Positions 1 through 64,000 of a stretch of DNA of 64,000 nucleotides are shown here, piece by piece. The stretch is from Candidatus Bathyarchaeia archaeon (lineage in GTDB: Archaea > Thermoproteota > Bathyarchaeia > Bathyarchaeales > Bathycorpusculaceae). A program made the position numbers and the translations under genes. Where the stretch lies: positions 2,372,519 to 2,436,518 of the forward strand of contig CP166960.1 of NCBI GenBank assembly GCA_041447175.1. Reading direction: 5' to 3'. The notes below the pieces were generated by a model, which was given only the letters and a program-made list of their open reading frames with translations, was not told where the DNA came from and made no database searches. Every line of letters starts with the position of its first letter. Position 1 is the stretch's first letter.

Positions 1-933
1 ATCAAACTCTATGAGTTAACTCGCTACAGCTTCCGCCGAGAAAAAAGCGGCGAAATCGTCGGCTTAAAACGCCTCCGAGCCTTCACCATGCCCGACTGTC
101 ACGCCATTTGCGCCGACCTCGAGCAAGCCAAACAGGAATTCAAAATCCGCTTTGACTTATGCATGAGCGTGCTAGAAAACATTGGTCTGGTCAAGGACGA
201 CTACGAGATCGCCATGCGCTTCACCAAGGACTTCTACGCCGAACACAAAGACTTCATAGCCGAAATCGCCGCTAAGTTCGGCAAACCCATGTTGGCAGAG
301 GTTTGGAACGAGCGGTTCTTCTATTTCGCCCTCAAATGGGACCTCAACTTCGTGGATAATCAAGACAAAGCCGCCGCACTATCCACCGACCAAATCGACG
401 TAGAAAACGCCAAACGCTACGGCATCACTTACGTTGACGAGAAAGGCGAAAAACAGTTCCCGCTGATTTTGCACTGCAGCCCAAGCGGCGCCATCGAACG
501 CGACATCTACGCACTGCTGGAGAAAGCTTACCGCGAACAAATGAAAGGCAAAGCCCCAATGCTGCCCGTGTGGCTATCACCAACACAGGTAAGAATAATC
601 CCCATATCCGACAAGTTCTTAGACAAGGTTGAGGAACTTGCCCAGAAAATCGAAGCAGCCAACGTCCGCGTAGACATTGATGATAGCGCTTCGACGCTGC
701 AGAAGAAAATCCGCGCGGCAGAGCAGGAATGGGTGCCTTACATCGTTGTCGTTGGCGAGAAAGAAGTGGAGTCTGGAAACCTTTCAGTCCGGGACCGCGA
801 AGTGCGGGGCTCCCAGCAGACCTTGACGGTTGAGGAGCTTATCGCAAAAGTTTCGGCGAAGACTACGGATAAGCCGTTTAAGCCTTTGCCGTTGCCACGA
901 AACCTTAGCAAGCGTCCACTGTTTCACGGTTAA
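1..933 (+). CDS. thrS: Threonyl-tRNA synthetase, C-terminal part (5' end outside window)
   Basis: The frame is open from base 1, so the gene starts upstream; the first internal Met codon at 88 is not the start. The visible 310 codons hold the end of the class II catalytic core and the anticodon-binding domain. '[21 protein letters not shown]' (codons 9-29) is typical of archaeal ThrRS, and '[13 protein letters not shown]' is the motif 3 region whose Arg contacts ATP. From '[17 protein letters not shown]' onward is the class IIa anticodon-binding fold, ending near '[10 protein letters not shown]' and 'LSVRDR'. The enzyme charges tRNA-Thr in the cytoplasm. The next gene starts 84 bases downstream on the same strand, with no sign of coupling. 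Family assignment is firm; only the N-terminal editing and core parts are unseen. Confidence 0.95.
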
Positions 934-1017
934 GTAAACGATTTCTATAGTTCATTGACAAAAGCTATAAGAAATCAGTATCCCATATGGGAAACCCCCA
1001 GTTCCGAGTGAACAACA

Positions 1018-1905
1018 ATGGAGCAAGAATTGCAAATCTACATAGACGGAAAATACTACCCAAAATCCCAAGCAAAAGTCAGCGTCTACGACCACGGCTT
1101 CCTCTACGGCGACGGCGTCTTCGAAGGCATCCGCGTCTACAACGGTGTAGTCTTTAAACTAACCGAACACATCCAACGGCTATACGATTCCGCCCACGCC
1201 CTCATGTTAAACATTCCGCTATCGCCCCAAGAGATGACGCAAGGAGTGGTTGAGACGGTGCGCAAAAACCAGCTAAAAGACTCCTACATACGGCTGGTCG
1301 TCACCCGTGGTATAGGCGACTTAGGCTTAGACCCCCGCAAATGCCCCCACGCCTCTGTAGTAATCATAGCTGACCGTATCGTGCTCCACGACGGCGAAGC
1401 CAAAACCAAAGGCATCACAACCATGGCTTCCTGGGTCCGAAGAAACCCCATTGATGGCGCCTCTCACGAAGCAAAATCCCTCAACTACCTCAACAGCATC
1501 ATGGCCAAAATCGAAGCTAACATGAGCGGAGCCGACGAAGCCATCTGTATCGCTCCCAATGGTTGCGTCGCCGAAGGTGTAGGTGAAAACCTGTTTGTCG
1601 TCAAAAACGGCAAAATCTCCACACCCCCCACATCAACTGGTGCATTGGAGGGTATCACAGCAAAAGTTGTTGTGGAGTTGGCTAAAAAACTCGGTTACAC
1701 CGTAACGGAGGAAAACCTCACGCTTTTTATGCTGTTTAATGCTGACGAGCTGTTCTTCACGGGCACCGCTGCAGAAATCGTACCCATCAGGCAAGTGAAC
1801 TGGCGCCAAATCGGCAACGGAACCCGCGGCCCAGTCACAGAGAAACTGATGAATGAATTCCGCAACGTAACTCGTGACCCAGCACAGGGCGTAGCCGTCT
1901 ACTAA
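1018..1905 (+). CDS. ilvE: Branched-chain amino acid aminotransferase (class IV PLP enzyme)
   Basis: A 295-residue fold-type IV aminotransferase of the usual family length, which interconverts Leu/Ile/Val and their 2-oxo acids with 2-oxoglutarate. The N-terminal 'YDHGFLYGDGVFEGIRVYNG' (about 24-43) is the family signature, K153 in 'HEAKSLNYLN' is the expected PLP Schiff-base lysine, and 'EGVGENLFVVKNG' and 'FFTGTAAEIVPI' are the phosphate and substrate loops that fit IlvE better than D-amino-acid transaminase or aminodeoxychorismate lyase. The ATG at 1018 directly precedes the conserved start 'LQIYIDGKYY'. It converges with the class I aminotransferase downstream, leaving about 30 bases between stops. 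No other branched-chain biosynthesis gene is in view. Confidence 0.93.
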   Translation: MEQELQIYIDGKYYPKSQAKVSVYDHGFLYGDGVFEGIRVYNGVVFKLTEHIQRLYDSAHALMLNIPLSPQEMTQGVVETVRKNQLKDSYIRLVVTRGIGDLGLDPRKCPHASVVIIADRIVLHDGEAKTKGITTMASWVRRNPIDGASHEAKSLNYLNSIMAKIEANMSGADEAICIAPNGCVAEGVGENLFVVKNGKISTPPTSTGALEGITAKVVVELAKKLGYTVTEENLTLFMLFNADELFFTGTAAEIVPIRQVNWRQIGNGTRGPVTEKLMNEFRNVTRDPAQGVAVY

Positions 1906-1937
1906 ACGCTAAATCCACTTCGACAAGCGCAGTTTCT

Positions 1938-3143
1938 TTATTTCTTCTTTTTCATGAACCGCTCTAACTCGTTAAACGCAAACTCAAGCGTCTCAAGGGG
2001 CGGAAGGAACACTAACCGCGCATGTCCTGCACCATAAACCGGGTCAAAACCTGAACCATTCACAATGAGCACACCCGTTTCTCTGAGCAGCTCAATCACA
2101 AACTCAAGGTCAGTTTTCCATCTTGTGCCGACGCCCTGGACCTTGGGGAAAATGTAGAAGGCGCCCTGCGGTTTGGTGCAGCTTAGACCTTCAATTTCGT
2201 TAAGACGCTTCCACGAATAGTCTCGGCGCTCCCGCAGTTTCTCAACCACACCCTTGATGTGGTCTTGTGGTCCGTTTAGGGCTGCAGCGCCTGCCTTTTG
2301 CACGGGCGTGTTGGCGCATAGGCGGATGCGGCATTCTTTTTCGATGCCTTGCCTAAGTTCGTCGAGTTCGCCGTTTTTGCCCTTAAAGTACACGTAGCCT
2401 AAGCGAAGACCCGTCATTTGGTAGGCTTTGGAGAAGCCGTTAAACCCGACGACTGGCACATCTTTGGCGAGGCTGGCGGTGCTGACAAAGCTATTCTCGT
2501 AGGTTATCATGTCGTAAATTTCGTCTGACAACACCAGCAGGTTATGTTCTGCCGCGACGTCAAGCATGTCTTGGACCATTTTTCTTCCGTAGACGGCGCC
2601 TGTGGGGTTGTTGGGGTTGATGATTACTAAGGCGCGAGTTTTCTTAGTGATTTTTTTTCGCAGGTCATCCACGTTAGGCTGCCAGCCCTCCGCCTCGACA
2701 GTTTCATACGCCACCGGGGTGCCTTCGAAGAAGCGGGTGTAGGAAATGTATGGTGGGTAAGTGGGGCCTGGGAAGAGAATTTCATCGCCTCTCTCCACGA
2801 GGGCTGCCATGGTCATTTGGATGCCTTCGGATATGCCTTCGGTGATGAGGACGTCTTCGGTTGTGATGTCTACCTCATTGACGCGTTTTTCTTTATTGAC
2901 CACTGCTTCTCTAAGCTCAGGAAGTCCCTCTGACGGTGAGTAATAGTTGTTGTTTTCAAGGACCGTTTGGCATAGGGCTTCTTTGACGTGTAGCGGAACG
3001 GTAAAGTCGAATGCGGCGGGGTCACCGATGTTTAATCCATAGATTTTTCTGCCCTCTTTAACTAGTTGCTCCGCGTAAGGCATCACGTCGCGTATGGCAT
3101 ATTCGATGTTTGCGGCTCGACTGGTGACTTTAATGTGCGCCAA
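1938..3143 (-). CDS. Class I aminotransferase (alanine/aspartate type)
   Basis: A 401-residue fold-type I PLP aminotransferase. 'NPNNPTGAVY' (about 176-185) and 'LVLSDEIYDMI' give the PLP ring and pyridine-N contacts, K239 in 'GFSKAYQMTGLRLGY' is the Schiff-base lysine, and 'ARLVFLPPLE' near the C-terminus holds the substrate carboxylate Arg. The overall sequence is closest to archaeal alanine-type aminotransferases (AlaT-like), but aspartate or aromatic specificity cannot be excluded. The start ATG gives 'MAHIKVTSRAANIEYAIRDV', typical of the family's N-terminal arm. It is a single-gene unit transcribed away from the pseudogene upstream. Confidence 0.9.
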   Translation of the reverse strand: MAHIKVTSRAANIEYAIRDVMPYAEQLVKEGRKIYGLNIGDPAAFDFTVPLHVKEALCQTVLENNNYYSPSEGLPELREAVVNKEKRVNEVDITTEDVLITEGISEGIQMTMAALVERGDEILFPGPTYPPYISYTRFFEGTPVAYETVEAEGWQPNVDDLRKKITKKTRALVIINPNNPTGAVYGRKMVQDMLDVAAEHNLLVLSDEIYDMITYENSFVSTASLAKDVPVVGFNGFSKAYQMTGLRLGYVYFKGKNGELDELRQGIEKECRIRLCANTPVQKAGAAALNGPQDHIKGVVEKLRERRDYSWKRLNEIEGLSCTKPQGAFYIFPKVQGVGTRWKTDLEFVIELLRETGVLIVNGSGFDPVYGAGHARLVFLPPLETLEFAFNELERFMKKKK

Positions 3144-3246
3144 ATTTTGAACCCTTCAAGAAGCCACAAATAAGCTACTTGCAAAATAAACATTGCGAGA
3201 AGAAAAAGCAAATGCCCATCGATATCGAAGGGCACAAAGTGGATAA

Positions 3247-4068
3247 CTATTTGGGTAATTGCGGTTTTTTTCTTACGTTTTCGGTGCGGGTTTTTTTTAC
3301 TAAGCCAGATTCCTTCTCCAAGGAACAGAACGGTGGCACGCCTTCAAACCAAACTCCGGTCTCACTTGCGTTATCAGGCAAAGCAGGAACGGTGCTGTTG
3401 AGTGTTTGGTCTGCGCTAAAGGCGTGTTCCTCATCAGGAGTAAGAGGTCCATGCATAACATTGTCGTATTCCTCGCCATCCCAAGTGGTTGCCCAATAGG
3501 TTTGCGTGATGCCAAGCAAGCGATCGGGGTACGGCATAGACTACCATGAGCCATCTATCCAATAGCGACCTTCAGGAATCCAGGTAACGTTTACCCATTT
3601 GCCGTCGAGATAAACGCCGTCAACGATGCCGCCGAAGAGGTGAGTGCGGAACCAGCAGTTGTCGGGGTATGTGACTGTGCCGTATATTTCACCTCCCAGA
3701 ATTGACTGCTGCACCGAGATTTCCTTGGCAGCGGCGAATGCGATATCATATATTGTTGCGGGTTTGTCTGAGAGGTTAGTGAAGTTGAGGACGACGGTGT
3801 AGTCAACGTTTTTGGAAGGGTACGTTACGTTTACGAGGTTGCCTAAGTCATATCCTGTTGCGTTGGGATATTCTGTGGTGTTGTGTAGGTAGTCGTAGGG
3901 TGTAAAGTTGGCTTAGACGATGTTGACGCTGAAATCCGCCTTGGGGCCTTCTGGAACTCTAGGATAAGTATGCACGTCTATAGGAACTATAAGCATAGGC
4001 GAAGCATAAGCTACCCCTATGCCCAACGCTGAAAACGCTACAAGAGTTAATTCCACGCTTGATCTCAT
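3247..4068 (-). pseudogene. Broken secreted-protein gene with two in-frame stops
   Basis: One continuous minus-strand frame of 274 codons runs from ATG 4068 (a 'GGTGAG' lies just upstream) to the stop at 3247. It is interrupted by TAA at 3913-3915 and TAG at 3541-3543. The first 50 codons give a hydrophobic signal-like start ('VELTLVAFSALGIGVAYAS'). The middle 123 codons read as a secreted beta-rich segment with N-glycosylation sequons (NTT, NVT, NFT, NLS). The last 98 codons carry 'QTYWATTWDGEEYD'. Coding character continues through both stops without frameshift, so single-base nonsense changes are the simplest explanation; recoding or sequencing error are alternatives. I do not recognise the family. 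Confidence 0.75.
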
Positions 4069-4117
4069 GGTCTCACCTGAACTTTACTTCTTAGAAGCTG
4101 CTCTTAGCTCTGTTTAC

Positions 4118-4133
4118 CGAACACTTCTGTTCG
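4118..4133. promoter_or_regulatory. Perfect dyad upstream of the broken gene
   Basis: CGAACA-cttc-TGTTCG is a perfect 6-bp inverted repeat with a 4-base centre, about 50 bases upstream of the ATG at 4068. Its half-site TGTTC/GAACA recurs in the elements at 10144-10158 and 49644-49658. It could be an operator or a small dispersed palindrome. Confidence 0.35.
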
Positions 4134-4296
4134 AATGCCCGAAAACATAACCAACGCCATTAAAACTACGCCTTATCGGCAGAGGGATATACGGTTTTCC
4201 TGAAACAAAAACCCAAACATCGTTTTTCCTAACTCTCTTTCTTAAAACTACAAAAGAAACATGATAACCCTAACCGTGTAACATCCGCGCATCAAG

Positions 4297-4854
4297 TTAC
4301 TGTTGTGCTTTTTGGGCGAGCTCTTTTGCCCAAACACGAATTTCTTCCCAATCCCGAATTTCATACACGCCCTCAGGCTCCTCTTTAAAGCCGTCCTTCT
4401 CTAACTCTGACCGAATCATTCCAAATGTTCGGCGGAAAAGGATGTTCATCTTATTGAAGTCTAATACGCCACCAAAAAAGCCCAAAGCAATCGGCTGCAA
4501 ACTATACTTGTCCACTTTGTCTTCAAGCCCCATCTTGTGGATTTTTTCGACATCCTCGGTTTTGCCTTCCCGCTCTGACACCATTTTCATTGTGGAAACA
4601 AACAAAGCCAGCTTCTTCTCTGCAAGCTCCTTGGCGTGTTTTTTGAGGAAGTCTTCAGCTTCACCGGTCCATTTACCCATCTGCAACCCGCTGCCTACCA
4701 CGACGAGCTCGTATGATGTAATGTCTTTGATTTTCTCTTTTTTTGCGTTGGCAACTTTGACGTCAAAGCCTTCTTCGTGCAGGATTTTGGCGATTTCCTC
4801 GGCGTTTTCGGCTGTGGCTCCGTAGCGGGTGCCATAAACAATTAGCGTTTTCAT
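4297..4854 (-). CDS. Flavodoxin-fold protein (flavodoxin_5 / HemG-like)
   Basis: A 185-residue flavodoxin domain. 'LIVYGTRYGATAENAEEIA' (about 4-22) is the FMN phosphate loop, and 'YELVVVGSGLQMGKW' and 'LALFVSTMK' are the second and third beta strands with flavin-binding loops. The segment 'PIALGFFGGVLDFNKMNI' matches the loop seen in menaquinone-dependent protoporphyrinogen oxidase (HemG) and related archaeal flavodoxins. Without other haem genes nearby, a general electron-transfer or oxidative-stress role is as likely. It is divergently transcribed from the ferritin-like gene at 4977 across about 120 bases, suggesting a shared redox/iron context. Confidence 0.88.
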   Translation of the reverse strand: MKTLIVYGTRYGATAENAEEIAKILHEEGFDVKVANAKKEKIKDITSYELVVVGSGLQMGKWTGEAEDFLKKHAKELAEKKLALFVSTMKMVSEREGKTEDVEKIHKMGLEDKVDKYSLQPIALGFFGGVLDFNKMNILFRRTFGMIRSELEKDGFKEEPEGVYEIRDWEEIRVWAKELAQKAQQ

Positions 4855-4926
4855 CTTGCTTCCCTTTTGTTGTATTGGTTTGTTTTGGTTAATTAAATTG
4901 CCTGTTGAGCTTGTTTAACTGTTCAC

Positions 4927-4935
4927 TTATATACT
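4927..4935 (+). promoter_or_regulatory. TATA box for the ferritin-like gene
   Basis: TTATATACT lies about 45 bases upstream of the GTG start at 4977, with 'AAGGTGA' just before that start acting as ribosome-binding site. Spacing fits an archaeal TATA box with a short leader. Confidence 0.45.
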
Positions 4936-4976
4936 GAATTGCGTATTTTTTACCTATACTTCTAAGGTGAATTGTT

Positions 4977-5429
4977 GTGACTTCTCAAAACCTCTTAGAT
5001 TTTCTAAACAAAGCAATAGCCCGTGAACTTCAAGTTAGCATCCAGTACATGTGGCAACATGTCCAAGTCACGAGCCTTGATGGAGCCGTCATGGAAGGCA
5101 TATTCCGCAAAGTTGCCATCGCCGAAATGAAACACGCCGAAAAACTTGCCGAACGCCTAGACTTTCTTGATGGTTTACCGACAACTGAGCCTGAACCCGT
5201 TTTTGTAGGCGGCAGCCTTCTAGAGATGCTTACTCAAGACCAGCAGGATGAGGAAGAAGCCATAAACCTCTACAAACAAGCCATACAGGAAGCCGCAAAA
5301 GAAGGCGACTACACCACAAGACGCCTGCTGGAGGAAATTCTTGCCGAAGAGGAAGACCACGTAAACACGTTTGGGAAGCTCTTGGTAGGCATGACCGAGC
5401 CCTTCACCCAGCCTGGACTCACTCAGTAG
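4977..5429 (+). CDS. Ferritin-like di-iron protein (bacterioferritin/Dps-like)
   Basis: A 150-residue four-helix bundle. 'ARELQVSIQYMWQH' gives the first Glu of the di-iron site, 'IAEMKHAEKLAERL' supplies the E-x2-H pair of helix 2, 'DEEEAINLYKQAIQEA' the helix 3 Glu, and 'EILAEEEDHVNTF' the E-x2-H of helix 4. This matches the bacterioferritin/ferritin-like superfamily, which oxidises and stores iron or removes peroxide. The start is GTG, chosen because 'AAGGTGA' lies at the right distance and the family begins close to 'LLDFLNKAIARE'. A small Cys protein follows after 28 bases and is probably co-transcribed. Confidence 0.9.
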   Translation: MTSQNLLDFLNKAIARELQVSIQYMWQHVQVTSLDGAVMEGIFRKVAIAEMKHAEKLAERLDFLDGLPTTEPEPVFVGGSLLEMLTQDQQDEEEAINLYKQAIQEAAKEGDYTTRRLLEEILAEEEDHVNTFGKLLVGMTEPFTQPGLTQ

Positions 5430-5457
5430 GCTAAACCCGCGCAAGGAGAAGACAGCT

Positions 5458-5643
5458 ATGGAAAGCGAATTTGAAAAACAACTCAGCAACCTCCAGCTGG
5501 ACAACGCAACAAAAACTAAAGTCCTGCAGCTTATTACGACTGCGGGTACTGAGTTCCCCTGCCTTTCTTGTCCCTCCAAGGACGAGTGCGGCAGCTTTAA
5601 ATGGTTCACAAAATGGTTCGGCGCAGTGCGGCCCCCGCAGTGA
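5458..5643 (+). CDS. Small Cys-containing protein, probable partner of the ferritin-like protein
   Basis: A 61-residue protein with a strong ribosome-binding site ('AAGGAG' ending 9 bases before the ATG), 28 bases after the ferritin-like gene. It starts with a charged amphipathic helix ('ESEFEKQLSNLQLDNATKTKVLQLI') and ends with 'FPCLSCPSKDECGSF', a C-x2-C-x5-C cluster that could hold a metal or a redox thiol. I do not recognise the family. Position and spacing suggest it works with the ferritin-like protein, perhaps in iron loading or thiol chemistry; that is inference. Confidence 0.7.
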   Translation: MESEFEKQLSNLQLDNATKTKVLQLITTAGTEFPCLSCPSKDECGSFKWFTKWFGAVRPPQ

Positions 5644-5650
5644 AGCTGGC

Positions 5651-6826
5651 TTAGCGTGTGCTGTTCCACCAAATCAGCGTGTCGTAGTGGTCTCTGCCAA
5701 ACACCTGCGTCCAAGGTGAGCCGACTAAAATGTCAAAGTCGTCTCCATAGGTCTGCACTAAGCCGTTGACATCCTCCCATATCCGCTGGCTGTCTTCGTC
5801 GGCGCTCCAGACGCCCCAGATGGTGTCCTGCGGGGTTCGAAAGCCCCACCCATAATTGTCTGGAACCACATACGCGACCCGTTCAGTGTTTGAGGACGTA
5901 TTATGAGGGTTAGCCACCACGTAATCCCTAAAGTCCCTGATGACATCCAAGTGTTCTTCCGTCAGCAGTCCATATGGTCCTGTCTGGGGAAAGTTATAGA
6001 CAAGCACGTATCTGGCGCCTGCATCGTAGGCTGTCACCATATCTTGGTAAAGTTCAGATGGGGACTCAATGTAGGGCGGGTTCTCATAGGTCCAAGTTAT
6101 CATGGTGCCCCACGTTTTGTTATGCATCTCAGCTGCTCCGCGGCACTGCGCAATGTTAACCGCCCGCGAGTTGTTCCAGCCAAACTGGCACAGCACAACA
6201 TCGTAGCCTGCCTCATAATCATACCAGTATAATGCGTAATCTGAGGTGAATAGTTTGTCGGTTTTTATGAAGTCCCGCATCTGCAGGTACAGGTAGTAAA
6301 CGTAGGTGTTGGCGGCGTCGCGGTAATCGTAGGGCATGGTGGTGTTGTCAAACTGTCTAAAGTTGCCCCGGTCCAGCTGGTTGCCGCCTGGTTCATCCCA
6401 CAGATAGTAGCCCACAAACTTCTCTCCGTATCGGGCTTTAGCTTCAGGCATCCACGTTATCGGGTTGTAGGTGAAGTTTTTGGTGAACGGCGAGGGGTAA
6501 ACCGTGAAAACCAAAAAACTCAAACCCTGCTGGTAAGCGTAATCGGCAACTACTTCAAGACGGGTCAGGTTCTCGGTAACCGCCAAGTTCGTGAAAGCAA
6601 TCAAATTGGTATAATCTTTCACTTTGTCGATGAGCAGTTTGGTTTCGGCGACGCTTCCATCCGCGGTGACGCCTAAAAAGAAGTCCTCAGGCAAACGCTC
6701 CGACGTTGCCTTGCCAAATAACCCAAAAGAAGCAACCGTGGCTAAGGAGGCAGAAAGCAAAATAACTAAGCAGCCTAAAACAAAGGCAGTGTTATTCAAC
6801 TTTGGTTGTTTACCTAGCGACATCAC
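5651..6826 (-). CDS. Membrane-anchored extracellular TIM-barrel-like protein
   Basis: A 391-residue protein with one N-terminal hydrophobic segment (about 12-33, 'FVLGCLVILLSASLATVASFGLF') and an exported domain. 'FFLGVTADGSVAETKLLIDKVKDYTNLIAFTN', 'GLSFLVFTVYPSP', 'FVGYYLWDEPGGNQLD' and 'GARYVLVYNFPQTGPYGLLTEEHLDVIRDFRDYV' read as successive strands of a (beta/alpha)8 barrel. The 'WDEPGG' motif sits where glycosidases keep a catalytic acid. The tail 'YDTLIWWNSTR' is short. It is rich in N-glycosylation sequons. No known hydrolase family can be named from the sequence. It converges with the small Cys gene, leaving only 7 bases between stops. Confidence 0.72.
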   Translation of the reverse strand: MMSLGKQPKLNNTAFVLGCLVILLSASLATVASFGLFGKATSERLPEDFFLGVTADGSVAETKLLIDKVKDYTNLIAFTNLAVTENLTRLEVVADYAYQQGLSFLVFTVYPSPFTKNFTYNPITWMPEAKARYGEKFVGYYLWDEPGGNQLDRGNFRQFDNTTMPYDYRDAANTYVYYLYLQMRDFIKTDKLFTSDYALYWYDYEAGYDVVLCQFGWNNSRAVNIAQCRGAAEMHNKTWGTMITWTYENPPYIESPSELYQDMVTAYDAGARYVLVYNFPQTGPYGLLTEEHLDVIRDFRDYVVANPHNTSSNTERVAYVVPDNYGWGFRTPQDTIWGVWSADEDSQRIWEDVNGLVQTYGDDFDILVGSPWTQVFGRDHYDTLIWWNSTR

Positions 6827-6909
6827 TTATAATGCGGTAACCCGCCATAAAAAGTAACCGAAAAACAACAAAAATTGTTTAATAAAAAGAAAAGAAAGAA
6901 AAATTTGGT

Positions 6910-8256
6910 TTATCTAAGTTTCATTAGGACCATTTCTGCGGCGAGAACCATGGGTTCCCAGGTTTCGTTCAGCGGTGGCGCGTAGGCTGTGTCTGCTTTG
7001 GCAAGTTCACGCACGGTCATGCCTTTCTGGATGGCAAAGCTTAATGCGTTTATGCGTTGGGTGACTTCTTCTCCGCCGACCACTTGCCCGCCGATGATGC
7101 GTTGGCTTTCTTTTTCGACAACAAGTTTGACTTTGATGGGTTTGGCGCCTGGGAAGTAGTCTGCCTTGGTTTTGCTGCTGATGGCTCCGGTGACGACTTC
7201 GATGCTGTTGCGTGCTGCGGAGGTTTCGGTTAAGCCTGTGTTGCCTGCTTCAATCTCAAACAGGCGAGTGACGGCTGAGGCTAAGAGACCTGTGAACTGT
7301 GAGTAGCCGCCTGCAGCGTTTGTGCCTGCAACTTTGCCGTGGCGAACCGCGATTGTTCCCAATTGGGCACACATGGGGCGGTGCGTGATGATGTTGGGGG
7401 CTTCAGCGCAGTCACCTATGGCGTAGACGTCTTTTGCGCTTGTTTCCATTCGACTGTTGGTTTTGATTGCGCGTGTTTCGCCCATAACTATGCCGGCGTC
7501 GGCTGCAAGTTTTGTGTTTGCGCGGACACCAAAGGCGCTTATGAATAGGTCAGCTTCAATTTTTTCTCCGCCCGCCATAATTGCCGTGACTTTGTCCTCG
7601 CCAAGGAATTCTTCGACGCCTTTGCTGGTTAGGATGCGCATGCCCTTCTCTTCAAGATGTTCCTGTACAAGCTTTGCCATGTCTGCATCAAGCAGTTGGG
7701 GCAAAATCTGTGGTAACATTTCAACCAAGGTCACTTTGAGACCCTGTTCAATCAAGCCCACACCGACTTCTAAGCCGATTAAACCTGCGCCCATGATGAC
7801 GGCGGCTTTTGCACCTGCCTTAACGGCGGCTTGAATTGCTTCTCCATCTTCAATGGTGCGAAGGCTTAGAATGCCTTGTTTTTCGCGTCCTTTGATGGGT
7901 GGCAGGAATGGGTCTGCACCTGTGGCTAAAACTAAGCTATCGTAGGTTAGGGTTTCGGTTGAGCCTTCTTTGGTGGTGTAGGTGACAGTTTTCTCTTTGG
8001 TGTTTATAGCGGTGACTTTGGTTTCGCATTTGAGTGTGAGCTTTAGCATCTGGAAGTATGCGGGTGGATAAACAGTTAAGTCAGCGAATTTGGCAATTTG
8101 TCCCCCGATAACAAAAGGCAAGCCACATCGGCTGTAGCCCGCGTTTTTCTCTTGGTTTATGAGAACGATTTCGGCTGTGCGGTCTTTTTTGCGTGCGGCA
8201 GAAGCTGCTTCTACACCTGAAGCATTTGCACCTATGACTATGATGCGTTTAACCAT
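6910..8256 (-). CDS. FAD/NAD(P) disulfide oxidoreductase, CoA-disulfide reductase/NADH oxidase type
   Basis: A 448-residue flavoprotein. 'IIVIGANASGVEAASAARK' is the FAD dinucleotide fold at the N-terminus, C44 in 'YSRCGLPFVIGG' is the single redox Cys of the CoA-disulfide reductase / NADH oxidase / NSR branch (not the CxxxxC of lipoamide dehydrogenase), 'VIMGAGLIGLEVGVGL' is the NAD(P) fold and 'DVYAIGDCAEAP' the second FAD motif. Known members reduce CoA disulfide, polysulfide or oxygen. GcvH lies 14 bases upstream on the same strand and is probably co-transcribed, which is unusual and hints at a lipoyl or persulfide substrate. The exact substrate cannot be read from sequence. Confidence 0.9.
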   Translation of the reverse strand: MVKRIIVIGANASGVEAASAARKKDRTAEIVLINQEKNAGYSRCGLPFVIGGQIAKFADLTVYPPAYFQMLKLTLKCETKVTAINTKEKTVTYTTKEGSTETLTYDSLVLATGADPFLPPIKGREKQGILSLRTIEDGEAIQAAVKAGAKAAVIMGAGLIGLEVGVGLIEQGLKVTLVEMLPQILPQLLDADMAKLVQEHLEEKGMRILTSKGVEEFLGEDKVTAIMAGGEKIEADLFISAFGVRANTKLAADAGIVMGETRAIKTNSRMETSAKDVYAIGDCAEAPNIITHRPMCAQLGTIAVRHGKVAGTNAAGGYSQFTGLLASAVTRLFEIEAGNTGLTETSAARNSIEVVTGAISSKTKADYFPGAKPIKVKLVVEKESQRIIGGQVVGGEEVTQRINALSFAIQKGMTVRELAKADTAYAPPLNETWEPMVLAAEMVLMKLR

Positions 8257-8270
8257 CTAGAAGCCTTCAT

Positions 8271-8678
8271 TTAACTCTGGTTCTTGTGCCACTCAACCGC
8301 GGCGTTAAAGTCCATCAGGTTGGCAAGCTCTGCCTGCAAATTCGCGGGCTTCACTACAACCAGCCAGCCTTTTTCGTAGGGGTCTTCGTTGAGCAATTCA
8401 GGTTTAGACTGGACTTCCTCGTTAACTTCCTCGATGGTTCCAGTGATTGCTGCAACAAGGTCGGAGACGGCTTTCACGGACTCTACAGTGCCGTAGGGTT
8501 CGCCTTGTTTGACGTCGCCACCGGCGCCGGGGAGTTCGGCATAGACGATTTCTCGCAAAGATTTCTGTGCGTAGTCGGTTATGCCCATGCGGACTTTGTC
8601 GCCTTCAATTTTGATCCATTCAAAATCTTTTGAGTAGTAGAGGCCTTCTGGCACTTCGTATGCTCCAACTTTAACCAT
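8271..8678 (-). CDS. gcvH: Lipoyl carrier protein, GcvH family
   Basis: A 135-residue H-protein-like hammerhead domain: 'VRMGITDYAQKSLREIVYAELP' followed by 'YGTVESVKAVSDLVAAITG', where the Lys of 'ESVKA' (about residue 69) is the lipoylation site, and 'LLNEDPYEKGWLVVVKP' near the end. I chose ATG 8678 because 'AAGGTG' precedes it; the GTG at 8687 would add three residues. No P-, T- or L-protein of glycine cleavage is in the window; its only partner is the flavoprotein gene 14 bases downstream. It may serve glycine cleavage encoded elsewhere, or a lipoate-based sulfur pathway. Confidence 0.92.
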   Translation of the reverse strand: MVKVGAYEVPEGLYYSKDFEWIKIEGDKVRMGITDYAQKSLREIVYAELPGAGGDVKQGEPYGTVESVKAVSDLVAAITGTIEEVNEEVQSKPELLNEDPYEKGWLVVVKPANLQAELANLMDFNAAVEWHKNQS

Positions 8679-8766
8679 GTATTGCACCTTCTAACTAGTA
8701 GATACTCTGGAATGCTTCGACGCTTAAAAGTCTTCACAAGTAAGAAAACGAAAAGAAATCTGGCGT

Positions 8767-9852
8767 TTAACGTTCTCGTTTGCCTGCTATCCAGTCCTCG
8801 GTCATCTGCCGCGCCACGGAGTCAGGCACCTGAATCGGCGGATGCTTAAACGCGTAAGCCGGCATGCTCAGCAGGGCACCGCTGATTTTGCGATCCAACG
8901 CAATTTTTGCCGCCCGAATCAAATCAATGACGACGCCAGCGCTGTTTGGAGAATCCTCCACTTCCAGCTTCACGCTGATGTTTATGGGGCGGTCGCCAAA
9001 CTTTCTGCCCTTAAGGCTAATGTAGCAGATTTTCTTGTTACGCAGAAACGGCACATAATCCGAAGGGCCAATCCTTGTCGGCAACGCATAGGGCACAAGG
9101 CTGGTGACGGCTTCGGTTTTACTGATGCGCTTGCTTTTGAGGCGGCCTTCGACAGTCATGTTTTGGAAGTCTGTGTCTCCGCCTAAGTTGAGTTGGTAGG
9201 TTTCGTCCACGATGACTCCGCGGTCAAGGCAAAGCCGCACAAGGTTACGGTGCAGGATAGTGGCGCCGACTTGGCTTTTAATATCATCGCCCAACACGGG
9301 TAAGCCTGCCTGCTCAAACTTCTTTGGCCACTCCCCCGTTTTGTCTGAGCCAATGAATTCAGGCATGCAGTTCACAAACGCGCATCCCGCGTCTATGGCG
9401 CATTGTGCGTAGAAACGGACGGCGTCATGACTGCCGACTGGAAGGTAATTAACTAGGACTTGGGTTTTGGTGTCTTTGAGGGTTTGAACGATGCTTTCTT
9501 TGGTGGTTTGGCTGTCGTCGTAGACGTTGAAGGTTTCCCGCATGTGCGGTGCTACCCCATCCAAGATTATGCCCGGCGAAACCGTGACGCCTAAGTGGGG
9601 TACGTCGCTGAATTTTTCGCACACGTTTGGCTTCATCCAAATGGCTTCGGAGAGGTCTTTGCCGATTTTATCTTTGTTCACTTCAAAAGCCGCGACGAAC
9701 TTGAGGTCGCTGATGTGGTAGCCGCCGTAGTTGACGTGCATTAAGCCGGGGACGGTTTCGGACTCTTTAGCGTCTTTGTAGTATTGGGTTCCTTGAGTGA
9801 GGGCGCACGCACTGTTGCCTACGCCTATGAGTGCTACGCGGATTTCGGGCAA
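8767..9852 (-). CDS. ino1: Myo-inositol-1-phosphate synthase (archaeal short form)
   Basis: A 361-residue NAD-dependent enzyme converting glucose-6-phosphate to inositol-1-phosphate, the precursor of archaeal inositol phospholipids and compatible solutes. 'VALIGVGNSACALTQG' (about 6-21) is the NAD-binding loop, 'VLVNYLPVGSHDAVRFYAQCAIDAGCAFVNCMPEFI' is the central conserved block, and 'PVLGDDIKSQVGATILHR' with 'TYQLNLGGDTDFQNM' holds the catalytic lysine region. Length fits the archaeal/actinobacterial short class rather than the ~500-residue eukaryotic form. It stands alone, with a 500-base gene-poor stretch upstream. Confidence 0.94.
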   Translation of the reverse strand: MPEIRVALIGVGNSACALTQGTQYYKDAKESETVPGLMHVNYGGYHISDLKFVAAFEVNKDKIGKDLSEAIWMKPNVCEKFSDVPHLGVTVSPGIILDGVAPHMRETFNVYDDSQTTKESIVQTLKDTKTQVLVNYLPVGSHDAVRFYAQCAIDAGCAFVNCMPEFIGSDKTGEWPKKFEQAGLPVLGDDIKSQVGATILHRNLVRLCLDRGVIVDETYQLNLGGDTDFQNMTVEGRLKSKRISKTEAVTSLVPYALPTRIGPSDYVPFLRNKKICYISLKGRKFGDRPINISVKLEVEDSPNSAGVVIDLIRAAKIALDRKISGALLSMPAYAFKHPPIQVPDSVARQMTEDWIAGKRER

Positions 9853-10358
9853 GGGAGTTTACCTTCTGTGTTGATGGCTAACGTAGGTCTACGCTATAAC
9901 TTTTTCCTATTGCAGCTTTCTGTTCTCTGTTGTTTCCTCTTTATAGTTGGAACAAAAGTTAGAGTCCATGTGGTTTGGATTTCTTTAATTTGCTTAAAAT
10001 GCGGGGCATCTGATATGCAGACTGCATTTAACTGGGCTGCGATGGCGGCAATCATGCTGTCGCCCATTGACAGGTTGTATTTCTGTCGTAGCTCGTGGCT
10101 CTGTATCTGTACCTATGAAGTGTGTGCTTTTAGCTCTCCCCAAAGAACACATCGTTCTTCCAAAATAACAGTGCTGTCCAACTGCAGGCAGGGGCTTGTC
10201 GTTCTTCATTTTTCGGCATTATTCTTGCCGTGTTAAGTCCTTAACCTTAAGTCAGCTAAAGAGGAAAAAGAAACCTGAATTTTGGTTATCTCTCAAAACG
10301 CATGACAAGGTTAAAAGGGAGAATCCATTTAACTAGTTTGTAGGTTGATTGGATTCTT
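9853..10358. other. Gene-poor stretch between ino1 and the riboflavin kinase operon
   Basis: About 500 bases with no convincing gene. Short open frames on both strands (for example plus 9784-10236) have no recognisable protein character and overlap the 5' end of ino1. The only structured signal is the palindromic element at 10125-10163. Promoters for the divergent flanking genes must lie here; I could not single out a clear TATA box. Confidence 0.5.
10125..10163. repeat. Dispersed palindromic element, copy 1
   Basis: It starts TGCTTTT and contains AGAACA-cat-CGTTCT (10144-10158), then TTCCAA. The copy at 49621-49662 has the same start, the same core with one changed base (T for C at the start of the right arm) and the same CCAA end, with a small length difference between start and core. 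Two copies in unrelated intergenic regions suggest either a short repeat family or a shared regulatory site. Confidence 0.5.
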
Positions 10359-10733
10359 ATGAGCCTAAACGAAAGCAACGTAACAATCAAGTATGAACCT
10401 TTCAAAGAAATTGTGATAATGGAGCAGACCCGTTTCACTTCCCCCGATGACATGGCCCGCTTTACTTCCGTGATTGCAGGCGGCAAACTTGCAGGGCTTT
10501 ACTGGGCGGAAGGCGTCGTTTTCCTGTATTTTCCCCTGCCCCCCTCCAATACAGCCGTCGCTCGTATGCTCATCGAAAGCGGCAAGGTCTACTGGACCTT
10601 TGTAGGTTTCGCTTTGATGCCTCATTACCTTTCAACGATTGAAACCAAAGAGAAAATGATTGTTCCCGTAATCAACATCTCCACCAACCCCCTGCTTAGC
10701 AAAGTTGCCCGTTGGCTAAAAGAACAACCATAG
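10359..10733 (+). CDS. Conserved hypothetical upstream of riboflavin kinase
   Basis: A 124-residue soluble protein starting 'MSLNESNVTIKYEPFKEIVIMEQTRF'. It has a beta-strand-rich core ('GGKLAGLYWAEGVVFLYFPLPPS', 'VYWTFVGFALMPHY', 'MIVPVINISTNP') and a C-terminal helix ending 'ARWLKEQP'. I see no catalytic or metal-binding motif and do not recognise the family. It ends nine bases before the TTG start of ribK, so the two are almost certainly one transcript, and a role connected to flavin synthesis or use is a reasonable guess. The sequence reads as real coding DNA throughout. Confidence 0.75.
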   Translation: MSLNESNVTIKYEPFKEIVIMEQTRFTSPDDMARFTSVIAGGKLAGLYWAEGVVFLYFPLPPSNTAVARMLIESGKVYWTFVGFALMPHYLSTIETKEKMIVPVINISTNPLLSKVARWLKEQP

Positions 10734-10742
10734 GCATCGCTC

Positions 10743-11126
10743 TTGGGTATTCTCACTTTTAACGGAAAAGCTACCACTGGCGCAGGTGAAGGCAAAAAAT
10801 ACCTCGCCCTTCCCTGGGTTAAAGAACAGATAAATCAAACCTTAGGTTTTTCTCCCTACCTTGGCACCTTAAACCTCACCTTAACAAGGGCAAGTCTCGC
10901 AAACAAGAAACTGCTCAAAAGAAGCGAACTCAAAATCCATCCCGCAGAGGGATACTGCTTGGGGTTGCTGTTTCATGCTTCAATCCACGGGACTCCCTGT
11001 GCCGTTGTGGTTCCTCAGGTTGACAGTTACCCCGAAAACGTTTTGGAACTTATCGCCCCCGTGAACCTGCGGGAAAAATTAAATCTTAAAGATGGCGACG
11101 AGGTCGCCGTGTCTGTTCAGGTTTAA
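10743..11126 (+). CDS. ribK: CTP-dependent riboflavin kinase (DUF120)
   Basis: A 127-residue archaeal riboflavin kinase, which makes FMN from riboflavin using CTP. The family signatures are all visible: 'FNGKATTGAGEGKKYLALPWV' (nucleotide-binding Gly loop), 'LGFSPYLGTLNL', 'EGYCLGLLFHASI', 'VDSYPENVLELIAPVNLREKLNLKDGDEVAV'. It lacks the N-terminal HTH domain carried by many archaeal versions, so it is the short form. The start is TTG at 10743, placed nine bases after the upstream hypothetical. It converges with the acyl-CoA synthetase gene, with only seven bases between stops. Confidence 0.93.
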   Translation: MGILTFNGKATTGAGEGKKYLALPWVKEQINQTLGFSPYLGTLNLTLTRASLANKKLLKRSELKIHPAEGYCLGLLFHASIHGTPCAVVVPQVDSYPENVLELIAPVNLREKLNLKDGDEVAVSVQV

Positions 11127-11133
11127 AAAAGAG

Positions 11134-12627
11134 TTATTTGTTTTTCCTTTGCAGAAACTCTTCTATGTATTCTTCCGCAGCATCGTTTCTTTGCAGGTAG
11201 GTGCCGTAGCTGACAAGGGCTCTCATGGCGCGAGCAGCATCCTCAGGAGACGAATACGCGGGTATGCCTAAACGGTCAAATCGACTGCGAGTGTATAGCG
11301 CCATTTCTGTTTCGCCGATGTCGCACATAACCAACGGTTTAGTGTATTTGCTGGCAACTTTTGCCACGTCATCAATGTATTTCTCACGCAGCCCCGGCAT
11401 GTGGTGAAGCCCTAAAAAGATTATACCATCAATTTTGGGGTCTTGGAACATAAGGTCCGCAGAAACCACAAATTGTTCATCAGTGACTGAGCCTGTGAGG
11501 TCAACGGGGTTGTGTGTTGCGGCAATTTTTAGAATGGAGCCGTTGGCTTTGAGTTGCTCAAATTTCTCAAGGGTTTCCTCTGAGAAGGTGTCAACTGTTA
11601 ATCCCTGAATTTCCAGCTCGTCCACCGTCATGACTCCCGGGCCTCCTGCATCGGTAAGTATGCCAATGTTTTTGCCTAATGCCGGTGGCTGCATGGCGAG
11701 GACTTTGCCTGCATCGAAAAATTCTTCCATATCTCGGGCGCGAATAACTCCTGCTTGTTCAAAGGCTGCAGCGTATATTTTGTCTGCGCCTGCGATGGCT
11801 CCCGTGTGTGAGCTTGCTGCGCGGGCGCCGGCTTCGCTTTTGCCTGATTTAATCACGACCACGGGCTTTTTGGTGGTTACTTTTTTGGCGACTTTGAGGA
11901 ATTCTCTGCCGTGTTTGATATCTTCCACATATGAAAGGATGACGTGGGTTTCTTTGTCGTGAAGCATGTAGTAGAGAATTTCGTAGTCTGTGACATCGCA
12001 TTTGTTGCCGAAACTGACAAATTTGCTAACCCCCATTTGGCGCCCTGTTAAATAGTCTAATGCGGCAACACCAAAAGCGCCGCTTTGGGTGAGCATGGCT
12101 ATGTTGCCTGGCATGGGGCGAGGTGTAGCTACGACGTCTTCGCCGGTGGTGAGGACTTTGGTTTCAGGAAGGAAAAGTGAGTCCACTCCGGTTTTGGAGT
12201 AGTAAACGCCCAAACAGTTGGGACCTAAAAGCCGTATGCCGCCTTTTTTTGCTGCAGCGACAACTTGGTCTTCAAGCTCTTTGTTGCCGACCTCTTTGAA
12301 GCCTGCACTTACAATGATGGCGGCTTTTACTTTTTTGCTTGCGGCTTCTTCCATGATGCTTGGGACGGCTTTTGCGGGAACGATAACAACAATTAATTCG
12401 ATGTCACTTGGGATGTGTTTTAGTGTGGGGTAGCACCTAAAGCCCAAGATGGAGTCTTCCCCAGGGTTAACGGGGTATAAGTCTCCTTTGAAAACGCCCC
12501 GTAGCTTGTTTGTGGCAAAGTTCTTAAATATGACATGTCCAGCTTTGTCCGCTTTTTTGGTTGCTCCTATAACGGCTACTGAACAAGGGTTGAAAAATGC
12601 GTCTAACTTCTTTGTCATTTCTTCCAT
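11134..12627 (-). CDS. acdA: ADP-forming acyl-CoA synthetase, alpha subunit
   Basis: A 497-residue CoA-binding/CoA-ligase protein. The N-terminal CoA-binding Rossmann domain starts 'NPCSVAVIGATKKADKAGHVIFKN', with 'LLGPNCLGVY' at about 133. The flavodoxin-like ligase domains follow, with the phosphohistidine site H274 in 'AASSHTGAIAGAD'. In archaea the alpha2beta2 enzyme makes acetate (or branched acids) plus ATP from acyl-CoA, ADP and phosphate at the end of peptide or sugar fermentation. The ATP-grasp beta subunit is neither fused nor adjacent here, so it must be encoded elsewhere. The start gives 'MEEMTKKLDAFFNP', with a second Met three codons in. Confidence 0.9.
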   Translation of the reverse strand: MEEMTKKLDAFFNPCSVAVIGATKKADKAGHVIFKNFATNKLRGVFKGDLYPVNPGEDSILGFRCYPTLKHIPSDIELIVVIVPAKAVPSIMEEAASKKVKAAIIVSAGFKEVGNKELEDQVVAAAKKGGIRLLGPNCLGVYYSKTGVDSLFLPETKVLTTGEDVVATPRPMPGNIAMLTQSGAFGVAALDYLTGRQMGVSKFVSFGNKCDVTDYEILYYMLHDKETHVILSYVEDIKHGREFLKVAKKVTTKKPVVVIKSGKSEAGARAASSHTGAIAGADKIYAAAFEQAGVIRARDMEEFFDAGKVLAMQPPALGKNIGILTDAGGPGVMTVDELEIQGLTVDTFSEETLEKFEQLKANGSILKIAATHNPVDLTGSVTDEQFVVSADLMFQDPKIDGIIFLGLHHMPGLREKYIDDVAKVASKYTKPLVMCDIGETEMALYTRSRFDRLGIPAYSSPEDAARAMRALVSYGTYLQRNDAAEEYIEEFLQRKNK

Positions 12628-12716
12628 GGCTATCCCCGCTGGTCGGTTAGAAATTAGGCTCTGTTTTTTATGCTTTACCCTTCAAAAATCTACTATGTTA
12701 ATGCTTAGTGTTAATT

Positions 12717-13592
12717 CTACCGATTCTGCTGTCGCTTTATTCTATTCTGACTGCGTGCTAACCTTACAATCACAATCGGCTTATGCTTCACCCGCCCAAG
12801 CATATCCCACGTCACGTCGGTCTCAGAAACTTTGAATCTAGCCGCCATATCCCAAACCGTAGCTCCCGAACCAGGACCCCGCGCGCGGTCAGCCACATTC
12901 GCAATTGTCAATGCATCCTCAGCCGAAAGCTTCCCTCCAGCAACCGCAAGAGGAGTTGGTCTTCTTCTAAGCCTAAAAAACCTGCCTAAAACATAGGCAA
13001 CGGTGTCGCCACGGCTTTGGATGCCTTGCATAGGGCTTGGACGAGGGGTGAAATGAAAATTTTTAAACGTGTACGTTTTGTCTGTGTCTGTTATTACCAC
13101 CGCTACTTTTTTGCCCAGTTTCTGGAAAATTTGCTGCTGAATTTCTTCTGCTACCTGATTGGCGTTTTTCAGGGGCAGACAAACCAAGGAGTAGGGCAGG
13201 TTTGAGCCGTCTATTCCGCCTTCTGAGCCAAACATCAACGCTTGAGCAAACCCCCCATATTGAAGGGCGACTTGTTTGTGTCGACTGCCCTCCTCTGACG
13301 GATACTCTCGTAGTCTGCGCAATAGCCTCTGCCCAAAGTTGCAGACTACCCCAATGAAGTAACCCCACGCCAAATGCATCCAAACGGTCGCCAAAACTTT
13401 CGCGGTGATGCCGGGTTTCACGATGCTTTCGTCTAAAATGTTGTTCGTTGCAGTTGAAACCGCCTTTTCAGAAACCACAACAAAGTCGCCGTCTGAGACT
13501 TTATGTTCTAAGGCTTTGATAATTTCTGGCAGGTAGTCGGTGTTCGGTTTCCAATACTTGGTGGTTAAAGGTAGGGCGTAGTATCTGGTCAT
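12717..13592 (-). CDS. CofE-like F420-0:L-glutamate ligase family protein
   Basis: A 291-residue protein of the F420 gamma-glutamyl ligase family. 'HKVSDGDFVVVSEKAVSTA' near the N-terminus, 'GSEGGIDGSNLPYSLVCLPLKNANQVAEEI', 'VAVVITDTDKTYTF' and 'LGRVKHKPIVIVRL' follow the order of CofE. The canonical 'AGIDESN' motif reads 'GGIDGSN', and the protein is longer than typical CofE, with an insert around 75-110, so it may be a paralogue with a different acceptor. CofE adds glutamates to the F420 tail using GTP. No other F420 gene is near. It is separated from acdA by about 90 bases. Confidence 0.75.
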   Translation of the reverse strand: MTRYYALPLTTKYWKPNTDYLPEIIKALEHKVSDGDFVVVSEKAVSTATNNILDESIVKPGITAKVLATVWMHLAWGYFIGVVCNFGQRLLRRLREYPSEEGSRHKQVALQYGGFAQALMFGSEGGIDGSNLPYSLVCLPLKNANQVAEEIQQQIFQKLGKKVAVVITDTDKTYTFKNFHFTPRPSPMQGIQSRGDTVAYVLGRFFRLRRRPTPLAVAGGKLSAEDALTIANVADRARGPGSGATVWDMAARFKVSETDVTWDMLGRVKHKPIVIVRLARSQNRIKRQQNR

Positions 13593-13734
13593 ACGGTCAC
13601 TTTAAGCTAAAGCTACTTTTTTGGTTTAGTTATTAAAGGTTAAGGCAAAGTTTAACCTGAGCTTAACAGTGGCTTTCCGAGCCGAGTAAACAGCGGAATC
13701 GTATGTTTTAAAAGGAAAGAACACCCTGTAATCT

Positions 13735-14094
13735 GTGGTGGCACCCTTGCTGTTTGGACACAAAAGCAGCAAATTGCAGGTTGACTTAGGCGATTTAGAA
13801 GGGCAAAGCGAAAACCTAGCAACGTTTTTGAGGGCACATCTCAAGGTGGACTCTGTCCCCAAACAAAACAAGCTTCTTATCCAGCCAGAAACAACCGAAA
13901 CCGCAGAGCTGCAGCGTGTAGTGACCAAATTCATTTATCATCAAAACCTAAACGTTTCCCACTGGGTTTCGGTTGACGGGAAAACCGTTAAAATCAACAG
14001 GTTCAAAGGAGTCAAAAAACCCGACAAAACAGAGAAGCACGAAAAAAAGAAAAATGCACCCCACCAAACGCTCCCCCAAAGCTGGGGTCTATAG
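13735..14094 (+). CDS. Possible eL22-like ribosomal protein
   Basis: A 119-residue basic protein starting with GTG ('AAAGGAAAG' upstream). The segment 13-95 follows the eukaryotic ribosomal protein L22e pattern: 'LATFLRAHLKVDS' resembles the family's 'FEQFLQERIKVNG', 'NKLLIQPETTETAELQRVVTKFIYHQNLNVSHW' resembles its 'ITV...[20 protein letters not shown]', and 'VSVDGKTVKINRFKG' the closing strands. A Lys-rich tail ('KKPDKTEKHEKKKN') would suit rRNA contact. This assignment rests on my own alignment from memory. If wrong, it is an uncharacterised small basic protein. It is transcribed divergently from the CofE-like gene. Confidence 0.5.
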   Translation: MVAPLLFGHKSSKLQVDLGDLEGQSENLATFLRAHLKVDSVPKQNKLLIQPETTETAELQRVVTKFIYHQNLNVSHWVSVDGKTVKINRFKGVKKPDKTEKHEKKKNAPHQTLPQSWGL

Positions 14095-14165
14095 TTCCCC
14101 TTCTTGCTTCGCCCTGTCTGTGGCTATTGCTTTGTGTGTTGTGTCTGGCTCTTTAGCTTGGACGT

Positions 14166-14924
14166 TTACGTTATTAATGTGTGAACTAAAAGCAGCAAGG
14201 TGTAGATTCCCGCACCCGCCAAGAAGAGGGCTAAGCTTTGCTTTTTTAAGGCGGATGGGACCTCATTTTTCACTGAATCATACAATATTACCCCCGAGAT
14301 TAGGGCTAACAGCACGTAGGCTTCCGAGAGCCTTTCTGGGTAGAGCAGCGAAATCGCCCAGCCAATGAAGGGAATCACTGCTGCTACATAACGTCCTCCT
14401 TTTAGCTGCAATCGTTTGTAGTGTTCAACCATGGAGTCATTGGCGATAAACAAGTGCAAGGAAACCGCAAACGTGTAAAGCAAACCTCCAACAAGCCCTG
14501 CTTGAAACTCAAAAATCAACACAAAACTCAATATGGAATTAAGGAACGCAAAAATTGCAAAGTGAATAACAAAAAGGCTTTTTGTTCCTTGAACTTCTCG
14601 AAATTGCTGCTTAGTTGATGCCTGAATTTTTCCACGTGACTGCTTTGCCAAATGCTCCAAGACAAAGAAAATCAAAAAACCCACAAAGACCAAAAGAAAA
14701 ATCGCATCCTCATAGAAGGCAACCAGTTGACTGCCTCCGGTGATTTGCTTGAGGTATTCTCCAGCTTGTAGCAGGTTAGGTAGTAAGTCTAAGAAAACGT
14801 AGGCTGCGGCTATGCCTCCGAAAAAGGATAGTGTTTTTGCGCGGTAGTTTTCGGTGGCGTGGTGAAGTTTGTAGGCGAAAAGGTTAACGAGGGCAAACGC
14901 TGTGGCTGCAAGTAACGCGTACAA
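14166..14924 (-). CDS. Multi-pass membrane protein, ZIP-like
   Basis: A 252-residue protein with about eight hydrophobic segments, beginning 'MYALLAATAFALVNLFAYKLHH'. The arrangement resembles ZIP metal transporters: 'KTLSFFGGIAAAYVFLDLLPNLL', then 'FAVSLHLFIANDSMVEHY' at the place of the ZIP metal helix, 'YVAAVIPFIGWAISLLYP', and 'LALISGVILYDSVKNEVPS' resembling the 'AGAMLYVVLDELIPES' helix. The classic HNxxEG and HExPHE motifs are not present, so transport of a divalent metal is uncertain. It belongs to a widespread ZIP-like family of unknown function, and sits next to the tRNA-Glu island. Confidence 0.7.
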   Translation of the reverse strand: MYALLAATAFALVNLFAYKLHHATENYRAKTLSFFGGIAAAYVFLDLLPNLLQAGEYLKQITGGSQLVAFYEDAIFLLVFVGFLIFFVLEHLAKQSRGKIQASTKQQFREVQGTKSLFVIHFAIFAFLNSILSFVLIFEFQAGLVGGLLYTFAVSLHLFIANDSMVEHYKRLQLKGGRYVAAVIPFIGWAISLLYPERLSEAYVLLALISGVILYDSVKNEVPSALKKQSLALFLAGAGIYTLLLLVHTLIT

Positions 14925-15064
14925 AGCGTAGGCGGGAATGTTTAGGTAACTGATGCATTCGCCTCCCGTTCATGAAAACAGGAAAAATGAACCCACTTTA
15001 ACTTTGTTGTCTTCAGCCAAAATGCTGCCAAAAACAAACCCGGATGCAGAGTGTGATTGGAGTG

Positions 15065-15134
15065 TGGTGCTCCGGCTAGGCTTCGGAGCATAGTCTTTGG
15101 CTCGAAAGTCTAGACTACTAGACTGATTCGGAAG
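15065..15134 (-). pseudogene. Degenerate tRNA-Glu copy (possible attachment-site remnant)
   Basis: Aligned without gaps from the CCA end, 15065-15124 matches 17074-17133 of the intact tRNA-Glu at 46 of 60 positions. The 14 bases 15063-15076 are identical to 17072-17085. The anticodon loop CTTTCGA is kept, but the anticodon and T stems no longer pair, and the D arm is shortened by about eight bases, so it cannot fold as a tRNA. It has the same orientation as the intact tRNA and lies downstream of its 3' end, the geometry expected of the far end of an element integrated at a tRNA. Confidence 0.75.
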
Positions 15135-15257
15135 TAAAAAACCCTGAGGAAAAAGCAGGAGACAGGTCAACTATAAATCGTACAGAAGTTGAAACTGTAA
15201 TTTCCATATCAGGAAGCCTAAAACTGTTAATCATAACTTATTTAGTTCTTATTTCTT

Positions 15258-15434
15258 CTACCGAGTCCTGCTTCTTAATTCGACTGCTTTTATCAATTTT
15301 GGAGTTAAATCGTTTATTTCGCGGTACTGTTTTGCAGTGATTTTTGTGACATAACCGCAGGTTAGGCATGTTGCTTTTTCCCGGTTGGGACATAAGTCAA
15401 GGGTCCAGCATCCGCATTTTGGGCATTTTTCCAT
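15258..15434 (-). CDS. Small zinc-ribbon protein in the tRNA-Glu island
   Basis: A 58-residue protein with a compact zinc ribbon at its N-terminus, 'CPKCGCWTLDLCPNREKATCLTCGY', where the two C-x2-C pairs can bind one zinc. A short basic helical tail follows ('KLIKAVELRSRTR'). I chose ATG 15434 because GGAG lies eight bases upstream; GTG 15443 would add three residues. It is downstream of the deaminase fusion on the same strand, about 200 bases away. I do not recognise the family. It could bind nucleic acid or another protein of the island. Confidence 0.6.
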   Translation of the reverse strand: MEKCPKCGCWTLDLCPNREKATCLTCGYVTKITAKQYREINDLTPKLIKAVELRSRTR

Positions 15435-15631
15435 ATTTTCCACTCCACTTGTTAAGTATTGTTAGTTGAATTTTTAAGTATTTTCTAGAGTAGTATTAAT
15501 GAATCAATGATTCTTTAACGAGGAACAAACCGTCTGAAACCCTGAAAAACAAGATTAATTGACAAAAGTATTGTTTTTCATAAATGAAACTTGTGTACTT
15601 TAATCTGTTTTGTGTAAATCAGAAACGCCCC

Positions 15632-16924
15632 TTATTTTTTGGTCTGTGAATTGGCTTTTTTACTTTTTTTCATTTCACTTTCTTTTTCGCTGCGCCACGA
15701 ACCAAAAAGCTTGAAGTATGCTTTTGCCTTTACTCCTTCAAATTTGTCTGCTAAAATTTCTCTACCTTCCTCTTTTGCACTCTTTAATAGTTTTAGGGCT
15801 GCCGTATCGGGATACGATTCTACGTAGCAGAAACTCCCTATTCTTGAGTTAAGAATCTTCTCAGTGCAAGTTAAACATGGAAAAGTCGTAACGTAAAGCA
15901 TACACCCTGACAAATCCGCTTTCTGGGCGCTCAGCAAGGCTTTTTCCTCAGCATGCAAAGCCGTACATCTTCCCATTGCTCGGTCCTTTATGATTTCTTT
16001 GGCTAGGTTCTTTCCGCAGTGAGGACATTTATACGGAAATGTGAGTGGGGCCTCTAGCTTCTTAGTGCACAGCGGACAAGCTTTGAATTTTATCATTACG
16101 CTTTCGATATACTGGTCCCTGAAGCAATCTCCGAATTGTATATAGCACGGTTTGAGCGGATCACTATTCTCATTATATCCTATGCTCACAACATTCTCAT
16201 TCTGGTCAATTATAACTGCCCCAACTTGCCTCTTGAAGCAATTTGATCTAAGAGACGCTGCGTAAGCAATACTCATATACGCTTCTTTTTTGCTTGGTGA
16301 ACGAAGTTTTTCTTTTTGAAAAAGACTTATAGCATCTTTGAGTTTTCCTTCAAGTCTTTCGGCAAATTCGATCTGGGATTTCTTAGACTCGTTGTCATTC
16401 CTGATTAAGAAGTCCGCTTCGTCGACACACATAGCGACTTGTTGTCCATATTCAATATCATTTTGATTTTTGTCTCTCTGATCTAGCATCCTAAACTCGT
16501 CATGCGAAATGGTTTTGTTTTTGGGGTTCTTCTTTATTCGTTTCCATCTATCGTCTTCCGTACAGTCAACTGCAATTAGATAGAACTCCCGAAAAGTCTC
16601 TCTTAAAAACGCTACTTCTGACAAGTTTCTAATACTATCAAAAACAATGTTCTCGCTCTGTTTATTTTCTCCGACAACTTTTCTGTAAGTCTCTTCGGCT
16701 AAAATTTGAAGTGTTTTGGTTTTTCTCAGTTCGTTTCCAAATTCTTGCAGATCATATCGGTTTGCGTTTTCTGCTGCCTTTGGGTCATGTTTCGCTTCAT
16801 TATATTTTTCTCGTAAGGTTTCTGAAAGAGAATATGATTCGAATCCAAAAGACCTTCTTAGAATTCCAGTCACTGTGCTACAACCACTACCAAATGATCC
16901 CGTAATTCCAACTGCAATCTTCAT
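15632..16924 (-). CDS. P-loop kinase-like / deoxycytidylate deaminase fusion, candidate anti-phage dCTP deaminase
   Basis: A 430-residue two-domain protein. Residues 1-205 resemble a P-loop nucleotide kinase: 'GSFGSGCST' (9-17) stands at Walker A, with Cys where the lysine should be, then 'FDSIRN' (95-100) and 'LIAVDC'. Residues 215-400 are a cytidine-deaminase fold with HAE (324-326) and PCLTC (C350, C353) as the zinc/catalytic site. An extra CPLC/CPHC zinc knuckle (C283-C303) is inserted. This architecture matches anti-phage dCTP deaminases that destroy the dCTP pool on infection. ATG 16924 is preferred over TTG 16933, since the family starts at 'MKIAVGITG'. The gene is visibly A+T-rich (22 G+C in 16321-16380). 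A housekeeping dCMP deaminase is the alternative. Confidence 0.82.
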   Translation of the reverse strand: MKIAVGITGSFGSGCSTVTGILRRSFGFESYSLSETLREKYNEAKHDPKAAENANRYDLQEFGNELRKTKTLQILAEETYRKVVGENKQSENIVFDSIRNLSEVAFLRETFREFYLIAVDCTEDDRWKRIKKNPKNKTISHDEFRMLDQRDKNQNDIEYGQQVAMCVDEADFLIRNDNESKKSQIEFAERLEGKLKDAISLFQKEKLRSPSKKEAYMSIAYAASLRSNCFKRQVGAVIIDQNENVVSIGYNENSDPLKPCYIQFGDCFRDQYIESVMIKFKACPLCTKKLEAPLTFPYKCPHCGKNLAKEIIKDRAMGRCTALHAEEKALLSAQKADLSGCMLYVTTFPCLTCTEKILNSRIGSFCYVESYPDTAALKLLKSAKEEGREILADKFEGVKAKAYFKLFGSWRSEKESEMKKSKKANSQTKK

Positions 16925-16927
16925 ATA

Positions 16928-16942
16928 TTGCAATTATTGCAA
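16928..16942. promoter_or_regulatory. Near-palindrome at the deaminase start (operator candidate)
   Basis: TTGCAATTATTGCAA has two TTGCAA boxes (each self-complementary) separated by TTA. It lies between the likely TATA box and the ATG at 16924, covering the expected transcription start, where a bound repressor would block initiation. Confidence 0.5.
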
Positions 16943-16949
16943 AATAACT

Positions 16950-16957
16950 CTATATTA
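16950..16957 (-). promoter_or_regulatory. TATA box of the deaminase gene
   Basis: TAATATAG on the minus strand is centred about 30 bases upstream of ATG 16924. This predicts a leaderless or nearly leaderless transcript, common in archaea. Confidence 0.5.
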
Positions 16958-17025
16958 GTCTTGCCACATCATGTTCAATTCAAACTTAATGGTCAATAAA
17001 TAGTTCTGTGGAGTCTTTGTGACCC

Positions 17026-17073
17026 GTTTTAAAAAAAGTTAGTTTTCTTCAAACATTCCTGAAAGAATGTTTG
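17026..17073 (-). terminator. Stem-loop and T-tract immediately 3' of tRNA-Glu
   Basis: CAAACATTC and GAATGTTTG (17050-17058 and 17065-17073) form a perfect 9-bp stem with a 6-base loop beginning at the first base after CCA. A run of seven T follows on the minus strand at 17030-17036. It could end tRNA transcription or belong to the element's attachment region. Confidence 0.5.
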
Positions 17074-17151
17074 TGGTGCTCCGGCCGGGATTCGGACCCG
17101 GGTCTTCGGCTCGAAAGGCCGGAATACTTGACCGGACTATACTACCGGAGC
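17074..17151 (-). tRNA. tRNA-Glu (TTC anticodon)
   Basis: A complete cloverleaf on the minus strand. The acceptor is GCTCCGG/CCGGAGC with discriminator A and encoded CCA. The D stem GTAT pairs with GTAT, the anticodon loop CTTTCGA gives TTC, and the T arm is CCGGG-TCCGAAT-CCCGG. The anticodon stem CCGGC/GCCGA has one C-A mismatch at its base. No intron. A degenerate copy lies 1.9 kb downstream. Confidence 0.95.
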
Positions 17152-17199
17152 TCATGTTGCCACTGTTACGCCAAGCCTTCAAATGCTACTTTCTCTTTC

Positions 17200-17207
17200 T
17201 ATATATA
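17200..17207 (-). promoter_or_regulatory. TATA box for tRNA-Glu
   Basis: TATATATA lies about 50 bases upstream of the tRNA 5' end, followed by an A+T-rich purine run on the minus strand. This fits a TBP-dependent tRNA promoter with a short 5' leader. Confidence 0.5.
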
Positions 17208-17328
17208 GCTACTGAGTCTTTTTTGTCGGAGTACACATATTCAAATCCTGCTTCTGTTAATTTACCTTCCCCTTCCGTAACGGGAAATTTTGCGGCTCCG
17301 TTTTTCTGCCCTTCTCGCTTGACGACTC

Positions 17329-17346
17329 AGTTTCAACATTGAAACT
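17329..17346. promoter_or_regulatory. Perfect 8-bp inverted repeat in the intergenic region
   Basis: AGTTTCAACATTGAAACT is a perfect dyad with a two-base centre, inside the 428-base gap between tRNA-Glu and the gene at 17580. No other structure apart from TATA-like TTAATATATG near 17484 was seen in that gap. It could be an operator for the surface-protein gene; distance (about 230 bases from the ATG) weakens this. Confidence 0.4.
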
Positions 17347-17579
17347 TCAACTGCGTATTTATACTTCATGCTTTTGCGTACCCCCACCCATATGTTCGGC
17401 GGTGAAGTGTTCATTGTAGGTCTTATGACGCTTACTGTTTTAGAAACTATGTTTTGGATAAAACAATTTGTGTTGATTGTTGCTTAATATATGGGGGTTT
17501 TGTGGGTAGGGTTTACACTAACAAGATGTTTTAAGCAATAAAAGTAGTCTTTCTAACCATAAGTTAGGAGAGTTAGACG

Positions 17580-20348
17580 ATGAAAATCAAACAAAAAACA
17601 ATTCCTGTCCTTGCCCTGATATTGCTTCTAACCATCTCGGGCATGATGGCGGGCATACAAACAGCCACCGCGCATGACCCACCCTGGGAAATTCCAACGT
17701 ACACTTACATTTCTGCAAGTAACAACCCGATTGGTGCAGGACAAACGCTTGTCCTTGTCTTCTGGGCAAATGCTGTTCCAGTGACGGCTCAAGGGACGTA
17801 CGGAGACTTCTGGACTTTTGACGTGGATGTCACCAAACCTGACGGCTCAATTGAGACTTTGGGGCCATTTGACTCGGACCCCGTGGGTGGTTCTTATGCC
17901 CTGTACACCCCTGACCAATTGGGTGAGTACACTTTTGTGGCTAACTTCCTTGAACACACCATTACTGGTCAACCTCTGGATCCAAGGCTCAACACTACTG
18001 AGCAGTACAACTATGCTTACTGGGGAGACATTTACTTAGCCAGCCAAAGCAATCCTCTCACTGTTACGGTGCAACAGGAAGAAATCACCTCATGGAGTGA
18101 GACACCTCTACCAGACCGTTACTGGACAAGACCAGTTAACAACATAAACCGCGGCTGGAACGTGCTCTTGGGCAACTGGCTCTCAGGCGCAGCCCAAACA
18201 AACGGACCAACCACAAACTTCTGCTATGGCTCCGCTACAGAAAGCGCACACGTACTGTGGGCTACTCCTATGTGGTCTGGCGGAATCATGGACCAACGGT
18301 TCAACGACGAAGGCTTCAACGGAGGCCACTATGAAGGCATACAATTCAGTCCGCCGATTATCCTCGACGGTAAAATCTTCTACAACGTCAACACCTACCC
18401 CAAAGAGGGTTGGGTTGCACTTGACCTATACACTGGCGAGCAGCTATTCTTCCACAACACCACTGGACCCGTAACTGGTATGGGTGGAGGTTTTGACTCT
18501 GCGGGGTCGGTTGCGGGCGAATCTTTGGCTTTTGGACAAGTCTATGCGTACGAGTCGCCTAACCAGCACGGGGGCTTTCCCTACCTGTGGAGCACCACCT
18601 ACTACAACGCTACGACAGGGCAAATTCAGCCTAACACCTGGAGTATGTTTGACGGCTACACTGGTAACTACATCTGCAGCATAAACAACGTGCCCTCTTG
18701 GGCTGCAAGCGGAGGCTTCTTTGCCAGCAGCGCAGCAGTCTATGGGCAAGACGGAAGCATACTCCGATACTACATTGCAAATCTTGGCACACCTGCAGAC
18801 CCCAACCTTTACCTGCAAGTCTGGAACACCAGCCAAGCAATAATTTACCCAACCTACGGTAACACCAGCCAAGTCATCACGGCATCTAACGCTTACTGGA
18901 TGTGGAGACCCACCTTAAACTTCACTTTCGACGGCAACTATGGCTACACCCTAAACGTGTCAATACCCAACGTGCAAGGCAGCCTAATCACCGTACGCGA
19001 AGGCCAATACGTAATCGGTGGAGTTAACGGCAAAGTCAACGACACCTACACTCAGGAAGGCAACCTGTGGGCACTAAACCTTGATCCAACAAAAGGCGAA
19101 ATCGGCTCTTTGCTATGGAACATAACCTATCTACCACCAAAGAACGTGCCCGATTTAGCTGCAGGCACAGGCTTCTTTGCCTCTGGCGTCAGCTCCCCCA
19201 CCGTAGACCCTGAAGACGGCGTATTCATCTTTAACAACAGAATCCTGCTGACTTGGTACGTATACAACTTGACGACAGGGGAACCCATCTGGACAAGTGA
19301 ACCCGAAGGCGACTTCAACTTCTATGGCATGTACAGCAACATATACGAAGGAAAACTCCTCTCTACAGGCTACAGCGGCGTAGTAACCTGCTACAACATC
19401 ACCAACGGCGACGTCCTCTGGAAGTACACCGCTGAACAGGAAGGCTTTGAATCACCCTACGGCAACTTCCCCTTGTATATTGCTGCAATTGCTGACGGTA
19501 AAATCTTCACGGTTTCGGGTGAACACTCGCCTAGTCAGCCTTTGTGGCGCGGCTCCTACATCCGTTGCATTGACGCAGACACTGGTGAGGAGGTTTGGAA
19601 GATTCTCCATTGGGGTGCTGGCATCGGCGGAGCACACCTGACTGGTGTATGCGTTTACATGGCAGACAGCTACGTGGTGGGGCTTAACCTCTACGACAAC
19701 CAGATTTACTGTTACGGCAAAGGTTCCAGTGCGACCTCTGTTAACGTGCAAAACGATGTTGTCAGCTTAGGCAGCAGCGTGCTCATCACAGGTACAGTTA
19801 CTGACGTGTCGCCTGGAGCCAAGAACAAGATTGCCAGCGGCGAATTTACTACTGTTCCCGCAGTTTCTGACGAAAGCCAAGAAGACTGGATGGAGTACAT
19901 CTACGCACAGCAGGCTAAACCCAAAGACGCTACTGGTGTTCCAGTGTCTTTGTACACTTTAGACCCTAACGGCAACGATATCCATATAGCAGACGTAATC
20001 AGCGACGCCAGCGGCGGCTTCAAATACCTATGGACCCCTGATGTCCCCGGAGAATACACGGTTACAGCAACGTTTTGCGGCTCCGCGGCATACTATGGCT
20101 CAGAGGCAACAACATACGTCGGCGTAACTCCCGCATCTGCCGCCCCACTCGTCACCCCAACACCAACAATTCCAGGACAAACGACACCGCCAACTTCAAC
20201 TCCAACACAACCCGTTTCCCCCTCACCTAGTGAGGCGCCCCAGCCAACAAGTGACGGTGAACCTACAACAACCTACATAGCCATTGGTGTAGCCGTGGTC
20301 ATAATCGTTGCGTTAGTAGCGGTTCTGGTTCTGCGGCGCCGTAAATAA
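17580..20348 (+). CDS. Surface-anchored PQQ-like beta-propeller protein (paralogue 1 of 3)
   Basis: A 922-residue exported protein: signal peptide 1-31, an Ig-like N-terminal domain ('TYTYISASNNPIGAGQTLVLVFW'), and a long PQQ/BamB-like beta-propeller with repeated blades such as 'CYNITNGDVLWKYTAE' and 'CIDADTGEEVWKILHWG'. Then comes 'IYCYGKGSSATSVNVQNDVVSLGSSVLITGTVTD', a second Ig-like domain, a Thr/Pro-rich stalk (about 855-895) and a C-terminal membrane helix followed by RRRK. It should sit outside the cell, tethered by the last helix, perhaps as an S-layer-associated or binding protein. Ligand unknown; no PQQ enzyme residues were identified. Start ATG with 'TTAGGAGAG' upstream. Paralogues lie at 31821 and 34703. 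Confidence 0.85.
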   Translation: MKIKQKTIPVLALILLLTISGMMAGIQTATAHDPPWEIPTYTYISASNNPIGAGQTLVLVFWANAVPVTAQGTYGDFWTFDVDVTKPDGSIETLGPFDSDPVGGSYALYTPDQLGEYTFVANFLEHTITGQPLDPRLNTTEQYNYAYWGDIYLASQSNPLTVTVQQEEITSWSETPLPDRYWTRPVNNINRGWNVLLGNWLSGAAQTNGPTTNFCYGSATESAHVLWATPMWSGGIMDQRFNDEGFNGGHYEGIQFSPPIILDGKIFYNVNTYPKEGWVALDLYTGEQLFFHNTTGPVTGMGGGFDSAGSVAGESLAFGQVYAYESPNQHGGFPYLWSTTYYNATTGQIQPNTWSMFDGYTGNYICSINNVPSWAASGGFFASSAAVYGQDGSILRYYIANLGTPADPNLYLQVWNTSQAIIYPTYGNTSQVITASNAYWMWRPTLNFTFDGNYGYTLNVSIPNVQGSLITVREGQYVIGGVNGKVNDTYTQEGNLWALNLDPTKGEIGSLLWNITYLPPKNVPDLAAGTGFFASGVSSPTVDPEDGVFIFNNRILLTWYVYNLTTGEPIWTSEPEGDFNFYGMYSNIYEGKLLSTGYSGVVTCYNITNGDVLWKYTAEQEGFESPYGNFPLYIAAIADGKIFTVSGEHSPSQPLWRGSYIRCIDADTGEEVWKILHWGAGIGGAHLTGVCVYMADSYVVGLNLYDNQIYCYGKGSSATSVNVQNDVVSLGSSVLITGTVTDVSPGAKNKIASGEFTTVPAVSDESQEDWMEYIYAQQAKPKDATGVPVSLYTLDPNGNDIHIADVISDASGGFKYLWTPDVPGEYTVTATFCGSAAYYGSEATTYVGVTPASAAPLVTPTPTIPGQTTPPTSTPTQPVSPSPSEAPQPTSDGEPTTTYIAIGVAVVIIVALVAVLVLRRRK

Positions 20349-20512
20349 ACACCCTTTTTTTTCCTTTTTTGAAGAAACGTGCCGCCAAAAAGACCGAAAA
20401 GGGCTGAACCGGCTATCTTCAACTCATGTTAAGCTTTCTTCTTTCTATGAACGTTTGAGCCCAGAAAACCATTTTTGTACACTACCAACCGCAAAATTAA
20501 ATCCTAAACAGG

Positions 20513-21037
20513 TCATTTGGGTGCTTCTTTTTCCTTAAACAGAAACCCTGTTATCTGCTCAACCAACTTGCTTGTTGACTGCAGTTTATCTTCCACGTTG
20601 ATTACGCGTTTTTCTAAGTCGTTGGATATGATTTTGCCTTCAATGCGGTTGGCGGAGCGGAACATAAGCATCACCCTGTAGACGTCAGTTATGGCTTTTT
20701 CCTGCTCTTCGGCTGATGCAGGCTTAATCCCTGCGCAAATTAAAAGTAAATCGACATAGTGTTCTTTGATTTTCAGTTCCTGATTTACAGAGGGATCCGT
20801 GGGGAAACCAATTGCCAACGGGTTTTTTTTGCTAAGTTCCGCGGCTGTGGGAAAATGAATAATGATGTCTCCTCTTATCCAGGCGGAAACAAATTCGGTT
20901 ACGGTGCGGCGCACATCTTTGGGCGAAAACAACGCGGCGGAGCCTTGACTTTGCTTGCTTTTGCGGATTTTTACTCTAATGATTTTATTTTTTTCCACGT
21001 TTTCTATGCCTTTTTTTTCCACTTTATGCGCCCCCAC
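20513..21037 (-). CDS. Hypothetical soluble protein downstream of the HD phosphohydrolase
   Basis: A 174-residue charged protein, GTG start. The N-terminus is very basic ('KNKIIRVKIRKSKQSQG'). The central part 'PKDVRRTVTEFVSAWIRGDIIIHFPTAAELSKKNP' and 'KEHYVDLLLICAGIKPASAEEQEKAITDVYRVMLMFRSANRIEGKI' look helical, and the C-terminus 'RVINVEDKLQSTSKLVEQITGFLFK' may be a coiled coil. No known motif. It follows the HD-domain gene by about 70 bases on the same strand and is probably co-transcribed, so a link to nucleotide metabolism is possible but unproven. Confidence 0.65.
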   Translation of the reverse strand: MGAHKVEKKGIENVEKNKIIRVKIRKSKQSQGSAALFSPKDVRRTVTEFVSAWIRGDIIIHFPTAAELSKKNPLAIGFPTDPSVNQELKIKEHYVDLLLICAGIKPASAEEQEKAITDVYRVMLMFRSANRIEGKIISNDLEKRVINVEDKLQSTSKLVEQITGFLFKEKEAPK

Positions 21038-21107
21038 GTTGAAGTCTTTGTTCTGGTGTTCTTTCCGTCTAACCGTGAATTAAATGTTTTCGATGCTTAA
21101 CAACCTG

Positions 21108-22388
21108 TTAATAGGATATTTTGGCTGTTGAGGGTATTTTTCCCAGAATTTTTGCGGTGGCTTTTTCTACGCGTTCGCGGTTCTGCAGGTCAGTGTAGAC
21201 CCTCAGGATGTTGATGAATCCTTTCAGTGTTTCAAAAATTTTTGAGATGTCGCTCATGCGGTAAAGTGTTTTTGCTCCTCTGCTATTCCTGCTAAAGACC
21301 GGTATTTCCATGTTCTCCATTAACGCGCTGTGATGATAGGGCACCGACGGCACCGTGGGCACATCAATGATAACCGCTTCTGCTTCAACTCCTGCTTCTT
21401 GGGCTATCTCTGCTTGAATTTGCTGACGGTACGCGTCGCGGCTAAATATGTTTGAAATCATGGTGTCTTTATCGTAGAAAGTGCGTTCGTAAGCGCATTT
21501 AAGCATGCTTCGCCGCTCCAAATTCTCGATTATCCCCTTAGATTTTGCGCATTTCTTGACGGCAGCCCAAACCGTGTAGTCATCCATCGCCAAATACTCT
21601 TCAGGCGTTTTAAACGAGGTCAACCCAAGCTCCTCGTTGGCTTTCTCCATGGCGGTGGCTAACATTATCTGTGCTGCTCTGCCTACGCGGTGGAAATATA
21701 TGCTTTTGAACGATTCAATCCGCGCAATGATGAAGGATTCCAATGCCGAAAGCGCACCAAGCTCCACCGCCAAGTTTTCCCCAAAAACGTCCAAAGCGTG
21801 GATGAGCCTGAAAACGTCTATGAAACCGTACTCGGCACCAGTGTGGTAAGTGTCCCGCACGATGAAGTCTTGTTTATCAACGTCGACGGCGCTGCTAATT
21901 ATTTGGTCTAAAAATGCTTTTCCCTGAGTATGCAGTTTGCCCACGGCCAGTTTGCCGATTTCTTCAGGTCGATAGCCCATCTTGCCAAGTTTGTCGGCTA
22001 CTTCACTTTTTTCAACAATCCACGAGGTTATGTCTTCGTGAGTTTGGTCTAAGTCCCTGACAAGCAGATGCTCAAACACATGCGAGAATGGTCCATGCCC
22101 CACGTCGTGCAGTAACGCAGCTAGCCGTGTGCCCTGCGTGTCCTCGTCGTTTACAACGTGGCCAATGTTGGGGTTCTCCAAAACTTTGCCAGCAAGGTAC
22201 ATAACGCCCACACAGTGCTCAAACCGCGTGTGATTTGCTCCGGGATACACGTATTCGGAGCCAGCAAGCTGTCGCAGTCGACGAAGCCGCTGCATGGGGT
22301 AGGAGTCAATTATGTTTTTTTCTGCCTGAGTGATGTAAACGTACCCGTGAACGGGGTCCTTGATTTCGCCCCAGTAAGCCCTAGACAT
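21108..22388 (-). CDS. HD-domain phosphohydrolase (dNTPase/SAMHD1-like)
   Basis: A 426-residue protein starting 'WGEIKDPVHGYVYITQAEKNIIDSYPMQRLRRLRQLAG', the family's typical opening. The HD metal site is complete: H58 in 'HTRFEHCVGV', H94/D95 in 'LLHDVGHGPFSH', and a later Asp in 'DVDKQDFIVRDTYHTG'. SAMHD1/YwfO-like enzymes hydrolyse dNTPs to nucleosides and triphosphate, controlling dNTP pools. The gene is divergent from thymidylate kinase, which supports nucleotide metabolism. Allosteric nucleotide sites cannot be judged here. A small hypothetical gene follows in the same direction. Confidence 0.88.
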   Translation of the reverse strand: MSRAYWGEIKDPVHGYVYITQAEKNIIDSYPMQRLRRLRQLAGSEYVYPGANHTRFEHCVGVMYLAGKVLENPNIGHVVNDEDTQGTRLAALLHDVGHGPFSHVFEHLLVRDLDQTHEDITSWIVEKSEVADKLGKMGYRPEEIGKLAVGKLHTQGKAFLDQIISSAVDVDKQDFIVRDTYHTGAEYGFIDVFRLIHALDVFGENLAVELGALSALESFIIARIESFKSIYFHRVGRAAQIMLATAMEKANEELGLTSFKTPEEYLAMDDYTVWAAVKKCAKSKGIIENLERRSMLKCAYERTFYDKDTMISNIFSRDAYRQQIQAEIAQEAGVEAEAVIIDVPTVPSVPYHHSALMENMEIPVFSRNSRGAKTLYRMSDISKIFETLKGFINILRVYTDLQNRERVEKATAKILGKIPSTAKISY

Positions 22389-22468
22389 GACTTTTGCTCC
22401 CGCTGAGAATATTATTTATGCTTCTACCCATTAATGCTTACCCATAACCCTTAAACAAGCTGACCAAA

Positions 22469-23068
22469 ATGAACCCAAAAGGCGCTTTCATAGTAATCGA
22501 AGGTTTAGACGGCTCAGGAAAAACCACCCAAGCAAAACTCCTAACCGCTGAACTCCAAAAAAAGTACCCTGCCATCTACACTGCTGAGCCCAGCCACGGA
22601 AAAATCGGCAAATTCATTCGCAACCAAATTCTATACGGGAACAGCCGCCCTCCAACCCATGTGGAAGCTCTGCTTTTCGCCGCTGACCGTCTTGAACACG
22701 TGGAAAACGAGGTGGCTCCAGCCATAGAGCAGGGTGTGGTAGTGATTTCTGATCGTTACGTTTACAGTTCTTTGGCTTATCAGGGAAGCGCAGGTTTGAG
22801 CATCGAATGGATTGAAACCATAAACCAGCACGCCCTAAAACCTGACCTCGCTTTGTTTATTGATGTGGACCCTGAGGTTGTGCTTAAGCGGCTCAAACGA
22901 AAAAAATCCGTCATGGAAAACCTTGAAACTCAACAAAAAGTCCGCGAAGTCTACCGGAAATATGTCCAAAACGGCGCCTTAAAAAGTATAAACGGCGATA
23001 AACCTAAAAAAGAAGTTGCCCAGCAAGTTCTTTTGACAGTTCGGTCTTTCTTGGAGAAACGGTTTTAG
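22469..23068 (+). CDS. tmk: Thymidylate kinase
   Basis: A 199-residue dTMP kinase. 'FIVIEGLDGSGKTTQAKLL' (about 6-24) is the P-loop with the TMPK-specific 'EGLDGSGKTT', 'EPSHGKIGKFIRN' holds the DR/LID-like phosphate contacts, 'VVISDRYVYSSLAYQG' is the signature DRY motif and 'DLALFIDVDPEVVLKRL' the Walker B region. It phosphorylates dTMP to dTDP in the cytoplasm. It is divergent from the HD phosphohydrolase and overlaps the convergent gene at its 3' end by four bases. Confidence 0.95.
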   Translation: MNPKGAFIVIEGLDGSGKTTQAKLLTAELQKKYPAIYTAEPSHGKIGKFIRNQILYGNSRPPTHVEALLFAADRLEHVENEVAPAIEQGVVVISDRYVYSSLAYQGSAGLSIEWIETINQHALKPDLALFIDVDPEVVLKRLKRKKSVMENLETQQKVREVYRKYVQNGALKSINGDKPKKEVAQQVLLTVRSFLEKRF

Positions 23069-23577
23069 CTTTTTTCGAGGCGTTTTAGGCTTTTTCTTTT
23101 TGCTGTTTTGTTAACTTGGTGGTATATGAATTCACACAGGTCTTGGGGTGTGAGGTATCTTGGTCCGCGTTCATGGAAAACAGTGATGTCTATGGCGTCT
23201 TTTTCGGCAAATCCCAATCGCAGCATGTAGTAGTCAAATTTTAGCGGCGTCCTTTTTCCGTTTCCCGTTTTGTAGTACCGTATTGAGCAGAACCAATCCA
23301 TAATTTGAAGAGTTGTCTTGTTCAGGGCGTTTTGCAGTTTTTGGTTTTCGTCTTCATTAAGGTAGACAAAGCCTGTCTCGTCAGCGATGCCGAACTCAAA
23401 AATTACACTGCCGCCAGGAATTGTTGGGTTGCCTGCTTCCTCAAAATTGAAATTGCAACCGTTGACTTCGTGGAAGACTTGGGCAATTTTTTTCTGCATT
23501 TTCTTTCTGGAAAATGAGGACGCGAAGGTTTCAGTGTGGTGGATGGTTAGTGGAAAGTTTTCGTATAACCCAAGCAT
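23065..23577 (-). CDS. Hypothetical protein, convergent with tmk
   Basis: A 170-residue soluble protein: 'MLGLYENFPLTIHHTETFASSFSRKKMQKKIAQVFHEVNG', a beta-rich core ('PTIPGGSVIFEFGIADETGFVYLNEDE'), then 'LQIMDWFCSIRYYKTGNGKRTPLKFDYYMLRLGF' and a basic helix at the end. No metal or nucleotide motif is apparent and I do not recognise the family. It starts four bases after the stop of the UPF0148 gene, so the two form a tight unit and may act together. Confidence 0.7.
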   Translation of the reverse strand: MLGLYENFPLTIHHTETFASSFSRKKMQKKIAQVFHEVNGCNFNFEEAGNPTIPGGSVIFEFGIADETGFVYLNEDENQKLQNALNKTTLQIMDWFCSIRYYKTGNGKRTPLKFDYYMLRLGFAEKDAIDITVFHERGPRYLTPQDLCEFIYHQVNKTAKRKSLKRLEKS

Positions 23578-23581
23578 CGGT

Positions 23582-23941
23582 TTAGCTCTTCATGCGTTTA
23601 ATCTTCTCAAGGCTGGTGAGAAGTTCGGTGAGTGCGTTTGTGAGTTTTCCCAGTTCGTCTACGTCGTTTGTTTTTTCGATTTTTTCTTGCAGGTCTTGAA
23701 CTTTTCTTATGAGTGTGGCTTCAAGTTTATCCATAGCCGTTTTGGTGCTGGATGGGGCTGCTGGTTCTTGTCCTTCTTTAACTATGACCACTTTTTTTTC
23801 GTCTTTACCGCACCATAATGTGCCGTCTTGTAGCCGAAAAAGTGGTGCAGAACAGTTTGGGCATGCCATGTCTGTTAAGGTTGCGCCTTGTCGAAGCAAA
23901 TCAGCCATGCGTTTTATGTATGAATCGTTCTGGTTTTGCAT
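23582..23941 (-). CDS. UPF0148 / Sjogren autoantigen-type zinc protein
   Basis: A 119-residue archaeal homologue of the ZNRD2 (SSSCA1/p27) family. The N-terminal helix 'YIKRMADLLRQGATLTDMACPNCSAPLFRLQDGTLWCGKDEKKV' is the family core, with CPNC and a third Cys (WCG) visible for metal binding. The C-terminal half 'AMDKLEATLIRKVQDLQEKIEKTNDVDELGKLTNALTELLTSLEKIK' is coiled coil. Function in archaea is unknown. It is divergent from the UPF0147 gene, and tightly followed by the hypothetical gene at 23577. Confidence 0.88.
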   Translation of the reverse strand: MQNQNDSYIKRMADLLRQGATLTDMACPNCSAPLFRLQDGTLWCGKDEKKVVIVKEGQEPAAPSSTKTAMDKLEATLIRKVQDLQEKIEKTNDVDELGKLTNALTELLTSLEKIKRMKS

Positions 23942-24019
23942 TAACCGTAGACCCCAAAGTAAATAGGTACCAATGCTTATATAGCTTGATTACTGCGACA
24001 TTCCAGTTGGTGCCAGTTT

Positions 24020-24298
24020 ATGGTGCGGAAAAAGAAAACTGAAGAGTACGAGACGCGAATTAATCAGGCTTTAATGGTGCTTGGGGAAGTCTCTGAAGAC
24101 AGTACAACGCCTCGAAACATTAGGCGTGCTGCGAAAGATTCTATGAATGCTCTGCAAAGCGGAGAATATACGCCTGCCGTGCGGGCCTCAAACGTGATTA
24201 GCATATTGGATGAGATTCTGCAGGACCCTAACATGCCCGCTTACACAAGGGTTAAACTGTGGAACATAATGAGCCTCATTGAAGCCATAAAAGACTGA
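24020..24298 (+). CDS. UPF0147 family protein
   Basis: A 92-residue all-helical archaeal protein: 'RINQALMVLGEVSEDSTTPRNIRRAAKDSMNALQSGEYTPAVRASNVISILDEILQDPNMPAYTRVKLWNIMSLIEAIKD' is the full UPF0147 domain. The family is nearly universal in archaea and small enough for a structural or regulatory subunit role, but its function is not known. Start ATG 24020 gives a basic N-terminus 'MVRKKKTEEYE'. Monocistronic, divergent from the UPF0148 gene across about 80 bases. Confidence 0.92.
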   Translation: MVRKKKTEEYETRINQALMVLGEVSEDSTTPRNIRRAAKDSMNALQSGEYTPAVRASNVISILDEILQDPNMPAYTRVKLWNIMSLIEAIKD

Positions 24299-24414
24299 GC
24301 CTTTTTTCTCAACCTTTAAAGCAGTTAGTTCCCTTTTCCCTTTGTTTACCCAATCCGCGGTTAGTATTATTGGTGTATGTTTTTGTTTTCTGTTCTTTTT
24401 GGAATAGCTGCTGT

Positions 24415-24822
24415 TTAGCTTGCTTTTTGAAGTGGGTAACTGCTTAACGCAAGTATTCCCCCAATTATCCCCAGTACTAGTCCCGCTATGAAGCCGCCGC
24501 CAGCTGAAATGCTTAAGACCGAAAACGCCACAATGGTGATTCCTCCCTGCCTCGCTAACGTAGGACTTTTGGCTAGGAACGCTCCATAGATAACAACCAG
24601 ACCCACCACGATTGAGTTTATTCCTAAAATTTTGTAGTCCGCTCCTGAGAGGGCATGTTTACGAAATTCGCCTATCCCTAACTCCAATCCCCATTGGCTG
24701 CGGATTAATCGTAATGCTCCTTGAATCAGTATCAGAGATCCAGAAGCCGCTGACAGAACAAAAGCTTCCTTTACCTGCCTCTGTCTATGAACTAGCCACC
24801 CCTGCATACGCCTCAAACCCAC
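24415..24822 (-). CDS. Small membrane protein, about four helices
   Basis: A 135-residue protein with hydrophobic stretches 'FVLSAASGSLILIQGALRLI', 'ILGINSIVVGLVVIYGAFLA', 'GGITIVAFSVLSISAGG' and 'GFIAGLVLGIIGGILALSSY'. The cytoplasmic N-terminus is basic ('LRRMQGWLVHRQRQVK'). The Gly-rich last two helices resemble small DUF-type membrane proteins common in uncultured archaea; I cannot name the family. It is divergent from the GT87-like membrane protein at 24973. Confidence 0.65.
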   Translation of the reverse strand: MGLRRMQGWLVHRQRQVKEAFVLSAASGSLILIQGALRLIRSQWGLELGIGEFRKHALSGADYKILGINSIVVGLVVIYGAFLAKSPTLARQGGITIVAFSVLSISAGGGFIAGLVLGIIGGILALSSYPLQKAS

Positions 24823-24972
24823 TAGATAATCTAAAAATATGCCTTTTAATCATTTTGAACCACAAATCCTACTCCTAAGGCTATTTAGAGGCGCTTGGGG
24901 GGAACAACCAAAGTATAAAAACTCCTTTACCCTCTGGCTATACCCGAATAAGCTGCGTGTTTTGGCGGTTAA

Positions 24973-25893
24973 ATGACTGGGCATTCCAGATTGGGCAAGC
25001 GTCTTTTCATTGTTGGCGTTGTAGTGCTGCTTGCTCTCAACTTGTACACTTTCATTGTTGCTTATCCCCAGACCTACACTCCCAGCCCCGGAATTAACAC
25101 CTCGGGAAGCATACTGGCAAAAGATTTCTCCGCGTATTATGTGAGTTCTTGGAGGCTGTGGCACGCGCCTTCACAAATATACACCAAAGGCGCAATAGGC
25201 GAAGGCGAACCCGCCATACAACCATACCCTCAAACTTACAAGTACCTGCCCTCTTTTTCTTTGACGCTTTCCCCTTTGCTTTTGTTAGATTATCAGCAGG
25301 CGCTTTTGGTTTTTGATGTTTTCCAGTTCATGCTTCTGCCTTTGGTTGCTTTTTTCCTTTATCATTTACTGAAAAGTAAAGGGCTGCTGATTGCCTTTGC
25401 AGTTACAATAATTGCGCTGTTGATGCCTTCGCCGACGCCCAACTGGGGCTTCTCAGCCATCTACTATTGGCAGTGGGGCGAAGGGCAAGCCAAAGTTTTT
25501 GGCACCTTCCTACTTTTGCTCAGCCTGTACCTTGGAAGCCGCGGCAAGCCCTATTTGTCGGGGTTTTTTTTGGCGTTTGGTTTTTTTGACCCGCGCTTTG
25601 GCTTGTTAGCTTTGCCTCTTTTTGTAATGTACAACCGTAAAAACCTCAAAGCCGCCGCTCTCAGTTTAGTGGCAACTTTATGTATCTCTAATTTGATGCT
25701 TCTATATCCCGGTATGGCTGCAGGTTTTTTGCGGATGGTCTGGGATTCAGCAGTAACCACGCCCCTTTACTACTACGCGTTTATTCCCCTATTCACCTTG
25801 GTTTCCCTTACCATTTTAAATTTCAGAGAAATCGTTGCTGCTTTTACTTCCTTAGGCTCGCAGTTCAGACTTAAGGCTTCCAAAAAAGTTTAA
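24973..25893 (+). CDS. GT87/DUF2029-like integral membrane protein
   Basis: A 306-residue protein with about eight membrane segments. After the first helix ('LFIVGVVVLLALNLYTFIVAY') the outside loop reads 'KDFSAYYVSSWRLWHAPSQIY' and 'PYPQTYKYLPSFSLTLSPLLLL', the pattern of DUF2029/GT87 polyprenyl-phosphate-mannose-dependent glycosyltransferases, where the Asp of 'KDFS' is the probable catalytic residue. The protein is shorter than typical members, so C-terminal helices are reduced. It would act at the membrane on an extracellular glycan or lipid. Start ATG 24973. Confidence 0.7.
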   Translation: MTGHSRLGKRLFIVGVVVLLALNLYTFIVAYPQTYTPSPGINTSGSILAKDFSAYYVSSWRLWHAPSQIYTKGAIGEGEPAIQPYPQTYKYLPSFSLTLSPLLLLDYQQALLVFDVFQFMLLPLVAFFLYHLLKSKGLLIAFAVTIIALLMPSPTPNWGFSAIYYWQWGEGQAKVFGTFLLLLSLYLGSRGKPYLSGFFLAFGFFDPRFGLLALPLFVMYNRKNLKAAALSLVATLCISNLMLLYPGMAAGFLRMVWDSAVTTPLYYYAFIPLFTLVSLTILNFREIVAAFTSLGSQFRLKASKKV

Positions 25894-25991
25894 CTCACTG
25901 TTTAGTTTGTTATCTTACTTGCTTTTCGTATTTGAGCTTCGTTAAAAATATATGCTAGTGACTGCATCTAAAACAGGGCTCCACGGAGTTA

Positions 25992-27380
25992 ATGCCATTG
26001 AAATACGACGTAATAATCGTTGGTGCCGGACCAGCAGGAATATTCTCCGCATTAGAACTAACTCAAAAAAATAACCTCAACGTTCTAGTTGTTGACCGCG
26101 GACAGGAAATTGATCAACGAAAATGTCCCTCAAGCCGCGGTTTAGAATGCCACCATTGTGAACCTTGCTCGATTCTTTCAGGTTGGGGTGGCGCTGGCGC
26201 TTATAGTGACGGTAAACTTACCTTATCCACTGAAGTTGGTGGGTGGCTTAATCAGTATGTGACTGAGCGAGAACTTCAAGAGCTCGTCAAATACGTTGAC
26301 GATGTTTACTTGAAATTTGGTGCAAGCAAAGAAGTCTACGGCGGAGACGTGGATGCAGTGGATGAAATTGAACGCCAAGCAGCCGCTGCAAGTTTACGCT
26401 TGATTCGGCAAGAAGTTCGCCACATGGGCACCGAAAAATGCGCCGACACCCTGCGTATGATGCGCAGAGAACTTGACGAAAAAATCACGTTCATGCCTAA
26501 AACCGACGTGAAAGGGCTCCTCATCGAGAACCACGCCCTTAGAGGCATCGAAACCTCAGACGGCGAAAAAGCCACCGGAAAATACGTGATTGTTGCCCCT
26601 GGTCGGGGCGGAGCAGAGTGGCTGCAGACTGAAGCCCAAATCCGCGGCTTAAAAACCGTTAACAACCCCGTTGACGTGGGGGTACGCGTGGAAGTTTCCG
26701 CAACCGCCATGGAACGGCTCACCAAAGTGCTTTACGAACCCAAGCTTGTTTACTACAGCAAACTTTTTGACGATATGGTTCGAACCTTCTGTGTTTCACC
26801 TTATGGCGAAGTCACAACCGAATCCTACGACGGCGTTTTGACTGTCAACGGCGGAAGCTACGCTGAACGAAAAACCGACAACACAAACTTTGCGGTTCTT
26901 GTGAGCACCTCTTTCACGGAGCCCTTCAAAGAACCCATCGCCTACGGCAAATACATTGCCCGCCTTTCTAACTTGCTCAGTGGCGGGGTTATGGTGCAGC
27001 GTCTGGGTGATTTGGTTGCTGGACGAAGAAGCACTCCTGAACGATTAGCTCGAAGCGTCGTCACGCCCTCACTAAAGAACGCCACCCCTGGCGACCTGAG
27101 TTTCGTTTTGCCCTACCGTTATTTGCAGGACATCCGCGAGATGCTGCAGGCGTTGGACGTTATCGCGCCTGGTGTGCATTCACGGGATACTCTGCTTTAT
27201 GGGGTTGAAGTGAAATTCTACTCTTCACATCTGCAGTTAACGAACTCTCTGGAAACCAAGATTCCCAACTTGTTCACCATCGGCGACGGCGCAGGCGTTA
27301 CTCGCGGCTTGATTCAAGCTTCCGCCTCAGGCGTTATCGTAGCAAGGGAAATCCTGAAACGTGAGCATTTGAAGGCATAA
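25992..27380 (+). CDS. FAD-dependent oxidoreductase (archaeal, FixC-like)
   Basis: A 462-residue flavoprotein. 'YDVIIVGAGPAGIFSALELTQ' (about 5-25) is the FAD dinucleotide fold, 'CPSSRGLECHHCEPCSILSGWGGAGAYSDGKLTL' carries a conserved Cys group and the 'GGAGAYSDGKL' loop of this family, and 'IPNLFTIGDGAGVTRGLIQASASGVIVAREIL' is the C-terminal FAD motif. Homologues are found in many bacteria and archaea without a settled substrate. The Cys residues (CxxC spacing in 'CHHCEPC') suggest an Fe-S or zinc site. Three bases separate it from the zinc-ribbon gene downstream, so the two are co-transcribed. Confidence 0.88.
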   Translation: MPLKYDVIIVGAGPAGIFSALELTQKNNLNVLVVDRGQEIDQRKCPSSRGLECHHCEPCSILSGWGGAGAYSDGKLTLSTEVGGWLNQYVTERELQELVKYVDDVYLKFGASKEVYGGDVDAVDEIERQAAAASLRLIRQEVRHMGTEKCADTLRMMRRELDEKITFMPKTDVKGLLIENHALRGIETSDGEKATGKYVIVAPGRGGAEWLQTEAQIRGLKTVNNPVDVGVRVEVSATAMERLTKVLYEPKLVYYSKLFDDMVRTFCVSPYGEVTTESYDGVLTVNGGSYAERKTDNTNFAVLVSTSFTEPFKEPIAYGKYIARLSNLLSGGVMVQRLGDLVAGRRSTPERLARSVVTPSLKNATPGDLSFVLPYRYLQDIREMLQALDVIAPGVHSRDTLLYGVEVKFYSSHLQLTNSLETKIPNLFTIGDGAGVTRGLIQASASGVIVAREILKREHLKA

Positions 27381-27383
27381 ACC

Positions 27384-28130
27384 ATGGATGCGGTTGCCCA
27401 GTCAATCAGATGCAGCCACTGCGGTGCCCCCGTAAAATTTGACCCCGGCGAGTTAATTGCAACCTGCACTTACTGCGGCTTCACAACCGTCATAGAAACT
27501 GGACAAGCCTTCACCTTCGAACACAGCCTCATACTCAACAAGTACGACCCTCAAGCAGTTGAAGCGCCGATTAAGGATTGGATGCGCGGGGGCTTCTTAA
27601 AACCCGGCGATTTAGTACGGAAATCCAAGCTGACCGAAAAGAATCTGGTTTACTTGCCGTTTTGGGTGGTTTCGGTTGAAGCCAAAAGCGTCTACAAAGG
27701 CATCTTTGAACGCATCACGCCTGCAATAGTTAAAGAAGGTACCTTAACCAAGGAGTATGATTGGCTGGTTTTGGCGCGGGAAGCCTCAGTTTTTCCTACT
27801 CGCGAATACAAGGTTCCGCTGGCGGGCAAGATACCTTACGATTTTAGGCGAATCGAAGGTTTCGCTAAGATTTTAAACAGCGAAATTACTCGTGAAGACG
27901 CGTTGGAGCTTGCCCGTACTCAAATTGACACACGCCACCGGTTTTTGCTTCAAGAAGATGTTGACCGCGTTATTGAATTAAAAACAGATTTGGACCTTAA
28001 ACAAATGGTTTACCTCCACGCACCCATCTGGTTTACACAGTACGAATACAAAGGTAAACTCTACCGATTAATTGTTGATGGCGCGACGGGGGCTGTGGTT
28101 AAAGGTGACATTCCATCCATAAGATTTTAA
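27384..28130 (+). CDS. Zinc-ribbon protein with C-terminal beta domain
   Basis: A 248-residue protein. The N-terminal zinc ribbon is 'IRCSHCGAPVKFDPGELIATCTYCGFTTV' (CxxC-CxxC). The rest is a soluble domain: 'LVYLPFWVVSVEAKSVYKGIFERITP', 'ILNSEITREDALELARTQIDTRHRF' and 'MVYLHAPIWFTQYEYKGKLYRLIVDGATGAVVKGDIPSI', the last resembling a PepSY-like hairpin. I do not recognise a named function. Its position, starting the run that leads to the SPFH gene, suggests a membrane-associated complex. Confidence 0.75.
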   Translation: MDAVAQSIRCSHCGAPVKFDPGELIATCTYCGFTTVIETGQAFTFEHSLILNKYDPQAVEAPIKDWMRGGFLKPGDLVRKSKLTEKNLVYLPFWVVSVEAKSVYKGIFERITPAIVKEGTLTKEYDWLVLAREASVFPTREYKVPLAGKIPYDFRRIEGFAKILNSEITREDALELARTQIDTRHRFLLQEDVDRVIELKTDLDLKQMVYLHAPIWFTQYEYKGKLYRLIVDGATGAVVKGDIPSIRF

Positions 28131-28204
28131 GGGTGGTTTCTTTTAAATTACTTCAACAGACTTCCCTTGTTATCAACGTTTATTGAACGGCGGAGGAAAG
28201 ACAG

Positions 28205-28741
28205 GTGAGCGAAAAAAAAGAATTATATTCAGACGTAAAAGGCCAGATGCGTCTCTCAGAACGCATAGCCGCATTCATCCCCGGTTTTCGAGGCTATAAG
28301 GAAAAGGAGCTGCGTCGGGAAAGCGATAAACTGCTTAGAAATCATCTAAGCCTAAAGCTTTCCACCGCTAAAACGGACCTCAGAGATATATTTCAAAAGT
28401 TATCTGACCGCCGTTACTTCGACGTTTTAACCGACATGGACCGGTTAGTAGCTAAAATGGACCGTGTTGTCGGAAAAATCAATCATGCCTCATATGGCTA
28501 CACGGGCTTTTTTGACGCCGTGAAAGTAAACGAAGAAGCGTTGGACCGCATGATAACCTTTGATGATAATCTTGTTGACGAAATCGAAGCTGTAACTTCA
28601 GCAATCGCCGCGTTCAAGGCTGACTTGGCAAGCGGCGAAACCAAAAACATCAAACCCCAAATCCAAAACGTCACGGCTAAACTGGAAGGTTTAGAAAACA
28701 CGTTTGACCAACGTGAAGAAGTAATTTTAGGAGTGAACTAA
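28205..28741 (+). CDS. Helical hypothetical protein in the SPFH operon
   Basis: A 178-residue all-helical protein starting with GTG ('GGCGGAGGAAAGACAG' provides the ribosome-binding site). 'KGQMRLSERIAAFIPGFRGYKEKELRRESDKLLRNHLSLKLSTAKTDLRDIFQKLSD' and 'MDRLVAKMDRVVGKINHASYGYTGFFD' are the recognisable conserved blocks. The C-terminal third is heptad-like. It ends one base before the SPFH gene's start and is surely co-expressed with it. Homologues of this kind usually accompany SPFH/zinc-ribbon proteins, but the role is unknown. Confidence 0.78.
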   Translation: MSEKKELYSDVKGQMRLSERIAAFIPGFRGYKEKELRRESDKLLRNHLSLKLSTAKTDLRDIFQKLSDRRYFDVLTDMDRLVAKMDRVVGKINHASYGYTGFFDAVKVNEEALDRMITFDDNLVDEIEAVTSAIAAFKADLASGETKNIKPQIQNVTAKLEGLENTFDQREEVILGVN

Positions 28742-28742
28742 C

Positions 28743-29723
28743 ATGCCGCAAGTTATTGAATGGCAAAATGCAGGCTCCGAAGACATCGTTTGGCGTTACC
28801 CCAAAGAAGACCTCACATGGGGCGCCCAGCTTGTTGTCCAAGAATACCAGATGGCTGTGTTCTTCCGAGACGGCAAAGCCTACGACGTATTTGGTCCTGG
28901 AAGACACACACTCACAACGCTAAATCTGCCCCTGCTGACTGGGCTGTTGACTCGGTTGGCTGGGTTTGGCGGAAATAAACCCTTCAAAGCTGCGGTCATC
29001 TACATAAGCACCCGTCTCTTCGCTGGCAAATGGGGCACACGCGCACAAACCACCGAATTGGCGCCATTGCAGGTGTTTGGGCAGTTCTGGTTCAAAATCG
29101 AAAACGCCTCCCTCTTTGTGAATGAAGTTGTGGGTGGACAAAACGCTTACACAACCGCCGAGGTTAACAATTACCTGCGGGGTTTTCTAAATGAAAAAAT
29201 CATCGATGAACTTAGCCACTACGACTTGATTACAGTGTTTACGCGGCTGGACGAGACCTCAATTATCGTCAAAAACACGGTGATTGACTACTTCAAACGT
29301 GTTGGTATCGAAATGACTGACCTGCGCTTTGAAGGCATAGACACCACGCCCGAATATCGTGAACGTCTTTTTTGGCTTAAAACAGGCAAAACCGCCCCAG
29401 AAGATGTCTTGCGTATGGAGACCGTTAAAAACGCCGCTGAATCGCTGGGCAAGTCAGGTGGTGGCGGCGCAGCTCTGGGCACGGGTATGGTGCTTATCCC
29501 GCAAATCATGACGCCTACAGGAACACAAGCAGCCCCCGCTGCAGCCTTGGTCATATGCCCCAAATGCGGCAACAAGGTTCCCGCTACCAGCAAGTTCTGT
29601 CCTGACTGCGGAACGTCCCTTGCACCTCCAGCAGCAGGCGCAATTAACTGCCCGAAGTGCGGTAAGTCGATTCCTGCAAACTCCAAGTTCTGTCCTGAAT
29701 GTGGACAGCAAATATCTTCATAA
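28743..29723 (+). CDS. SPFH-domain protein with two C-terminal zinc ribbons
   Basis: A 326-residue protein. Residues 1-220 form an SPFH (band 7) domain of the virion-core/YdjI type: 'MPQVIEWQNAGSEDIVWRYPKEDLTWGAQLVVQEYQMAVFFRDGKAYDVFGPGRHTLTTLNLPLL'. A Gly/Ala linker follows, then two double-Cys ribbons, 'CPKCGNKVPATSKFCPDCG' and 'CPKCGKSIPANSKFCPECG'. Such proteins assemble on membranes and may scaffold stress or defence complexes; in this archaeon the role is inferred only. It overlaps neither neighbour and is flanked by a helical protein and a small membrane protein in one operon. Confidence 0.88.
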   Translation: MPQVIEWQNAGSEDIVWRYPKEDLTWGAQLVVQEYQMAVFFRDGKAYDVFGPGRHTLTTLNLPLLTGLLTRLAGFGGNKPFKAAVIYISTRLFAGKWGTRAQTTELAPLQVFGQFWFKIENASLFVNEVVGGQNAYTTAEVNNYLRGFLNEKIIDELSHYDLITVFTRLDETSIIVKNTVIDYFKRVGIEMTDLRFEGIDTTPEYRERLFWLKTGKTAPEDVLRMETVKNAAESLGKSGGGGAALGTGMVLIPQIMTPTGTQAAPAAALVICPKCGNKVPATSKFCPDCGTSLAPPAAGAINCPKCGKSIPANSKFCPECGQQISS

Positions 29724-29736
29724 CGGAGGCATAACG

Positions 29737-30081
29737 ATGGCTGATGATAAACGGTCGCTGTTAACGGTTGGCACTTTCTTTATTGCATTAGTTGTGGCTC
29801 TTGTTCTTTACGCAGCAGGCGCAATGGCTTGGACGCTGATTCCACCCGTGGTTCTGGTGATTTTCGGTGTCTGGGTGGTTGTCTTGGCGGCTATGCAAAA
29901 CGCAAGCCCCCAAAAGTACGCGCGTGGAGCGTTCAGTACGTTTAGTTTGGGTGTACTGTTAGCTGTGGTTGGCGGCGTCTGGGTGATGATAGGGTATGGC
30001 TTAAACTGGGTCTACTCGCTGGCGTTGGTGCTACTGGTAATGGCTGCTTTAGTAATCGCCGCGGCGCTAAAACGGAAATAA
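29737..30081 (+). CDS. Four-helix small membrane protein in the SPFH operon
   Basis: The start is ATG 29737, just after GGAGG, giving 114 residues. An upstream in-frame start would run into the SPFH gene. Four hydrophobic segments are clear: 'LTVGTFFIALVVALVLYAAG', 'WTLIPPVVLVIFGVWVVVLAA', 'FSLGVLLAVVGGVWVMIGYG' and 'LALVLLVMAALVIAAALKRK'. No polar residues suggest catalysis. It is probably the membrane anchor for the SPFH protein encoded 13 bases upstream. Confidence 0.8.
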   Translation: MADDKRSLLTVGTFFIALVVALVLYAAGAMAWTLIPPVVLVIFGVWVVVLAAMQNASPQKYARGAFSTFSLGVLLAVVGGVWVMIGYGLNWVYSLALVLLVMAALVIAAALKRK

Positions 30082-30152
30082 AGTTTCTGAGGTTTTTCCT
30101 CTAAACATTTTTTTATTTCATCACGTAGTCATTGTGCAGAAGGCTCACACTT

Positions 30153-31757
30153 ATGGCTGAAAAGATTGTCGGACGCGGCACATGGTACGACCTGATGGCA
30201 AAAAAAGTAATCGACCGAGAACGCAAACTAGGCAGAAGCACAGAGAAAATCCGCACAGAAATGGGTTTAGGCGCCTCAGGGTTTCCGCACATAGGCAGTT
30301 TAGGCGATGCCGCACGTAGCTACGCCGTCACCTTAGCATTGAAAAACATGGGTTACACCTCGGAGTTGGTGGCTTACTGCGACGACAAGGATGGACTGCG
30401 CAAGGTTCCCGCGGGTTTATCCAAAGACCTGCTTGAGAAGTATTTAGGGTACCCAGTTTCCAGCATACCTGACCCCTTTGGTTGTCATGAAAGTTTTGGC
30501 AAACACATGAGCTCGTTGCTGTTGGAGTCCTTGGACAAATGCGGCATTGAATACCGCTACTACAGCGCAAAAGAGGTTTACGAGAAAGGCATCATCTTGC
30601 CCCAGATACGAACCATTCTGGCAAACGCACAGAAGGTGGGTGAAATCGTCAAAGAAGAAGTGGGACAGGAACGCTACACCGAGCGACTGCCGTTTTTCCC
30701 TGTCTGCGCCAACTGCGGACGCATATACACCACAAACGCTTACCAGTTCGAACCCGAAACCGACAAGGTCCTCTACAAGTGCGAAGGGCTCGAAATCCGC
30801 GGCAAACTTATCAAGGGATGCGGACACGAAGGCGAAGCCGACATAACCAAAGGCGAAGGCAAACTGACTTGGAAAGGCGAATTTGCCGCCCGCTGGAAGG
30901 CACTGGACATTCGGTTTGAAGCTTACGGCAAAGACATTGCCGACTCGGTGCGCATCAACGACCGCATCAGCCGTGAAGTGCTCTGCTTTGAGCCGCCCAG
31001 CCACGCCAAATACGAAATGTTTCTTGACAAGGGCGGCAAAAAAATCAGCAAATCCGCTGGTAACGTGTTTACGCCGCAGGTCTGGTTCCGTTACGGTAGT
31101 CCTCAGTCGCTTTTGCTGCTTATGTTAAAGCGGTTTGTGGGCACCCGTTCGTTGGATGTTTCCGACATCCCCGCATACATGAATGAGCTTGATGGACTGG
31201 AGGATGTTTATTTTGGCAAAAAAGCTGTCAGCGAAAAAGACCTTGCTAAGCTGAAGGGGCTTTACGAGTATTGTTGGGTTGCAAATCCGCCTGCCCAGCC
31301 CAGCGTGCATGTTCCTTATAATTTGCTGGCGTTTTTGGCGAAGATGGCGCCCAAAGAAAACCCTGACGACTTCATCGCTGAAAAGCTGCAGAGCTACGGT
31401 ATCCTGCAAAAGAGTCAGTCGCTTGAGGATGGATTAAAACAGCGAATAGCTTATGCGTTTAATTGGGCTGAGGATTTTGAAGAAATCAAGGAGACACAGG
31501 TGACTTTTTCAGCGCAGGAAAAGCAAGCCATCACCGCATTAGTTTTAGCCTTGGCAGACAAGGAGGACCCTGACGACATTCAAAACGCCATCTTTACTGC
31601 CGCCAAATCCAACGGGCTAAAACCCCGCGACTTCTTTAAGCTGCTCTACACTGTGCTTATGGGGGCGCCTCAGGGACCACGCCTTGGACCTTACGTGTTG
31701 GCGATGGGTAAACAGAACGTAGTTTCGGCGTTGCAGCGGGTTCTGAAAAAAAGCTGA
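30153..31757 (+). CDS. lysS: Lysyl-tRNA synthetase, class I
   Basis: A class I (not class II) LysRS of 534 residues, the archaeal type. 'FPHIGSLGD' (about 44-52) is the HIGH-like ATP motif and 'KKISKSAGN' (around 290) the KMSKS-like loop. Between them lies an inserted zinc-binding region with 'CANCGRIY' and 'CEGLEIRGKLIKGCGHEG', and the C-terminal helical bundle recognises the anticodon. ATG 30153 gives the conserved start 'MAEKIVGRGTWYDLMAKKVI'; the upstream TTG at 30132 is less likely. It charges tRNA-Lys. Monocistronic, after the SPFH operon. Confidence 0.95.
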   Translation: MAEKIVGRGTWYDLMAKKVIDRERKLGRSTEKIRTEMGLGASGFPHIGSLGDAARSYAVTLALKNMGYTSELVAYCDDKDGLRKVPAGLSKDLLEKYLGYPVSSIPDPFGCHESFGKHMSSLLLESLDKCGIEYRYYSAKEVYEKGIILPQIRTILANAQKVGEIVKEEVGQERYTERLPFFPVCANCGRIYTTNAYQFEPETDKVLYKCEGLEIRGKLIKGCGHEGEADITKGEGKLTWKGEFAARWKALDIRFEAYGKDIADSVRINDRISREVLCFEPPSHAKYEMFLDKGGKKISKSAGNVFTPQVWFRYGSPQSLLLLMLKRFVGTRSLDVSDIPAYMNELDGLEDVYFGKKAVSEKDLAKLKGLYEYCWVANPPAQPSVHVPYNLLAFLAKMAPKENPDDFIAEKLQSYGILQKSQSLEDGLKQRIAYAFNWAEDFEEIKETQVTFSAQEKQAITALVLALADKEDPDDIQNAIFTAAKSNGLKPRDFFKLLYTVLMGAPQGPRLGPYVLAMGKQNVVSALQRVLKKS

Positions 31758-31820
31758 CCTCCCTTTCTTATTTTAGTGTTCAATGGTTTTAAAACAAAAA
31801 AGAAAGGGAAAGTTGTTTGT

Positions 31821-34424
31821 TTATTTGCGTCTTCTTAAGAGTAGGGCTGCGACTGCAACAACAGCAATAACGACGACAGCGGCGGTTACGATGTAGATTG
31901 TTTCATAGGTCGGTACCGCTTGTGTTGCGGGCGCAGGAGACGGGGTCTGTGTTGTTTGCGACGTAGTGGGTGCATTTGTTGGCGCAATGGTTGCTGCTGG
32001 GGGCGTGGCAGTTGGTGCGGTTGAAGCTGATGGGGCGGCTTCGGTGACGTGTATTGCGGTTTCAGCGTCGGACATAAAGTAGGCGCCGCTGCCTTCAAAC
32101 GTGGCAGTTATGATGTAGGTTCCGGGAACTGGCGGTTTATACGGAAGCACAAAGTTGCCTGCTGCATCGCTGGTGACGTAGCCTAAGTCTTGGGTGTTGC
32201 AGTTAGGGTCAACTGCGGTGAGGTGTACAGATACTCCTGTGGCGTCGGAGGGTTTGGATTGCTGCTGGTAGAGGTATGCCATCCAGTCGCCCATGTCTTC
32301 ATCAGAGATTGCAGGGGTTCCCGCGGCGGGTACTCCAAGGCATGTGTTGCCAGGGGATTGGTCGGTGACTGTGCCTTTGATGAGTACAGTGCTGCCTAAG
32401 CTGACAACATCGTTTTGCACTTCAACAGAGGTCGCACTGGAACCTTTGCCGTAACAGTAAATCTGTCCGTCATAGCTGTTGTAAAGCGTCATGAAGCCGT
32501 CCGCGATGGCGATGCCGTTGTAGACGTAAAAGCCAAGCGAATCCCACACCAAGTCTCCCGTGGAGGCGTTGACACAGTAGACTTTTGCGCCTTTGAAAAG
32601 CGGTGGGTTGTAGGCGTGACCGGCAGTCACGTAGACTTTGCCGTCCGCGATGGCGATGGGTGAGTTAAGCGGCCATGAACCATACACGGTGTCTACGCCG
32701 CTGTCTCCCGCATAGAACTCCCAGAGTTTGGCTCCCGTCTTCACGTCAAACGCGTACAGGTATCCCCCATAAGACGCAGCGTAAAGTGTACCATCAGCGA
32801 TTCTTGCCTGCCAAGAGTAACATCCAAAAGCGTTGTGGTATGGTTCGGTGGGGCCCCAAAGTTCGTCGCCAGTGTATATGTCATATCCGTACCAGGTCAT
32901 AGTTTCAGGATGGAACTCCGCGTACACGCCATCGCCTGCTGGGCTGCCTTGAAGCGTGTTCCATGAGATGGGGCCTGTGCGGTTGACCGCCCACATTTCG
33001 TGTCCATCTTTGGTGCTGTAGCCGATTTCCATTTCCCAATCGTAGGGGATGGACCAGGAGCCCACGGTGGTTGCTAGAATGACATCTGGGGTGATTTTCT
33101 TTATCGATTGGTAGGTGGTTCCTCCTGAACCGGGGATGGTTTGGTTGTAGGCTGCGATGGTTACGTTCCATTCAATGCCTTTTGTCCAGTCCATGGTGGT
33201 TTGCATGAATGGTCGCCACTGCCACACGTTGCCTCTTTGCAAGACGCCTGGCTGCTGATAGTGCATGATGGCTTTGGTTGAGTTCCAAAGTGATAGCCAA
33301 CCATTCTGGCCATTCATAGTGTATACCAAGAGTTCTCCGTTAGGACCATAAACCGTAGTGCCCGTGGATGCGTTGACTAGGCAGAATATTTGGTTGCCTG
33401 TAGCAGGGTCAAAGACGTTATATGTGCTGCCCGTTTGCCATAAGTAGGGTATTATGCCGAACTGGTTGGGCGAATAGTAATCAAATTCTTGGCCAAAGGA
33501 TATGCTGGTATTGTTCTGCCACCACAGTTGCTCTCCAGTACGTAAATCAATGCATGCAACGCCGCCAATGCTGGCGGAGGTGCTCAAGGGTAGGTTGATG
33601 AAGAGTCTTCCGTACATGATTATGGGCGAGCCGAATTTGGTTTCGTATGCTAAGCCCGTGTAGTAATTCCAGTCTGGGCATGTGCCTCCATTGACGCCCC
33701 CAAAAGCAAGTGGGTAAGTCCAGACTATGTGTGCGCTGTCTGGTCCGTAGGTGTAGGGGTTGTAGCAGTTGCCATAACCGTCGTAGGTGCTCATTAACCA
33801 GTCGCCTGCGATGGTTGTCCATTCTGGGTTCATGCCGCTTATTGGACGTTGCCAGTAATTGTTGGTTGGCAAAGGTGTGGAAGGCCATGGTTCAATTGGG
33901 TCTTGTTGGACTACAAGCTCGATTTCTTGGGTTTCGCTGGGCAAGTAGTAGTCGCCGACGGTGGCTGCGTTGTTGGTTCCAGTAGGTGCGGGATTATCGC
34001 CTGCTATGACTTGACCGGGGAAGATGAACTGGAACTTGTATGTTCCTAAGGCTTCGGGGTCAAAAGTCATGTAGCTCGCGCCCACATCGTCAGAGCGGAA
34101 CGGTCCATAATTCTTAACAGAGCCGTCAGGTGCGGTGACTTTGACGGTCATGTTTTCCCATCGGTCACCAAAGGCAACGTTTGCGGTTGGCGGAACCTTG
34201 TCTAACCAAAAGGTTACGTACACGGTTTGGTCGATGCCGACTGGGTTGGGTTCAACGTTTAGAAACGCGTATGTGGGTACATTCCATGGAGGGTCATGCG
34301 CGGAAACTGTAGGCATTGCAAACATTGTTGTCGAGAGAGTAATCAGCAGAAACAACGTAGCAGCGGCTGCTCCTTTTCTTGAAGATAACTTAAAATTCTT
34401 GTTTCTGAGCTTTTGTATATTCAT
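31821..34424 (-). CDS. Surface-anchored PQQ-like beta-propeller protein (paralogue 2 of 3)
   Basis: An 867-residue exported protein with the same layout as the genes at 17580 and 34703: signal peptide (about 18-43, ending before 'AHDPPWNVPTYAFLNVEPNPVG'), N-terminal Ig-like domain, beta-propeller with blades like 'CIDLRTGEQLWWQNNT' and 'CVNASTGDLVWDSLG', then 'IYCYGKGSSATSVEVQNDVVSLG', an Ig-like domain with 'LPYKPPVPGTYIITATFEGSGAY', a Thr/Pro stalk and a C-terminal helix ending LLRRRK. It is closer to paralogue 1 at both ends than to paralogue 3. Start ATG 34424, with TTAGGAG upstream. Divergent from paralogue 3. Confidence 0.85.
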   Translation of the reverse strand: MNIQKLRNKNFKLSSRKGAAAATLFLLITLSTTMFAMPTVSAHDPPWNVPTYAFLNVEPNPVGIDQTVYVTFWLDKVPPTANVAFGDRWENMTVKVTAPDGSVKNYGPFRSDDVGASYMTFDPEALGTYKFQFIFPGQVIAGDNPAPTGTNNAATVGDYYLPSETQEIELVVQQDPIEPWPSTPLPTNNYWQRPISGMNPEWTTIAGDWLMSTYDGYGNCYNPYTYGPDSAHIVWTYPLAFGGVNGGTCPDWNYYTGLAYETKFGSPIIMYGRLFINLPLSTSASIGGVACIDLRTGEQLWWQNNTSISFGQEFDYYSPNQFGIIPYLWQTGSTYNVFDPATGNQIFCLVNASTGTTVYGPNGELLVYTMNGQNGWLSLWNSTKAIMHYQQPGVLQRGNVWQWRPFMQTTMDWTKGIEWNVTIAAYNQTIPGSGGTTYQSIKKITPDVILATTVGSWSIPYDWEMEIGYSTKDGHEMWAVNRTGPISWNTLQGSPAGDGVYAEFHPETMTWYGYDIYTGDELWGPTEPYHNAFGCYSWQARIADGTLYAASYGGYLYAFDVKTGAKLWEFYAGDSGVDTVYGSWPLNSPIAIADGKVYVTAGHAYNPPLFKGAKVYCVNASTGDLVWDSLGFYVYNGIAIADGFMTLYNSYDGQIYCYGKGSSATSVEVQNDVVSLGSTVLIKGTVTDQSPGNTCLGVPAAGTPAISDEDMGDWMAYLYQQQSKPSDATGVSVHLTAVDPNCNTQDLGYVTSDAAGNFVLPYKPPVPGTYIITATFEGSGAYFMSDAETAIHVTEAAPSASTAPTATPPAATIAPTNAPTTSQTTQTPSPAPATQAVPTYETIYIVTAAVVVIAVVAVAALLLRRRK

Positions 34425-34468
34425 TTTCTTCTCTCCTAATTTCTCGTGGTCGCTATCTGTTGAACGTG

Positions 34469-34477
34469 CTATATAAG
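34469..34477 (-). promoter_or_regulatory. TATA box of surface-protein paralogue 2
   Basis: CTTATATAG on the minus strand lies about 45-53 bases upstream of ATG 34424, fitting an archaeal promoter with a leader of about 20 bases carrying the GGAG ribosome-binding site. The opposite gene (34703) has its own TTTTATAAAG near 34644. Confidence 0.5.
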
Positions 34478-34702
34478 ATTTAGCAGAAAATATGTTCCGA
34501 ACGAAAAATTTTGTATTATTCGCGCTTGAAGTTTGCTTTTTTTGTTTCGTTGGGGGTTTTCGTTCTGGTAAACTGCGCTACAAGGCTCACTTTTCGATGT
34601 TTGTTGCTGCAGCTTTTTTGACGCTCCATGAATACAGTGCCAAGTTTTATAAAGTCATCCAAAAATATACGTTAACTACTTTAAATAAAACGGAGAGAGA
34701 AA

Positions 34703-37177
34703 ATGAAAAACCTGACTAAACAAACGACAGTTGTTGCTATTTTGATTCTGTCTCTTTCTTTGTCTGCTTGTATGGCTGGAACTTCCGTTACCAACGCCAC
34801 TCTGGATATCGATACCTATTGCTTCCTAAGTGTTGCTCCTAACCCCACAGGAATTAACCAACAAGTTACCGTTGTAGGCTGGGTTAATTGGGTCACTCCA
34901 ACAGCATCTGGTGCCCAAGGCGACCGCTTCCGCGACATAACTGTTACAATCACCAAACCCGACGGCAGTACCGAAACTCAGGGTCCCTTCGTGGCTGACC
35001 CGATTTCCAACATCGGCTTCTTCTACACTCCCGACCAACTCGGCACATACACTCTGCAAATGCACTATCCTGGTCAACAAATCACTGGTATAGACCGATA
35101 CGGCAACAACGTTGATAACTACTACAAACCTGGGCAAAGCCAACCTGTTTCTTTGCTGGTTCAGCAAGAACAAATTCAACCTTACCCTGAATTTGAATTA
35201 CCTTCAGGGTATTGGGAACGCCCCATAAACTCTGAAATGAGAAGCTGGGGAGCAATCGCAGGAAACTGGCTGATGGCGGGCTCTAACAACGCCGCAAGCA
35301 ACGGGAAATTTAATCCCTACACTACCGCACCACGATCTTCTCACGTACTATGGACACTACCAATTGCTGATGGTGGCCTTGTAGGAGGCGAATTAGGAGA
35401 CAAAGACTACTACACCGGCGTCCAATACGAACACAAGTTCAACCCGCCCCTGATAATCAATGGGAAACTCTACTACAACACACCTGACCCACCCCGATAC
35501 GGATACAACTGTGTGGATTTGCGGACAGGCGAAATCCTATGGTTCAAAAACAGCACCTCGGCACAGCAGGTAACCGGCGGCTTCTACAACTACCTCAACC
35601 CCGGCGTAAACATGGGTCAAATCCTCGAAGTTGACACCCCCAACCAGCACGGCGCAATCCCCTACCTCTGGCGAACCAGCGGCAGCACTCTGGGACAAAC
35701 AGCCCCCTCATGGTCTATGTATGACGCATTCACTGGCAACTGGATACTGGACATAAAGAACCCGCCCAGCGGAACAACCGTTTTTGGACCCAACGGCGAA
35801 ATCTTGGTCTACCAGCTGAACGCAAACGGCAAATGGTTAGCCATGTGGAACTCAACTGCCTGCATCCCACCCCCAGATAACGCAAGCACCGGCGCTTGGC
35901 AGTGGAGACCCCCCGTGGGTTCAACCCTTGACGGCAACAACGGCTGGCAATGGAACGTAACCGCAAACGTGATTGCTGGATCAAGCATCCGAAAAATCGG
36001 TGAAGGCAGCATCCTAGTGCAGGCCGCGGACACAACAGTGTTTCCAAACTTGATAACTTCCTTTGGCTTTGACACAAACGGAAACATGAAGTGGGGACCA
36101 AAAACTCACACCATCGCCAGCTTGACTTCTGGTCCAATGAACGACGGTATATGGGTAGAATACGAGAAGGAAACCCTCACATGGTGTGGATACAGCATGG
36201 ATACAGGCGACAAGGTTTGGGGACCAAATCTGCCTTTGACTAATGCGTGGGCTATGTACATGTCTGGCACGGGCAACTTAAACGTCGGCGGGTACGGCAA
36301 ATTCTACTGTATAACCTACGACGGAGCCATCCATTGCTACGACATAAAAACTGGAACCAACCTTTGGAACGCAGAAAGCGACAATCCAGGGCTAGAAACC
36401 CCCTATGGCACCTACCCAATGTGGAGCGGCGTAATCCTTGCTGGCGGCGTAGTTTACTCTGGTAACGGTGAACACTCCCCTGACACCCCGCTTTACCGAG
36501 GCGAAAAACTCTACGCAGTTGACGCAACTTCAGGCGAAAACCTCTGGAACCTCACAGGCTGGTACGAATACGGCGCAGTCGCAGACGGTTACTTAGTGAT
36601 ATACAACTACGGCGACGGTCGCATCTACTGCTTTGGCAAAGGTCAAACAGCAACCACAGTCTCAGCGCCACAAACTGTTCAACCCCAAGGCACGCCAATC
36701 CTGATACAAGGCACCATAACCGACCAATCCCCTGGCAAAACCAGCTTGGGCGTTCCGATGGCTGGAACCCCTGCAATCGCAGACCAATACATGGATGAAT
36801 GGATGGAGTACCTGCTGATGCAGCATCCCAAGCCCGACGCAACTGGCGTGCAAGTGCATTTGACGGCTATCGGTCCAAACGGCAACACCGAAGATTTAGG
36901 CTATGTTACAAGCGACTCTAATGGTATGTTCAAAAAGATGTGGACTCCACAAGCAAGTGGTGAATACACGGTTGTAGCCAGTTTTGAGGGTTCTCTTTCT
37001 TACTGGGCTTCATCCTCGCAAACAGCTATCGGTGTAGGCGGGCCATCAGATGGGTCATCCTCCTCTGCAACTGTTTCTTCGGCAAATTCTTTGCCTCCTG
37101 AAGCGTTCTATGCAGTTTCCGCTTTGCTGGTTGTGCTCATCATAGTTGTGGCCGTTCTCATCGTGAGGAAAAAATAG
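34703..37177 (+). CDS. Surface-anchored PQQ-like beta-propeller protein (paralogue 3 of 3)
   Basis: An 824-residue exported protein with a signal peptide (1-32), Ig-like domain ('TYCFLSVAPNPTGINQQVTVVGWV'), beta-propeller ('CVDLRTGEILWFKNST', 'CYDIKTGTNLWNAES') and C-terminal Ig-like domain, ending in a Ser-rich stalk and a membrane helix plus RKK. It lacks the 'AHDPPW' that opens the mature part of paralogues 1 and 2, and its stalk is Ser- rather than Thr/Pro-rich, so it is the most diverged of the three. Ribosome-binding site 'CGGAGAG' before ATG 34703. Its ligand or assembly role is unknown. Confidence 0.85.
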   Translation: MKNLTKQTTVVAILILSLSLSACMAGTSVTNATLDIDTYCFLSVAPNPTGINQQVTVVGWVNWVTPTASGAQGDRFRDITVTITKPDGSTETQGPFVADPISNIGFFYTPDQLGTYTLQMHYPGQQITGIDRYGNNVDNYYKPGQSQPVSLLVQQEQIQPYPEFELPSGYWERPINSEMRSWGAIAGNWLMAGSNNAASNGKFNPYTTAPRSSHVLWTLPIADGGLVGGELGDKDYYTGVQYEHKFNPPLIINGKLYYNTPDPPRYGYNCVDLRTGEILWFKNSTSAQQVTGGFYNYLNPGVNMGQILEVDTPNQHGAIPYLWRTSGSTLGQTAPSWSMYDAFTGNWILDIKNPPSGTTVFGPNGEILVYQLNANGKWLAMWNSTACIPPPDNASTGAWQWRPPVGSTLDGNNGWQWNVTANVIAGSSIRKIGEGSILVQAADTTVFPNLITSFGFDTNGNMKWGPKTHTIASLTSGPMNDGIWVEYEKETLTWCGYSMDTGDKVWGPNLPLTNAWAMYMSGTGNLNVGGYGKFYCITYDGAIHCYDIKTGTNLWNAESDNPGLETPYGTYPMWSGVILAGGVVYSGNGEHSPDTPLYRGEKLYAVDATSGENLWNLTGWYEYGAVADGYLVIYNYGDGRIYCFGKGQTATTVSAPQTVQPQGTPILIQGTITDQSPGKTSLGVPMAGTPAIADQYMDEWMEYLLMQHPKPDATGVQVHLTAIGPNGNTEDLGYVTSDSNGMFKKMWTPQASGEYTVVASFEGSLSYWASSSQTAIGVGGPSDGSSSSATVSSANSLPPEAFYAVSALLVVLIIVVAVLIVRKK

Positions 37178-37363
37178 AGTCCACCCCCTCTCCTTTTTTT
37201 GTCTATTTAAACGCCTTTTTACAGCCGCTGTTTTTCTATAAGATGCATCTTCGTTTGTCCTAATTACACGAAAGTCTAAATATGTCCAGTGCTAACCATG
37301 GTCTAAAAGTAAATAAACAAGGTCACGTTAAAGTAGAGAAAACTGATGTCTTGAGGAATTCAG

Positions 37364-39115
37364 ATGAAGAAAACTGCCGTAGTCTTTGCGTTAATTGTTC
37401 TCTCAATGGTCATTATCTTGCCTTTTTCCCTCAACCTTCAAGAAGCTAACGCCCAAACCTCAACCTACACAATACAGGATGTGGAGCATAATGTTCGGGT
37501 TCTCTACTCGGGTCATGTTGTGATAACCGAGAAAATTCAGCTTTCAGGTTCAGCCCCCAGCACATTTGACCTTGGGCTTCCATTTCGATACGGCTCTTAC
37601 CTTCTTCAAGGCACAGCATACGACAGCAACAACAATGCTCTTCCTGTAACCCTTGGTGTTCAACTGCAAGGTCAGAGCGGCTTTTATGGGGTAAGTGTAG
37701 CCTTACCCTCGGGGACTTCGGCGTTCACCGTGTTTTTTGTGTTGTCTAACGACGCTTTGATTACAACATCAGACGGGTACACCCTTGACTTCCCAGCATA
37801 CTTGGGTTTCAGCCAACCAGTTTCCAGCTACCACGGAAACCTCACTTTCCCCTCGGGAGCGTCAATAGTTGGCATTGACAAACTCGACGGCGTAGTCAAC
37901 GCTACAACATACACCAAACAAAACCTCCCCGCCTTCACATATTCCCCCGCAACCGCCAGCATCTCTGCCTCAGCTGGCGTCATTCAAGAAGTAAACATTC
38001 TCACCCTAACCCGTCAACTTAACATAAACCCTGCAGGCGACGTAACCTGCACCGACACCTACAAAATCGACAACAATTCCACCCGAAGCATAAACTCTTT
38101 CCTCCTCAACCTGCCCCTTAATGCCTCCAACGTGGTTGCACGAGACGAATTTGGGCGGCTTCTGTCTGCTTCGGTTCAGCAATCCAACAGCCTCGTGTTG
38201 GTTTATAACGTTACATTGGAGGCTCCAATTGGCATCGACACATCCAACCTTTTGATCCTAGATTATTCTTTACCCAGCATTTCCCCAACGCAGCCCTCCG
38301 AATATGTTTTGGACGTGGACCTTTTTCCCTACTTCAATTACTATGTTGACGCCGTTTCCGTGACTGTGACTCCTCCTGAAGGGGCAACCATTACTTTTCC
38401 AGAGCTTTCTCAGCTTGGGGCTTCTGCTGGCTTACTGCGGGGTACCTTCCAAGAATCCGTAACAATCAACAAAGCGGGGGTCAGCTTCATTAACAGCGTG
38501 GTATCCTCCGATGTTGTTTCTGTAGCCTTCACTTATAATTCTCTGTGGATTGCTTTCCGTCCAACCACTTGGATGTGGGCAATTGGTCTTGTAGGCGCAG
38601 TGTTTGTTGCAGTTTGGACACGACCCAAAACAAAGGTCAAAAGAGTCGCTGCTCCAAAGGTCACTTTGCCAAAAGCTCCTGTTGGCGTAGCTTTAAGTTC
38701 AGAGCATCTGCAGGATTTTGTTGAAGCCTACGAAGAAAAACAGAAATTAAACCGTGAGCTAAGAGCACTTGACGCCCGCGCTCGACACGGCAGAATTCCA
38801 AGACGCCGATACAAAGTGCAACGTCGAACCTTAGAGCTTCGCATCGAATCCCTCATGCACACAATTGTTAACGTTAAGGCAATTCTGAGCAGTGCAGGAG
38901 GAAGCTACGCTGAAATTGCTCGACAAATCGAAGCTGCCGACGTGGAACTTAACGAGGTTGAATTGAGCCTGCAGACCCTTGAGGCGCGTCATGAATCTGC
39001 TGAAATTTCGCTGGAAACCTACAACAGACAGCTATCTGAGTTGGAGCGGCGTAGAGACAAAGCGGACGAGGCAATCAGCGGACTCCTCTCAAGGCTACGT
39101 GGAGAACTGCAATAA
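37364..39115 (+). CDS. Type I membrane protein: two extracellular beta domains, cytoplasmic coiled coil
   Basis: A 583-residue protein: signal peptide 1-31, then two similar extracellular beta domains (about 35-205, 'YTIQDVEHNVRVLYSGHVVITEKIQL', and 210-390, 'LTRQLNINPAGDVTCTDTYKIDN'). One transmembrane helix follows ('TTWMWAIGLVGAVFVAVWT', about 398-416), a basic Pro linker and a long cytoplasmic coiled coil (about 445-580). The strand order in both ectodomains is reminiscent of ribophorin I-type domains, but that is only an impression. Single-pass topology with a long cytoplasmic coil suggests a receptor or cytoskeleton/scaffold tether. Start ATG 37364. Confidence 0.8.
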   Translation: MKKTAVVFALIVLSMVIILPFSLNLQEANAQTSTYTIQDVEHNVRVLYSGHVVITEKIQLSGSAPSTFDLGLPFRYGSYLLQGTAYDSNNNALPVTLGVQLQGQSGFYGVSVALPSGTSAFTVFFVLSNDALITTSDGYTLDFPAYLGFSQPVSSYHGNLTFPSGASIVGIDKLDGVVNATTYTKQNLPAFTYSPATASISASAGVIQEVNILTLTRQLNINPAGDVTCTDTYKIDNNSTRSINSFLLNLPLNASNVVARDEFGRLLSASVQQSNSLVLVYNVTLEAPIGIDTSNLLILDYSLPSISPTQPSEYVLDVDLFPYFNYYVDAVSVTVTPPEGATITFPELSQLGASAGLLRGTFQESVTINKAGVSFINSVVSSDVVSVAFTYNSLWIAFRPTTWMWAIGLVGAVFVAVWTRPKTKVKRVAAPKVTLPKAPVGVALSSEHLQDFVEAYEEKQKLNRELRALDARARHGRIPRRRYKVQRRTLELRIESLMHTIVNVKAILSSAGGSYAEIARQIEAADVELNEVELSLQTLEARHESAEISLETYNRQLSELERRRDKADEAISGLLSRLRGELQ

Positions 39116-39177
39116 CTCACCTAAACGCTTTTATCCCTCTTTTTAGCTTTTGATAAAAATTAATAGAGGTATGAAAC

Positions 39178-39357
39178 ATGGTAAAAATCGTAGTTGACGA
39201 TAAATGCAACGGATGCGAAACCTGCGTAAACACCTGCCCAGTAGGCGTTTACGAAATGAAAGACGGCAAATCTACACCCGTCAAGGTTGACGAGTGCCTC
39301 GTTTGCCGCGCATGCGAAGCACAGTGCCCACAAGGTGCAATCCAAGTCATCGAGTAG
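39178..39357 (+). CDS. 2[4Fe-4S] ferredoxin
   Basis: A 59-residue ferredoxin. It holds two Cys clusters, 'CNGCETCVNTCP' and 'CLVCRACEAQCP', each C-x2-C-x2-C-x3-C-P, for two [4Fe-4S] centres, a short middle loop 'VGVYEMKDGKSTPVKVDE' and the closing 'QGAIQVIE'. ATG 39178 follows 'AGAGGT'. An upstream ATG at 39171 is out of frame. It carries low-potential electrons for oxidoreductases in the cytoplasm. It stands alone between the membrane coiled-coil protein and the asparagine-synthetase homologue. Confidence 0.95.
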   Translation: MVKIVVDDKCNGCETCVNTCPVGVYEMKDGKSTPVKVDECLVCRACEAQCPQGAIQVIE

Positions 39358-39478
39358 GCGCCCTGTAACGGTCCAAACGCGTCCGCGTTGGTTAACGCTT
39401 CCCTGAGGCAGTTAACTGACTCTACCTTTTCTTTAACTGGTTTCTCTTCTTGCTTTTTCGTCTAATCTGCTTTTTGTT

Positions 39479-40906
39479 TCAGTTTTTTGTTTCAAGAAAC
39501 AGCTTGTTTATGTATTCAGCTAAGGTTTGGTTCTGTTTCTTAGCTAACCGTTTGAGTGCGTTGCTGATTCCTGTGCTGTACTGCACCGCCTTCTTGGGCT
39601 TCTCAACAATGCTTTTTGGTAATCCGCGGTTTTCCGCGGTTTTCCTCAAAACCAGCTTCCGTAACGTGTCGGCTTTGTGCTCAAACTTTAGCTCCGTGGG
39701 CAAACGCATCGCAAACGCAGCGACTTGCATGGAGGCAAATGGCAGCCGCAACTCCACCTCATGCGCTCGGCAGATTTTTTCATCCCGCTCAATGTTGCTT
39801 TCATGAATGACTGCCACATCGTGGAACATGGTTTGCCTAACCTGCTGGTTTCCCTGCTGCAGGTACTGCGTGACGTAGCGTTGGTAGCCTCCGAAAAGCT
39901 CATCCGCTCCTTGACCAGCAAGCATCACCCCAAAACCTGATTTGGAGGCTTTTTGTGCGTTCCAGTAAAACGGTACCCCAACGCTTGCTTTGATGGGGTC
40001 AGGCTCCTCAATGAGCCCCACCACTTTGGGGATGACCTCTTCTAACTCGGCTTCCGTAAATAGATGAACCTGCAAGGGCAACCCCAGCTCTGCCGCTGCT
40101 TTTTTGGCTTCTTCCGTTTCAGGCTGATCCACTAAGCTCACGTGAACCAACTGGACTTCCTCAACGCATCGTTTAGCCAAGCAGGCAACCAAACTGCTGT
40201 CCAATCCACCCGAGAAGGCGACTGCCACACTTTTCTGCCCCAAAACCCTCATACAAACCGAATCCTCCAGCAGCCTCTGCAGTTCCTCCGCTGCTTGGTG
40301 CATGGTTATGGGCTTGGGTTCGGCGAAGGCTAAGGTTTGGACGGGTTTAAACACAAACCCTTCAGGGGTTACAGTTCCTAAGTGCCCCGGCGGAAACGAC
40401 TGAGGCTTCTGTATGCCCAGTTTCCAGAGGGTTTTGCGGTTAGAAGCCAACGCCGCTACTTGTTCTGTTTCTCCAAAGTATAGAGGTTCCACACCTACAG
40501 GGTCCCTCGCTGCCAGAAGCTTTCCAGTTTGGGCTATCAAGATGGAAAAGTCCCCTTCCGCTTCCCTTAGGAACGCCTCCGTTGCTGTGCCGATGCCCAT
40601 TTGAGTTTTTTCTGGAAAGTATTTTTCTAGTGCTTCTTTGGTGTTGGGTGCGTATGTTCTGCCTTCAAAGGCAAGGGTTGCGTCTTTGAGTTTACGCATC
40701 TGCTTTTCTGGTTTGTTGCTTGTGGATGCTGCCCCGATAGCTACCGACGAATTTATCCCTTGAACTGCCTCTTTGCCCGTGGCTACTTCGTGGGGTGTTG
40801 CCAAAGTAAACGTTTTAGCCTCAGAGTAAACGTTTTTTAGTGCTTCCGCAACTGTCGGTGCCACGTTTTTGCCTGTTTTGTCCAGAACTGCCAGTGTGGT
40901 CTTCAT
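39479..40906 (-). CDS. Asparagine synthetase-like protein lacking the glutaminase Cys
   Basis: A 475-residue AsnB-family protein. The C-terminal synthetase domain is intact: PP-loop 'VAFSGGLDSSLVACLA' (about 229-244), 'GVMLAGQGADELFGGYQRY' and 'ELRLPFASMQVAAFA'. The N-terminal Ntn-like domain is reduced and begins 'MKTTLAVLDKTG', with no Cys at position 2, so it cannot hydrolyse glutamine. It would need free ammonia, another donor or a carrier, or may adenylate a different carboxylate as beta-lactam synthetase-type enzymes do. Single gene between ferredoxin and purB. Confidence 0.85.
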   Translation of the reverse strand: MKTTLAVLDKTGKNVAPTVAEALKNVYSEAKTFTLATPHEVATGKEAVQGINSSVAIGAASTSNKPEKQMRKLKDATLAFEGRTYAPNTKEALEKYFPEKTQMGIGTATEAFLREAEGDFSILIAQTGKLLAARDPVGVEPLYFGETEQVAALASNRKTLWKLGIQKPQSFPPGHLGTVTPEGFVFKPVQTLAFAEPKPITMHQAAEELQRLLEDSVCMRVLGQKSVAVAFSGGLDSSLVACLAKRCVEEVQLVHVSLVDQPETEEAKKAAAELGLPLQVHLFTEAELEEVIPKVVGLIEEPDPIKASVGVPFYWNAQKASKSGFGVMLAGQGADELFGGYQRYVTQYLQQGNQQVRQTMFHDVAVIHESNIERDEKICRAHEVELRLPFASMQVAAFAMRLPTELKFEHKADTLRKLVLRKTAENRGLPKSIVEKPKKAVQYSTGISNALKRLAKKQNQTLAEYINKLFLETKN

Positions 40907-40992
40907 TTTTACCCTCCATCAACAGGGTTCACTATACGGTTTGGTAAGACATTAATGTTTAACCTGCATAATCACTGTAGGAGACATACACC

Positions 40993-42330
40993 TTGCCAAT
41001 CTTACCCATAGATACCGGTCGCTACGGCACCCCCGAAATGCTCACCGTATTCCAAGAGGAAAACCGCGTCCAAAAACTGCTCGACGTAGAAGCAGCTTTG
41101 GCTTGGGCACACGCCGAAGTCGGCGACATCCCAAAAGCGGACGCCCAAGAAATCGCCTCCAAAGCCTCCACCCAATTCGTCAAAGTGGAGCGGGTTAAAG
41201 AAATCGAGAAAGAAATCAAACACGACATCGCCTCGCTGGTGCGGGCTTTGGCGGAGCAGTGCGGCTCCAGCGGCGCCTATGTGCATCTGGGTGCGACCAG
41301 CTACGACATAGTGGACACCGCCAACGCTCTTCAGCTCAAAGACGCAGTGGGAATCATCGAGAAGCGGCTGGCATGCTTGAAGGTGATTTTGCAGGAGAAG
41401 GCTGGACGTTACAAGGCAACGGTCATGATGGGGCGCACCCACGGGCAACATGCGCTTCCGATTACGTTAGGGTTCAAGTTTGCCGTCTGGGGCTACGAAG
41501 TCCAACGGCACCTACAACGGCTTAGCCAATGCCGCGAACGCGTCTTGGTGGGCAAAGTGAGCGGCGCCGTCGGCACACAAGCAAGCCTTGGTGACAATGC
41601 GGAACGTATCCAAGAAATCGTAATGAACCGCTTGGGCTTGGAGGCAGCAGAAATCTCCACGCAAATTGTGCAGCGTGACCGCTACGCCGAACTCGTCTGC
41701 GACTTGGCTTTGGTGGTTTCTTCGCTGGATAATTTTGCAACTGAAATCCGCGAGTTAGCCAGACCTGAAATCGGCGAGCTCTTCGAATCTTTTGAGGCAA
41801 AAAAACAGGTAGGCAGCTCCACCATGCCCCACAAGCGGAACCCTGAAACCTGCGAGCGCGTATGCGGCTTAGCCCGCATCGTACGTAGCCTCACTATCCC
41901 CGCGCTTGAGGATGTGACGACTTGGCATGAACGTGACCTCACCCAGTCCTCGGCAGAACGTTTCATCTTGCCTGAAACCTGCATACTCACCGACTACCTG
42001 CTCTCTCTTATGATTGGGATTGTGTCGAATTTGCGGGTGGACGAGGCGCGGATGCTGCAGAACGTTGGCATAACGCAGGGCAGATGCATGTCTGAGTCCG
42101 TCATGATGGCATTGGCACGCAAGGGTATGAACCGTCAGGAAGCCCACGAGTTCCTACGTAAACTCACCATCGTCAGTGAACTGGACAAGAAGCCCTTCCG
42201 AGAGGTCCTTTTGGCGGATGTGTTTGTGCATAAGACACTTAGCTGCGAAGAAATCGACGCTGCCCTTGACCCAAAAAGCTACTTAGGAACGGCAGTGAAG
42301 CAGGCAGAAACCTTTGCGAAGGGCAGTTAA
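40993..42330 (+). CDS. purB: Adenylosuccinate lyase
   Basis: A 445-residue fumarase/aspartase superfamily enzyme that cleaves SAICAR and adenylosuccinate in purine synthesis. 'VHLGATSYDIVDTANALQL' (about 97-115), 'MMGRTHGQHALPITLGFK' with catalytic H150, and the superfamily signature 'GSSTMPHKRNPETCE' (around 274-288, with the mobile Ser loop) are all present. The start is TTG at 40993, supported by 'GTAGGAG' 12 bases upstream and the conserved opening 'LPIDTGRYGTPEM'. Its 3' end converges with the helicase gene, leaving three bases between stops. Confidence 0.95.
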   Translation: MPILPIDTGRYGTPEMLTVFQEENRVQKLLDVEAALAWAHAEVGDIPKADAQEIASKASTQFVKVERVKEIEKEIKHDIASLVRALAEQCGSSGAYVHLGATSYDIVDTANALQLKDAVGIIEKRLACLKVILQEKAGRYKATVMMGRTHGQHALPITLGFKFAVWGYEVQRHLQRLSQCRERVLVGKVSGAVGTQASLGDNAERIQEIVMNRLGLEAAEISTQIVQRDRYAELVCDLALVVSSLDNFATEIRELARPEIGELFESFEAKKQVGSSTMPHKRNPETCERVCGLARIVRSLTIPALEDVTTWHERDLTQSSAERFILPETCILTDYLLSLMIGIVSNLRVDEARMLQNVGITQGRCMSESVMMALARKGMNRQEAHEFLRKLTIVSELDKKPFREVLLADVFVHKTLSCEEIDAALDPKSYLGTAVKQAETFAKGS

Positions 42331-42333
42331 AAG

Positions 42334-44580
42334 TTAAAAGTCAGATAGCGACTTTTGCTTCCACTCTTCTACCTTATCCATCTGTTCCCACTGGTCTTTT
42401 TTGACAAAGCCGCCGACCTGTGCCTTAATCTTCTTGGCAAGTCTAGGCCCAATAGTGGGCAAGTAAGTTAGCTCGTCTAACGAGGCGCGCTTGACATCCT
42501 CAACGCTTTGGTAGCCTGCGTTGAAGAGCACTCTGCCGCGGGTGCGTCCCACGCCCTCCAGCTTGACGATGGGCAGCAGTTCTTTTTTGATGCCTTTGGC
42601 GACGCGCTCATTTAACTCGTCAATTAGGGGCAGTAGCTCTTTGTGTTTAAGCAGCTCCGCCAGTTCCTGCGTGGCGTGGAGTAGCCATTTGCCGTTTTCG
42701 ATTATACGGTACAGGTCGCCGGGTTGTACGCGGTACTTGTTCATGAGTTGTTCTTCGCTGGTTTCCTCAATCCACGCGTTGAGAATCATGGCGGTTTTAA
42801 GTTCGCCAAGGTACTCTTGGAAGGCGATTTGGTCATCCCACTCGTTAGGCGGCGGAACAAAAAGCTCCTCTCGGTGCTGTTCAGCTTGGACGGCTATGAT
42901 TTCGATTTCTTCACCGTAGGGACGCATAACGGGTCCCATGTCAGGCGTGTGTGTGATGAGGTGTAGCATGCTTAGTTCGGTGACCCATTCAGGCTTGTTT
43001 TTGAGGGCTTCACGGATGGTCACAGCGGAAACAGGGTCAATGTAAAGCTCACTGGTACGTTTGCCCAGCGGCGTCGCATACAAGTTCCCCTTGTCCAAGT
43101 ACAGCAGCTGCTCGTCGAAGAGGTACTTGAGGATGTTGGCTATGACCGTTTTGATGGCTTTCATGCCGTACTGATGCGCATAGAACGTTTTGCCAAAAAA
43201 CTCAAAAACGCCGTTTTCCGTGTGTGCAAAATCCGACGCCACCGTCGCCAAAACGTGTCCGCGCAGGATTTTCTCCACCGCCAGCCTGCTCCAGATGCGT
43301 TCGGGGCGGGCGAGGATGAAGTTTTCCAAGAGATAGTCTTCTTCGTCGGCGTTTTTGGCGATGAGGATGGATTCGCCGTTTTTGTCGTATTTTGGTCTGC
43401 CCGCGCGTCCTGCCATCTGTTTGTATTCTAAGACGCTGATGGGGTAGTAACCGTAGCCTGCCTCGTAGCGGCGGTAATCTTGGACAATGACGACTCGGGC
43501 GGGCAAGTTCATGCCAAACGCCAACGTCGGCGTCGCAGCCAAAACCTTAATTCTGCCCTGCCTAAACAGGTCCTCAATAATTTTGCGGTGCGCCCCAGCC
43601 AGCCCCGCGTGATGAAAAGCTGCCCCACACCTAACCAAATCCGCAAGTGTCTCGCTAAGCTGCGTTTTCTCGTCAGCAACCCGAATTCTTTCCGCTTCAT
43701 GCTCCAAGGTTTTTTTCGCAAGTTTGCTGAGTTCTTTGCCTGTCTGATCCGCGATTTTTTTGGCAATTGAAGCTGCGTTCTTGCGGGTGGAGGCAAAAAC
43801 CAACGCCTGCCCCCCAGTCTTCACCGTGTTAAGAGCTAGGTTTACGGTGTCGTTACTGGTTTTGCGTTCGATTTTGCGGGCGTCGCCGTCTTTGAATTGG
43901 ATTTCGTCGTGGAGCAGGACGCCTTCTTTGAGGTTGACGGGGCGCCACTCGGTGATGACGTATTGGGCTTTGAGCCAAGCGGCGATTTCGTCCACGTTAC
44001 CCATGGTGGCGCTTAAGGCAAGGACTTGAATGTCAGGGTTGACCTCCATAAGCCTAGCCAACACAACCTCCAAGGTGGGACCCCGTTCCGCCTCGTTAAG
44101 CAAGTGCACCTCGTCAGCCACAACCAACCCGATTTCGTCCATCCACTTGGCACGGTGCCGCAGTAGGCTGTCGGCTTTTTCGTTGGTGGTTATGATGATG
44201 TCATACCTGCCCATCCATGGGTCGCCACTGTCAAAATCGCCCGTGCTGATGCCGACGCTAACATGTTTGCCGTCGGGTTTTTTGAGTTTGGTGTAACGTT
44301 GGAAGTCGTCATATTTTTCGCTGGCAAGCGCCCGCAACGGCGCGAGATAGACGGCTTTACCTCCACGTTCAAGGACGTGTTTGAGGCAGCAAAGCTCGGC
44401 GACCAACGTTTTCCCCGATGCAGTGGGGCTGGCAAGCACCAAGTTTTTGCCCTGTAGGGCTCCCGCTTCGACGGCTTCCTGCTGCGGCGGGAAAAGCTCC
44501 ACAATTCCGCCCTGCAAGATAAGCTCCTTAAGCTGTAGTGGGATGTCGAGTTCGGCTACTTTCAAGTTTGTGCGCCACAA
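42334..44580 (-). CDS. hel308: Hel308-type superfamily 2 DNA helicase
   Basis: A 748-residue helicase of standard Hel308 length. 'LASPTASGKTLVAE' (Walker A, about 49-62), DEVH (156-159), 'LSATMGN', 'VFASTRKNA', 'AATPTLAFGMNLPARVVI' and 'QMAGRAGRPKYD' (motif VI) lie in order. A winged-helix and ratchet region follows. A C-terminal helix-hairpin-helix part ('VGRTRGRVLFNAGYQSVEDVKRASLDELTYLPTIGPRLAKKI') ends it. Hel308 unwinds lagging strands at stalled forks. The start 'MWRTNLKVAELDIPLQLKELI' includes the conserved N-terminal helix. Confidence 0.93.
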   Translation of the reverse strand: MWRTNLKVAELDIPLQLKELILQGGIVELFPPQQEAVEAGALQGKNLVLASPTASGKTLVAELCCLKHVLERGGKAVYLAPLRALASEKYDDFQRYTKLKKPDGKHVSVGISTGDFDSGDPWMGRYDIIITTNEKADSLLRHRAKWMDEIGLVVADEVHLLNEAERGPTLEVVLARLMEVNPDIQVLALSATMGNVDEIAAWLKAQYVITEWRPVNLKEGVLLHDEIQFKDGDARKIERKTSNDTVNLALNTVKTGGQALVFASTRKNAASIAKKIADQTGKELSKLAKKTLEHEAERIRVADEKTQLSETLADLVRCGAAFHHAGLAGAHRKIIEDLFRQGRIKVLAATPTLAFGMNLPARVVIVQDYRRYEAGYGYYPISVLEYKQMAGRAGRPKYDKNGESILIAKNADEEDYLLENFILARPERIWSRLAVEKILRGHVLATVASDFAHTENGVFEFFGKTFYAHQYGMKAIKTVIANILKYLFDEQLLYLDKGNLYATPLGKRTSELYIDPVSAVTIREALKNKPEWVTELSMLHLITHTPDMGPVMRPYGEEIEIIAVQAEQHREELFVPPPNEWDDQIAFQEYLGELKTAMILNAWIEETSEEQLMNKYRVQPGDLYRIIENGKWLLHATQELAELLKHKELLPLIDELNERVAKGIKKELLPIVKLEGVGRTRGRVLFNAGYQSVEDVKRASLDELTYLPTIGPRLAKKIKAQVGGFVKKDQWEQMDKVEEWKQKSLSDF

Positions 44581-44814
44581 ATGGGTTAGTTTGTGTTTGA
44601 ATTTATGGTGAAGTGGAGGTTAATAGTGTTTTTTCGCTAAAAATGCCTCTTTTGCCTTTGGTTGGGTGCTGGTTTTGTGTAGTTGGTTGATGCTTTTGTA
44701 TACAGAAATATGCTGTTTCTTTAGCCTTTTTTGTTTTGCTAAGGTTTTTTTAGTTGTTCTGCAGTACACTAAGGTATAAGCCCGTAATTTATTCTTCTGT
44801 ATGGACGTGATTGT

Positions 44815-46038
44815 GTGGTAGAAAACGTTAAAGAACTTCTCAAACTTCACGAAGGCATAAAACGTGAAGTTTACCTTGACAACGAAAACAGCACCGCGAC
44901 ACCGCAGGAAGTCCTCGACGCCATGCTTACTTACTTCAACAAACAAGCCTACGGCAACCCAACCCTCACCCACAAACCCGGCTGGGAAGCCTTCACCGCC
45001 ATCATGACCGCCTCCCAGCAAATCGCCAACACCCTCGGCGCCAAAGTTTTGGAAGAAATTAACTTCACGCCCGGCGAGACCGAAGCCAACAACCTCGCCT
45101 TGACGGGTGCTTTAGCGGCAAATCCGCAGAAGGGCAAAAAACTTGTCATCAGCGAAATAGAGCCCATAAACGTCCTCAACATAACTGACCTGCTCAAAAA
45201 GCAGGGCTACACAACCACCAAAGTCCCCGTGGACCCCGAAGGCACCCTTGACTTGGAGAAGCTTAAAGAAGTCGTCGACAAAGACACCGCCTTGGTCAGC
45301 ATCCATATGGTGAACAACGAAATCGGCACTATCCAGCCCATCAAAGAGGCTGTTGACATCGTCAAAGACCGCAACCCCGCCGCCATCTTCCACACCGACG
45401 CCTCCGACGCCTACGGCAGAATCCCCTTTAACGTGCAAGACCTCAAAGTCGACATGGCAACCATCAGCAGCTTCAAAATCCTCGGTCCCCGAGGCACTGG
45501 CGCTCTCTACATTAATGACAGCATAAACGTGGAGCGCATAATTGAAGGACCCATCGGCACCCAGAAAATGTGGCCCGGCATCGAAAACACCCCACTCATC
45601 ATGGGCTTTGCGAAAGCTTCTGAACTTGCATTCAGCACCTTTGACGCTAACGTTGCCAAGATGCGTTCTCTGCGGGATAAGCTGGTGGATGGCATTTTGG
45701 GTTCGATGACGGATGTGAAATTTAATGGCGCAAAAGGCGATAAACGCAGCCCTGACAACGCCAACATCAGCTTCCTGCGTTGCGAAGGCGAAGCGCTCAC
45801 CATTGAGCTCAGCCTCAAAGGCGTGTACGTGTCCAGCGGCAGCGCCTGCAGCAGGCGGCTTCTGCAACCCAGCCACGTTCTCGTCGCTATTGGGCGGCAC
45901 TTCAGTGAGGCTCATGGCAGCATCCTAATGAAGACCACACGGTATCATACAGAAGAAGATATTAACCATGTCTTGGATTCGATTCCTAGCTCCGTGGAGC
46001 GAATCAGAGGCATAGTGGGCTCAACAGGAGTTGACTAA
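44815..46038 (+). CDS. Divergent NifS/IscS-like class V aminotransferase
   Basis: A 407-residue cysteine desulfurase homologue heading the Fe-S operon; GTG start. The PLP lysine (K221, 'SSFKILGPRGTGALY') and the sulfur-carrying Cys (C345, 'SSGSACSRRLLQPSHVL') are kept. However, residues conserved in IscS differ: the PLP-stacking His of 'EHKAV' is Pro ('SEIEPINVL', P117), the Gln of 'HVDATQS' is Asp ('HTDASD', D198), and the His before the Lys is Phe (F220). It may be a desulfurase with altered chemistry or act only in persulfide transfer. The IscU gene overlaps its tail region by position (46040 follows the stop at 46038), and a canonical SufS lies two genes downstream. Confidence 0.85.
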   Translation: MVENVKELLKLHEGIKREVYLDNENSTATPQEVLDAMLTYFNKQAYGNPTLTHKPGWEAFTAIMTASQQIANTLGAKVLEEINFTPGETEANNLALTGALAANPQKGKKLVISEIEPINVLNITDLLKKQGYTTTKVPVDPEGTLDLEKLKEVVDKDTALVSIHMVNNEIGTIQPIKEAVDIVKDRNPAAIFHTDASDAYGRIPFNVQDLKVDMATISSFKILGPRGTGALYINDSINVERIIEGPIGTQKMWPGIENTPLIMGFAKASELAFSTFDANVAKMRSLRDKLVDGILGSMTDVKFNGAKGDKRSPDNANISFLRCEGEALTIELSLKGVYVSSGSACSRRLLQPSHVLVAIGRHFSEAHGSILMKTTRYHTEEDINHVLDSIPSSVERIRGIVGSTGVD

Positions 46039-46039
46039 C

Positions 46040-46546
46040 ATGTCACGTGTACCCCTACCTTACAACCCCAAAGTTCTGGACTTATTCCGTAACCCCAAAA
46101 ACCTCGGCAAAATGGAAGACGCCTCAGTCGTGGCGGTCGCAGGCAACCCTGCGTGCGGAGACATGGTTACCTTCTACCTCAAAATCACCCCCGACGAAGT
46201 CATCGAAAAAGCCACTTTCGAAAGCTACGGCTGCGCCGCCAACATCGCCACCAGCAGCATCGTCACCGAAATGATAAAAGGCTTAACCCTCAAATCCGCC
46301 TGGGAAGACATCACCTGGAAGAAAGTCACCGAGGAAGTCGGCGGCTTGCCCAGCATAAAATTCCACTGCGGCGTCCTTGCGGTGGGCGCGTTAAAGCGGG
46401 CAGTGAGGCTCTACTACGAAAAGAAAGGCTCAGCCCCCGACTGGCTGCCTAAGGACCACACGTTTGAGGAAAAGCAAGCCCTAGAAGAAGAGGAACTTGC
46501 AAAGATGCTCTCCAAACGGCTCAAGACTGAGGAAGAGAAAAAGTAA
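46040..46546 (+). CDS. iscU: IscU/NifU N-terminal Fe-S scaffold protein
   Basis: A 168-residue scaffold that builds Fe-S clusters. The three cluster Cys are present: C39 in 'GNPACGDMV' with D41, C65 in 'ESYGCAANIATSSIV' and C110 in 'KFHCGVLAVGALK'. A charged C-terminal tail follows ('EEKQALEEEELAKMLSKRLKTEEEKK'), longer than usual. I chose ATG 46040 (AGGAG ten bases upstream); a TTG at 46031 overlaps the previous gene's end. Placed between two desulfurase-like genes and ending two bases before sufS, it is the assembly platform of this operon. Confidence 0.94.
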   Translation: MSRVPLPYNPKVLDLFRNPKNLGKMEDASVVAVAGNPACGDMVTFYLKITPDEVIEKATFESYGCAANIATSSIVTEMIKGLTLKSAWEDITWKKVTEEVGGLPSIKFHCGVLAVGALKRAVRLYYEKKGSAPDWLPKDHTFEEKQALEEEELAKMLSKRLKTEEEKK

Positions 46547-46548
46547 AC

Positions 46549-47787
46549 ATGTTTGACCCCCACAAGGTTCGAGCCGATTTCCCAATTCTGAAGCGGAAAA
46601 TCAACAACCACCCCCTCATCTACTTCGACAACGCCGCAACAACACAGAAACCCCAGCAAGTCATCGACGCCGAACGAGACTTCTACGAAAACCACAACGC
46701 CAACGTCCACCGCGCCGTACACACGCTAAGCCAAGAAGCAACAGAACTTCACGAAGGCGCACGCGAAACAGTCTCCAAATTTCTTGGAGCCAAAGAATCC
46801 GCCGAAGTCATATTCACCCGAGGCACCACCGAAGCCATCAACCTTGTCGCCTACAGCTGGGGACTACCCAACCTCAAAGCAGGCGACGAGGTGCTGTTGT
46901 CGATGATGGAGCACCACAGCAACATCGTCCCCTGGGAACTCATAGCTAAAATTACAGGAGCCACCGTAAAATACGGCAAAGTCCACCCAGACGGCACTTT
47001 AGACATGGCGGATTTTGAGGCTAAATTTTCCAAACACACCAAACTTGCCAGCCTTAGCCAAGTCAGCAACGTAAGCGGCATCATAAACGACGTTAAACAA
47101 GTCGCCAAAGTTGCCCACGAACACGGCGCGCTCATGCTTGTCGACGGTGCCCAATCTGTGCCTCACATGCCCGTGAATGTGACCGATTTGGATGCCGATT
47201 TCTTGGCGTTTTCAGGACACAAGATGCTGGGGCCAACAGGCATCGGTGGGCTTTACGGCAAGAAGGCGTTGCTGGAGCAGATGGCTCCCTTTGAAGGAGG
47301 CGGCGAAATGATACGGGAAGTCACCATAGACCTGCAGACGGAACGTTGTGGCATAAGCTGGAATGACCCGCCATGGAAGTTTGAGGCAGGTACCCCAAAC
47401 ATATGTGGCAGCGCCGCGTTGGCGGCAGCCATCAAGTACCTGCAACGGTTGGGCATGGAAGAGGTTTTCCGTCACGAAAAAGAATTAACCGCCTACGCGA
47501 TGCAGCAGATGCTTTCCTGCTGCACCAAACTCAAACTTTACGGAACCACGGATGTTTCCCTCAAATGCGGCATCATGCCTTTTGGTGTGGAGGGCTTAAG
47601 TAGCCACGACGTCGCCCTCTTCTTGGATACTTACGGCATTATGATACGCAGCGGCTACCACTGCGCCCAGCCCCTGCACCAGATTTTCAACTTGTCCTCC
47701 AGCGCCCGAGCCAGCTTTTACATCTACAACACCAAAGAAGAAATCGACCGCTTCGTAGAAGTGTTAAAGGAGATTGAGCAGTTCTAA
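46549..47787 (+). CDS. sufS: Cysteine desulfurase, SufS type
   Basis: A 412-residue group II desulfurase with canonical residues: 'DNAATTQKPQQVI' near 27, 'MMEHHSNIVPWE' (120-130) with the PLP-stacking His, 'LVDGAQSVPHMPV' with the expected Gln, 'FSGHKMLGPTGIGGLYG' with K225, and C372 in 'RSGYHCAQPLHQ'. It takes sulfur from cysteine as persulfide and passes it to the scaffold. It starts two bases after the iscU stop, and its stop overlaps the next start by one base (TAATG). It is the functional counterpart to the divergent NifS-like protein upstream. Confidence 0.95.
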   Translation: MFDPHKVRADFPILKRKINNHPLIYFDNAATTQKPQQVIDAERDFYENHNANVHRAVHTLSQEATELHEGARETVSKFLGAKESAEVIFTRGTTEAINLVAYSWGLPNLKAGDEVLLSMMEHHSNIVPWELIAKITGATVKYGKVHPDGTLDMADFEAKFSKHTKLASLSQVSNVSGIINDVKQVAKVAHEHGALMLVDGAQSVPHMPVNVTDLDADFLAFSGHKMLGPTGIGGLYGKKALLEQMAPFEGGGEMIREVTIDLQTERCGISWNDPPWKFEAGTPNICGSAALAAAIKYLQRLGMEEVFRHEKELTAYAMQQMLSCCTKLKLYGTTDVSLKCGIMPFGVEGLSSHDVALFLDTYGIMIRSGYHCAQPLHQIFNLSSSARASFYIYNTKEEIDRFVEVLKEIEQF

Positions 47788-48056
47788 TGGCAACCTTGGA
47801 CGATTTCGTGGGGCATGTGGAAGGAACCTGCGGCGCAGAAAAAGACGTCATCGTCACTTTCCGCTACGAAAAGAAAGAACAAGCCATCGCAAACATCCTC
47901 AAACGTGCCACCCTCAAAAACAGCCTCCAAGGCATAATCTACGAACTCACCTTTCAAGGCATCTCATTCCGCCTCTACAGCAGCGGCAAAGCAATCTTTC
48001 GCAGCGTCAAAAACCGCGAAGAACTCAACAAACTCCTAAGCGCCCTGCTCCTTTAA
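47787..48056 (+). CDS. Small hypothetical at the end of the Fe-S operon
   Basis: An 89-residue protein whose ATG overlaps the sufS stop by one base, so it is translationally coupled. 'MATLDDFVGHVEGTCGAEKDVIVTFRYEKKEQAIANILKRATLKNSLQGIIYELTFQGISFRLYSSGKAIFRSVKNREELNKLLSALLL' reads as a mixed alpha/beta domain of the TBP or DUF-type size, with one Cys (C15). I do not recognise the family. Its position argues for a role in cluster assembly or desulfurase activation, analogous in place to SufE though not similar in sequence. Confidence 0.78.
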   Translation: MATLDDFVGHVEGTCGAEKDVIVTFRYEKKEQAIANILKRATLKNSLQGIIYELTFQGISFRLYSSGKAIFRSVKNREELNKLLSALLL

Positions 48057-48065
48057 CCCTTGAAG

Positions 48066-49541
48066 TTACCGCCTTTTGATTTTTATCTTGGTACGGCTAA
48101 CCCAGTTAAACACGGGTATGAGCGGGCCTTTAAGCGCCTGCGGCAGCGCATCTTTTGCCTCTTTATGCAGCCCCAGTTTAGCCGCCCAACGCCCCTTCTT
48201 GGTCAGCGGCACATAATACCGCGTCAGGTTGTATTTGGAGAAGCCGTTGTTTTCTTTGAACATGTCAAGGGAGGGGTGGTTGCCCATTCTGCCATACATG
48301 AGCCACGGCACGTTTTTTTCTGCGCAAACCTCCACCGCCTTTGCCACTAAGGCGTTGTTTAAGGCTTTGTCCCAGTGTTTTTGAAGCGAAAGAATCTGCG
48401 CCATAACCGTCAGCTGGTCGCCATGGACAAGCTGCACAAACCCCACAACCTCCCCCTCAAGCGACTCAGCTATGAAGGTGCTGTTTGTGGCTGAACGCAC
48501 CAGCGCTTTAACATGCTCTAACGGTATCCCATAATGCGAAAACGCCCTGCCTTGACGAATGGGAGTTTCATTGTAAATCTTCCATATGCCCTCTGCTAAC
48601 TGCTCTGTGGGCTCCACCACTTCGGTTTGTACGCCGCTTTTTTGGGCTTTGCGGACCATGTTGCGGGTTTTCTTGCCCACTTTAGCCAGCCACGCCTCGT
48701 AGGGAATTATCTGCAACAGGGCTATGTTGTCTTCCGCTTTCAGCCAACTGCTAGAAGGCTTGTTTAGTGGACTGCACCATTTACGCTCCACAAACGTAAA
48801 CATGTCTGCGTCGCGGTCGACGATTTTCCCAAAAAACCCGCTTGAAATGGGCGCGTCTTTGATGTATTCGTATTGTTCTTGGTACTTGGCGACTTTAAGA
48901 AAGCCCTTCTTTTGCACCGCCAACCCTTCAAGCTCCCCATCCACCTCCAGAAGCGTTTTGAGGGTTTCATAGTAAGGTCCTCGGTGATTGAAGGTTCCCC
49001 GCTCAAACAGCCACTCAGGATGCACATGCAAAACTTCCCCTTTGGCGATGCTTTCCAGTGCAGCTTTCACCGCTTGCTCAGTGGGTTTAGTGTGGCACAA
49101 CAAGTCTAAGCCCAAGGTGGGGAAATCGTAAAACGACTTCAACGGGAACCCCGCAGGGATAGGCGCTCTTGCTTCCCAGAGTTTACGCTTCCACATCAGA
49201 CGCGCAAGCAGTCGGGCAGTTCCGTGCACCGTGTAGTACTTCACTTTTCGCCCTGTGGCTTTTTCCAAGTTTTCCCATTCAACATACGGTTTAGTGGCGA
49301 CATGCAATGCAACTTCATGCCTCTCAGGGTGCAGGAGCGAGAGCAGTTCCTTGTCGGGGATTGTGTAGGGGGTGAAAAACCAGTATGCCCTGACCTCTTT
49401 TTGGGATTGGTTAACCATCTTTGCGATTATCTTGGCGTTTTTGTCGTAGTTTTTGCTGGGAGGTAGGCTGAGGGCTGTGAAGAGGAAGCTTTGCATCCGC
49501 GAAGGGTACGGGTAATCCACGTCCAGTCTGATTTTTATCAT
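48066..49541 (-). CDS. Polysaccharide-deacetylase-like / FemAB-like (GNAT) fusion
   Basis: A 491-residue two-domain protein. Residues 1-230 resemble a polysaccharide deacetylase barrel: 'KIRLDVDYPYPSRM' (Asp pair), 'HEVALHV' (metal His), 'TVHGTARLL', 'FDFPTLGL' and 'VLHVHPEWLF'. Residues 260-490 are a FemAB/GNAT-type acyl or peptidyl transferase: 'NMVRKAQKSGVQTEVVEP', 'FIAESLEGEVVGFVQLVHGDQLTVMAQILSLQKHWDKALNNALVAKAVEVC' and 'WLMYGRMGNHPSLDMFKENNGFSKY'. Together they could remove an acetyl group and add an amino acid or acyl group to a cell-surface sugar. First gene of the glycan cluster on this side. Confidence 0.78.
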   Translation of the reverse strand: MIKIRLDVDYPYPSRMQSFLFTALSLPPSKNYDKNAKIIAKMVNQSQKEVRAYWFFTPYTIPDKELLSLLHPERHEVALHVATKPYVEWENLEKATGRKVKYYTVHGTARLLARLMWKRKLWEARAPIPAGFPLKSFYDFPTLGLDLLCHTKPTEQAVKAALESIAKGEVLHVHPEWLFERGTFNHRGPYYETLKTLLEVDGELEGLAVQKKGFLKVAKYQEQYEYIKDAPISSGFFGKIVDRDADMFTFVERKWCSPLNKPSSSWLKAEDNIALLQIIPYEAWLAKVGKKTRNMVRKAQKSGVQTEVVEPTEQLAEGIWKIYNETPIRQGRAFSHYGIPLEHVKALVRSATNSTFIAESLEGEVVGFVQLVHGDQLTVMAQILSLQKHWDKALNNALVAKAVEVCAEKNVPWLMYGRMGNHPSLDMFKENNGFSKYNLTRYYVPLTKKGRWAAKLGLHKEAKDALPQALKGPLIPVFNWVSRTKIKIKRR

Positions 49542-49620
49542 GGCGCCTCAGGTGTCGTCTCTAACAAAAAGCTAAGTTAGATTATATAACGTTTGGTTTG
49601 AAACCAGCCCAGAAATTGCT

Positions 49621-49662
49621 TGCTTTTGTGGTGTTCTCGCTGAAGAACACATTGTTCTCCAA
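49621..49662. repeat. Dispersed palindromic element, copy 2
   Basis: Second copy of the element at 10125-10163. It holds three TGTTCT/AGAACA half-sites: 49632-49637, 49644-49649 and 49653-49658. The last two make a perfect dyad AGAACA-cat-TGTTCT, and the first two a 7-bp stem GTGTTCT/AGAACAC. It lies 50-90 bases upstream of the secreted-protein gene at 49712. Confidence 0.5.
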
Positions 49663-49711
49663 GAAGAGTTAAAACTATGAACATGTCTAATTGCTTGGGT
49701 GATCAGGCAAT

Positions 49712-51163
49712 ATGAAAAATTTTTTCTTAATTGTTCTCCTCGTGTTTTCCCTAGTTACCTTCGCCGTTTCAACACACTTTTTACCCACAGCCGAAGCTGA
49801 GAGTTCTCAAATGTTTTTCACCGATGACTTCGAAGGTAACACCATAGATCCAGCGAAATGGATTGTCCAAGAAAACCTAAACATCTCCAGCTTCCCAGCT
49901 TACGGCGGGAGCATAAAAGTAAACAACAGTTACGTGTCTCTTGCAAGCAACGGTTCAAGCTTTCCTATTATAACCAGCGCTCTTAACCCATTTCCAACAA
50001 CTGGAGATTTTGCTTTAGAATTCGACATAACCTACGACCAAGTCAGTGGCTGGGGCAGCGGCTTGTGGGTTTCCCATGGCTCATTCGAGCCTGTCTCAAA
50101 AGAAACGGTGTATGCAAACATTTTGCAGGTTTGGGCTGATACTAAAATCGGCTTTAATGTCTTCTTCTTCGAAAACGTAACCTACAAACAGGACTTATAT
50201 TGGAGTCCATTTGGCTACGACACGAAGCCACTTACGATAAGATTAGATTTATCCCACGGCGTCTACAGTCTCTATCTGAATGGCTCTCTGATCGCAACTC
50301 ATGAGTCAACCTTACGACCTGACACAATAGGTTTTGGTCATCCACCTGCCTTTTGGATTCCTAAAGCTATTGGCAACTCTTTGATTCCTGAATCTGTTAG
50401 CACCTCTTGGTCTTCCTTTAAAATTGGGTCGGTGAGAGTTTTGCCTCCGTCCCAGCTTTCAATCTCTAGTGATGTATCGGCAACAAGTGTCGGCAACAAA
50501 ATCAACATAGAGGGCGTGTTGACTAATCCTGAAAACCAGCCTATAAGTGGCGCGATGATAGTGGTGTCCTGTCTCATACCTGACGTGGCAGGTTATGTGC
50601 CCGTAACTACCTCAACAACTGACCTTCAAGGTGGTTACTCTGCAACTTGGATGCCCACCGCCACAGGCGCCTTCACAATTAAAGCTTCATGGTCAGGTGA
50701 TGCAGCGTATGCAGGGACCTTTGACGTTAAGAACGTTAGCGTCGTCCAAGGGGTCGGTGAAACTTTGTTCTTGGCGGAATCCAATTCCACTCTCTCGTCG
50801 CTGTCTTTCAACTCAACTTCAAACGAGATAGCTTTCACGGTAAGCGGCTCTTCAGGAACCAGCGGGTACGTAAGATTCGTAATCTCAAAATCAATTATCG
50901 AGAACATGACTGCCTTTGGCGTGTTTATTGACGGAGTGCAGGTTGACTGCAATGTTTCTTCAGCAGGTGATGCGTGGCAACTGTATTTTACTTACCCCCA
51001 TTCTACGCATGCCGTAACAATTAAGATGCCTGTCTCTTCTGTCCCCGAGTTCCAAGTTTGGGTACTTTTTCTGCTGTTTTCAGTTTGCACGATATCCTTT
51101 CTCCTTTATGGCAGAAAAAATGGCGGAAAAGTCGGCTTACCATCTGAGGGGAGCCTTTTTTGA
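49712..51163 (+). CDS. Secreted protein with lectin-like and Ig-like domains, PEF-type C-terminal anchor
   Basis: A 483-residue exported protein: signal peptide 1-29, then a jelly-roll domain (about 35-245, 'FFTDDFEGNTIDPAKWIV', 'FALEFDITYDQVSGWGSGLWVS', 'YLNGSLIATHES') of the concanavalin/glycan-binding kind. An Ig-like domain follows ('SAMISVVVSCLIP'-like core, 'GYSATWMPTATGAFTIKASWSGDAAY'), then another beta region. The C-terminus 'VPEFQVWVLFLLFSVCTISFLLYGRKNGGK' has the Pro-Glu-Phe, Trp and helix pattern seen in archaeal surface anchors. It may bind or display surface glycans made by the neighbouring cluster. Catalytic residues not identified. Confidence 0.8.
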   Translation: MKNFFLIVLLVFSLVTFAVSTHFLPTAEAESSQMFFTDDFEGNTIDPAKWIVQENLNISSFPAYGGSIKVNNSYVSLASNGSSFPIITSALNPFPTTGDFALEFDITYDQVSGWGSGLWVSHGSFEPVSKETVYANILQVWADTKIGFNVFFFENVTYKQDLYWSPFGYDTKPLTIRLDLSHGVYSLYLNGSLIATHESTLRPDTIGFGHPPAFWIPKAIGNSLIPESVSTSWSSFKIGSVRVLPPSQLSISSDVSATSVGNKINIEGVLTNPENQPISGAMIVVSCLIPDVAGYVPVTTSTTDLQGGYSATWMPTATGAFTIKASWSGDAAYAGTFDVKNVSVVQGVGETLFLAESNSTLSSLSFNSTSNEIAFTVSGSSGTSGYVRFVISKSIIENMTAFGVFIDGVQVDCNVSSAGDAWQLYFTYPHSTHAVTIKMPVSSVPEFQVWVLFLLFSVCTISFLLYGRKNGGKVGLPSEGSLF

Positions 51164-51218
51164 GCGGTAACGGGCTGTTCAATCGAAATTCTTATTTCGG
51201 CAAACAACCTTATCGAAT

Positions 51219-51713
51219 ATGTACTTTGCTGAAACAATATGCGGGGCGCATTGTTTTCGAATGATAATTAATTCCAAGGTTCATCCTTCAGTTAAAATTT
51301 GGCATCCTGAACTTGTAAACATATACGACTCATACATTGGTGAAAATACGAAAGTGGCAAGTTTCGTTGAGATCGGTGGTGCTCGAATCGGCAAATGGTG
51401 CAAAATCGAAGCTTTCTCCTTTATACCCCCGGGCACGGTGATTGAGGATTACGTTTTTGTTGGTCCTCATGTAATAATAACAAATGACCGTTATCCAGAC
51501 GCGAAAAGGGACACTTGGAACTCTGAGCCTGTCACAATCAAGAGGGGAGCCAGCATCGGTGCTGGTAGTGTAATTGTGGCTGGGGTGACAATCGGCGAGA
51601 ATGCGTTAGTTGGTGCGGGGAGCGTTGTTTCTCGTGATGTTTCTGGTGAGACCATTGTTTACGGAGAAAAAGCGTATCCACGCGGCAAAATAAGATGCGA
51701 CGCTGAGTTGTGA
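51219..51713 (+). CDS. Left-handed beta-helix (hexapeptide) acyltransferase
   Basis: A protein of up to 164 residues with hexapeptide repeats: 'IYDSYIGENTKVASFVEIGGARIGKWCKIEAFSFIPPGTVIEDYVFVGPHVIITNDRYP' then 'IKRGASIGAGSVIVAGVTIGENALVGAGSVVSRDV'. The 'GPHVIITND' loop fits sugar N- or O-acetyltransferases of the WbbJ/WlbB type that use acetyl-CoA. ATG 51219 gives the longest frame; ATG 51261 ('MIINSKVHPSVKIW') is the more typical family start. It would acetylate a sugar nucleotide or glycan. Four bases upstream of the GT2 gene, so same transcript. Confidence 0.85.
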   Translation: MYFAETICGAHCFRMIINSKVHPSVKIWHPELVNIYDSYIGENTKVASFVEIGGARIGKWCKIEAFSFIPPGTVIEDYVFVGPHVIITNDRYPDAKRDTWNSEPVTIKRGASIGAGSVIVAGVTIGENALVGAGSVVSRDVSGETIVYGEKAYPRGKIRCDAEL

Positions 51714-51717
51714 GCGG

Positions 51718-52518
51718 ATGACTGAGCCCCTGGTAAGTTTAGTTGTTGCCACGTATAATTACGGCAGATATTTGCCAGAAACTATTGAAAGCATTCTGAA
51801 ACAATCCTACAAAAACCTCGAAATCATAGTTGTAGACGACGGTTCTACTGATAACACAAGACAAGTGGTGAAGCAGTATCCCGTCAGATACATCTACCAA
51901 GAAAATCATGGGCCTTCTTACGCGTTTAATGTTGGTATAAGAATTTCCCATGGAAGGTTCTACATAACTCCTGGTGCCGATGACAAATTACATCCTGATT
52001 ATGTGGCGCTTTGCGTTAAAGAAATGCTCAAAAATGACAGTGTAGGCTTCGTTTGGACGGGTGCACAGGAATTTGGTTTAACATATGAACTGAGGTCACC
52101 TAATCCGCTACATAATACCTTAAGTATTTACCGAGGGCCTGGAGGGCAACTTGGCGCTGCGCTGTTTCGTCGGAAAGCCTTTGAAGATGTGGGAGGCTAC
52201 GATGAAACTTTGACAGTTTATGAAGATTGGGATATAGCCATCAGGATGCTTAAACGGGGCTGGAAAGGTTGTCCCATAATGTTGCCTCTTTATTTTTGGC
52301 GTAGACATGGCGTGAGTCGTAATACGCGAGCTGAAAGAGACAAGCTTCTTAAAGTGTTGGAAAAAAAATATCCCCACTTGAAACTTTACAATAGACTTGC
52401 TCGATTTCAGGATTTTTTTGTGCTTTGCTTCTCAGACCCCGGCGAGTTATGTAATCGTTTGTTGCAAAAATTCCGAAAGACACAATCAAAATTGAAGCAA
52501 TACTCTCTCGGTCGATGA
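51718..52518 (+). CDS. Family 2 glycosyltransferase
   Basis: A 266-residue GT-A enzyme: 'VSLVVATYNYGRYLPETIESILKQSYKNLEIIVVDDGSTDNTRQVVKQY' is the GT2 nucleotide-sugar fold, 'FYITPGADDKLHPDY' the metal DxD-like region (reads ADD), and 'DETLTVYEDWDIAIRMLKRGW' the acceptor/ED-type catalytic motif. A short C-terminal tail follows ('LLKVLEKKYPHLKLYNRLARF'). It transfers a sugar from a nucleotide donor to a lipid-linked or protein glycan. The preceding acyltransferase gene is four bases away. Which sugar is unknown. Confidence 0.9.
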   Translation: MTEPLVSLVVATYNYGRYLPETIESILKQSYKNLEIIVVDDGSTDNTRQVVKQYPVRYIYQENHGPSYAFNVGIRISHGRFYITPGADDKLHPDYVALCVKEMLKNDSVGFVWTGAQEFGLTYELRSPNPLHNTLSIYRGPGGQLGAALFRRKAFEDVGGYDETLTVYEDWDIAIRMLKRGWKGCPIMLPLYFWRRHGVSRNTRAERDKLLKVLEKKYPHLKLYNRLARFQDFFVLCFSDPGELCNRLLQKFRKTQSKLKQYSLGR

Positions 52519-52588
52519 TCCCGTTGGGGAAAAGCTATTTTTATGTAAACCTTCAACTACTCTCACTGGACCTTTCAGGCGAATAATA

Positions 52589-53473
52589 TTGGCTAAAGTT
52601 GATTTGGTCATGTGGACCAAAAACGGGGCAAAAACCCTTTCCCCGGTTCTGAAACGAATCAACGCAGTGATTCCCCCACAAAACGTGAACAGGCGAATTA
52701 TTGTAGATGACCAAAGCACCGACGGCACCCTTGACATAGTCAAATCGTACGGTTGGCAAGTCGTCCCCAACCAAGGAACAGGCATAAGCGACGGCGCCAA
52801 CACCGCCCTCAAACACGTTCAATGCGAATATTTCGTGAGTTTTGAGCAGGACCTGCTTTTATCTGAGGATTGGTGGCGCAAAATTCCGCCGCTGCTGGAG
52901 AACCCACAGATCGGGGCGGCTTCGGGGATGCGGTTTGCAAGTCAACCCCGCGGGGTCATGCGGTTGCAGCAGTATGTTGCCCGCAAGTACCGTGGAGAAG
53001 AACAGTTGTCTTCTTGGCTTCGGGGCAGGCAGAATGCGGCTTTCACTTTAGGCAGCACCTTAGACAATACCATCTACAAAACGGAGGTCATCCGTTCAGT
53101 AGGCGGTTTTCCACTGGTGAAGGTGAACGCTGGCGTGGACACAACTTTGGCTTACCGGTTAAAGCTTGCAGGTTATTCTTGGGCAGTTAACTATCAAGTC
53201 CAGTCGGTTCATCTACGCGGCGGCTTGCGGCATGAGTTAAGCCACCAGTACTGGTATGGGACTCAGTCACGGGAGATTTGGCAAAAGGTTGAGCATGAAT
53301 CCCAGCAGCAGGCGCCGATTTCGCGGTTTGGCATTTTTTACCGCTTTGCCATTTCCCCCTTCACAGGCTTGTTTGTGGCATACAAGATGCGGGAAGCCAC
53401 CATAGCCTACATCCATCCCCTGATAAAATTCTATTACCTAAAAGGCTACTTGGAGTCTGGCAAACGCCACTAA
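52589..53473 (+). CDS. Family 2 glycosyltransferase
   Basis: A 294-residue GT2 enzyme, TTG start. 'VDLVMWTKNGAKTLSPVLKRINAVIPPQNVNRRIIVDDQSTDGTLDIV' is the donor-binding fold and 'YFVSFEQDLLLSEDW' the region where the DxD would stand (reads EQD). 'LGSTLDNTIYKTEVIRSVGGFPLVKVNAGVDTTLAYRLKLAGY' carries the acceptor side and a D-type catalytic motif. The C-terminal amphipathic stretch 'RFGIFYRFAISPFTGLFVAYKMREATIAYIHPLIKFYYLKGYL' suggests membrane association. It ends overlapping the convergent DUF354 gene by four bases. Confidence 0.85.
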   Translation: MAKVDLVMWTKNGAKTLSPVLKRINAVIPPQNVNRRIIVDDQSTDGTLDIVKSYGWQVVPNQGTGISDGANTALKHVQCEYFVSFEQDLLLSEDWWRKIPPLLENPQIGAASGMRFASQPRGVMRLQQYVARKYRGEEQLSSWLRGRQNAAFTLGSTLDNTIYKTEVIRSVGGFPLVKVNAGVDTTLAYRLKLAGYSWAVNYQVQSVHLRGGLRHELSHQYWYGTQSREIWQKVEHESQQQAPISRFGIFYRFAISPFTGLFVAYKMREATIAYIHPLIKFYYLKGYLESGKRH

Positions 53474-54510
53474 GCCGCCTTGCCCCGTTGCATGCAAAGC
53501 TCAACGTAACGCGTCCAAACCGGTAGGGGCGACTCAAGCTTAGCCAACATGGTTTTTGTGTCCATTTTGTGCTTCGGGGGGTTTTGCAGGATTTTTTTGG
53601 CTGTTCGGATAATGCGGTTGGTGTTTTGGCTGATTTGGATGGGGAACCCCTTCTTGTGAAGGTATCGTGCTTGCACATCCCAGAAATGGAAATTAATCGT
53701 TGGAATCCCTGCCAACGCGGTTTCTCGGCATGCAGTGCCCCCGCTGCCTACCATCAAATCCACATACGGAATTAGCTGCGCGGTCAACACGGGTTTGGGT
53801 GATACCCAGACGTTGGGGATTTCTCTGAGTTTTTCTCTCTCCGCTTCGTATCTTGGCAGGCAAACGACGGTGGCGTGCTTGGCGAGTTCTCGGATGAGCC
53901 GTTGGCTGTCAACTTTGACCTCTTTGCAGTAGCTGGCTTGGTACTCGGCGTCGCGGAAAAGCACCACTGGCTTTTTGCCGCTGAGTTCCTCCAGAAACTT
54001 GGGTTTCTTAAACTCTGTTTTTAGCCACGCGCACTCTTCCAGCCCGTCGTAGTGGATGATTTGGTTTTTGGCTATGCCAAACTTGCTCCATGATTTTCCA
54101 AAGCATTGGGGCGCCACCAACCAATCTACAATGGGTGACACAAGCTTAGCTACATGGTACGCAAAGACGGTGTCGTTGGCGTAAACGATGGGTATGCCCA
54201 GCCCAAAAGCCGTGCGGATTGCTGCCACATCGCCGTGAGCCCAAAGCACCTTCGGGTACCCTACCTTGTCAAAGAGTTCCAGAAGCCCGAGCATGCGGTT
54301 GGCGTCGGCGGCAAGTTTCTCTTTGGGGTTAGTGCCATACTCCCCAATTGAGTGGTAGGGCACGTTGAGGGCGTCTAGAAGGTCAGTGGTTTGGGTCTGC
54401 TTTTTGGCAGTAACAAGCGTTGAGTAACCTTTCTCGTGCAGGCTGGGTAGCAGGCTGTGGATGACGATGCTGATTTTGGGGGTTACGGTGTCTAACCAAA
54501 CGTCAGGCAT
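53470..54510 (-). CDS. DUF354 family protein (UDP-GlcNAc epimerase/GT-B-like fold)
   Basis: A 346-residue protein of the archaeal DUF354 family: 'VWLDTVTPKISIVIHSLLPSLHEKGYSTLVTAK' at the N-terminus, 'VLWAHGDVAAIRTAFGLGIPIVYANDTVFAYHVAKLVSPIVDWLVAP', 'VVLFRDAEYQASY', 'VCLPRYEAEREKL' and 'YVDLMVGSGGTACRETALAGIPTINF'. The last matches the nucleotide-sugar loop of GT-B enzymes and UDP-GlcNAc 2-epimerase. The family is typical of archaeal surface-glycan clusters, with no confirmed reaction. It converges with the GT2 gene. Confidence 0.85.
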   Translation of the reverse strand: MPDVWLDTVTPKISIVIHSLLPSLHEKGYSTLVTAKKQTQTTDLLDALNVPYHSIGEYGTNPKEKLAADANRMLGLLELFDKVGYPKVLWAHGDVAAIRTAFGLGIPIVYANDTVFAYHVAKLVSPIVDWLVAPQCFGKSWSKFGIAKNQIIHYDGLEECAWLKTEFKKPKFLEELSGKKPVVLFRDAEYQASYCKEVKVDSQRLIRELAKHATVVCLPRYEAEREKLREIPNVWVSPKPVLTAQLIPYVDLMVGSGGTACRETALAGIPTINFHFWDVQARYLHKKGFPIQISQNTNRIIRTAKKILQNPPKHKMDTKTMLAKLESPLPVWTRYVELCMQRGKAA

Positions 54511-54694
54511 AACTGCTCGTTAAGGAAGGGCACAACTTGCCGTAATAAATTTTGTCCAATAAACGCACTATGTATAGTAACAAGCCCCGCTTATTTGGTG
54601 TCTATTTGGATGCTAATATTGATTCGATGCAGAAACGATAGAGGGGTAGTGACCAAACGGTTTCTTGATTACGGCAGGCAATGAATGGTTGCTG

Positions 54695-55192
54695 TCACGG
54701 TTGTTTTACTCTTCTGAAACTGCAGCCCACCTTCTCAGCGGCGGCGGTGTCGCTGTCGGTGTTGCCCACAAACAAAACCTGCACAACAGAAACTCCCAGC
54801 TTCTCTGCAGCCATAAGCAGCTGCTCGGCGCGGCTTATACTGTCCTCCCGCGTGATTACCACATCAAAATGGAGCCCAAACGGGCCCAGAATTGCTTTGA
54901 CGGCTTTTTTGCCCTGCATCGTAACCAGCGCCCGAGGTTTGCCCGCCTGTTCCCTATACGCCGCCATACCCTCAGCGCAGGGAGTGATGTCTTTGACTAC
55001 TGCCAACTCTGCCCTGTCCCAGGCAGCAAAAACTTCCCGCCTTGTTTGTGCATCTGCTTGCGAGATCACATCCACCAGCGGACGCACCACATCCAAACGC
55101 ATTATGCGTTTAAGCTCGTCGAAGAGGGCTTCCCAGTTAATGGGCAAGCAGACCAAGGTGCCGTCTAAATCAAAAATTGCTGCGGTTGGCAT
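54695..55192 (-). CDS. HAD-superfamily hydrolase
   Basis: A 165-residue HAD phosphatase: 'AIFDLDGTLVCLPINWEALFDELKRIM' (motif I with the nucleophile and acid Asp), 'KPRALVTMQGKKAVKAILGPFGLHFDVVITREDS' (motif II with Thr) and 'VVQVLFVGNTDSDTAAAEKVGCSFRRV' (motif IV, ND-type acidic residues). The cap is a small helical insert. It probably dephosphorylates a sugar or precursor. Its start overlaps the stop of the ATP-grasp gene by one base, so the two are translationally coupled. Confidence 0.9.
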   Translation of the reverse strand: MPTAAIFDLDGTLVCLPINWEALFDELKRIMRLDVVRPLVDVISQADAQTRREVFAAWDRAELAVVKDITPCAEGMAAYREQAGKPRALVTMQGKKAVKAILGPFGLHFDVVITREDSISRAEQLLMAAEKLGVSVVQVLFVGNTDSDTAAAEKVGCSFRRVKQP

Positions 55193-56265
55193 TAGTGGTA
55201 CATGGCTCCCAAAACTTTGCCGTCTTTGACCAGCCTTGCGGGGGCATCCATATGCCTAACCCAGTACAAGTCCGCGGGGAGCACGTTGTAGCGGGGCATC
55301 TCTGGGATGGTTTCTTTGAATGCTAGCCGAGTGTACAGGTAGGGGATGTTGGCGCAGTAGTCGTTGCGGAGGGTTTTGCTGGCGTAGCTGAAAAAGAAGC
55401 TGGTGGTGAACATTCTGCCGGGGTTGATTTCGGTCACGCAGGGGGTTCCTGCTGCGTTTTCTTTTAGGTCCACGCTGGCAATGCCGCTGAACTTGGAATC
55501 AATGGACAGCACAGCCTCGGTGCCTATTCGGTTTACTGCGTCATCGTGAACGGTGCGCTGCACAGCAGGGGTTCCCGTGATGCCCGAAGGCGCCAAGTAC
55601 GCGTAAATGTACTCCAGCCGCTCCCGAGCCATCGACGTGACCAGTTCGCCGTCTTTCCAAAGGCTATGAAACGCAATGTTTCTGCCCGGCAGATGCTCCT
55701 GCGCAATGAAATCCCAATCAACCCCGCGGCTACGCCAATACTCTATCCACGCTACGGCGGTTTCTTTGTTGTCTGCTGGGGTGCTGCCTTTGCCTCCCGC
55801 CCCGTGCCGTGCGCGGATCCAAATGGGGCTACCAAACGTCTCAAACGCCTCGTCGATGTCGGAGTCACTGCGGGCTTCGAGGGTTCGGGCGACAGGCACA
55901 TCTTTTTGTTTCCAGACTTTGGCGGATTGTAACTTGTCTTGGCAGGCTTTCACGGCATCCTTGGAGGGCAGGAAGGTTGGTGCGTCGAGTTTTTCGCGGT
56001 TTTCCGACACCGCCTCCACTTCGATGTCGGGTTGGGCGTGGAGGAACTCGATGTGTTCTTTGTGTATGATGTCGTTTAAGGCGTCGATGTAGGCTGGGTC
56101 TTTGGCTCTGGGAACCAGTTGTCGGGTGTCGGTTATGGCTAAGTTTAGGAAGTACTCGTTGGAGTCGGTGCCCACCAGAACTGCGGTTTCGGGTGCTGCC
56201 CGTAGGGACATTGTGAAGTTTATGCCTGCGGGTCCGCCTGCGCCTGTACAGAGGATTCGCTTCAA
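55192..56265 (-). CDS. ATP-grasp ligase
   Basis: A 357-residue ATP-grasp enzyme: 'RILCTGAGGPAGINFTMSLR' (N-terminal Rossmann-like domain), 'FLPSKDAVKACQDKLQSAKVWKQKDVPVARTLEA' (linker), 'WIRARHGAGGKGSTPADNKETAVAWIEYW' (glycine loop with ATP contacts), 'FIAQEHLPGRNIAFHSLW', and 'GIASVDLKENAAGTPCVTEINPGRM' with the metal-binding E-x-N. It resembles the carbamoyl-phosphate synthetase large-chain family. It may join an amino acid to a glycan or lipid precursor, in keeping with the FemAB-like gene nearby. Coupled to the HAD gene. Confidence 0.88.
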   Translation of the reverse strand: MKRILCTGAGGPAGINFTMSLRAAPETAVLVGTDSNEYFLNLAITDTRQLVPRAKDPAYIDALNDIIHKEHIEFLHAQPDIEVEAVSENREKLDAPTFLPSKDAVKACQDKLQSAKVWKQKDVPVARTLEARSDSDIDEAFETFGSPIWIRARHGAGGKGSTPADNKETAVAWIEYWRSRGVDWDFIAQEHLPGRNIAFHSLWKDGELVTSMARERLEYIYAYLAPSGITGTPAVQRTVHDDAVNRIGTEAVLSIDSKFSGIASVDLKENAAGTPCVTEINPGRMFTTSFFFSYASKTLRNDYCANIPYLYTRLAFKETIPEMPRYNVLPADLYWVRHMDAPARLVKDGKVLGAMYH

Positions 56266-56459
56266 ATAATCACCCTTTTATTCAAACCCGGTTTGCTTGA
56301 GTGTGTTGCATTATGAATGCTCGCCGATTTAATATTTATTGCCAACACATGCGGAGAACCCGCAAGAAACGTATCTGGGAAAACATGGTGGGAGATGTTA
56401 AGGGCGTTGCATAAGGTTAATTAATTAAGTTTCGGCTGGAAATAAGCGAGGAATTTGTT

Positions 56460-56918
56460 TTGTCATGGGAAATTGTTGACAAAAATGTTCTTGACAAAAT
56501 CAAGCAGCAAAAAGAGTTTGAAGACCAAACCGCCAAAAAACTCACCCCCCTCTACGAGTCCGCTCAAAACCCCCTTATCAAACTGTTCCTGCACTGCATA
56601 ATCCTTGACACCATGAAGCACTCCGAAACGTACCAGATGATTGTTGACCTAAACGACACTGCAGTTATGGGCAAAGAAAGCAAAGGGCTCGGAAAAGAAG
56701 AATTAAGCAGCCACATCAAAGAAGAAGCAAAGATGCTAAAGCAGGCACAGGAAATCAGCGAAGTCATCAAAGACAAGAAAATCAAGCAGTTGGTTCTCAA
56801 CATCCTTGACGACGAAAAGAAGCATCACAAAGCGCTTAAGAGTATGTTTGAGTTGCTGGAGAAAGAATCCGCAGAGTGGGACGCCTACCTTTACGACCTG
56901 ATTGAAGGCTTCCCCTAA
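56460..56918 (+). CDS. Ferritin-like helical protein
   Basis: A 152-residue four-helix protein; TTG start at 56460, chosen because 'GCGAGGA' precedes it. 'LFLHCIILDTMKHSETYQMIVDLND' and 'LVLNILDDEKKHHKALKSMFELLEKESAEWDAY' give two D/E-x2-H or x2-HH sites on helices 2 and 4, and 'QKEFEDQTAKKLTPLYESA' a Glu on helix 1, a rubrerythrin-like layout. The metal ligands are not complete enough to be certain of a di-iron centre. It may store iron or sense metal. It stands alone, about 110 bases upstream of tRNA-Val. Confidence 0.75.
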   Translation: MSWEIVDKNVLDKIKQQKEFEDQTAKKLTPLYESAQNPLIKLFLHCIILDTMKHSETYQMIVDLNDTAVMGKESKGLGKEELSSHIKEEAKMLKQAQEISEVIKDKKIKQLVLNILDDEKKHHKALKSMFELLEKESAEWDAYLYDLIEGFP

Positions 56919-57030
56919 CCATCTTTTCTTTACGTGTCTGCACATTTTGAGCTGGACTTATTCAACAAAACTTATGAACCAGAAGAGAATCCAATACAGT
57001 AGCTTCCCTGTTCAGGGGGGCAAATACTGT

Positions 57031-57108
57031 GGGCCGATCGTCTAGCCTGGTTAGGACGTTGGCTTTACGAGCCAAAGGTCGCCGGTCCGAATCCGGCTCG
57101 GCCCACCA
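57031..57108 (+). tRNA. tRNA-Val (TAC anticodon)
   Basis: A complete tRNA: acceptor GGGCCGA/TCGGCCC, discriminator A, encoded CCA, D arm with the TGG of its loop, anticodon stem TTGGC/GCCAA with loop TTTACGA giving TAC, and T arm GCCGG-TCCGAAT-CCGGC. No intron. The convergent glycoside-hydrolase gene stops only eight bases downstream. Confidence 0.95.
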
Positions 57109-57115
57109 CAATTGA

Positions 57116-59179
57116 TTATTTGGGTTCCGCTTGGCAAACTCTGTTTTGTTTGGGTTTAGCGAGTTTTAAGACCAGAATTGTCATCGTGACAGCAACAATC
57201 CCAAGTAGAGTTACCCAAAATGAAAGCTCAGGTATAGGCGACGGTTCAGGGTCTAAAGTTTGGTTTTGCCTAAACGTAGACAAAGCACCTTTGATTGCTT
57301 CCAAGAAGACTGTTCCAGAAGTGGTTGAGGATTCAATTTGGGTTCCTTCCAGCCACTCATTCCACGAAGTAACCATAACAAACCCCAAGCTAGAACTCGT
57401 ATTGTTCAACGCGGTTTGCAGCATCTGCTCAAAAGAAGCTGCACTTGGCGGCAAAACTGCCCACGGCACACTTGCGCCAGCATTCTGGGTGTTGTTAAAG
57501 CCTGGGTACGCATTTGGAACAAACCCTATGCCCACGGTTTCCATCGTTGAGCGCCATTGAGGATAACACGTTTCTGCATCTGCCAGAAGTTGACTCCAGT
57601 TTTCGGCTTTGTCGTCAAAGTGGTAGCTGGTGGTGGCGTTCAAAAAGTAAAACATTGGCGAATCCGCGTCGGGCGGTGCGGGACCTCCGTTCAGGTCGCC
57701 AATCAGGTACAGGTCAAACCCTTGAGATTTTGCTTGTTGCCGCGCACAATCCAAGAGCGCCTGCGTTTCGTTTTCGCCGAGGTTTTCGTAGAGGTAGGGC
57801 AAATTGTAGAGAAAAAGCACGGGTGCGCCGTCAACTTTTAGGTAGCTGGGGTTACAAAAGTAGTTTTGGGTAGCGTAGGCAAAGTCGTCCAAGAAAATTG
57901 TGGAAACGTTTTTTGCGTCAGCCAAGGCGTTATCCAATACAAGGACGGTTTCATAGAGCAGGCAGAACTTAAACCCGCTCATACAGGGCGCTTTCAACAA
58001 GCCATTTCTGAGGTTCTGGTCGATGAGGGCAAAGTCGCCGTCGTGCCATGTGCCCTGCCCAATCCACGACGCCGCAAAAAAGCCTACGCCGTGCCGCTGT
58101 GCTAACTGAATTTGCTGGTTGGCAATGTTGGGGTCGTTTGAGTTGTAGTAACCTGAGTATGGTGTGCCCTTGACGTTTTCCGTCCAGTGGTTGTTGGAGG
58201 GGATGCCCCACCATGGGTAATAGTAGGCACCCACCATGCTGGAGGCGTCAGCAAACTGCACTTGGGCGGATAAGGCATAAAACACGGGTTTTCGAGTTCC
58301 ATCAAGAGCGATCAATCCAAAACTGTTTTCTTTCAGAGAGTTTTGGATAGTTTCATCATACATTTCGTACCAGAAAATTTTGTCGGCATCCGAATGTAGG
58401 GGGACGAAGTTGTCTTGGAGCCATTTTGCTTGGTTTGCCTCCGTGTATTCTGAGGCTCCACTGGAGGGCCTGCCGTATTCGGTGACCCAGAGGGGCTTGC
58501 CGGTGAGTTGTTTAGCGGCGGCTAGGGTTGCCAAATTGGATTCAACATCGCCATAGAGGTGGACGCCTTGAATGTCAACATAGTTTGCTGTGTCGCCGCA
58601 AGCGTATAATGCGTTTATGCCCCAGTTGCCGTTTGGAGTTAAGCCTGCTGCAACCACCGACGCGTTTGAGTGGCTTTTGATTACGGCATACGCGCTTGCC
58701 AGCAGGTCATGGTACGCCTGGGGGGTGAAGTATGCTTGTGGGTATTGGGGGCTGTTGGGTTCGTTCCAGATTTCCCAGGCATCAACATACTTGGCGCAGG
58801 GAGTTTGCATGATGGAGGTTACGTTGGTTTCCCAAGTGGACATATTGACGGGCTGGTTCTCTAGGGTGTTGCTGTCAATTATGGCTAACACGCTTATGTT
58901 GTTAGCGTGCATTGTTTGCATGAAGTCTACCATTTTCTGTTCAGCTACCCAGTCGATTCGGACCCACTTCACTCCGAGGTCAACAAGGTCTGCAACCACA
59001 GTTGTGGCGTTGTTGAAGCTGGTGATGTGCATGCATACCTCAGCCTCAAAAGAAGCAGAGGCGCAGTCAAGTGCTGCGTTAGTGGTTTGTGCATGTCCCC
59101 AATTTCCAATAGTCAAGAAAGAAAAGAGAAGCAAGAGCAAGCAAGCCACTGAAAGCGTTGGCACCGTTTTCTTGGACAT
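57116..59179 (-). CDS. Membrane-anchored two-domain glycoside hydrolase (GH39/GH5-like + GH99-like)
   Basis: A 687-residue exported protein. After a signal peptide (1-30), residues 35-310 form a clan A barrel: 'WEIWNEPNSPQ' (acid/base E140) and 'LWVTEYGRPSSG' (nucleophile E234). From 315, 'MVGAYYYPWWGIPSNNHW' and 'SQGFDLYLIGDLNGG' to 'VMVTSWNEWLEGTQIESS' match GH99-type endo-mannosidases. The C-terminus 'PIPELSFWVTLLGIVAVTMTILVLKLA' is a PEF/PEL-type anchor. Two catalytic modules on one surface protein suggest stepwise breakdown of a mannose- or glucan-containing polymer. Start ATG 59179. Confidence 0.85.
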   Translation of the reverse strand: MSKKTVPTLSVACLLLLLFSFLTIGNWGHAQTTNAALDCASASFEAEVCMHITSFNNATTVVADLVDLGVKWVRIDWVAEQKMVDFMQTMHANNISVLAIIDSNTLENQPVNMSTWETNVTSIMQTPCAKYVDAWEIWNEPNSPQYPQAYFTPQAYHDLLASAYAVIKSHSNASVVAAGLTPNGNWGINALYACGDTANYVDIQGVHLYGDVESNLATLAAAKQLTGKPLWVTEYGRPSSGASEYTEANQAKWLQDNFVPLHSDADKIFWYEMYDETIQNSLKENSFGLIALDGTRKPVFYALSAQVQFADASSMVGAYYYPWWGIPSNNHWTENVKGTPYSGYYNSNDPNIANQQIQLAQRHGVGFFAASWIGQGTWHDGDFALIDQNLRNGLLKAPCMSGFKFCLLYETVLVLDNALADAKNVSTIFLDDFAYATQNYFCNPSYLKVDGAPVLFLYNLPYLYENLGENETQALLDCARQQAKSQGFDLYLIGDLNGGPAPPDADSPMFYFLNATTSYHFDDKAENWSQLLADAETCYPQWRSTMETVGIGFVPNAYPGFNNTQNAGASVPWAVLPPSAASFEQMLQTALNNTSSSLGFVMVTSWNEWLEGTQIESSTTSGTVFLEAIKGALSTFRQNQTLDPEPSPIPELSFWVTLLGIVAVTMTILVLKLAKPKQNRVCQAEPK

Positions 59180-59284
59180 GTAATCAATAGGTGTCTCTTG
59201 TGTTGTTGGTTTAATAATTTGCTACCGTAGAATACACAGCTACATTTTAAGGTAAAAAACTTGTTTCAAAGCAGGGATGAAAAG

Positions 59285-60061
59285 TTAGGCTTGTGGTTTT
59301 TCTGAAAACTCAACCACACGCTTAGGATTAAACACTGTGAACTTTGCTTTGCGAAGGCGTCTGCCTAAGCGCCCGATTAAGCCTGTAGCGTCTGTGCCCA
59401 GCTTACAAACCAATGCGTACTCAAACATGCCCAGCGCTTCCGTTTCGATTACGTCTCGGTTAAGCCTCTCCTGTCCAACCGCTACGTTGAGCTCATTTTT
59501 AGATGCTCCTAGCACTATAAGCCGGTCTAGTAGGGAGTCCCGCCACTGCATCAGCTTGTGCACTTGGCTGGGTTGCAGGTCGGCTTTGAGCTGGCTGTTT
59601 TTTGCATCCACTTCTAGGATTTTGATTTCAAGGGGGCGGTTGTCGCCGATGCCCCATAACTCAGCCAGTTTCTTAAGCGAAACCTCCTTCCCGTCCGCAA
59701 GGGTTGCTTGAAGGCGGCTAAGTGGTATGGTGGCGTATGCGGGTTTAGGGTCAAAAATCCCTACATCCAAGGTTAGCTCCGTCGAGTTTTTCTCCAAGCC
59801 CGTTACGTAGCCTTTTTGGGCGGCGAATTTCTTCACGTTCTCCAAGCTGACGGGGCAAAACCCGCCTGCTTCCCGCTCCAGCAGCTTGGTCGCGATGGTT
59901 TCGTCTTCCCCTGAAAGCTCCAACTGAACCCATCTGCTCGCCTGCGTGCCCAAGATTTTGGCTTCCACGCTTAGGTCGCCCAGTAGGTCTTCGAGAATTA
60001 GGGTTAACTGTTTGAGTTGGTGGGAATTGTAGATCGGCGTGGAAAGGGTAAGGGTGGTCAT
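59285..60061 (-). CDS. DUF2110 family protein
   Basis: A 258-residue archaeal protein of the DUF2110 family: 'TLILEDLLGDLSVEAKILGTQASRWVQLELSGEDETIATKLLEREAGGFCPVSLENVKKFAAQKGYV', 'FDPKPAYATIPLSRLQATLADGKEVSLKKLAELWGIGDNRPLEIKILEVD' and 'RLNRDVIETEALGMFEYALVCKLGTDATGLIGRLGRRLRKAKFTVFNPKRVVEF'. Function is unknown; the family is found beside TFE or other transcription genes in archaea. Its start overlaps the stop of the HD gene, so it is coupled to it. Confidence 0.9.
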   Translation of the reverse strand: MTTLTLSTPIYNSHQLKQLTLILEDLLGDLSVEAKILGTQASRWVQLELSGEDETIATKLLEREAGGFCPVSLENVKKFAAQKGYVTGLEKNSTELTLDVGIFDPKPAYATIPLSRLQATLADGKEVSLKKLAELWGIGDNRPLEIKILEVDAKNSQLKADLQPSQVHKLMQWRDSLLDRLIVLGASKNELNVAVGQERLNRDVIETEALGMFEYALVCKLGTDATGLIGRLGRRLRKAKFTVFNPKRVVEFSEKPQA

Positions 60062-60591
60062 GGGTTTTCTCCTATAATGGCGGAGATTTCTTTGTGGATT
60101 TTTTGGACGCGGTCAGCGGCATCATTAAGGTTGGCTGCCCTGAGTTTGTCCACGGTTTCTTTGATGGGAACGCGTGTATTGTCTGTTTCCACCAGTTTGT
60201 CGGCGTAAGAAACAATCTTCTCCTCCAACGAGACAGGCATGTAGCTGCGTTTAGGCCAGCCCAACTCTTGAGCTTCTTTGTCGGTAACGCCGCCGCCCAC
60301 ATGCCGCTCAATAATGGTAACCACGGCATCAGGCAGACCCAGAGTGTGGGCGATTTCGGCGCCTGCCACCACATGGTCCACCGAATGGGTTTTGGAACGA
60401 CCCACATCATGCAAAAGAGCCCCAATCGTCACCAGTTCCACATCCACAGAATACCCTTTCTTCTGGCATGCCTGCGCTGTTTTTTCTGCAAGCTTGGAGA
60501 CAGCTTTGCAGTGGGCAATAACGCTTTTTGAGCAGCCCGCATCGTGGAGAATTTTGAGCGCTTGCTCCCGGGAGGGAAGCTGGCTACTCAC
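60058..60591 (-). CDS. HD-domain protein, TIGR00295 family
   Basis: A 177-residue archaeal HD phosphohydrolase: 'SKSVIAHCKAVSKLAEKTAQACQKKGYSVDVELVTIGALLHDVGRSKTHSVDHVVAGAEIAHTLGLPDAVVTIIERHVGGGVTDKEAQELGW'. H in 'VIAHC', the HD of 'LLHDVGR' and later His residues make the metal site. The family probably hydrolyses a phosphodiester or nucleotide, with no confirmed substrate. It overlaps both neighbours (TFE upstream by eight bases, DUF2110 downstream by four), so these three are one coupled unit. Confidence 0.9.
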   Translation of the reverse strand: MSSQLPSREQALKILHDAGCSKSVIAHCKAVSKLAEKTAQACQKKGYSVDVELVTIGALLHDVGRSKTHSVDHVVAGAEIAHTLGLPDAVVTIIERHVGGGVTDKEAQELGWPKRSYMPVSLEEKIVSYADKLVETDNTRVPIKETVDKLRAANLNDAADRVQKIHKEISAIIGENP

Positions 60592-61096
60592 CCAATTCCT
60601 TCCTTAACTGGTCAACTTTCTCAGTTAGTCTAAAAATAAGACGGTCATTATCAGAATGCACCAAGGCTTTGCCGCAGACGCCACAGTGGAAAACCGCCTC
60701 CACCGCTTCCTCAAAGGTCACCCGCCTACATCCCGACGTGTTGCAGTAGTAAAAATCGTGATTCACTTCATACTCCAGCCGCACGGTGAGTTTTTCGAGC
60801 ACGCGGCGTTTCTGGCTTAAAATAAAGCCCTCCAACTGGTCGGGCTGCAGTTTCCAATGAAAAATGAACCATCCTGTTTTGGGGTCACGGGTTCGCCTCA
60901 AACTCACCAAGGAGTGGTCGTAGAGTTTGTAGAGAATTTTGCGAACCGAGTTAAGACGGATGCCGGTTTTGTTAGCTATTTCGTCGTCGGTGATTTCGTC
61001 GACGTTTTTGAGGTTCTCAATTAGAGTAACTGCCTCTTCTTCGCCAAGAGAAGTCGCCACCTTCATCAATGTTGCGTCGTCAATGGTAGATAACAT
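60584..61096 (-). CDS. tfe: Transcription factor E (TFE alpha)
   Basis: A 170-residue archaeal TFIIE-alpha homologue: a winged helix at the N-terminus ('EEAVTLIENLKNVDEITDDEIANKTGIRLNSVRKILYKLYDHSLVSLRRTRDPKTGWFIFHWKL') and a C-terminal zinc ribbon ('FYYCNTSGCRRVTFEEAVEAVFHCGVCGKALV', four Cys), closed by a coiled tail. It helps RNA polymerase open promoter DNA with TBP and TFB. It is coupled to the HD gene downstream, an arrangement common in archaea. Confidence 0.95.
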   Translation of the reverse strand: MLSTIDDATLMKVATSLGEEEAVTLIENLKNVDEITDDEIANKTGIRLNSVRKILYKLYDHSLVSLRRTRDPKTGWFIFHWKLQPDQLEGFILSQKRRVLEKLTVRLEYEVNHDFYYCNTSGCRRVTFEEAVEAVFHCGVCGKALVHSDNDRLIFRLTEKVDQLRKELGE

Positions 61097-61187
61097 AGTC
61101 TGGTTCCTTGAACAGTATAATATACTTGCGGGTCTCCCATAAAACTCTTCTTAATAAAAGCCGCAAAAACTCCATGCGCCTACAGCA

Positions 61188-61730
61188 TCAGACCACTTTT
61201 TTGCCGTGTTCTTGAGGAATAACCTTCATTTTTGCGTTCTCAAACGGTTTGCCTAATGCCTCACCCAAAAAGAAGCGGTCGAGAAATATGGCAAGGGCAG
61301 CACATTCCGAGTGGGGCTGATTGCCAACAGCCACGTTGAAGTCGGAGACTTCAGGGGAGTAGAATTCTCGGGGTACTTTCTGGCTGCCCACAAGCACCAA
61401 CACGTCCTTGCCCAAGTCGCGTATCCGCTGCATCACATCACTGGTTTGGATGTTTTCACCATACACCGTTAAATGAACCACAACACCACCGCGGCCTCTC
61501 CAGTCCCGCACCGTATGCTGCCATTTGGTTCCCATCTCAAAAGAGAAATCGCCACCCCACGTAGCGGAAACCTTCTCCACGGTCTGCTTAATTTTCTCAT
61601 CCACCGCGTCAGAGAGCACAAACCCACCGGCACCCAACGCACGGGAAGCCAACGCCACATGACTAGTAAGCCGCACATCCCTCTGGGGTCGGTGTCCCCA
61701 CCTCAAAACAACAACCTTCACGTCCGGCAC
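61188..61730 (-). CDS. trm56: tRNA (cytidine-56-2'-O)-methyltransferase
   Basis: A 180-residue SPOUT-family enzyme unique to archaea, methylating C56 of the tRNA T loop. 'VVVLRWGHRPQRDVRLTSHVALASRALGAGGFVLSD' is the conserved opening, 'VVVHLTVYGENIQTSDVMQRI' and 'DVLVLVGSQKVPREFYSPEVSDFNVAVGNQPHSECAALAIFLDRFF' form the knotted SAM site. Thirteen bases downstream of the hflX stop on the same strand and upstream of tfe, so part of the information-processing run. Confidence 0.95.
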   Translation of the reverse strand: MPDVKVVVLRWGHRPQRDVRLTSHVALASRALGAGGFVLSDAVDEKIKQTVEKVSATWGGDFSFEMGTKWQHTVRDWRGRGGVVVHLTVYGENIQTSDVMQRIRDLGKDVLVLVGSQKVPREFYSPEVSDFNVAVGNQPHSECAALAIFLDRFFLGEALGKPFENAKMKVIPQEHGKKVV

Positions 61731-61742
61731 CCTGTTTCTCCT

Positions 61743-62999
61743 CTATGTGGGTTCAAGGTTTATTTCGATTTTTCCCTGCAAGGTTTCTACACGTTTTCGC
61801 AATTTCTCGGCAAACTCAGGACTAGCTTCAAGTTGAACGTCCACGGTGTTGTCGTTGTAAGTGATTTTCTTCACATCGGCGCCTTTGTGAACCCACGAAA
61901 CCAGCGACATCGTCTCTTGAGTCATGGGCACCCAAAAAGCAGCCGCCACATAACCCTCTAGCCGCCTTAGAATCTCTTGCTGTAGCTGGTCAAAGTTGGT
62001 TTTAGATTTTGCCGATATAAGCAGGGGGTTCTTGGTTTCTTCCCGAAGCGCCTCAAGTTTCTGTTGGGCTTCTTGGGGGCTTAAACAGTCAATTTTGTTA
62101 AGCAAAGTCAGCATCGGCAGCCCTGAGGCGCCTATGCGGTTGATGGTTTGTTGGCAGGTTTGGTTCTTTTTGCGTACAGTTTCTAAGGGCTCGCTAATGT
62201 CCAGCACCAAAATGAGTAGGTCAGAGTAGACGGTTTCTTCCAGCGTGGAAAGAAACGCCTCAACCAATGTATGGGGTAAGCGGTCGATGAAGCCCACGGT
62301 ATCCGTGAGTAGAAAGCGGCGTTTGGAAAACTCAATCAGTCGTGTTGTGGTTGAAAGCGTCGTGAACAGGGCGTTGTCTACTTCAACGGTTGCTTCTGAG
62401 AGAGCATTGAAGAGGCTGCTTTTGCCCGCGTTGGTGTAGCCCGCCAACGAAACCGAATACAACCCCAACGCGGTGCGTCGTTCGCGGTGCAGCACCCGTT
62501 TCTCTCGGATGTGCCCCAGCTTCTGCTGAATGGTGTGCACTTGCCGTTTGATGGCTTCACGGTAAATCTCCGCCTCATAAACACCGATGCCCATGAAGCC
62601 CGGCTGCTCCCCATGTTTAGTGAGGCGCACTTTTTCTTTGGCGTGTTTTAACTCGTTTTTCAGGGTTGCCAGTTGAATCTGCAGTTTGGCTTCGGTGGTT
62701 GTGGCGCGTTTATTGAAAATTTCCAGAATAAGTTGGAAGCGGTCAATGATTTCGACTTTGGTGGCTTTCGCCAAATTATACGCCTGAATCATCCGCAGGG
62801 CATTGTCGAAGATGACTTTTTCGGCGCCAGTTTCCTTAACAAGGTCTGCGAGTTCCTCAACTTTGCCTCTGCCTATTTGGTATCGTGCATCTGCCCGCCG
62901 CGTCTGTTCAAACTCCGCCACCACATCATAGCCCGCGGATTGAGCAAGCCGCCGCAGCTCGGGCAAGCTTGAGGCTTCACGGTTTAGGCGGCGCTGCAC
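61743..62999 (-). CDS. hflX: HflX-family GTPase
   Basis: A 418-residue ribosome-associated GTPase. The N-terminal HflX domain starts 'QRRLNREASSLPELRRLAQSAGYDVV'; the coiled linker is 'TTEAKLQIQLATLKNELKHAKEKVRL'. G domain motifs are 'GYTNAGKSSLFN' (G1), 'DTVGFIDRLP' (G3), 'LLNKIDCLS' (G4) and 'LLISAKS' (G5). A C-terminal domain follows. HflX splits stalled ribosomes under stress in bacteria. The assigned start is GTG at 62999. The in-frame codons just upstream (encoding TKAII before V) extend the family's usual 'KAIxVQRRL' opening, so the true start may lie slightly upstream at an unusual codon. Confidence 0.93.
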   Translation of the reverse strand: MQRRLNREASSLPELRRLAQSAGYDVVAEFEQTRRADARYQIGRGKVEELADLVKETGAEKVIFDNALRMIQAYNLAKATKVEIIDRFQLILEIFNKRATTTEAKLQIQLATLKNELKHAKEKVRLTKHGEQPGFMGIGVYEAEIYREAIKRQVHTIQQKLGHIREKRVLHRERRTALGLYSVSLAGYTNAGKSSLFNALSEATVEVDNALFTTLSTTTRLIEFSKRRFLLTDTVGFIDRLPHTLVEAFLSTLEETVYSDLLILVLDISEPLETVRKKNQTCQQTINRIGASGLPMLTLLNKIDCLSPQEAQQKLEALREETKNPLLISAKSKTNFDQLQQEILRRLEGYVAAAFWVPMTQETMSLVSWVHKGADVKKITYNDNTVDVQLEASPEFAEKLRKRVETLQGKIEINLEPT

Positions 63000-63022
63000 T
63001 ATGATTGCTTTCGTTTGGTGGG

Positions 63023-63559
63023 TTACTCTCCCTTGCTTTTCTTGCTGATTTTGATGGCGTCGCCTAACGTGAATTCCCGGTTTGCAGCTTTAGGAAGGGA
63101 AACTTTTTCTTCAGCGACAGGAACCAGCAGCTTAATCTTTAGCGTGTGCTCCAGCTTGGAGACCAGTTGGTCAGTGGGCGCCATTTTTCCTGTTTCGATT
63201 TTGCGCAGTACGGATTCTTTTTCGTTTATCTTCTTGCCCAAGTCTTCGTGGCTCAACCCAAGTTTTTCGCGGGCTTGACGGATGACTTCAGCGTAGTCTT
63301 CCGCAATTTCTTGGGCGGTGTCCACTCGGGCGATAATGACTTTTTTCTTAATCGGAATGGGTCTTCGTGTTGGAGCGCCCTGCCCTGAGAAGGCGGGTTG
63401 AGGGATTACCGCGGCTGGTTTGGGCGATTCGTCCCACTCCACTTTTCCATGTTTAGCGCAAGCTGAGCATACAGTTAGTTTAGCGCCTTCAATTACTACA
63501 CGCATGGGTTCTTCGCGAATTTTGCGTCCGCAGACTTCGCATCGCAATGAATCGTTCAC
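63023..63559 (-). CDS. mbf1: Multiprotein bridging factor 1 (zinc ribbon plus HTH)
   Basis: A 178-residue archaeal MBF1. An N-terminal zinc ribbon 'CEVCGRKIREEPMRVVIEGAKLTVCSACAKHG' (four Cys) is followed by a Pro-rich linker and an HTH domain 'AEVIRQAREKLGLSHEDLGKKINEKESVLRKIETGKMAPTDQLVSKLEHTLKIKLL'. It binds near basal transcription factors or ribosomes; precise archaeal role is debated. It heads the run MBF1-HflX-Trm56-TFE-HD-DUF2110 and is divergent from the PUA-domain gene at 63632. Confidence 0.94.
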   Translation of the reverse strand: MNDSLRCEVCGRKIREEPMRVVIEGAKLTVCSACAKHGKVEWDESPKPAAVIPQPAFSGQGAPTRRPIPIKKKVIIARVDTAQEIAEDYAEVIRQAREKLGLSHEDLGKKINEKESVLRKIETGKMAPTDQLVSKLEHTLKIKLLVPVAEEKVSLPKAANREFTLGDAIKISKKSKGE

Positions 63560-63631
63560 CTGTTTCTATTTTGTATTACCCAAGGTTTATACTTGTCGAA
63601 CTAAAACAGCTACATTCACGGTGAAACCGTC

Positions 63632-64000
63632 GTGGAGAATCCTCTAAACCGTATACGATGCATCGCGGACTACCAATTCGGGCAAGGCACAGGAGACCAG
63701 CTGTTTCCTGACGATGTTGAAATCCAGTATTCCCCCGCCACAGGCAGAATTCGCTACGTAAACCTTAACGGAGAAAGAATTGCCACCCTGCGTCCCACCG
63801 ACAGCTTCTTTTCGTTGAGCGTTAAAGCCGCCGCAAAACTAGCAAAAAGCAAACCTGACGCCCAATGTTTTGTCACGGTGCGGCAGGACATAGCCAAGTT
63901 TGTGGCCGACGGAGGAGACGTGTTTGCCGCCCACGTTGTAGCGGTAGATAAAGAGGTCCATGCTAAGGATGAAGTTATCGTCAAAGATGAAGAGGGCAAC
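63632..64000 (+). CDS. PUA-domain protein, 5' part (3' end outside window)
   Basis: GTG start at 63632, with GGTGA 8-12 bases upstream, and open through the last base (123 codons visible). 'IRCIADYQFGQGTGDQLFPDDVEIQYSPATGRIRYVNLNGERIATLRPTDSFFSLSVKAAAKLAKS' followed by 'CFVTVRQDIAKFVADGGDVFAAHVVAVDKEVHAKDEVIVKDEEGN' is the archaeal PUA-type RNA-binding domain with its N-terminal extension, as found in archaeosine enzymes and in stand-alone PUA proteins. Which of these it is depends on the unseen C-terminus; the first 123 codons contain no catalytic motif. Confidence 0.85.
   Translation, partial: MENPLNRIRCIADYQFGQGTGDQLFPDDVEIQYSPATGRIRYVNLNGERIATLRPTDSFFSLSVKAAAKLAKSKPDAQCFVTVRQDIAKFVADGGDVFAAHVVAVDKEVHAKDEVIVKDEEGN

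Follow-up and report, generated by a model that had tools for sequence, protein, structure and literature searches.

The tRNA-Glu(TTC) locus and its decayed copy

The DNA analysed here, in the following called the window, is a stretch of 64,000 nucleotides (G000:C1:2372519-2436518) within the 2.73-Mb single-contig genome of a Bathyarchaeia archaeon. It harbours an intact tRNA-Glu(TTC) gene with an encoded CCA on the reverse strand (17074-17151), called by ARAGORN and matching Rfam RF00005 with 57.6 bits, which would represent the integration target (attL side) of the DNA that follows it. Past its 3' end, and likewise on the reverse strand, lie a gene for a fusion of a P-loop kinase-like domain with a cytidine/dCMP deaminase domain (15632-16924), a candidate antiviral deaminase of dC nucleotides; a reading frame from the list of open reading frames (ORFs) for a small zinc-ribbon protein of 58-61 amino acids, a further cargo of this islet (15258-15443); and a decayed copy of tRNA positions 20-78 including the CCA (15065-15123), which resembles a remnant attachment site (attR). 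Still further out follow a ZIP-like membrane protein gene on the reverse strand (14166-14924; weak match to Pfam PF02535) and, 2.98 kb from tRNA-Glu, a conserved flank gene for a protein of 119 amino acids on the forward strand (13735-14094), at whose 3' end the foreign DNA reaches its outer limit. Directly after the CCA of tRNA-Glu stands a perfect inverted repeat, CAAACATTC-TTTCAG-GAATGTTTG (17050-17073, assigned to neither strand), with a stem of 9 bp; it is present as a single copy in the genome and is possibly a terminator or a protein site.

The stretch 15251-17000 has a GC content of 33-42% against about 50% in most flanks, in agreement with the original prediction of an A+T-rich interior. 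No integrase was recognised among the ORFs of the insert, either in the ORF list or with Pfam, and for this reason we do not claim the insert as an autonomous element. The 5' side of tRNA-Glu is occupied by a gene for a secreted PQQ-like/beta-propeller protein of 922 amino acids (17580-20348), which lies between the tRNA and the gene at 20513. Since this gene, too, has no match in the compared loci, accessory DNA borders the tRNA on its 5' as well as its 3' side; most congeners possess just ~100-200 bp in its place. Large expansions of PQQ genes have been reported from Bathy-6 (PMC11697101). An HD-domain gene is syntenic with tRNA-Glu(TTC) in the relatives and in most of the named Bathyarchaeota loci examined; all named genomes recovered through this gene belong to Candidatus Bathyarchaeota, which places the host among the Bathyarchaeia.

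The decayed copy lies in the same orientation as tRNA-Glu(TTC), 1.95 kb past the tRNA 3' end, and is identical to it at 46 of 59 positions in a local alignment, the final 12 nucleotides including the CCA being exact. The hand count of 46 of 60 ungapped matches for 15065-15124 was reproduced, and the runner-up position on the same strand of the 64 kb reaches 29/60, i.e. chance level, while the best match on the opposite strand (33/60) is tRNA-Val. The local alignment score is 53; when the 3-kb stretch downstream was shuffled 200 times, the top score was 27. A BLAST search of the whole genome with tRNA-Glu as query returned six matches, which are the tRNA itself, the remnant (E = 3.5e-7) and four others that look like tRNA genes by their length or by their recurrence in relatives. 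The remnant retains the anticodon TTC and scores 69 against the TTC isoacceptor and 57 against the CTC isoacceptor; an Rfam search recovered nothing there at E <= 1, so that it is not a working tRNA. Neither the tRNA sequence 5' of position 20 (shuffle fraction 0.85) nor any likeness between the flanks beyond the two CCA ends (shuffle fraction 0.21) was found at the remnant, which consequently represents a partial 3' copy and not a segmental duplication. tRNA-Val (57031-57108) was considered as a further target within the window, but no noteworthy remnant accompanies it.

The same tRNA site in related genomes

The arrangement had been read as the trace of tRNA-targeted insertion, and both empty sites and parallel insertions in relatives support this reading. 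In three congeners (G002, G004 and G006) tRNA-Glu is separated by only 36-45 nt from the convergent ortholog of the conserved gene at 13735-14094, and in G006 the subsequent genes match those of the window in the same order as well. A fourth congener, G003, carries a different islet of 0.85 kb with an unrelated ORF of 110 amino acids, which ends in its own tRNA-Glu remnant of 47 nt (38/47 identical), 58 nt before the ortholog of the conserved gene, the whole distance from the tRNA to this gene being ~0.9 kb; this layout is the anatomy expected for a tRNA insertion with a displaced 3' end. In G001 (L067), a segment of ~1 kb at the site contains an ORF of 241 amino acids (0.12-0.85 kb after tRNA-Glu) that is DnaQ/PolB-exonuclease-like by a weak Pfam match, and no remnant was detectable at this segment.

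The absence of a visible integrase, noted in the original prediction, holds for the insert, yet the more distant relative G019 does possess an integrase gene at this tRNA. There, an ORF for a tyrosine recombinase of 391 amino acids (PF00589, 4.6e-21; PHROG integrase, 1e-20) starts 11 nt after the CCA of tRNA-Glu. A matching half-site (35/38, with no mismatch to the tRNA in the final 25 nt) is situated on another contig and is followed by 61 nt and the SDR gene which in G007 comes immediately after the tRNA. The element in G019 spans two contigs (L074:1-2373 and L082:1-1374) and encodes a NikA-like protein besides the recombinase.

The copies in the window, G003 and G019 begin at tRNA positions 20, 32 and 41, respectively, and all extend to the CCA. 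Their lengths of 38-59 nt fit those of archaeal att sites, which in crenarchaea extend over 29-69 bp (median 45) according to data cited in PMC6563490, and we count this fit in favour of tRNA-targeted integration. To judge from the comparison, the insertions in the relatives are independent, one of them still retaining its integrase. Because empty sites, the G003 islet and the G019 recombinase all concern the same 3' end, tRNA-Glu(TTC) is a recurrent integration site; we found no description of it as such in the literature consulted. One further candidate remnant (L119) was rejected, as it proved to be a separate tRNA gene.

Family, sequence and predicted structure of the deaminase

The deaminase gene is intact and encodes 430 amino acids from an ATG (16924), most likely the start, or 433 from a TTG (16933). 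Its GC content at third codon positions (GC3, about 0.365) is the lowest among the 48 ORFs of at least 150 amino acids in the window, for which the median is 0.565. Another low-GC3 cluster is located at 49712-52518, with genes for a secreted protein, a hexapeptide acyltransferase-like and a glycosyltransferase-like protein, and is probably a surface-glycan segment.

The protein matches the PADLOC dCTPase profile over residues 4-422 (E = 6.6e-93) and contains the Pfam domains PF00383 (1.6e-17) and PF13238 (3.9e-10), and it displays the P-loop domain fused to a deaminase with HAE and PCxxC motifs by which the PADLOC superfamily is recognised. Against NF041025, the NCBIfam model of the anti-phage dCTP deaminase, it aligns at positions 6-414 with 242 bits (E = 1.1e-71), which is below the curated cut-off of 400 bits, so that it should not be filed in this equivalog. 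The proposal of a candidate anti-phage deaminase is supported at the level of the superfamily, but the protein is divergent from the characterised anti-phage dCTP/dCMP deaminases and not one of their canonical members. The catalytic residues H324-A-E326 and P349-C350-x-x-C353 (numbered from the ATG) are invariant in an alignment of 23 sequences, which also shows that the protein has neither a GGLY motif nor a C-terminal tail. Motif and C-terminal extension are common but not universal in the PADLOC dCTPase superfamily, and the pattern GG[LV][YF] is present in most, not all, of 37 viral homologs. The protein possesses in addition a Cys-knuckle insert (CPLC...CPHC), which a pattern search did not find in the 37 viral homologs.

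In an AlphaFold model (pLDDT 80.7, with no confident prediction for the region of the insert), the predicted N-terminal domain resembles archaeal adenylate-kinase-related proteins (3lw7) and the C-terminal domain dCMP deaminases (2w4l). The N-terminal domain shares fold and sequence with the archaeal UPF0200/adenylate-kinase-related proteins (SSO1041; 3h0k, 3lw7; Foldseek E = 1.6e-9), which in contrast to the fused domain of the window are stand-alone, and in its P-loop GSGCST replaces GxGKS. While this domain is about equally near to the UPF0200-type kinases and to the anti-phage fusions, the deaminase domain scores up to 93 bits against the anti-phage fusions and up to 44 bits against the dCMP deaminase of the genus itself. 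A local fusion of a host kinase and a host dCMP deaminase was hence rejected, for the deaminase half only. An Rfam match to sR17 inside the gene (E = 0.63) is a chance match.

The best-known relative is AvcD of the AvcID system (NF041025; PADLOC dCTPase), which upon infection turns dCTP and dCMP into dU forms and is restrained by the AvcI RNA (PMC10511110). Shared are the N-terminal P-loop kinase-like domain and the zinc-dependent deaminase domain with HAE and PCxxC, and the two align along almost their entire length with 27-29% identity; against plasmid-borne bacterial anti-phage deaminases, identity amounts to 27-28% over 95%. By homology, the protein of the window most likely performs the same chemistry. 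In contrast to the AvcD family, with about 500-550 amino acids, its 430 residues include neither an N-terminal extension nor GGLY motif and C-terminal tail, and the CPLC...CPHC insert is extra. No Rfam match to an AvcI-like RNA was obtained near the gene, and the gap from the tRNA to the ATG comprises just 149 nt against ~171 nt for a minimal AvcI (PMC10511110); control of the enzyme would for these reasons differ from that of AvcD or be unrecognised.

Full-length relatives of the deaminase are rare: counting that of the window, they occur within the class in two of 257 genomes and within the phylum in three of 398, and none exists elsewhere in the genus. Scans of genome contigs and viral contigs with the single sequence did not find relatives, unlike the alignment-based scan from which the viral homologs were obtained. 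In the other carrier within the family (G123), the gene lies beside a dUTPase and a DCD-like gene; an IS91-type transposase and an MCM protein are encoded nearby, and the contig looks mobile.

Origin of the insert and role of the deaminase

Taken together, the locus is quite probably the captured remnant of at least one integrative element for which the tRNA-Glu(TTC) 3' end served as attachment site, and its deaminase is probably antiviral. A tyrosine recombinase would have joined the tRNA 3' part borne by the element to the chromosomal tRNA, thereby restoring it, and would have displaced the old 3' part to the opposite end of the insert; the decaying copy at 15065-15123 would be this part. 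Subsequent loss of the integrase, together with the bulk of the element, would have locked in the zinc-ribbon gene and the intact P-loop/deaminase fusion as cargo. The foreign DNA abuts the intact tRNA 3' end and is missing from the empty sites of G002, G004 and G006, and the zinc-ribbon protein has no counterpart in six congeneric genomes. As in archaeal tRNA-integrated elements (Thaumarchaeota iMGEs, PMC6563490; archaeal tyrosine recombinases, PMC8371274), a tRNA 3' end is the target, the 3' direct repeat is of similar length, the cargo is variable and empty sites exist in relatives. Unlike these, the insert measures only about 2-3 kb, contains no integrase, and its att site is decayed and internal; captured elements can arise through integrase loss or att-site mutation (PMC8371274). 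The suggestion of a passenger segment or remnant without an integrase of its own is supported by the comparison with relatives. We count against our explanation the missing integrase, the internal position of the remnant without a second one, the very small islet, and a full-length decayed tRNA-Glu copy in another genome of the class (see below).

The position of the remnant calls for one refinement. The original prediction described an island bounded by tRNA-Glu and its copy; the copy is real, yet only the 1.95 kb next to the tRNA lie within this boundary, and a further 0.97 kb with the ZIP-like gene precedes the ancestral flank gene. As this gene lies beyond the remnant and is not found at the locus in any relative examined (its relatives occupy other genomic places, in 2 of 40 genomes), species-specific DNA reaches ~14094, and 15065 is an internal boundary rather than the outer edge. 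With the ZIP-like gene outside the remnant, at least two insertion events at the locus are likely. Two elements could have entered in series at the same tRNA, the outer and older one bringing the ZIP-like gene and the inner one the deaminase and the zinc ribbon, with 15065 as their junction; this would be the likeliest reading of an internal remnant, and we give it somewhat less than an even chance. The newest insert is expected nearest to the tRNA, and the deaminase gene is indeed more atypical than the ZIP-like gene (GC3 0.364 vs. 0.482). On the other hand, no second tRNA remnant was found at the outer border (14095-14165), and the ZIP-like gene could have come otherwise.

A defence role of the deaminase is suggested by its family, its genomic position and its patchy distribution: acting during virus infection, it would probably starve viral DNA synthesis of dC nucleotides through deamination of dCTP and dCMP. 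Against this count the score below the NCBIfam cut-off and the missing GGLY motif and C-terminal tail. Alternatively, the protein could be a housekeeping enzyme or one that serves its element, e.g. by supplying dTTP for a virus or plasmid. Related deaminase domains, annotated as dCMP deaminases, are encoded by many phages, and the neighbourhood of the G123 homolog would suit such a role, but the two-domain layout and the best-matching profile are those of the anti-phage family, and the host genome is already equipped with a separate dCMP deaminase of its own; we regard this alternative as unlikely.

It is less plausible still that the remnant is a decayed tandem pseudogene of tRNA-Glu and that deaminase and zinc ribbon entered the intergenic space by ordinary recombination: the missing integrase, the internal remnant and the full-length decayed copy 0.84 kb downstream of an intact tRNA-Glu in L122 (FK_Sedi_B_Bin.165, Bathyarchaeota; L122:12849-12923), which shows that entire tRNA genes are duplicated in the class as well, would agree with it, but the copies in the window, G003 and G019 start at different positions and all reach the CCA, like att sites, flanks are unmatched, the G003 copy sits at the empty-site junction, and G019 has an integrase at the site.

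As a tRNA islet that was captured and holds a divergent enzyme of antiviral type, the locus would be an ordinary kind of feature with good comparative support. It offers a well-bounded case of mobile DNA turnover at one tRNA gene, documented by parallel insertions as well as empty sites, within an archaeal class that is uncultured and from which mobile elements have barely been described, and a rare, divergent archaeal version of what may be a nucleotide-depletion defence enzyme, which could be tested in a laboratory host. A bolder proposal, which we consider rather doubtful, is that the deaminase founds an archaeal subfamily in which the Cys-knuckle insert replaces GGLY, the tail is lost, and regulation (no AvcI RNA) and perhaps substrate are unlike those of AvcD, and that the tRNA-Glu(TTC) gene serves the Bathyarchaeia as a permanent hotspot for the turnover of small antiviral cargos. 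Finally, one end of a 5474-bp contig in G002 (C10; L083) carries an integrase ORF and the other the initial 21 nt of tRNA-Glu (L083:32-52); the contig may represent an element whose attachment site is 5'-tRNA sequence.

What the first reader, a model, noticed from the sequence alone, without database searches (positions are those of the whole stretch)
48066..49541. Polysaccharide-deacetylase/FemAB-type fusion protein
Within a single chain the N-terminal metal-type His/Asp pattern of a deacetylase precedes a GNAT/FemAB transferase, so the same protein could expose an amino group and then acylate it.
Basis: inference. Interest (0 to 1): 0.55.

Follow-up and report, generated by a model that had tools for sequence, protein, structure and literature searches.

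The report
Archaeal deacetylase fused to FemX-like transferase
A gene shared by many archaea of the Bathyarchaeia joins, in one protein, a sugar-deacetylase-like part and a part shaped like enzymes that take amino acids from transfer RNA, so it may strip an acetyl group from a surface sugar and put an amino acid there instead.

Summary
The gene at 48066-49541 (minus, 491 aa) is intact and conserved in one Bathyarchaeia family: 50 of 162 genomes of the order carry its C-domain in a full-length frame. The two-domain reading holds. Residues 1-206 match no Pfam or NCBIfam model, but fold like NodB/CE4 deacetylases (first 27 VIA rows, Z 8.9-10.8). Residues of about 201-462 have the double-GNAT FemABX fold; best matches are FemX and the tRNA-dependent Sbb17/Sba18. 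The C-domain keeps a Phe-Lys pair like DhpH-C in 32 of 32 and shows the CoA-loop motif at its expected place in 0 of 32. The canonical metal triad is not conserved: DxD, H80 and H174 are invariant, but the second motif-2 His is absent in 37 of 39. Two other Bathyarchaeia encode the halves as adjacent genes; bacterial exopolysaccharide loci place nodB beside femA (PMC3684757). 20 of 24 loci hold glycosyltransferases. Best reading: it deacetylates an amino sugar and aminoacylates the freed amine, probably from aminoacyl-tRNA. Chemistry, donor and acceptor are inferred.

The parts
48066..49541 (-). whole fusion gene, 491 aa plus stop
   Evidence: orthologs
48924..49541 (-). N-domain, residues 1-206: NodB/ArnD-like irregular alpha/beta barrel
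   Evidence: model pLDDT 86.5, pTM 0.84; VIA Z up to 10.8 to CE4 deacetylases
49515..49523 (-). D7-V8-D9, motif 1 (proposed base D7 and metal ligand D9)
   Evidence: invariant in 39 of 39 and also in stand-alone homologs and E. coli ArnD; the roles are inferred
49302..49304 (-). H80, first His of motif 2 (proposed metal ligand)
   Evidence: invariant in 39 of 39; aligned with GLH of ArnD
49224..49226 (-). H106 at motif 3 (HGT), candidate replacement metal ligand
   Evidence: invariant in 39 of 39; kept in stand-alone homologs L100 and L117, not in L101
49020..49022 (-). H174 (HP), motif 5, proposed general acid
   Evidence: invariant; lies after strand 170-173 in the model
48156..48923 (-). 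C-domain, residues 207-462: FemABX-type double GNAT
   Evidence: VIA Z 18.3 to 6snr FemX, 18.2 to 9wqw, 18.0 to 9wqy, 16.8 to 7z6a
48648..48677 (-). basic helix GKKTRNMVRK (289-298), possible tRNA- or phosphate-binding surface
   Evidence: nine of ten positions invariant or nearly so in 32 sequences; role inferred
48255..48260 (-). F428-K429, proposed counterpart of DhpH-C F328-K329 and FemX K305 (its F304 is recalled)
   Evidence: 32 of 32; the LxxF[KR] pattern in 13 of 13 of A5 incl. C-only copies, with Arg for Lys in L103; equivalence inferred from motif, not measured
48069..48155 (-). basic C-terminal helix 463-491, low confidence, possible membrane contact
   Evidence: pLDDT 40-54 in the last blocks; role is a guess
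51219..53473 (+). glycan genes: hexapeptide transferase (51219-51713), two GT2 glycosyltransferases (51718-52518, 52589-53473)
   Evidence: Pfam
53470..56265 (-). DUF354 (53470-54510), HAD phosphatase-like (54695-55192), ATP-grasp/PylC-like (55192-56265)
   Evidence: Pfam
44815..47787 (+). Fe-S assembly genes (named from sequence by eye, no family search run: two cysteine-desulfurase-like, one IscU-like), convergent with the target; conserved position, probably no functional link
   Evidence: homologs in 18 of 24 loci, convergent on the 3' side in those 18

Best explanation
One cytoplasmic protein carries out two consecutive steps on an amino sugar used for a surface glycan (free nucleotide sugar, lipid-linked sugar or glycan). 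Step 1: the NodB/ArnD-like N-domain removes an N-acetyl or N-formyl group with D7 as base, a metal held by D9 and H80 (third ligand possibly H106 or water) and H174 as acid. Step 2: the FemABX-like C-domain transfers an aminoacyl group, most likely from an aminoacyl-tRNA, to the freed amine, with K429 in the place of FemX Lys305. Shown: intact conserved fusion, two predicted folds, conserved residues, separate-gene relatives that lie side by side in two genomes, glycan surroundings. Inferred: location, substrates, metal, donor, order of steps and coupling.
For: C-domain: Foldseek E 1.3e-10 to 9wqy (Sba18 with streptothrisamine); VIA Z 18.3 6snr FemX, 18.2 9wqw, 18.0 9wqy, 16.8 7z6a, 15.9 7f47 MprF, covering about 201-462. 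The CoA-loop motif [QR]xxGx[GA] (recalled) is found in 0 of 32 in the aligned segment (1 of 32 has it elsewhere in the C part), while the GNAT beside a stand-alone N homolog has one. F428-K429 in 32 of 32; [quoted passage not shown] N-domain: the first 27 VIA rows are NodB/CE4-type proteins, Z 8.9-10.8, including CtAxeA 2c71 9.6 and ArnD 8t0j 9.1; R5, D7, V8, D9, P62, H80, W117 and H174 are invariant in a 10-row alignment that includes E. coli ArnD. Coupling: in G213 a C-domain gene is followed after 11 nt by a stand-alone N homolog, in G234 after about 120 nt by a gene with below-cut-off PF01522 and ArnD matches. In bacteria nodB and femA have consecutive locus tags in exopolysaccharide loci of three genomes (PMC3684757 table passages). 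Precedent: a Fem-like enzyme adds glycine from Gly-tRNA to the C2-amine of a sugar (PMC10156733 passages). Context: a glycosyltransferase gene in 20 of 24 loci against 13.6% of random 13.5 kb stretches of the own genome (the two counts use different detection methods, and some loci are shorter than 13.5 kb).
Against: The second motif-2 metal His is missing in 37 of 39, and motif 3 RxPY is replaced by HGT. Foldseek gave no N-domain match at E<=0.001 (best 2.1e-3), and profile comparison with ArnD was weak (probability 4%). The C-domain scores below the cut-offs of PF02388 and TIGR03019, while the general GNAT model PF00583 is over its cut-off. Halves can part: in G122 the C-domain stays at the locus and no N-domain is found, in G005 one copy keeps N with a decayed C and another, apparently foreign copy keeps C with a decayed N, in G035 the frame is split. 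Of 6 C-only loci fetched, a NodB-like neighbour was recognised in 2; in the other 4 (L102-L105) none was, but only three neighbours in L102 were family-scanned and those of L103, L104 and L105 were only compared with window proteins. The glycan context of related loci is not independent evidence 24 times over.
Confidence: 0.45

Rival explanations
1. Deacetylation followed by acylation from acyl-CoA: an acyl swap on an amino sugar, like the separate rhizobial NodB and NodA pair (recalled).
For: PF00583 (GNAT) is over its cut-off in the window protein; in G037 a stand-alone N homolog lies beside a tandem GNAT that has the CoA-loop motif and a weak, below-cut-off NodA match.
Against: CoA-loop motif at its expected place in 0 of 32; the full double-GNAT FemABX fold and Phe-Lys pair instead.
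Confidence: 0.2
2. The N-domain is no longer a metal hydrolase; it is a substrate-binding NodB-like domain (or a metal-independent hydrolase like PuuE) that presents a sugar to the FemABX domain.
For: Second motif-2 His lost in 37 of 39; CE4 pseudoenzyme BA3943 (6hpa, 7bkf) and PuuE (3cl6) are among the best fold matches; a figure legend in PMC10967932 describes 3CL6 as metal-independent with the same His replaced; BoPDA, which lacks that His, showed no activity in the assays tried (PMC11713874 section 14).
Against: D7, D9, H80, H106 and H174 are invariant in 39 of 39, and DxD, H80 and H174 also in three stand-alone homologs and ArnD; by the same legend PuuE lacks both Asp of motif 1, which this domain keeps.
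Confidence: 0.25
3. Acceptor is not a sugar: the protein modifies a lipid or a protein amine (MprF acts on a lipid), and the N-domain acts on another bond.
For: MprF domains match the C-domain (Z 13.7-15.9); the basic C-terminal helix could touch membranes.
Against: Genes of the glycan set in 23 of 24 loci; the acceptor in the top Foldseek matches 9wqy and 9wqx is streptothrisamine, an amino-sugar compound.
Confidence: 0.1

Closest known systems
Sbb17 / Sba18 (PDB 9wqw, 9wqx, 9wqy) and Orf11, Fem-like enzymes of streptothricin-type antibiotics
   Same: Double-GNAT FemABX fold over the C-domain (Z 17.5-18.2); Orf11 adds glycine from tRNA to a sugar C2-amine (PMC10156733 passages; PMC12945691 section 7).
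   Different: 14-15% identity; no NodB domain in the matched chains of about 285 residues; antibiotic pathway, not surface glycan.
FemX / FemABX peptidoglycan aminoacyltransferases
   Same: Fold (FemX entries Z 16.4-18.3) and the Lys position by motif.
   Different: Acceptor is a peptide stem of peptidoglycan, which archaea lack (general knowledge); below Pfam FemAB cut-off.
ArnD and other NodB/CE4 deacetylases
   Same: Fold (8t0j Z 9.1; 1z7a Z 10.8), DxD motif 1, GLH-like motif 2 start, and final His.
   Different: No second motif-2 His, motif 3 is HGT, no PF01522 match in the window protein.
[quoted passage not shown]
   Same: One chain that deacetylates a sugar amine and then substitutes it; listed by fold for the N-domain (8cd0 Z 7.3, below the rows that are clearly NodB; PMC10864358 passages).
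   Different: Sulfotransferase instead of FemABX, canonical His-His-Asp triad, human Golgi enzyme. Works alike, not a relative as a whole.
Adjacent nodB and femA genes of PEP-CTERM exopolysaccharide loci (TIGR03019 FemAB)
   Same: Same pairing of families in glycan loci (PMC3684757 passages); weak TIGR03019 match in 32 of 32.
   Different: Separate genes, bacterial; here the window protein scores about a tenth of the cut-off.

Membership tests
NodB / carbohydrate esterase 4 | NodB barrel fold | tested here: met
   VIA Z 8.9-10.8 for the first 27 rows; Foldseek best E only 2.1e-3
NodB / carbohydrate esterase 4 | motif 1 with base Asp and metal Asp | tested here: met
   D7, D9 in 39 of 39, in DxD form as in ArnD
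NodB / carbohydrate esterase 4 | motif 2 H(S/T)xxH, two metal His | tested here: not met
   H80 in 39 of 39; position 84 His in 2 of 39
NodB / carbohydrate esterase 4 | motif 3 RxPY | tested here: not met
   H106-G107-T108 invariant at that place
NodB / carbohydrate esterase 4 | motif 4 DxxD(W/Y) | tested here: inconclusive
   D146 is invariant but the motif could not be placed
NodB / carbohydrate esterase 4 | motif 5 catalytic His | tested here: met
   H174 after a strand, 39 of 39; spatial position not measured
NodB / carbohydrate esterase 4 | Pfam PF01522 over cut-off | tested here: not met
NodB / carbohydrate esterase 4 | metal binding and deacetylase activity | not testable with these tools
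   needs protein
FemABX aminoacyltransferases | two GNAT subdomains with the FemABX arrangement | tested here: met
   residues of about 201-462, Z 18.3 to 6snr
FemABX aminoacyltransferases | conserved Phe-Lys near the reactive amine | tested here: inconclusive
   F428-K429 in 32 of 32; structural equivalence not measured
FemABX aminoacyltransferases | Pfam PF02388 over cut-off | tested here: not met
   11.4 of 24 bits
FemABX aminoacyltransferases | use of aminoacyl-tRNA | not testable with these tools
   needs assay
CoA-dependent GNAT acetyltransferase | Pfam GNAT model over cut-off | tested here: met
   PF00583 24.4 bits against 20.7; this shows the superfamily, not CoA use
CoA-dependent GNAT acetyltransferase | pyrophosphate loop [QR]xxGx[GA] (recalled motif) | tested here: not met
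   0 of 32 in the aligned segment
TIGR03019 XrtA FemAB equivalog | curated score 260 bits | tested here: not met
   26.7 bits
TIGR03019 XrtA FemAB equivalog | exosortase in the locus | tested here: not met
   two PF09721 genes in the genome, at 0.96 and 1.97 Mb, the target at 2.42 Mb

The most novel reading that the evidence does not exclude
A single-chain enzyme, comparable in logic to NDST, that swaps the N-acetyl (or formyl) group of an archaeal surface-glycan amino sugar for an amino acid taken from aminoacyl-tRNA, which would be a tRNA-dependent glycan modification in archaea and predicts an N-aminoacyl sugar in their envelopes.
Probability: 0.33. Interest if true: 0.8.

Novelty: new variant of a known kind. 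Interest (0 to 1): 0.55.

Why it matters
If right, it links translation substrates to archaeal surface chemistry and predicts a specific, testable sugar (N-aminoacyl amino sugar) in a widespread archaeal group. It also gives a sequence-level handle on the nodB-femA pairing of bacterial exopolysaccharide loci, because the two halves are joined here and side by side elsewhere. Even the weaker reading (fold-confirmed fusion in a glycan locus) names a family of about 490 aa whose first 200 residues match no Pfam or NCBIfam model.

Tried and rejected
Sequence searches for the N-domain gave nothing useful: Pfam on 27 members (scattered weak hits, none NodB), PDB by profile (one chance hit, E 0.25), hhalign against four proteins with NodB domains (only the ArnD alignment made sense, probability 4%). 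PDB by sequence for the C-domain gave simple GNATs and chance hits, no FemX. Plasmids: no match. The VIA list of the full model hardly touches the N-domain because the C-domain fills it, so the N-domain was folded alone. A bacterial-type promoter/terminator scan said nothing clear, and Rfam found only two tRNAs.

Rejected: an artefact of joining two genes in assembly. The fusion recurs in 22 of 24 genome-contig loci as one frame (L021 is cut by a contig end, L022 is split). In the order, 50 of 162 genomes have the C-domain in an open frame of 492 codons or more (counted by hand); for 48 of these 50 the N-domain is also shown, for G539 and G540 it is inferred from frame length. Considered and kept open: complementary loss in G005 as a sign that the halves work in trans; the C-bearing copy lies on an 18.8 kb contig and resembles other genera, so it may be foreign or contaminating. 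G226's two halves lie at contig ends, so a broken assembly rather than fission. A functional link to the Fe-S genes next door was set aside: they are convergent and their position is simply conserved. tRNA-Val at 57031-57108 was not taken as a donor clue.

Not found in print: FemAB, polysaccharide deacetylase, PEP-CTERM: 1 paper; FemAB, archaea, glycan: 5 papers, listing only; 8 of 69 listed; 8 of 269 listed; none of the listed titles and abstract beginnings describes this fusion. This is a small part of the literature; subscription journals are mostly not held. What was seen of papers: PMC12945691 passages and section 7; PMC3684757, PMC5855634, PMC10967932, PMC10864358 and PMC10156733 passages; PMC11713874 abstract, section 12 part 1 of 2 and section 14.

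Full report
What is there. The ORF at 48066-49541 on the minus strand encodes 491 aa and occurs once in its 2.73 Mb, one-contig genome. The record titles name Bathyarchaeota, Bathycorpusculum and a few broader labels. 31 orthologs share 51-76% identity with it. Of 24 loci from genome contigs, 22 read as one frame, L021 is cut by the contig end and L022 is split into two overlapping frames at about residue 203. Among 60 relatives, 21 genomes have a match of any length. In the order, 65 of 162 genomes have a C-domain match at E<=1e-5 and 50 have it in an open frame of 492-556 codons (counted by hand; N-domain also shown in 48 of these 50). The N-domain was found in 51 of 250 genomes of the class, 50 of them in the window's own family and one a weak match in another, and in 25 of 349 of the phylum, all in that family. 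Both halves are constrained: dN/dS 0.056-0.090 for N and 0.099-0.132 for C in the six comparisons not saturated; four of ten were saturated.

N-domain. No Pfam or NCBIfam model describes residues 1-206. A model from 39 sequences has pLDDT 86.5 and pTM 0.84. Foldseek's best hit is a CE4 pseudoenzyme at E 2.1e-3, with none at 0.001 or below. VIA-align gives Z 8.9-10.8 for its first 27 rows, all NodB/CE4-type proteins: 1z7a 10.8 (168 aligned, 3.2 A), PuuE 3cl6 10.6, CtAxeA 2c71 9.6, ArnD 8t0j 9.1. A viral turret protein (8.9) and glucanotransferase/amylopullulanase rows (8.2-8.4) come among the next rows, and a designed TIM barrel and other barrels at 7.8 or less. An alignment with three stand-alone relatives and E. 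coli ArnD leaves R5, D7, V8, D9, P62, H80, W117 and H174 invariant in 10 of 10. In the CE4 literature motif 1 gives base and metal Asp, motif 2 H(S/T)xxH two metal His, and motif 5 the acid His (PMC5855634, passages). Here the second motif-2 His is absent in 37 of 39. BoPDA has the same gap, binds metal through an Asp-His pair and showed no activity in the assays used; CtAxeA is said to have the gap and to be active (PMC11713874, section 12 part 1 and section 14). H106 (HGT, motif 3 position) is invariant in the fused family and kept in L100 and L117 but not L101, so it is a candidate third ligand; this is inference, because the tools return no coordinates.

C-domain. In the full model (pLDDT 84.3, pTM 0.73) residues from about 190-202 to 445-462 align with FemABX proteins over both GNAT halves: 6snr FemX Z 18.3 (241 aligned), 9wqw 18.2, 9wqy 18.0, 7z6a 16.8, 7f47 MprF 15.9. 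Sequence models are weaker: PF00583 over its cut-off, PF02388 and TIGR03019 below theirs, TIGR03019 matched at E<=1 in 32 of 32 orthologs. The CoA-loop motif (recalled) is found in 0 of 32 in the aligned segment and once elsewhere. F428-K429 is invariant, matching in pattern F328-K329 of DhpH-C, where Lys is essential, and Lys305 of FemX (PMC12945691, section 7). The review describes this class as aminoacyl-tRNA-dependent. Orf11, a Fem-like enzyme like the top matches, puts glycine from Gly-tRNA on the C2-amine of the sugar of streptothrisamine (PMC10156733, passages).

The two halves belong together. Beyond the fusion, the C-domain exists alone in other Bathyarchaeia. In G213 it is followed, 11 nt on, by a stand-alone N homolog (27% identity over residues 4-117; this homolog finds the fused N-domain in 11 genomes at E 1.2e-5 to 8.1e-4). 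In G234 it is followed by a gene with matches, both below cut-off, to PF01522 (E 0.0019) and to the ArnD model (E 7.5e-5). Of 6 C-only loci fetched, these 2 (both family f9, so perhaps one event) have such a neighbour; in the other 4 none was recognised, with incomplete scanning. In G037 a third stand-alone N homolog lies near a contig end beside a tandem GNAT with a CoA-loop motif. The table of PMC3684757 lists nodB and femA with consecutive tags in Rubrivivax gelatinosus and in two further genomes, prefixes Tmz1t and Rfer (passages). Against obligate coupling: G122 keeps C only, G005 has copies that each keep one half, G035 is split.

Surroundings. Downstream in the window lie a hexapeptide transferase, two GT2 enzymes, DUF354, HAD and ATP-grasp genes. 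Among 24 loci, 23 hold a gene of the glycan set and 20 a glycosyltransferase; random 13.5 kb stretches of the own genome hold a PF00534 or PF00535 hit in 13.6%. The loci are related, their lengths differ and the detection methods differ, so this is support, not a test. The Fe-S genes on the other side are convergent in the 18 loci that show them.

Mechanism. The best reading is deacetylation (or deformylation, as in ArnD) of an amino sugar followed by aminoacylation of the freed amine. NDST1 shows that a one-chain enzyme of such logic exists (PMC10864358, passages). Donor, acceptor, metal and order are inferred. The main weakness is the incomplete metal site; the main alternative is a NodB-like domain that only binds the sugar.

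Verdict. Its chemistry is plausible and probably more specific than stated (tRNA rather than CoA); its metal claim holds only in part. New variant of a known kind; interest 0.55.

Noticed in passing
L117:3849-5730 (G037 C72): Stand-alone N-domain homolog beside a tandem GNAT with a CoA-loop motif and a weak, below-cut-off NodA match (E 9e-4): a possible separate NodB/NodA-like pair in an archaeon.
   Followed up: partly
G005: C11 204762-205574 (L042/L098) and C8 14408-15707 (L046/L099): Two copies with complementary decay: one keeps an intact 206-aa N-domain frame, the other a C-domain frame; the second resembles other genera.
   Followed up: partly
L102:4371-6105 (G135): C-domain-like paralog overlapping a methyltransferase gene in a region with glycosyltransferase-like genes; the own genome also has another FemAB-like gene (L095).
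   Followed up: no
window 57116-59179, minus: Protein matching WbsX / GH99 and a glycosyl hydrolase core, with a signal-like start by eye, beside a tRNA-Val gene (57031-57108).
   Followed up: no
window 49582-49589: TTATATAA about 41-48 nt upstream of the ATG, a plausible archaeal TATA box with a short leader (by eye).
   Followed up: no
G000:C1:964852-965667 and 1965163-1965948: Two exosortase/archaeosortase-like genes (PF09721) in the genome, far from the target.
   Followed up: no
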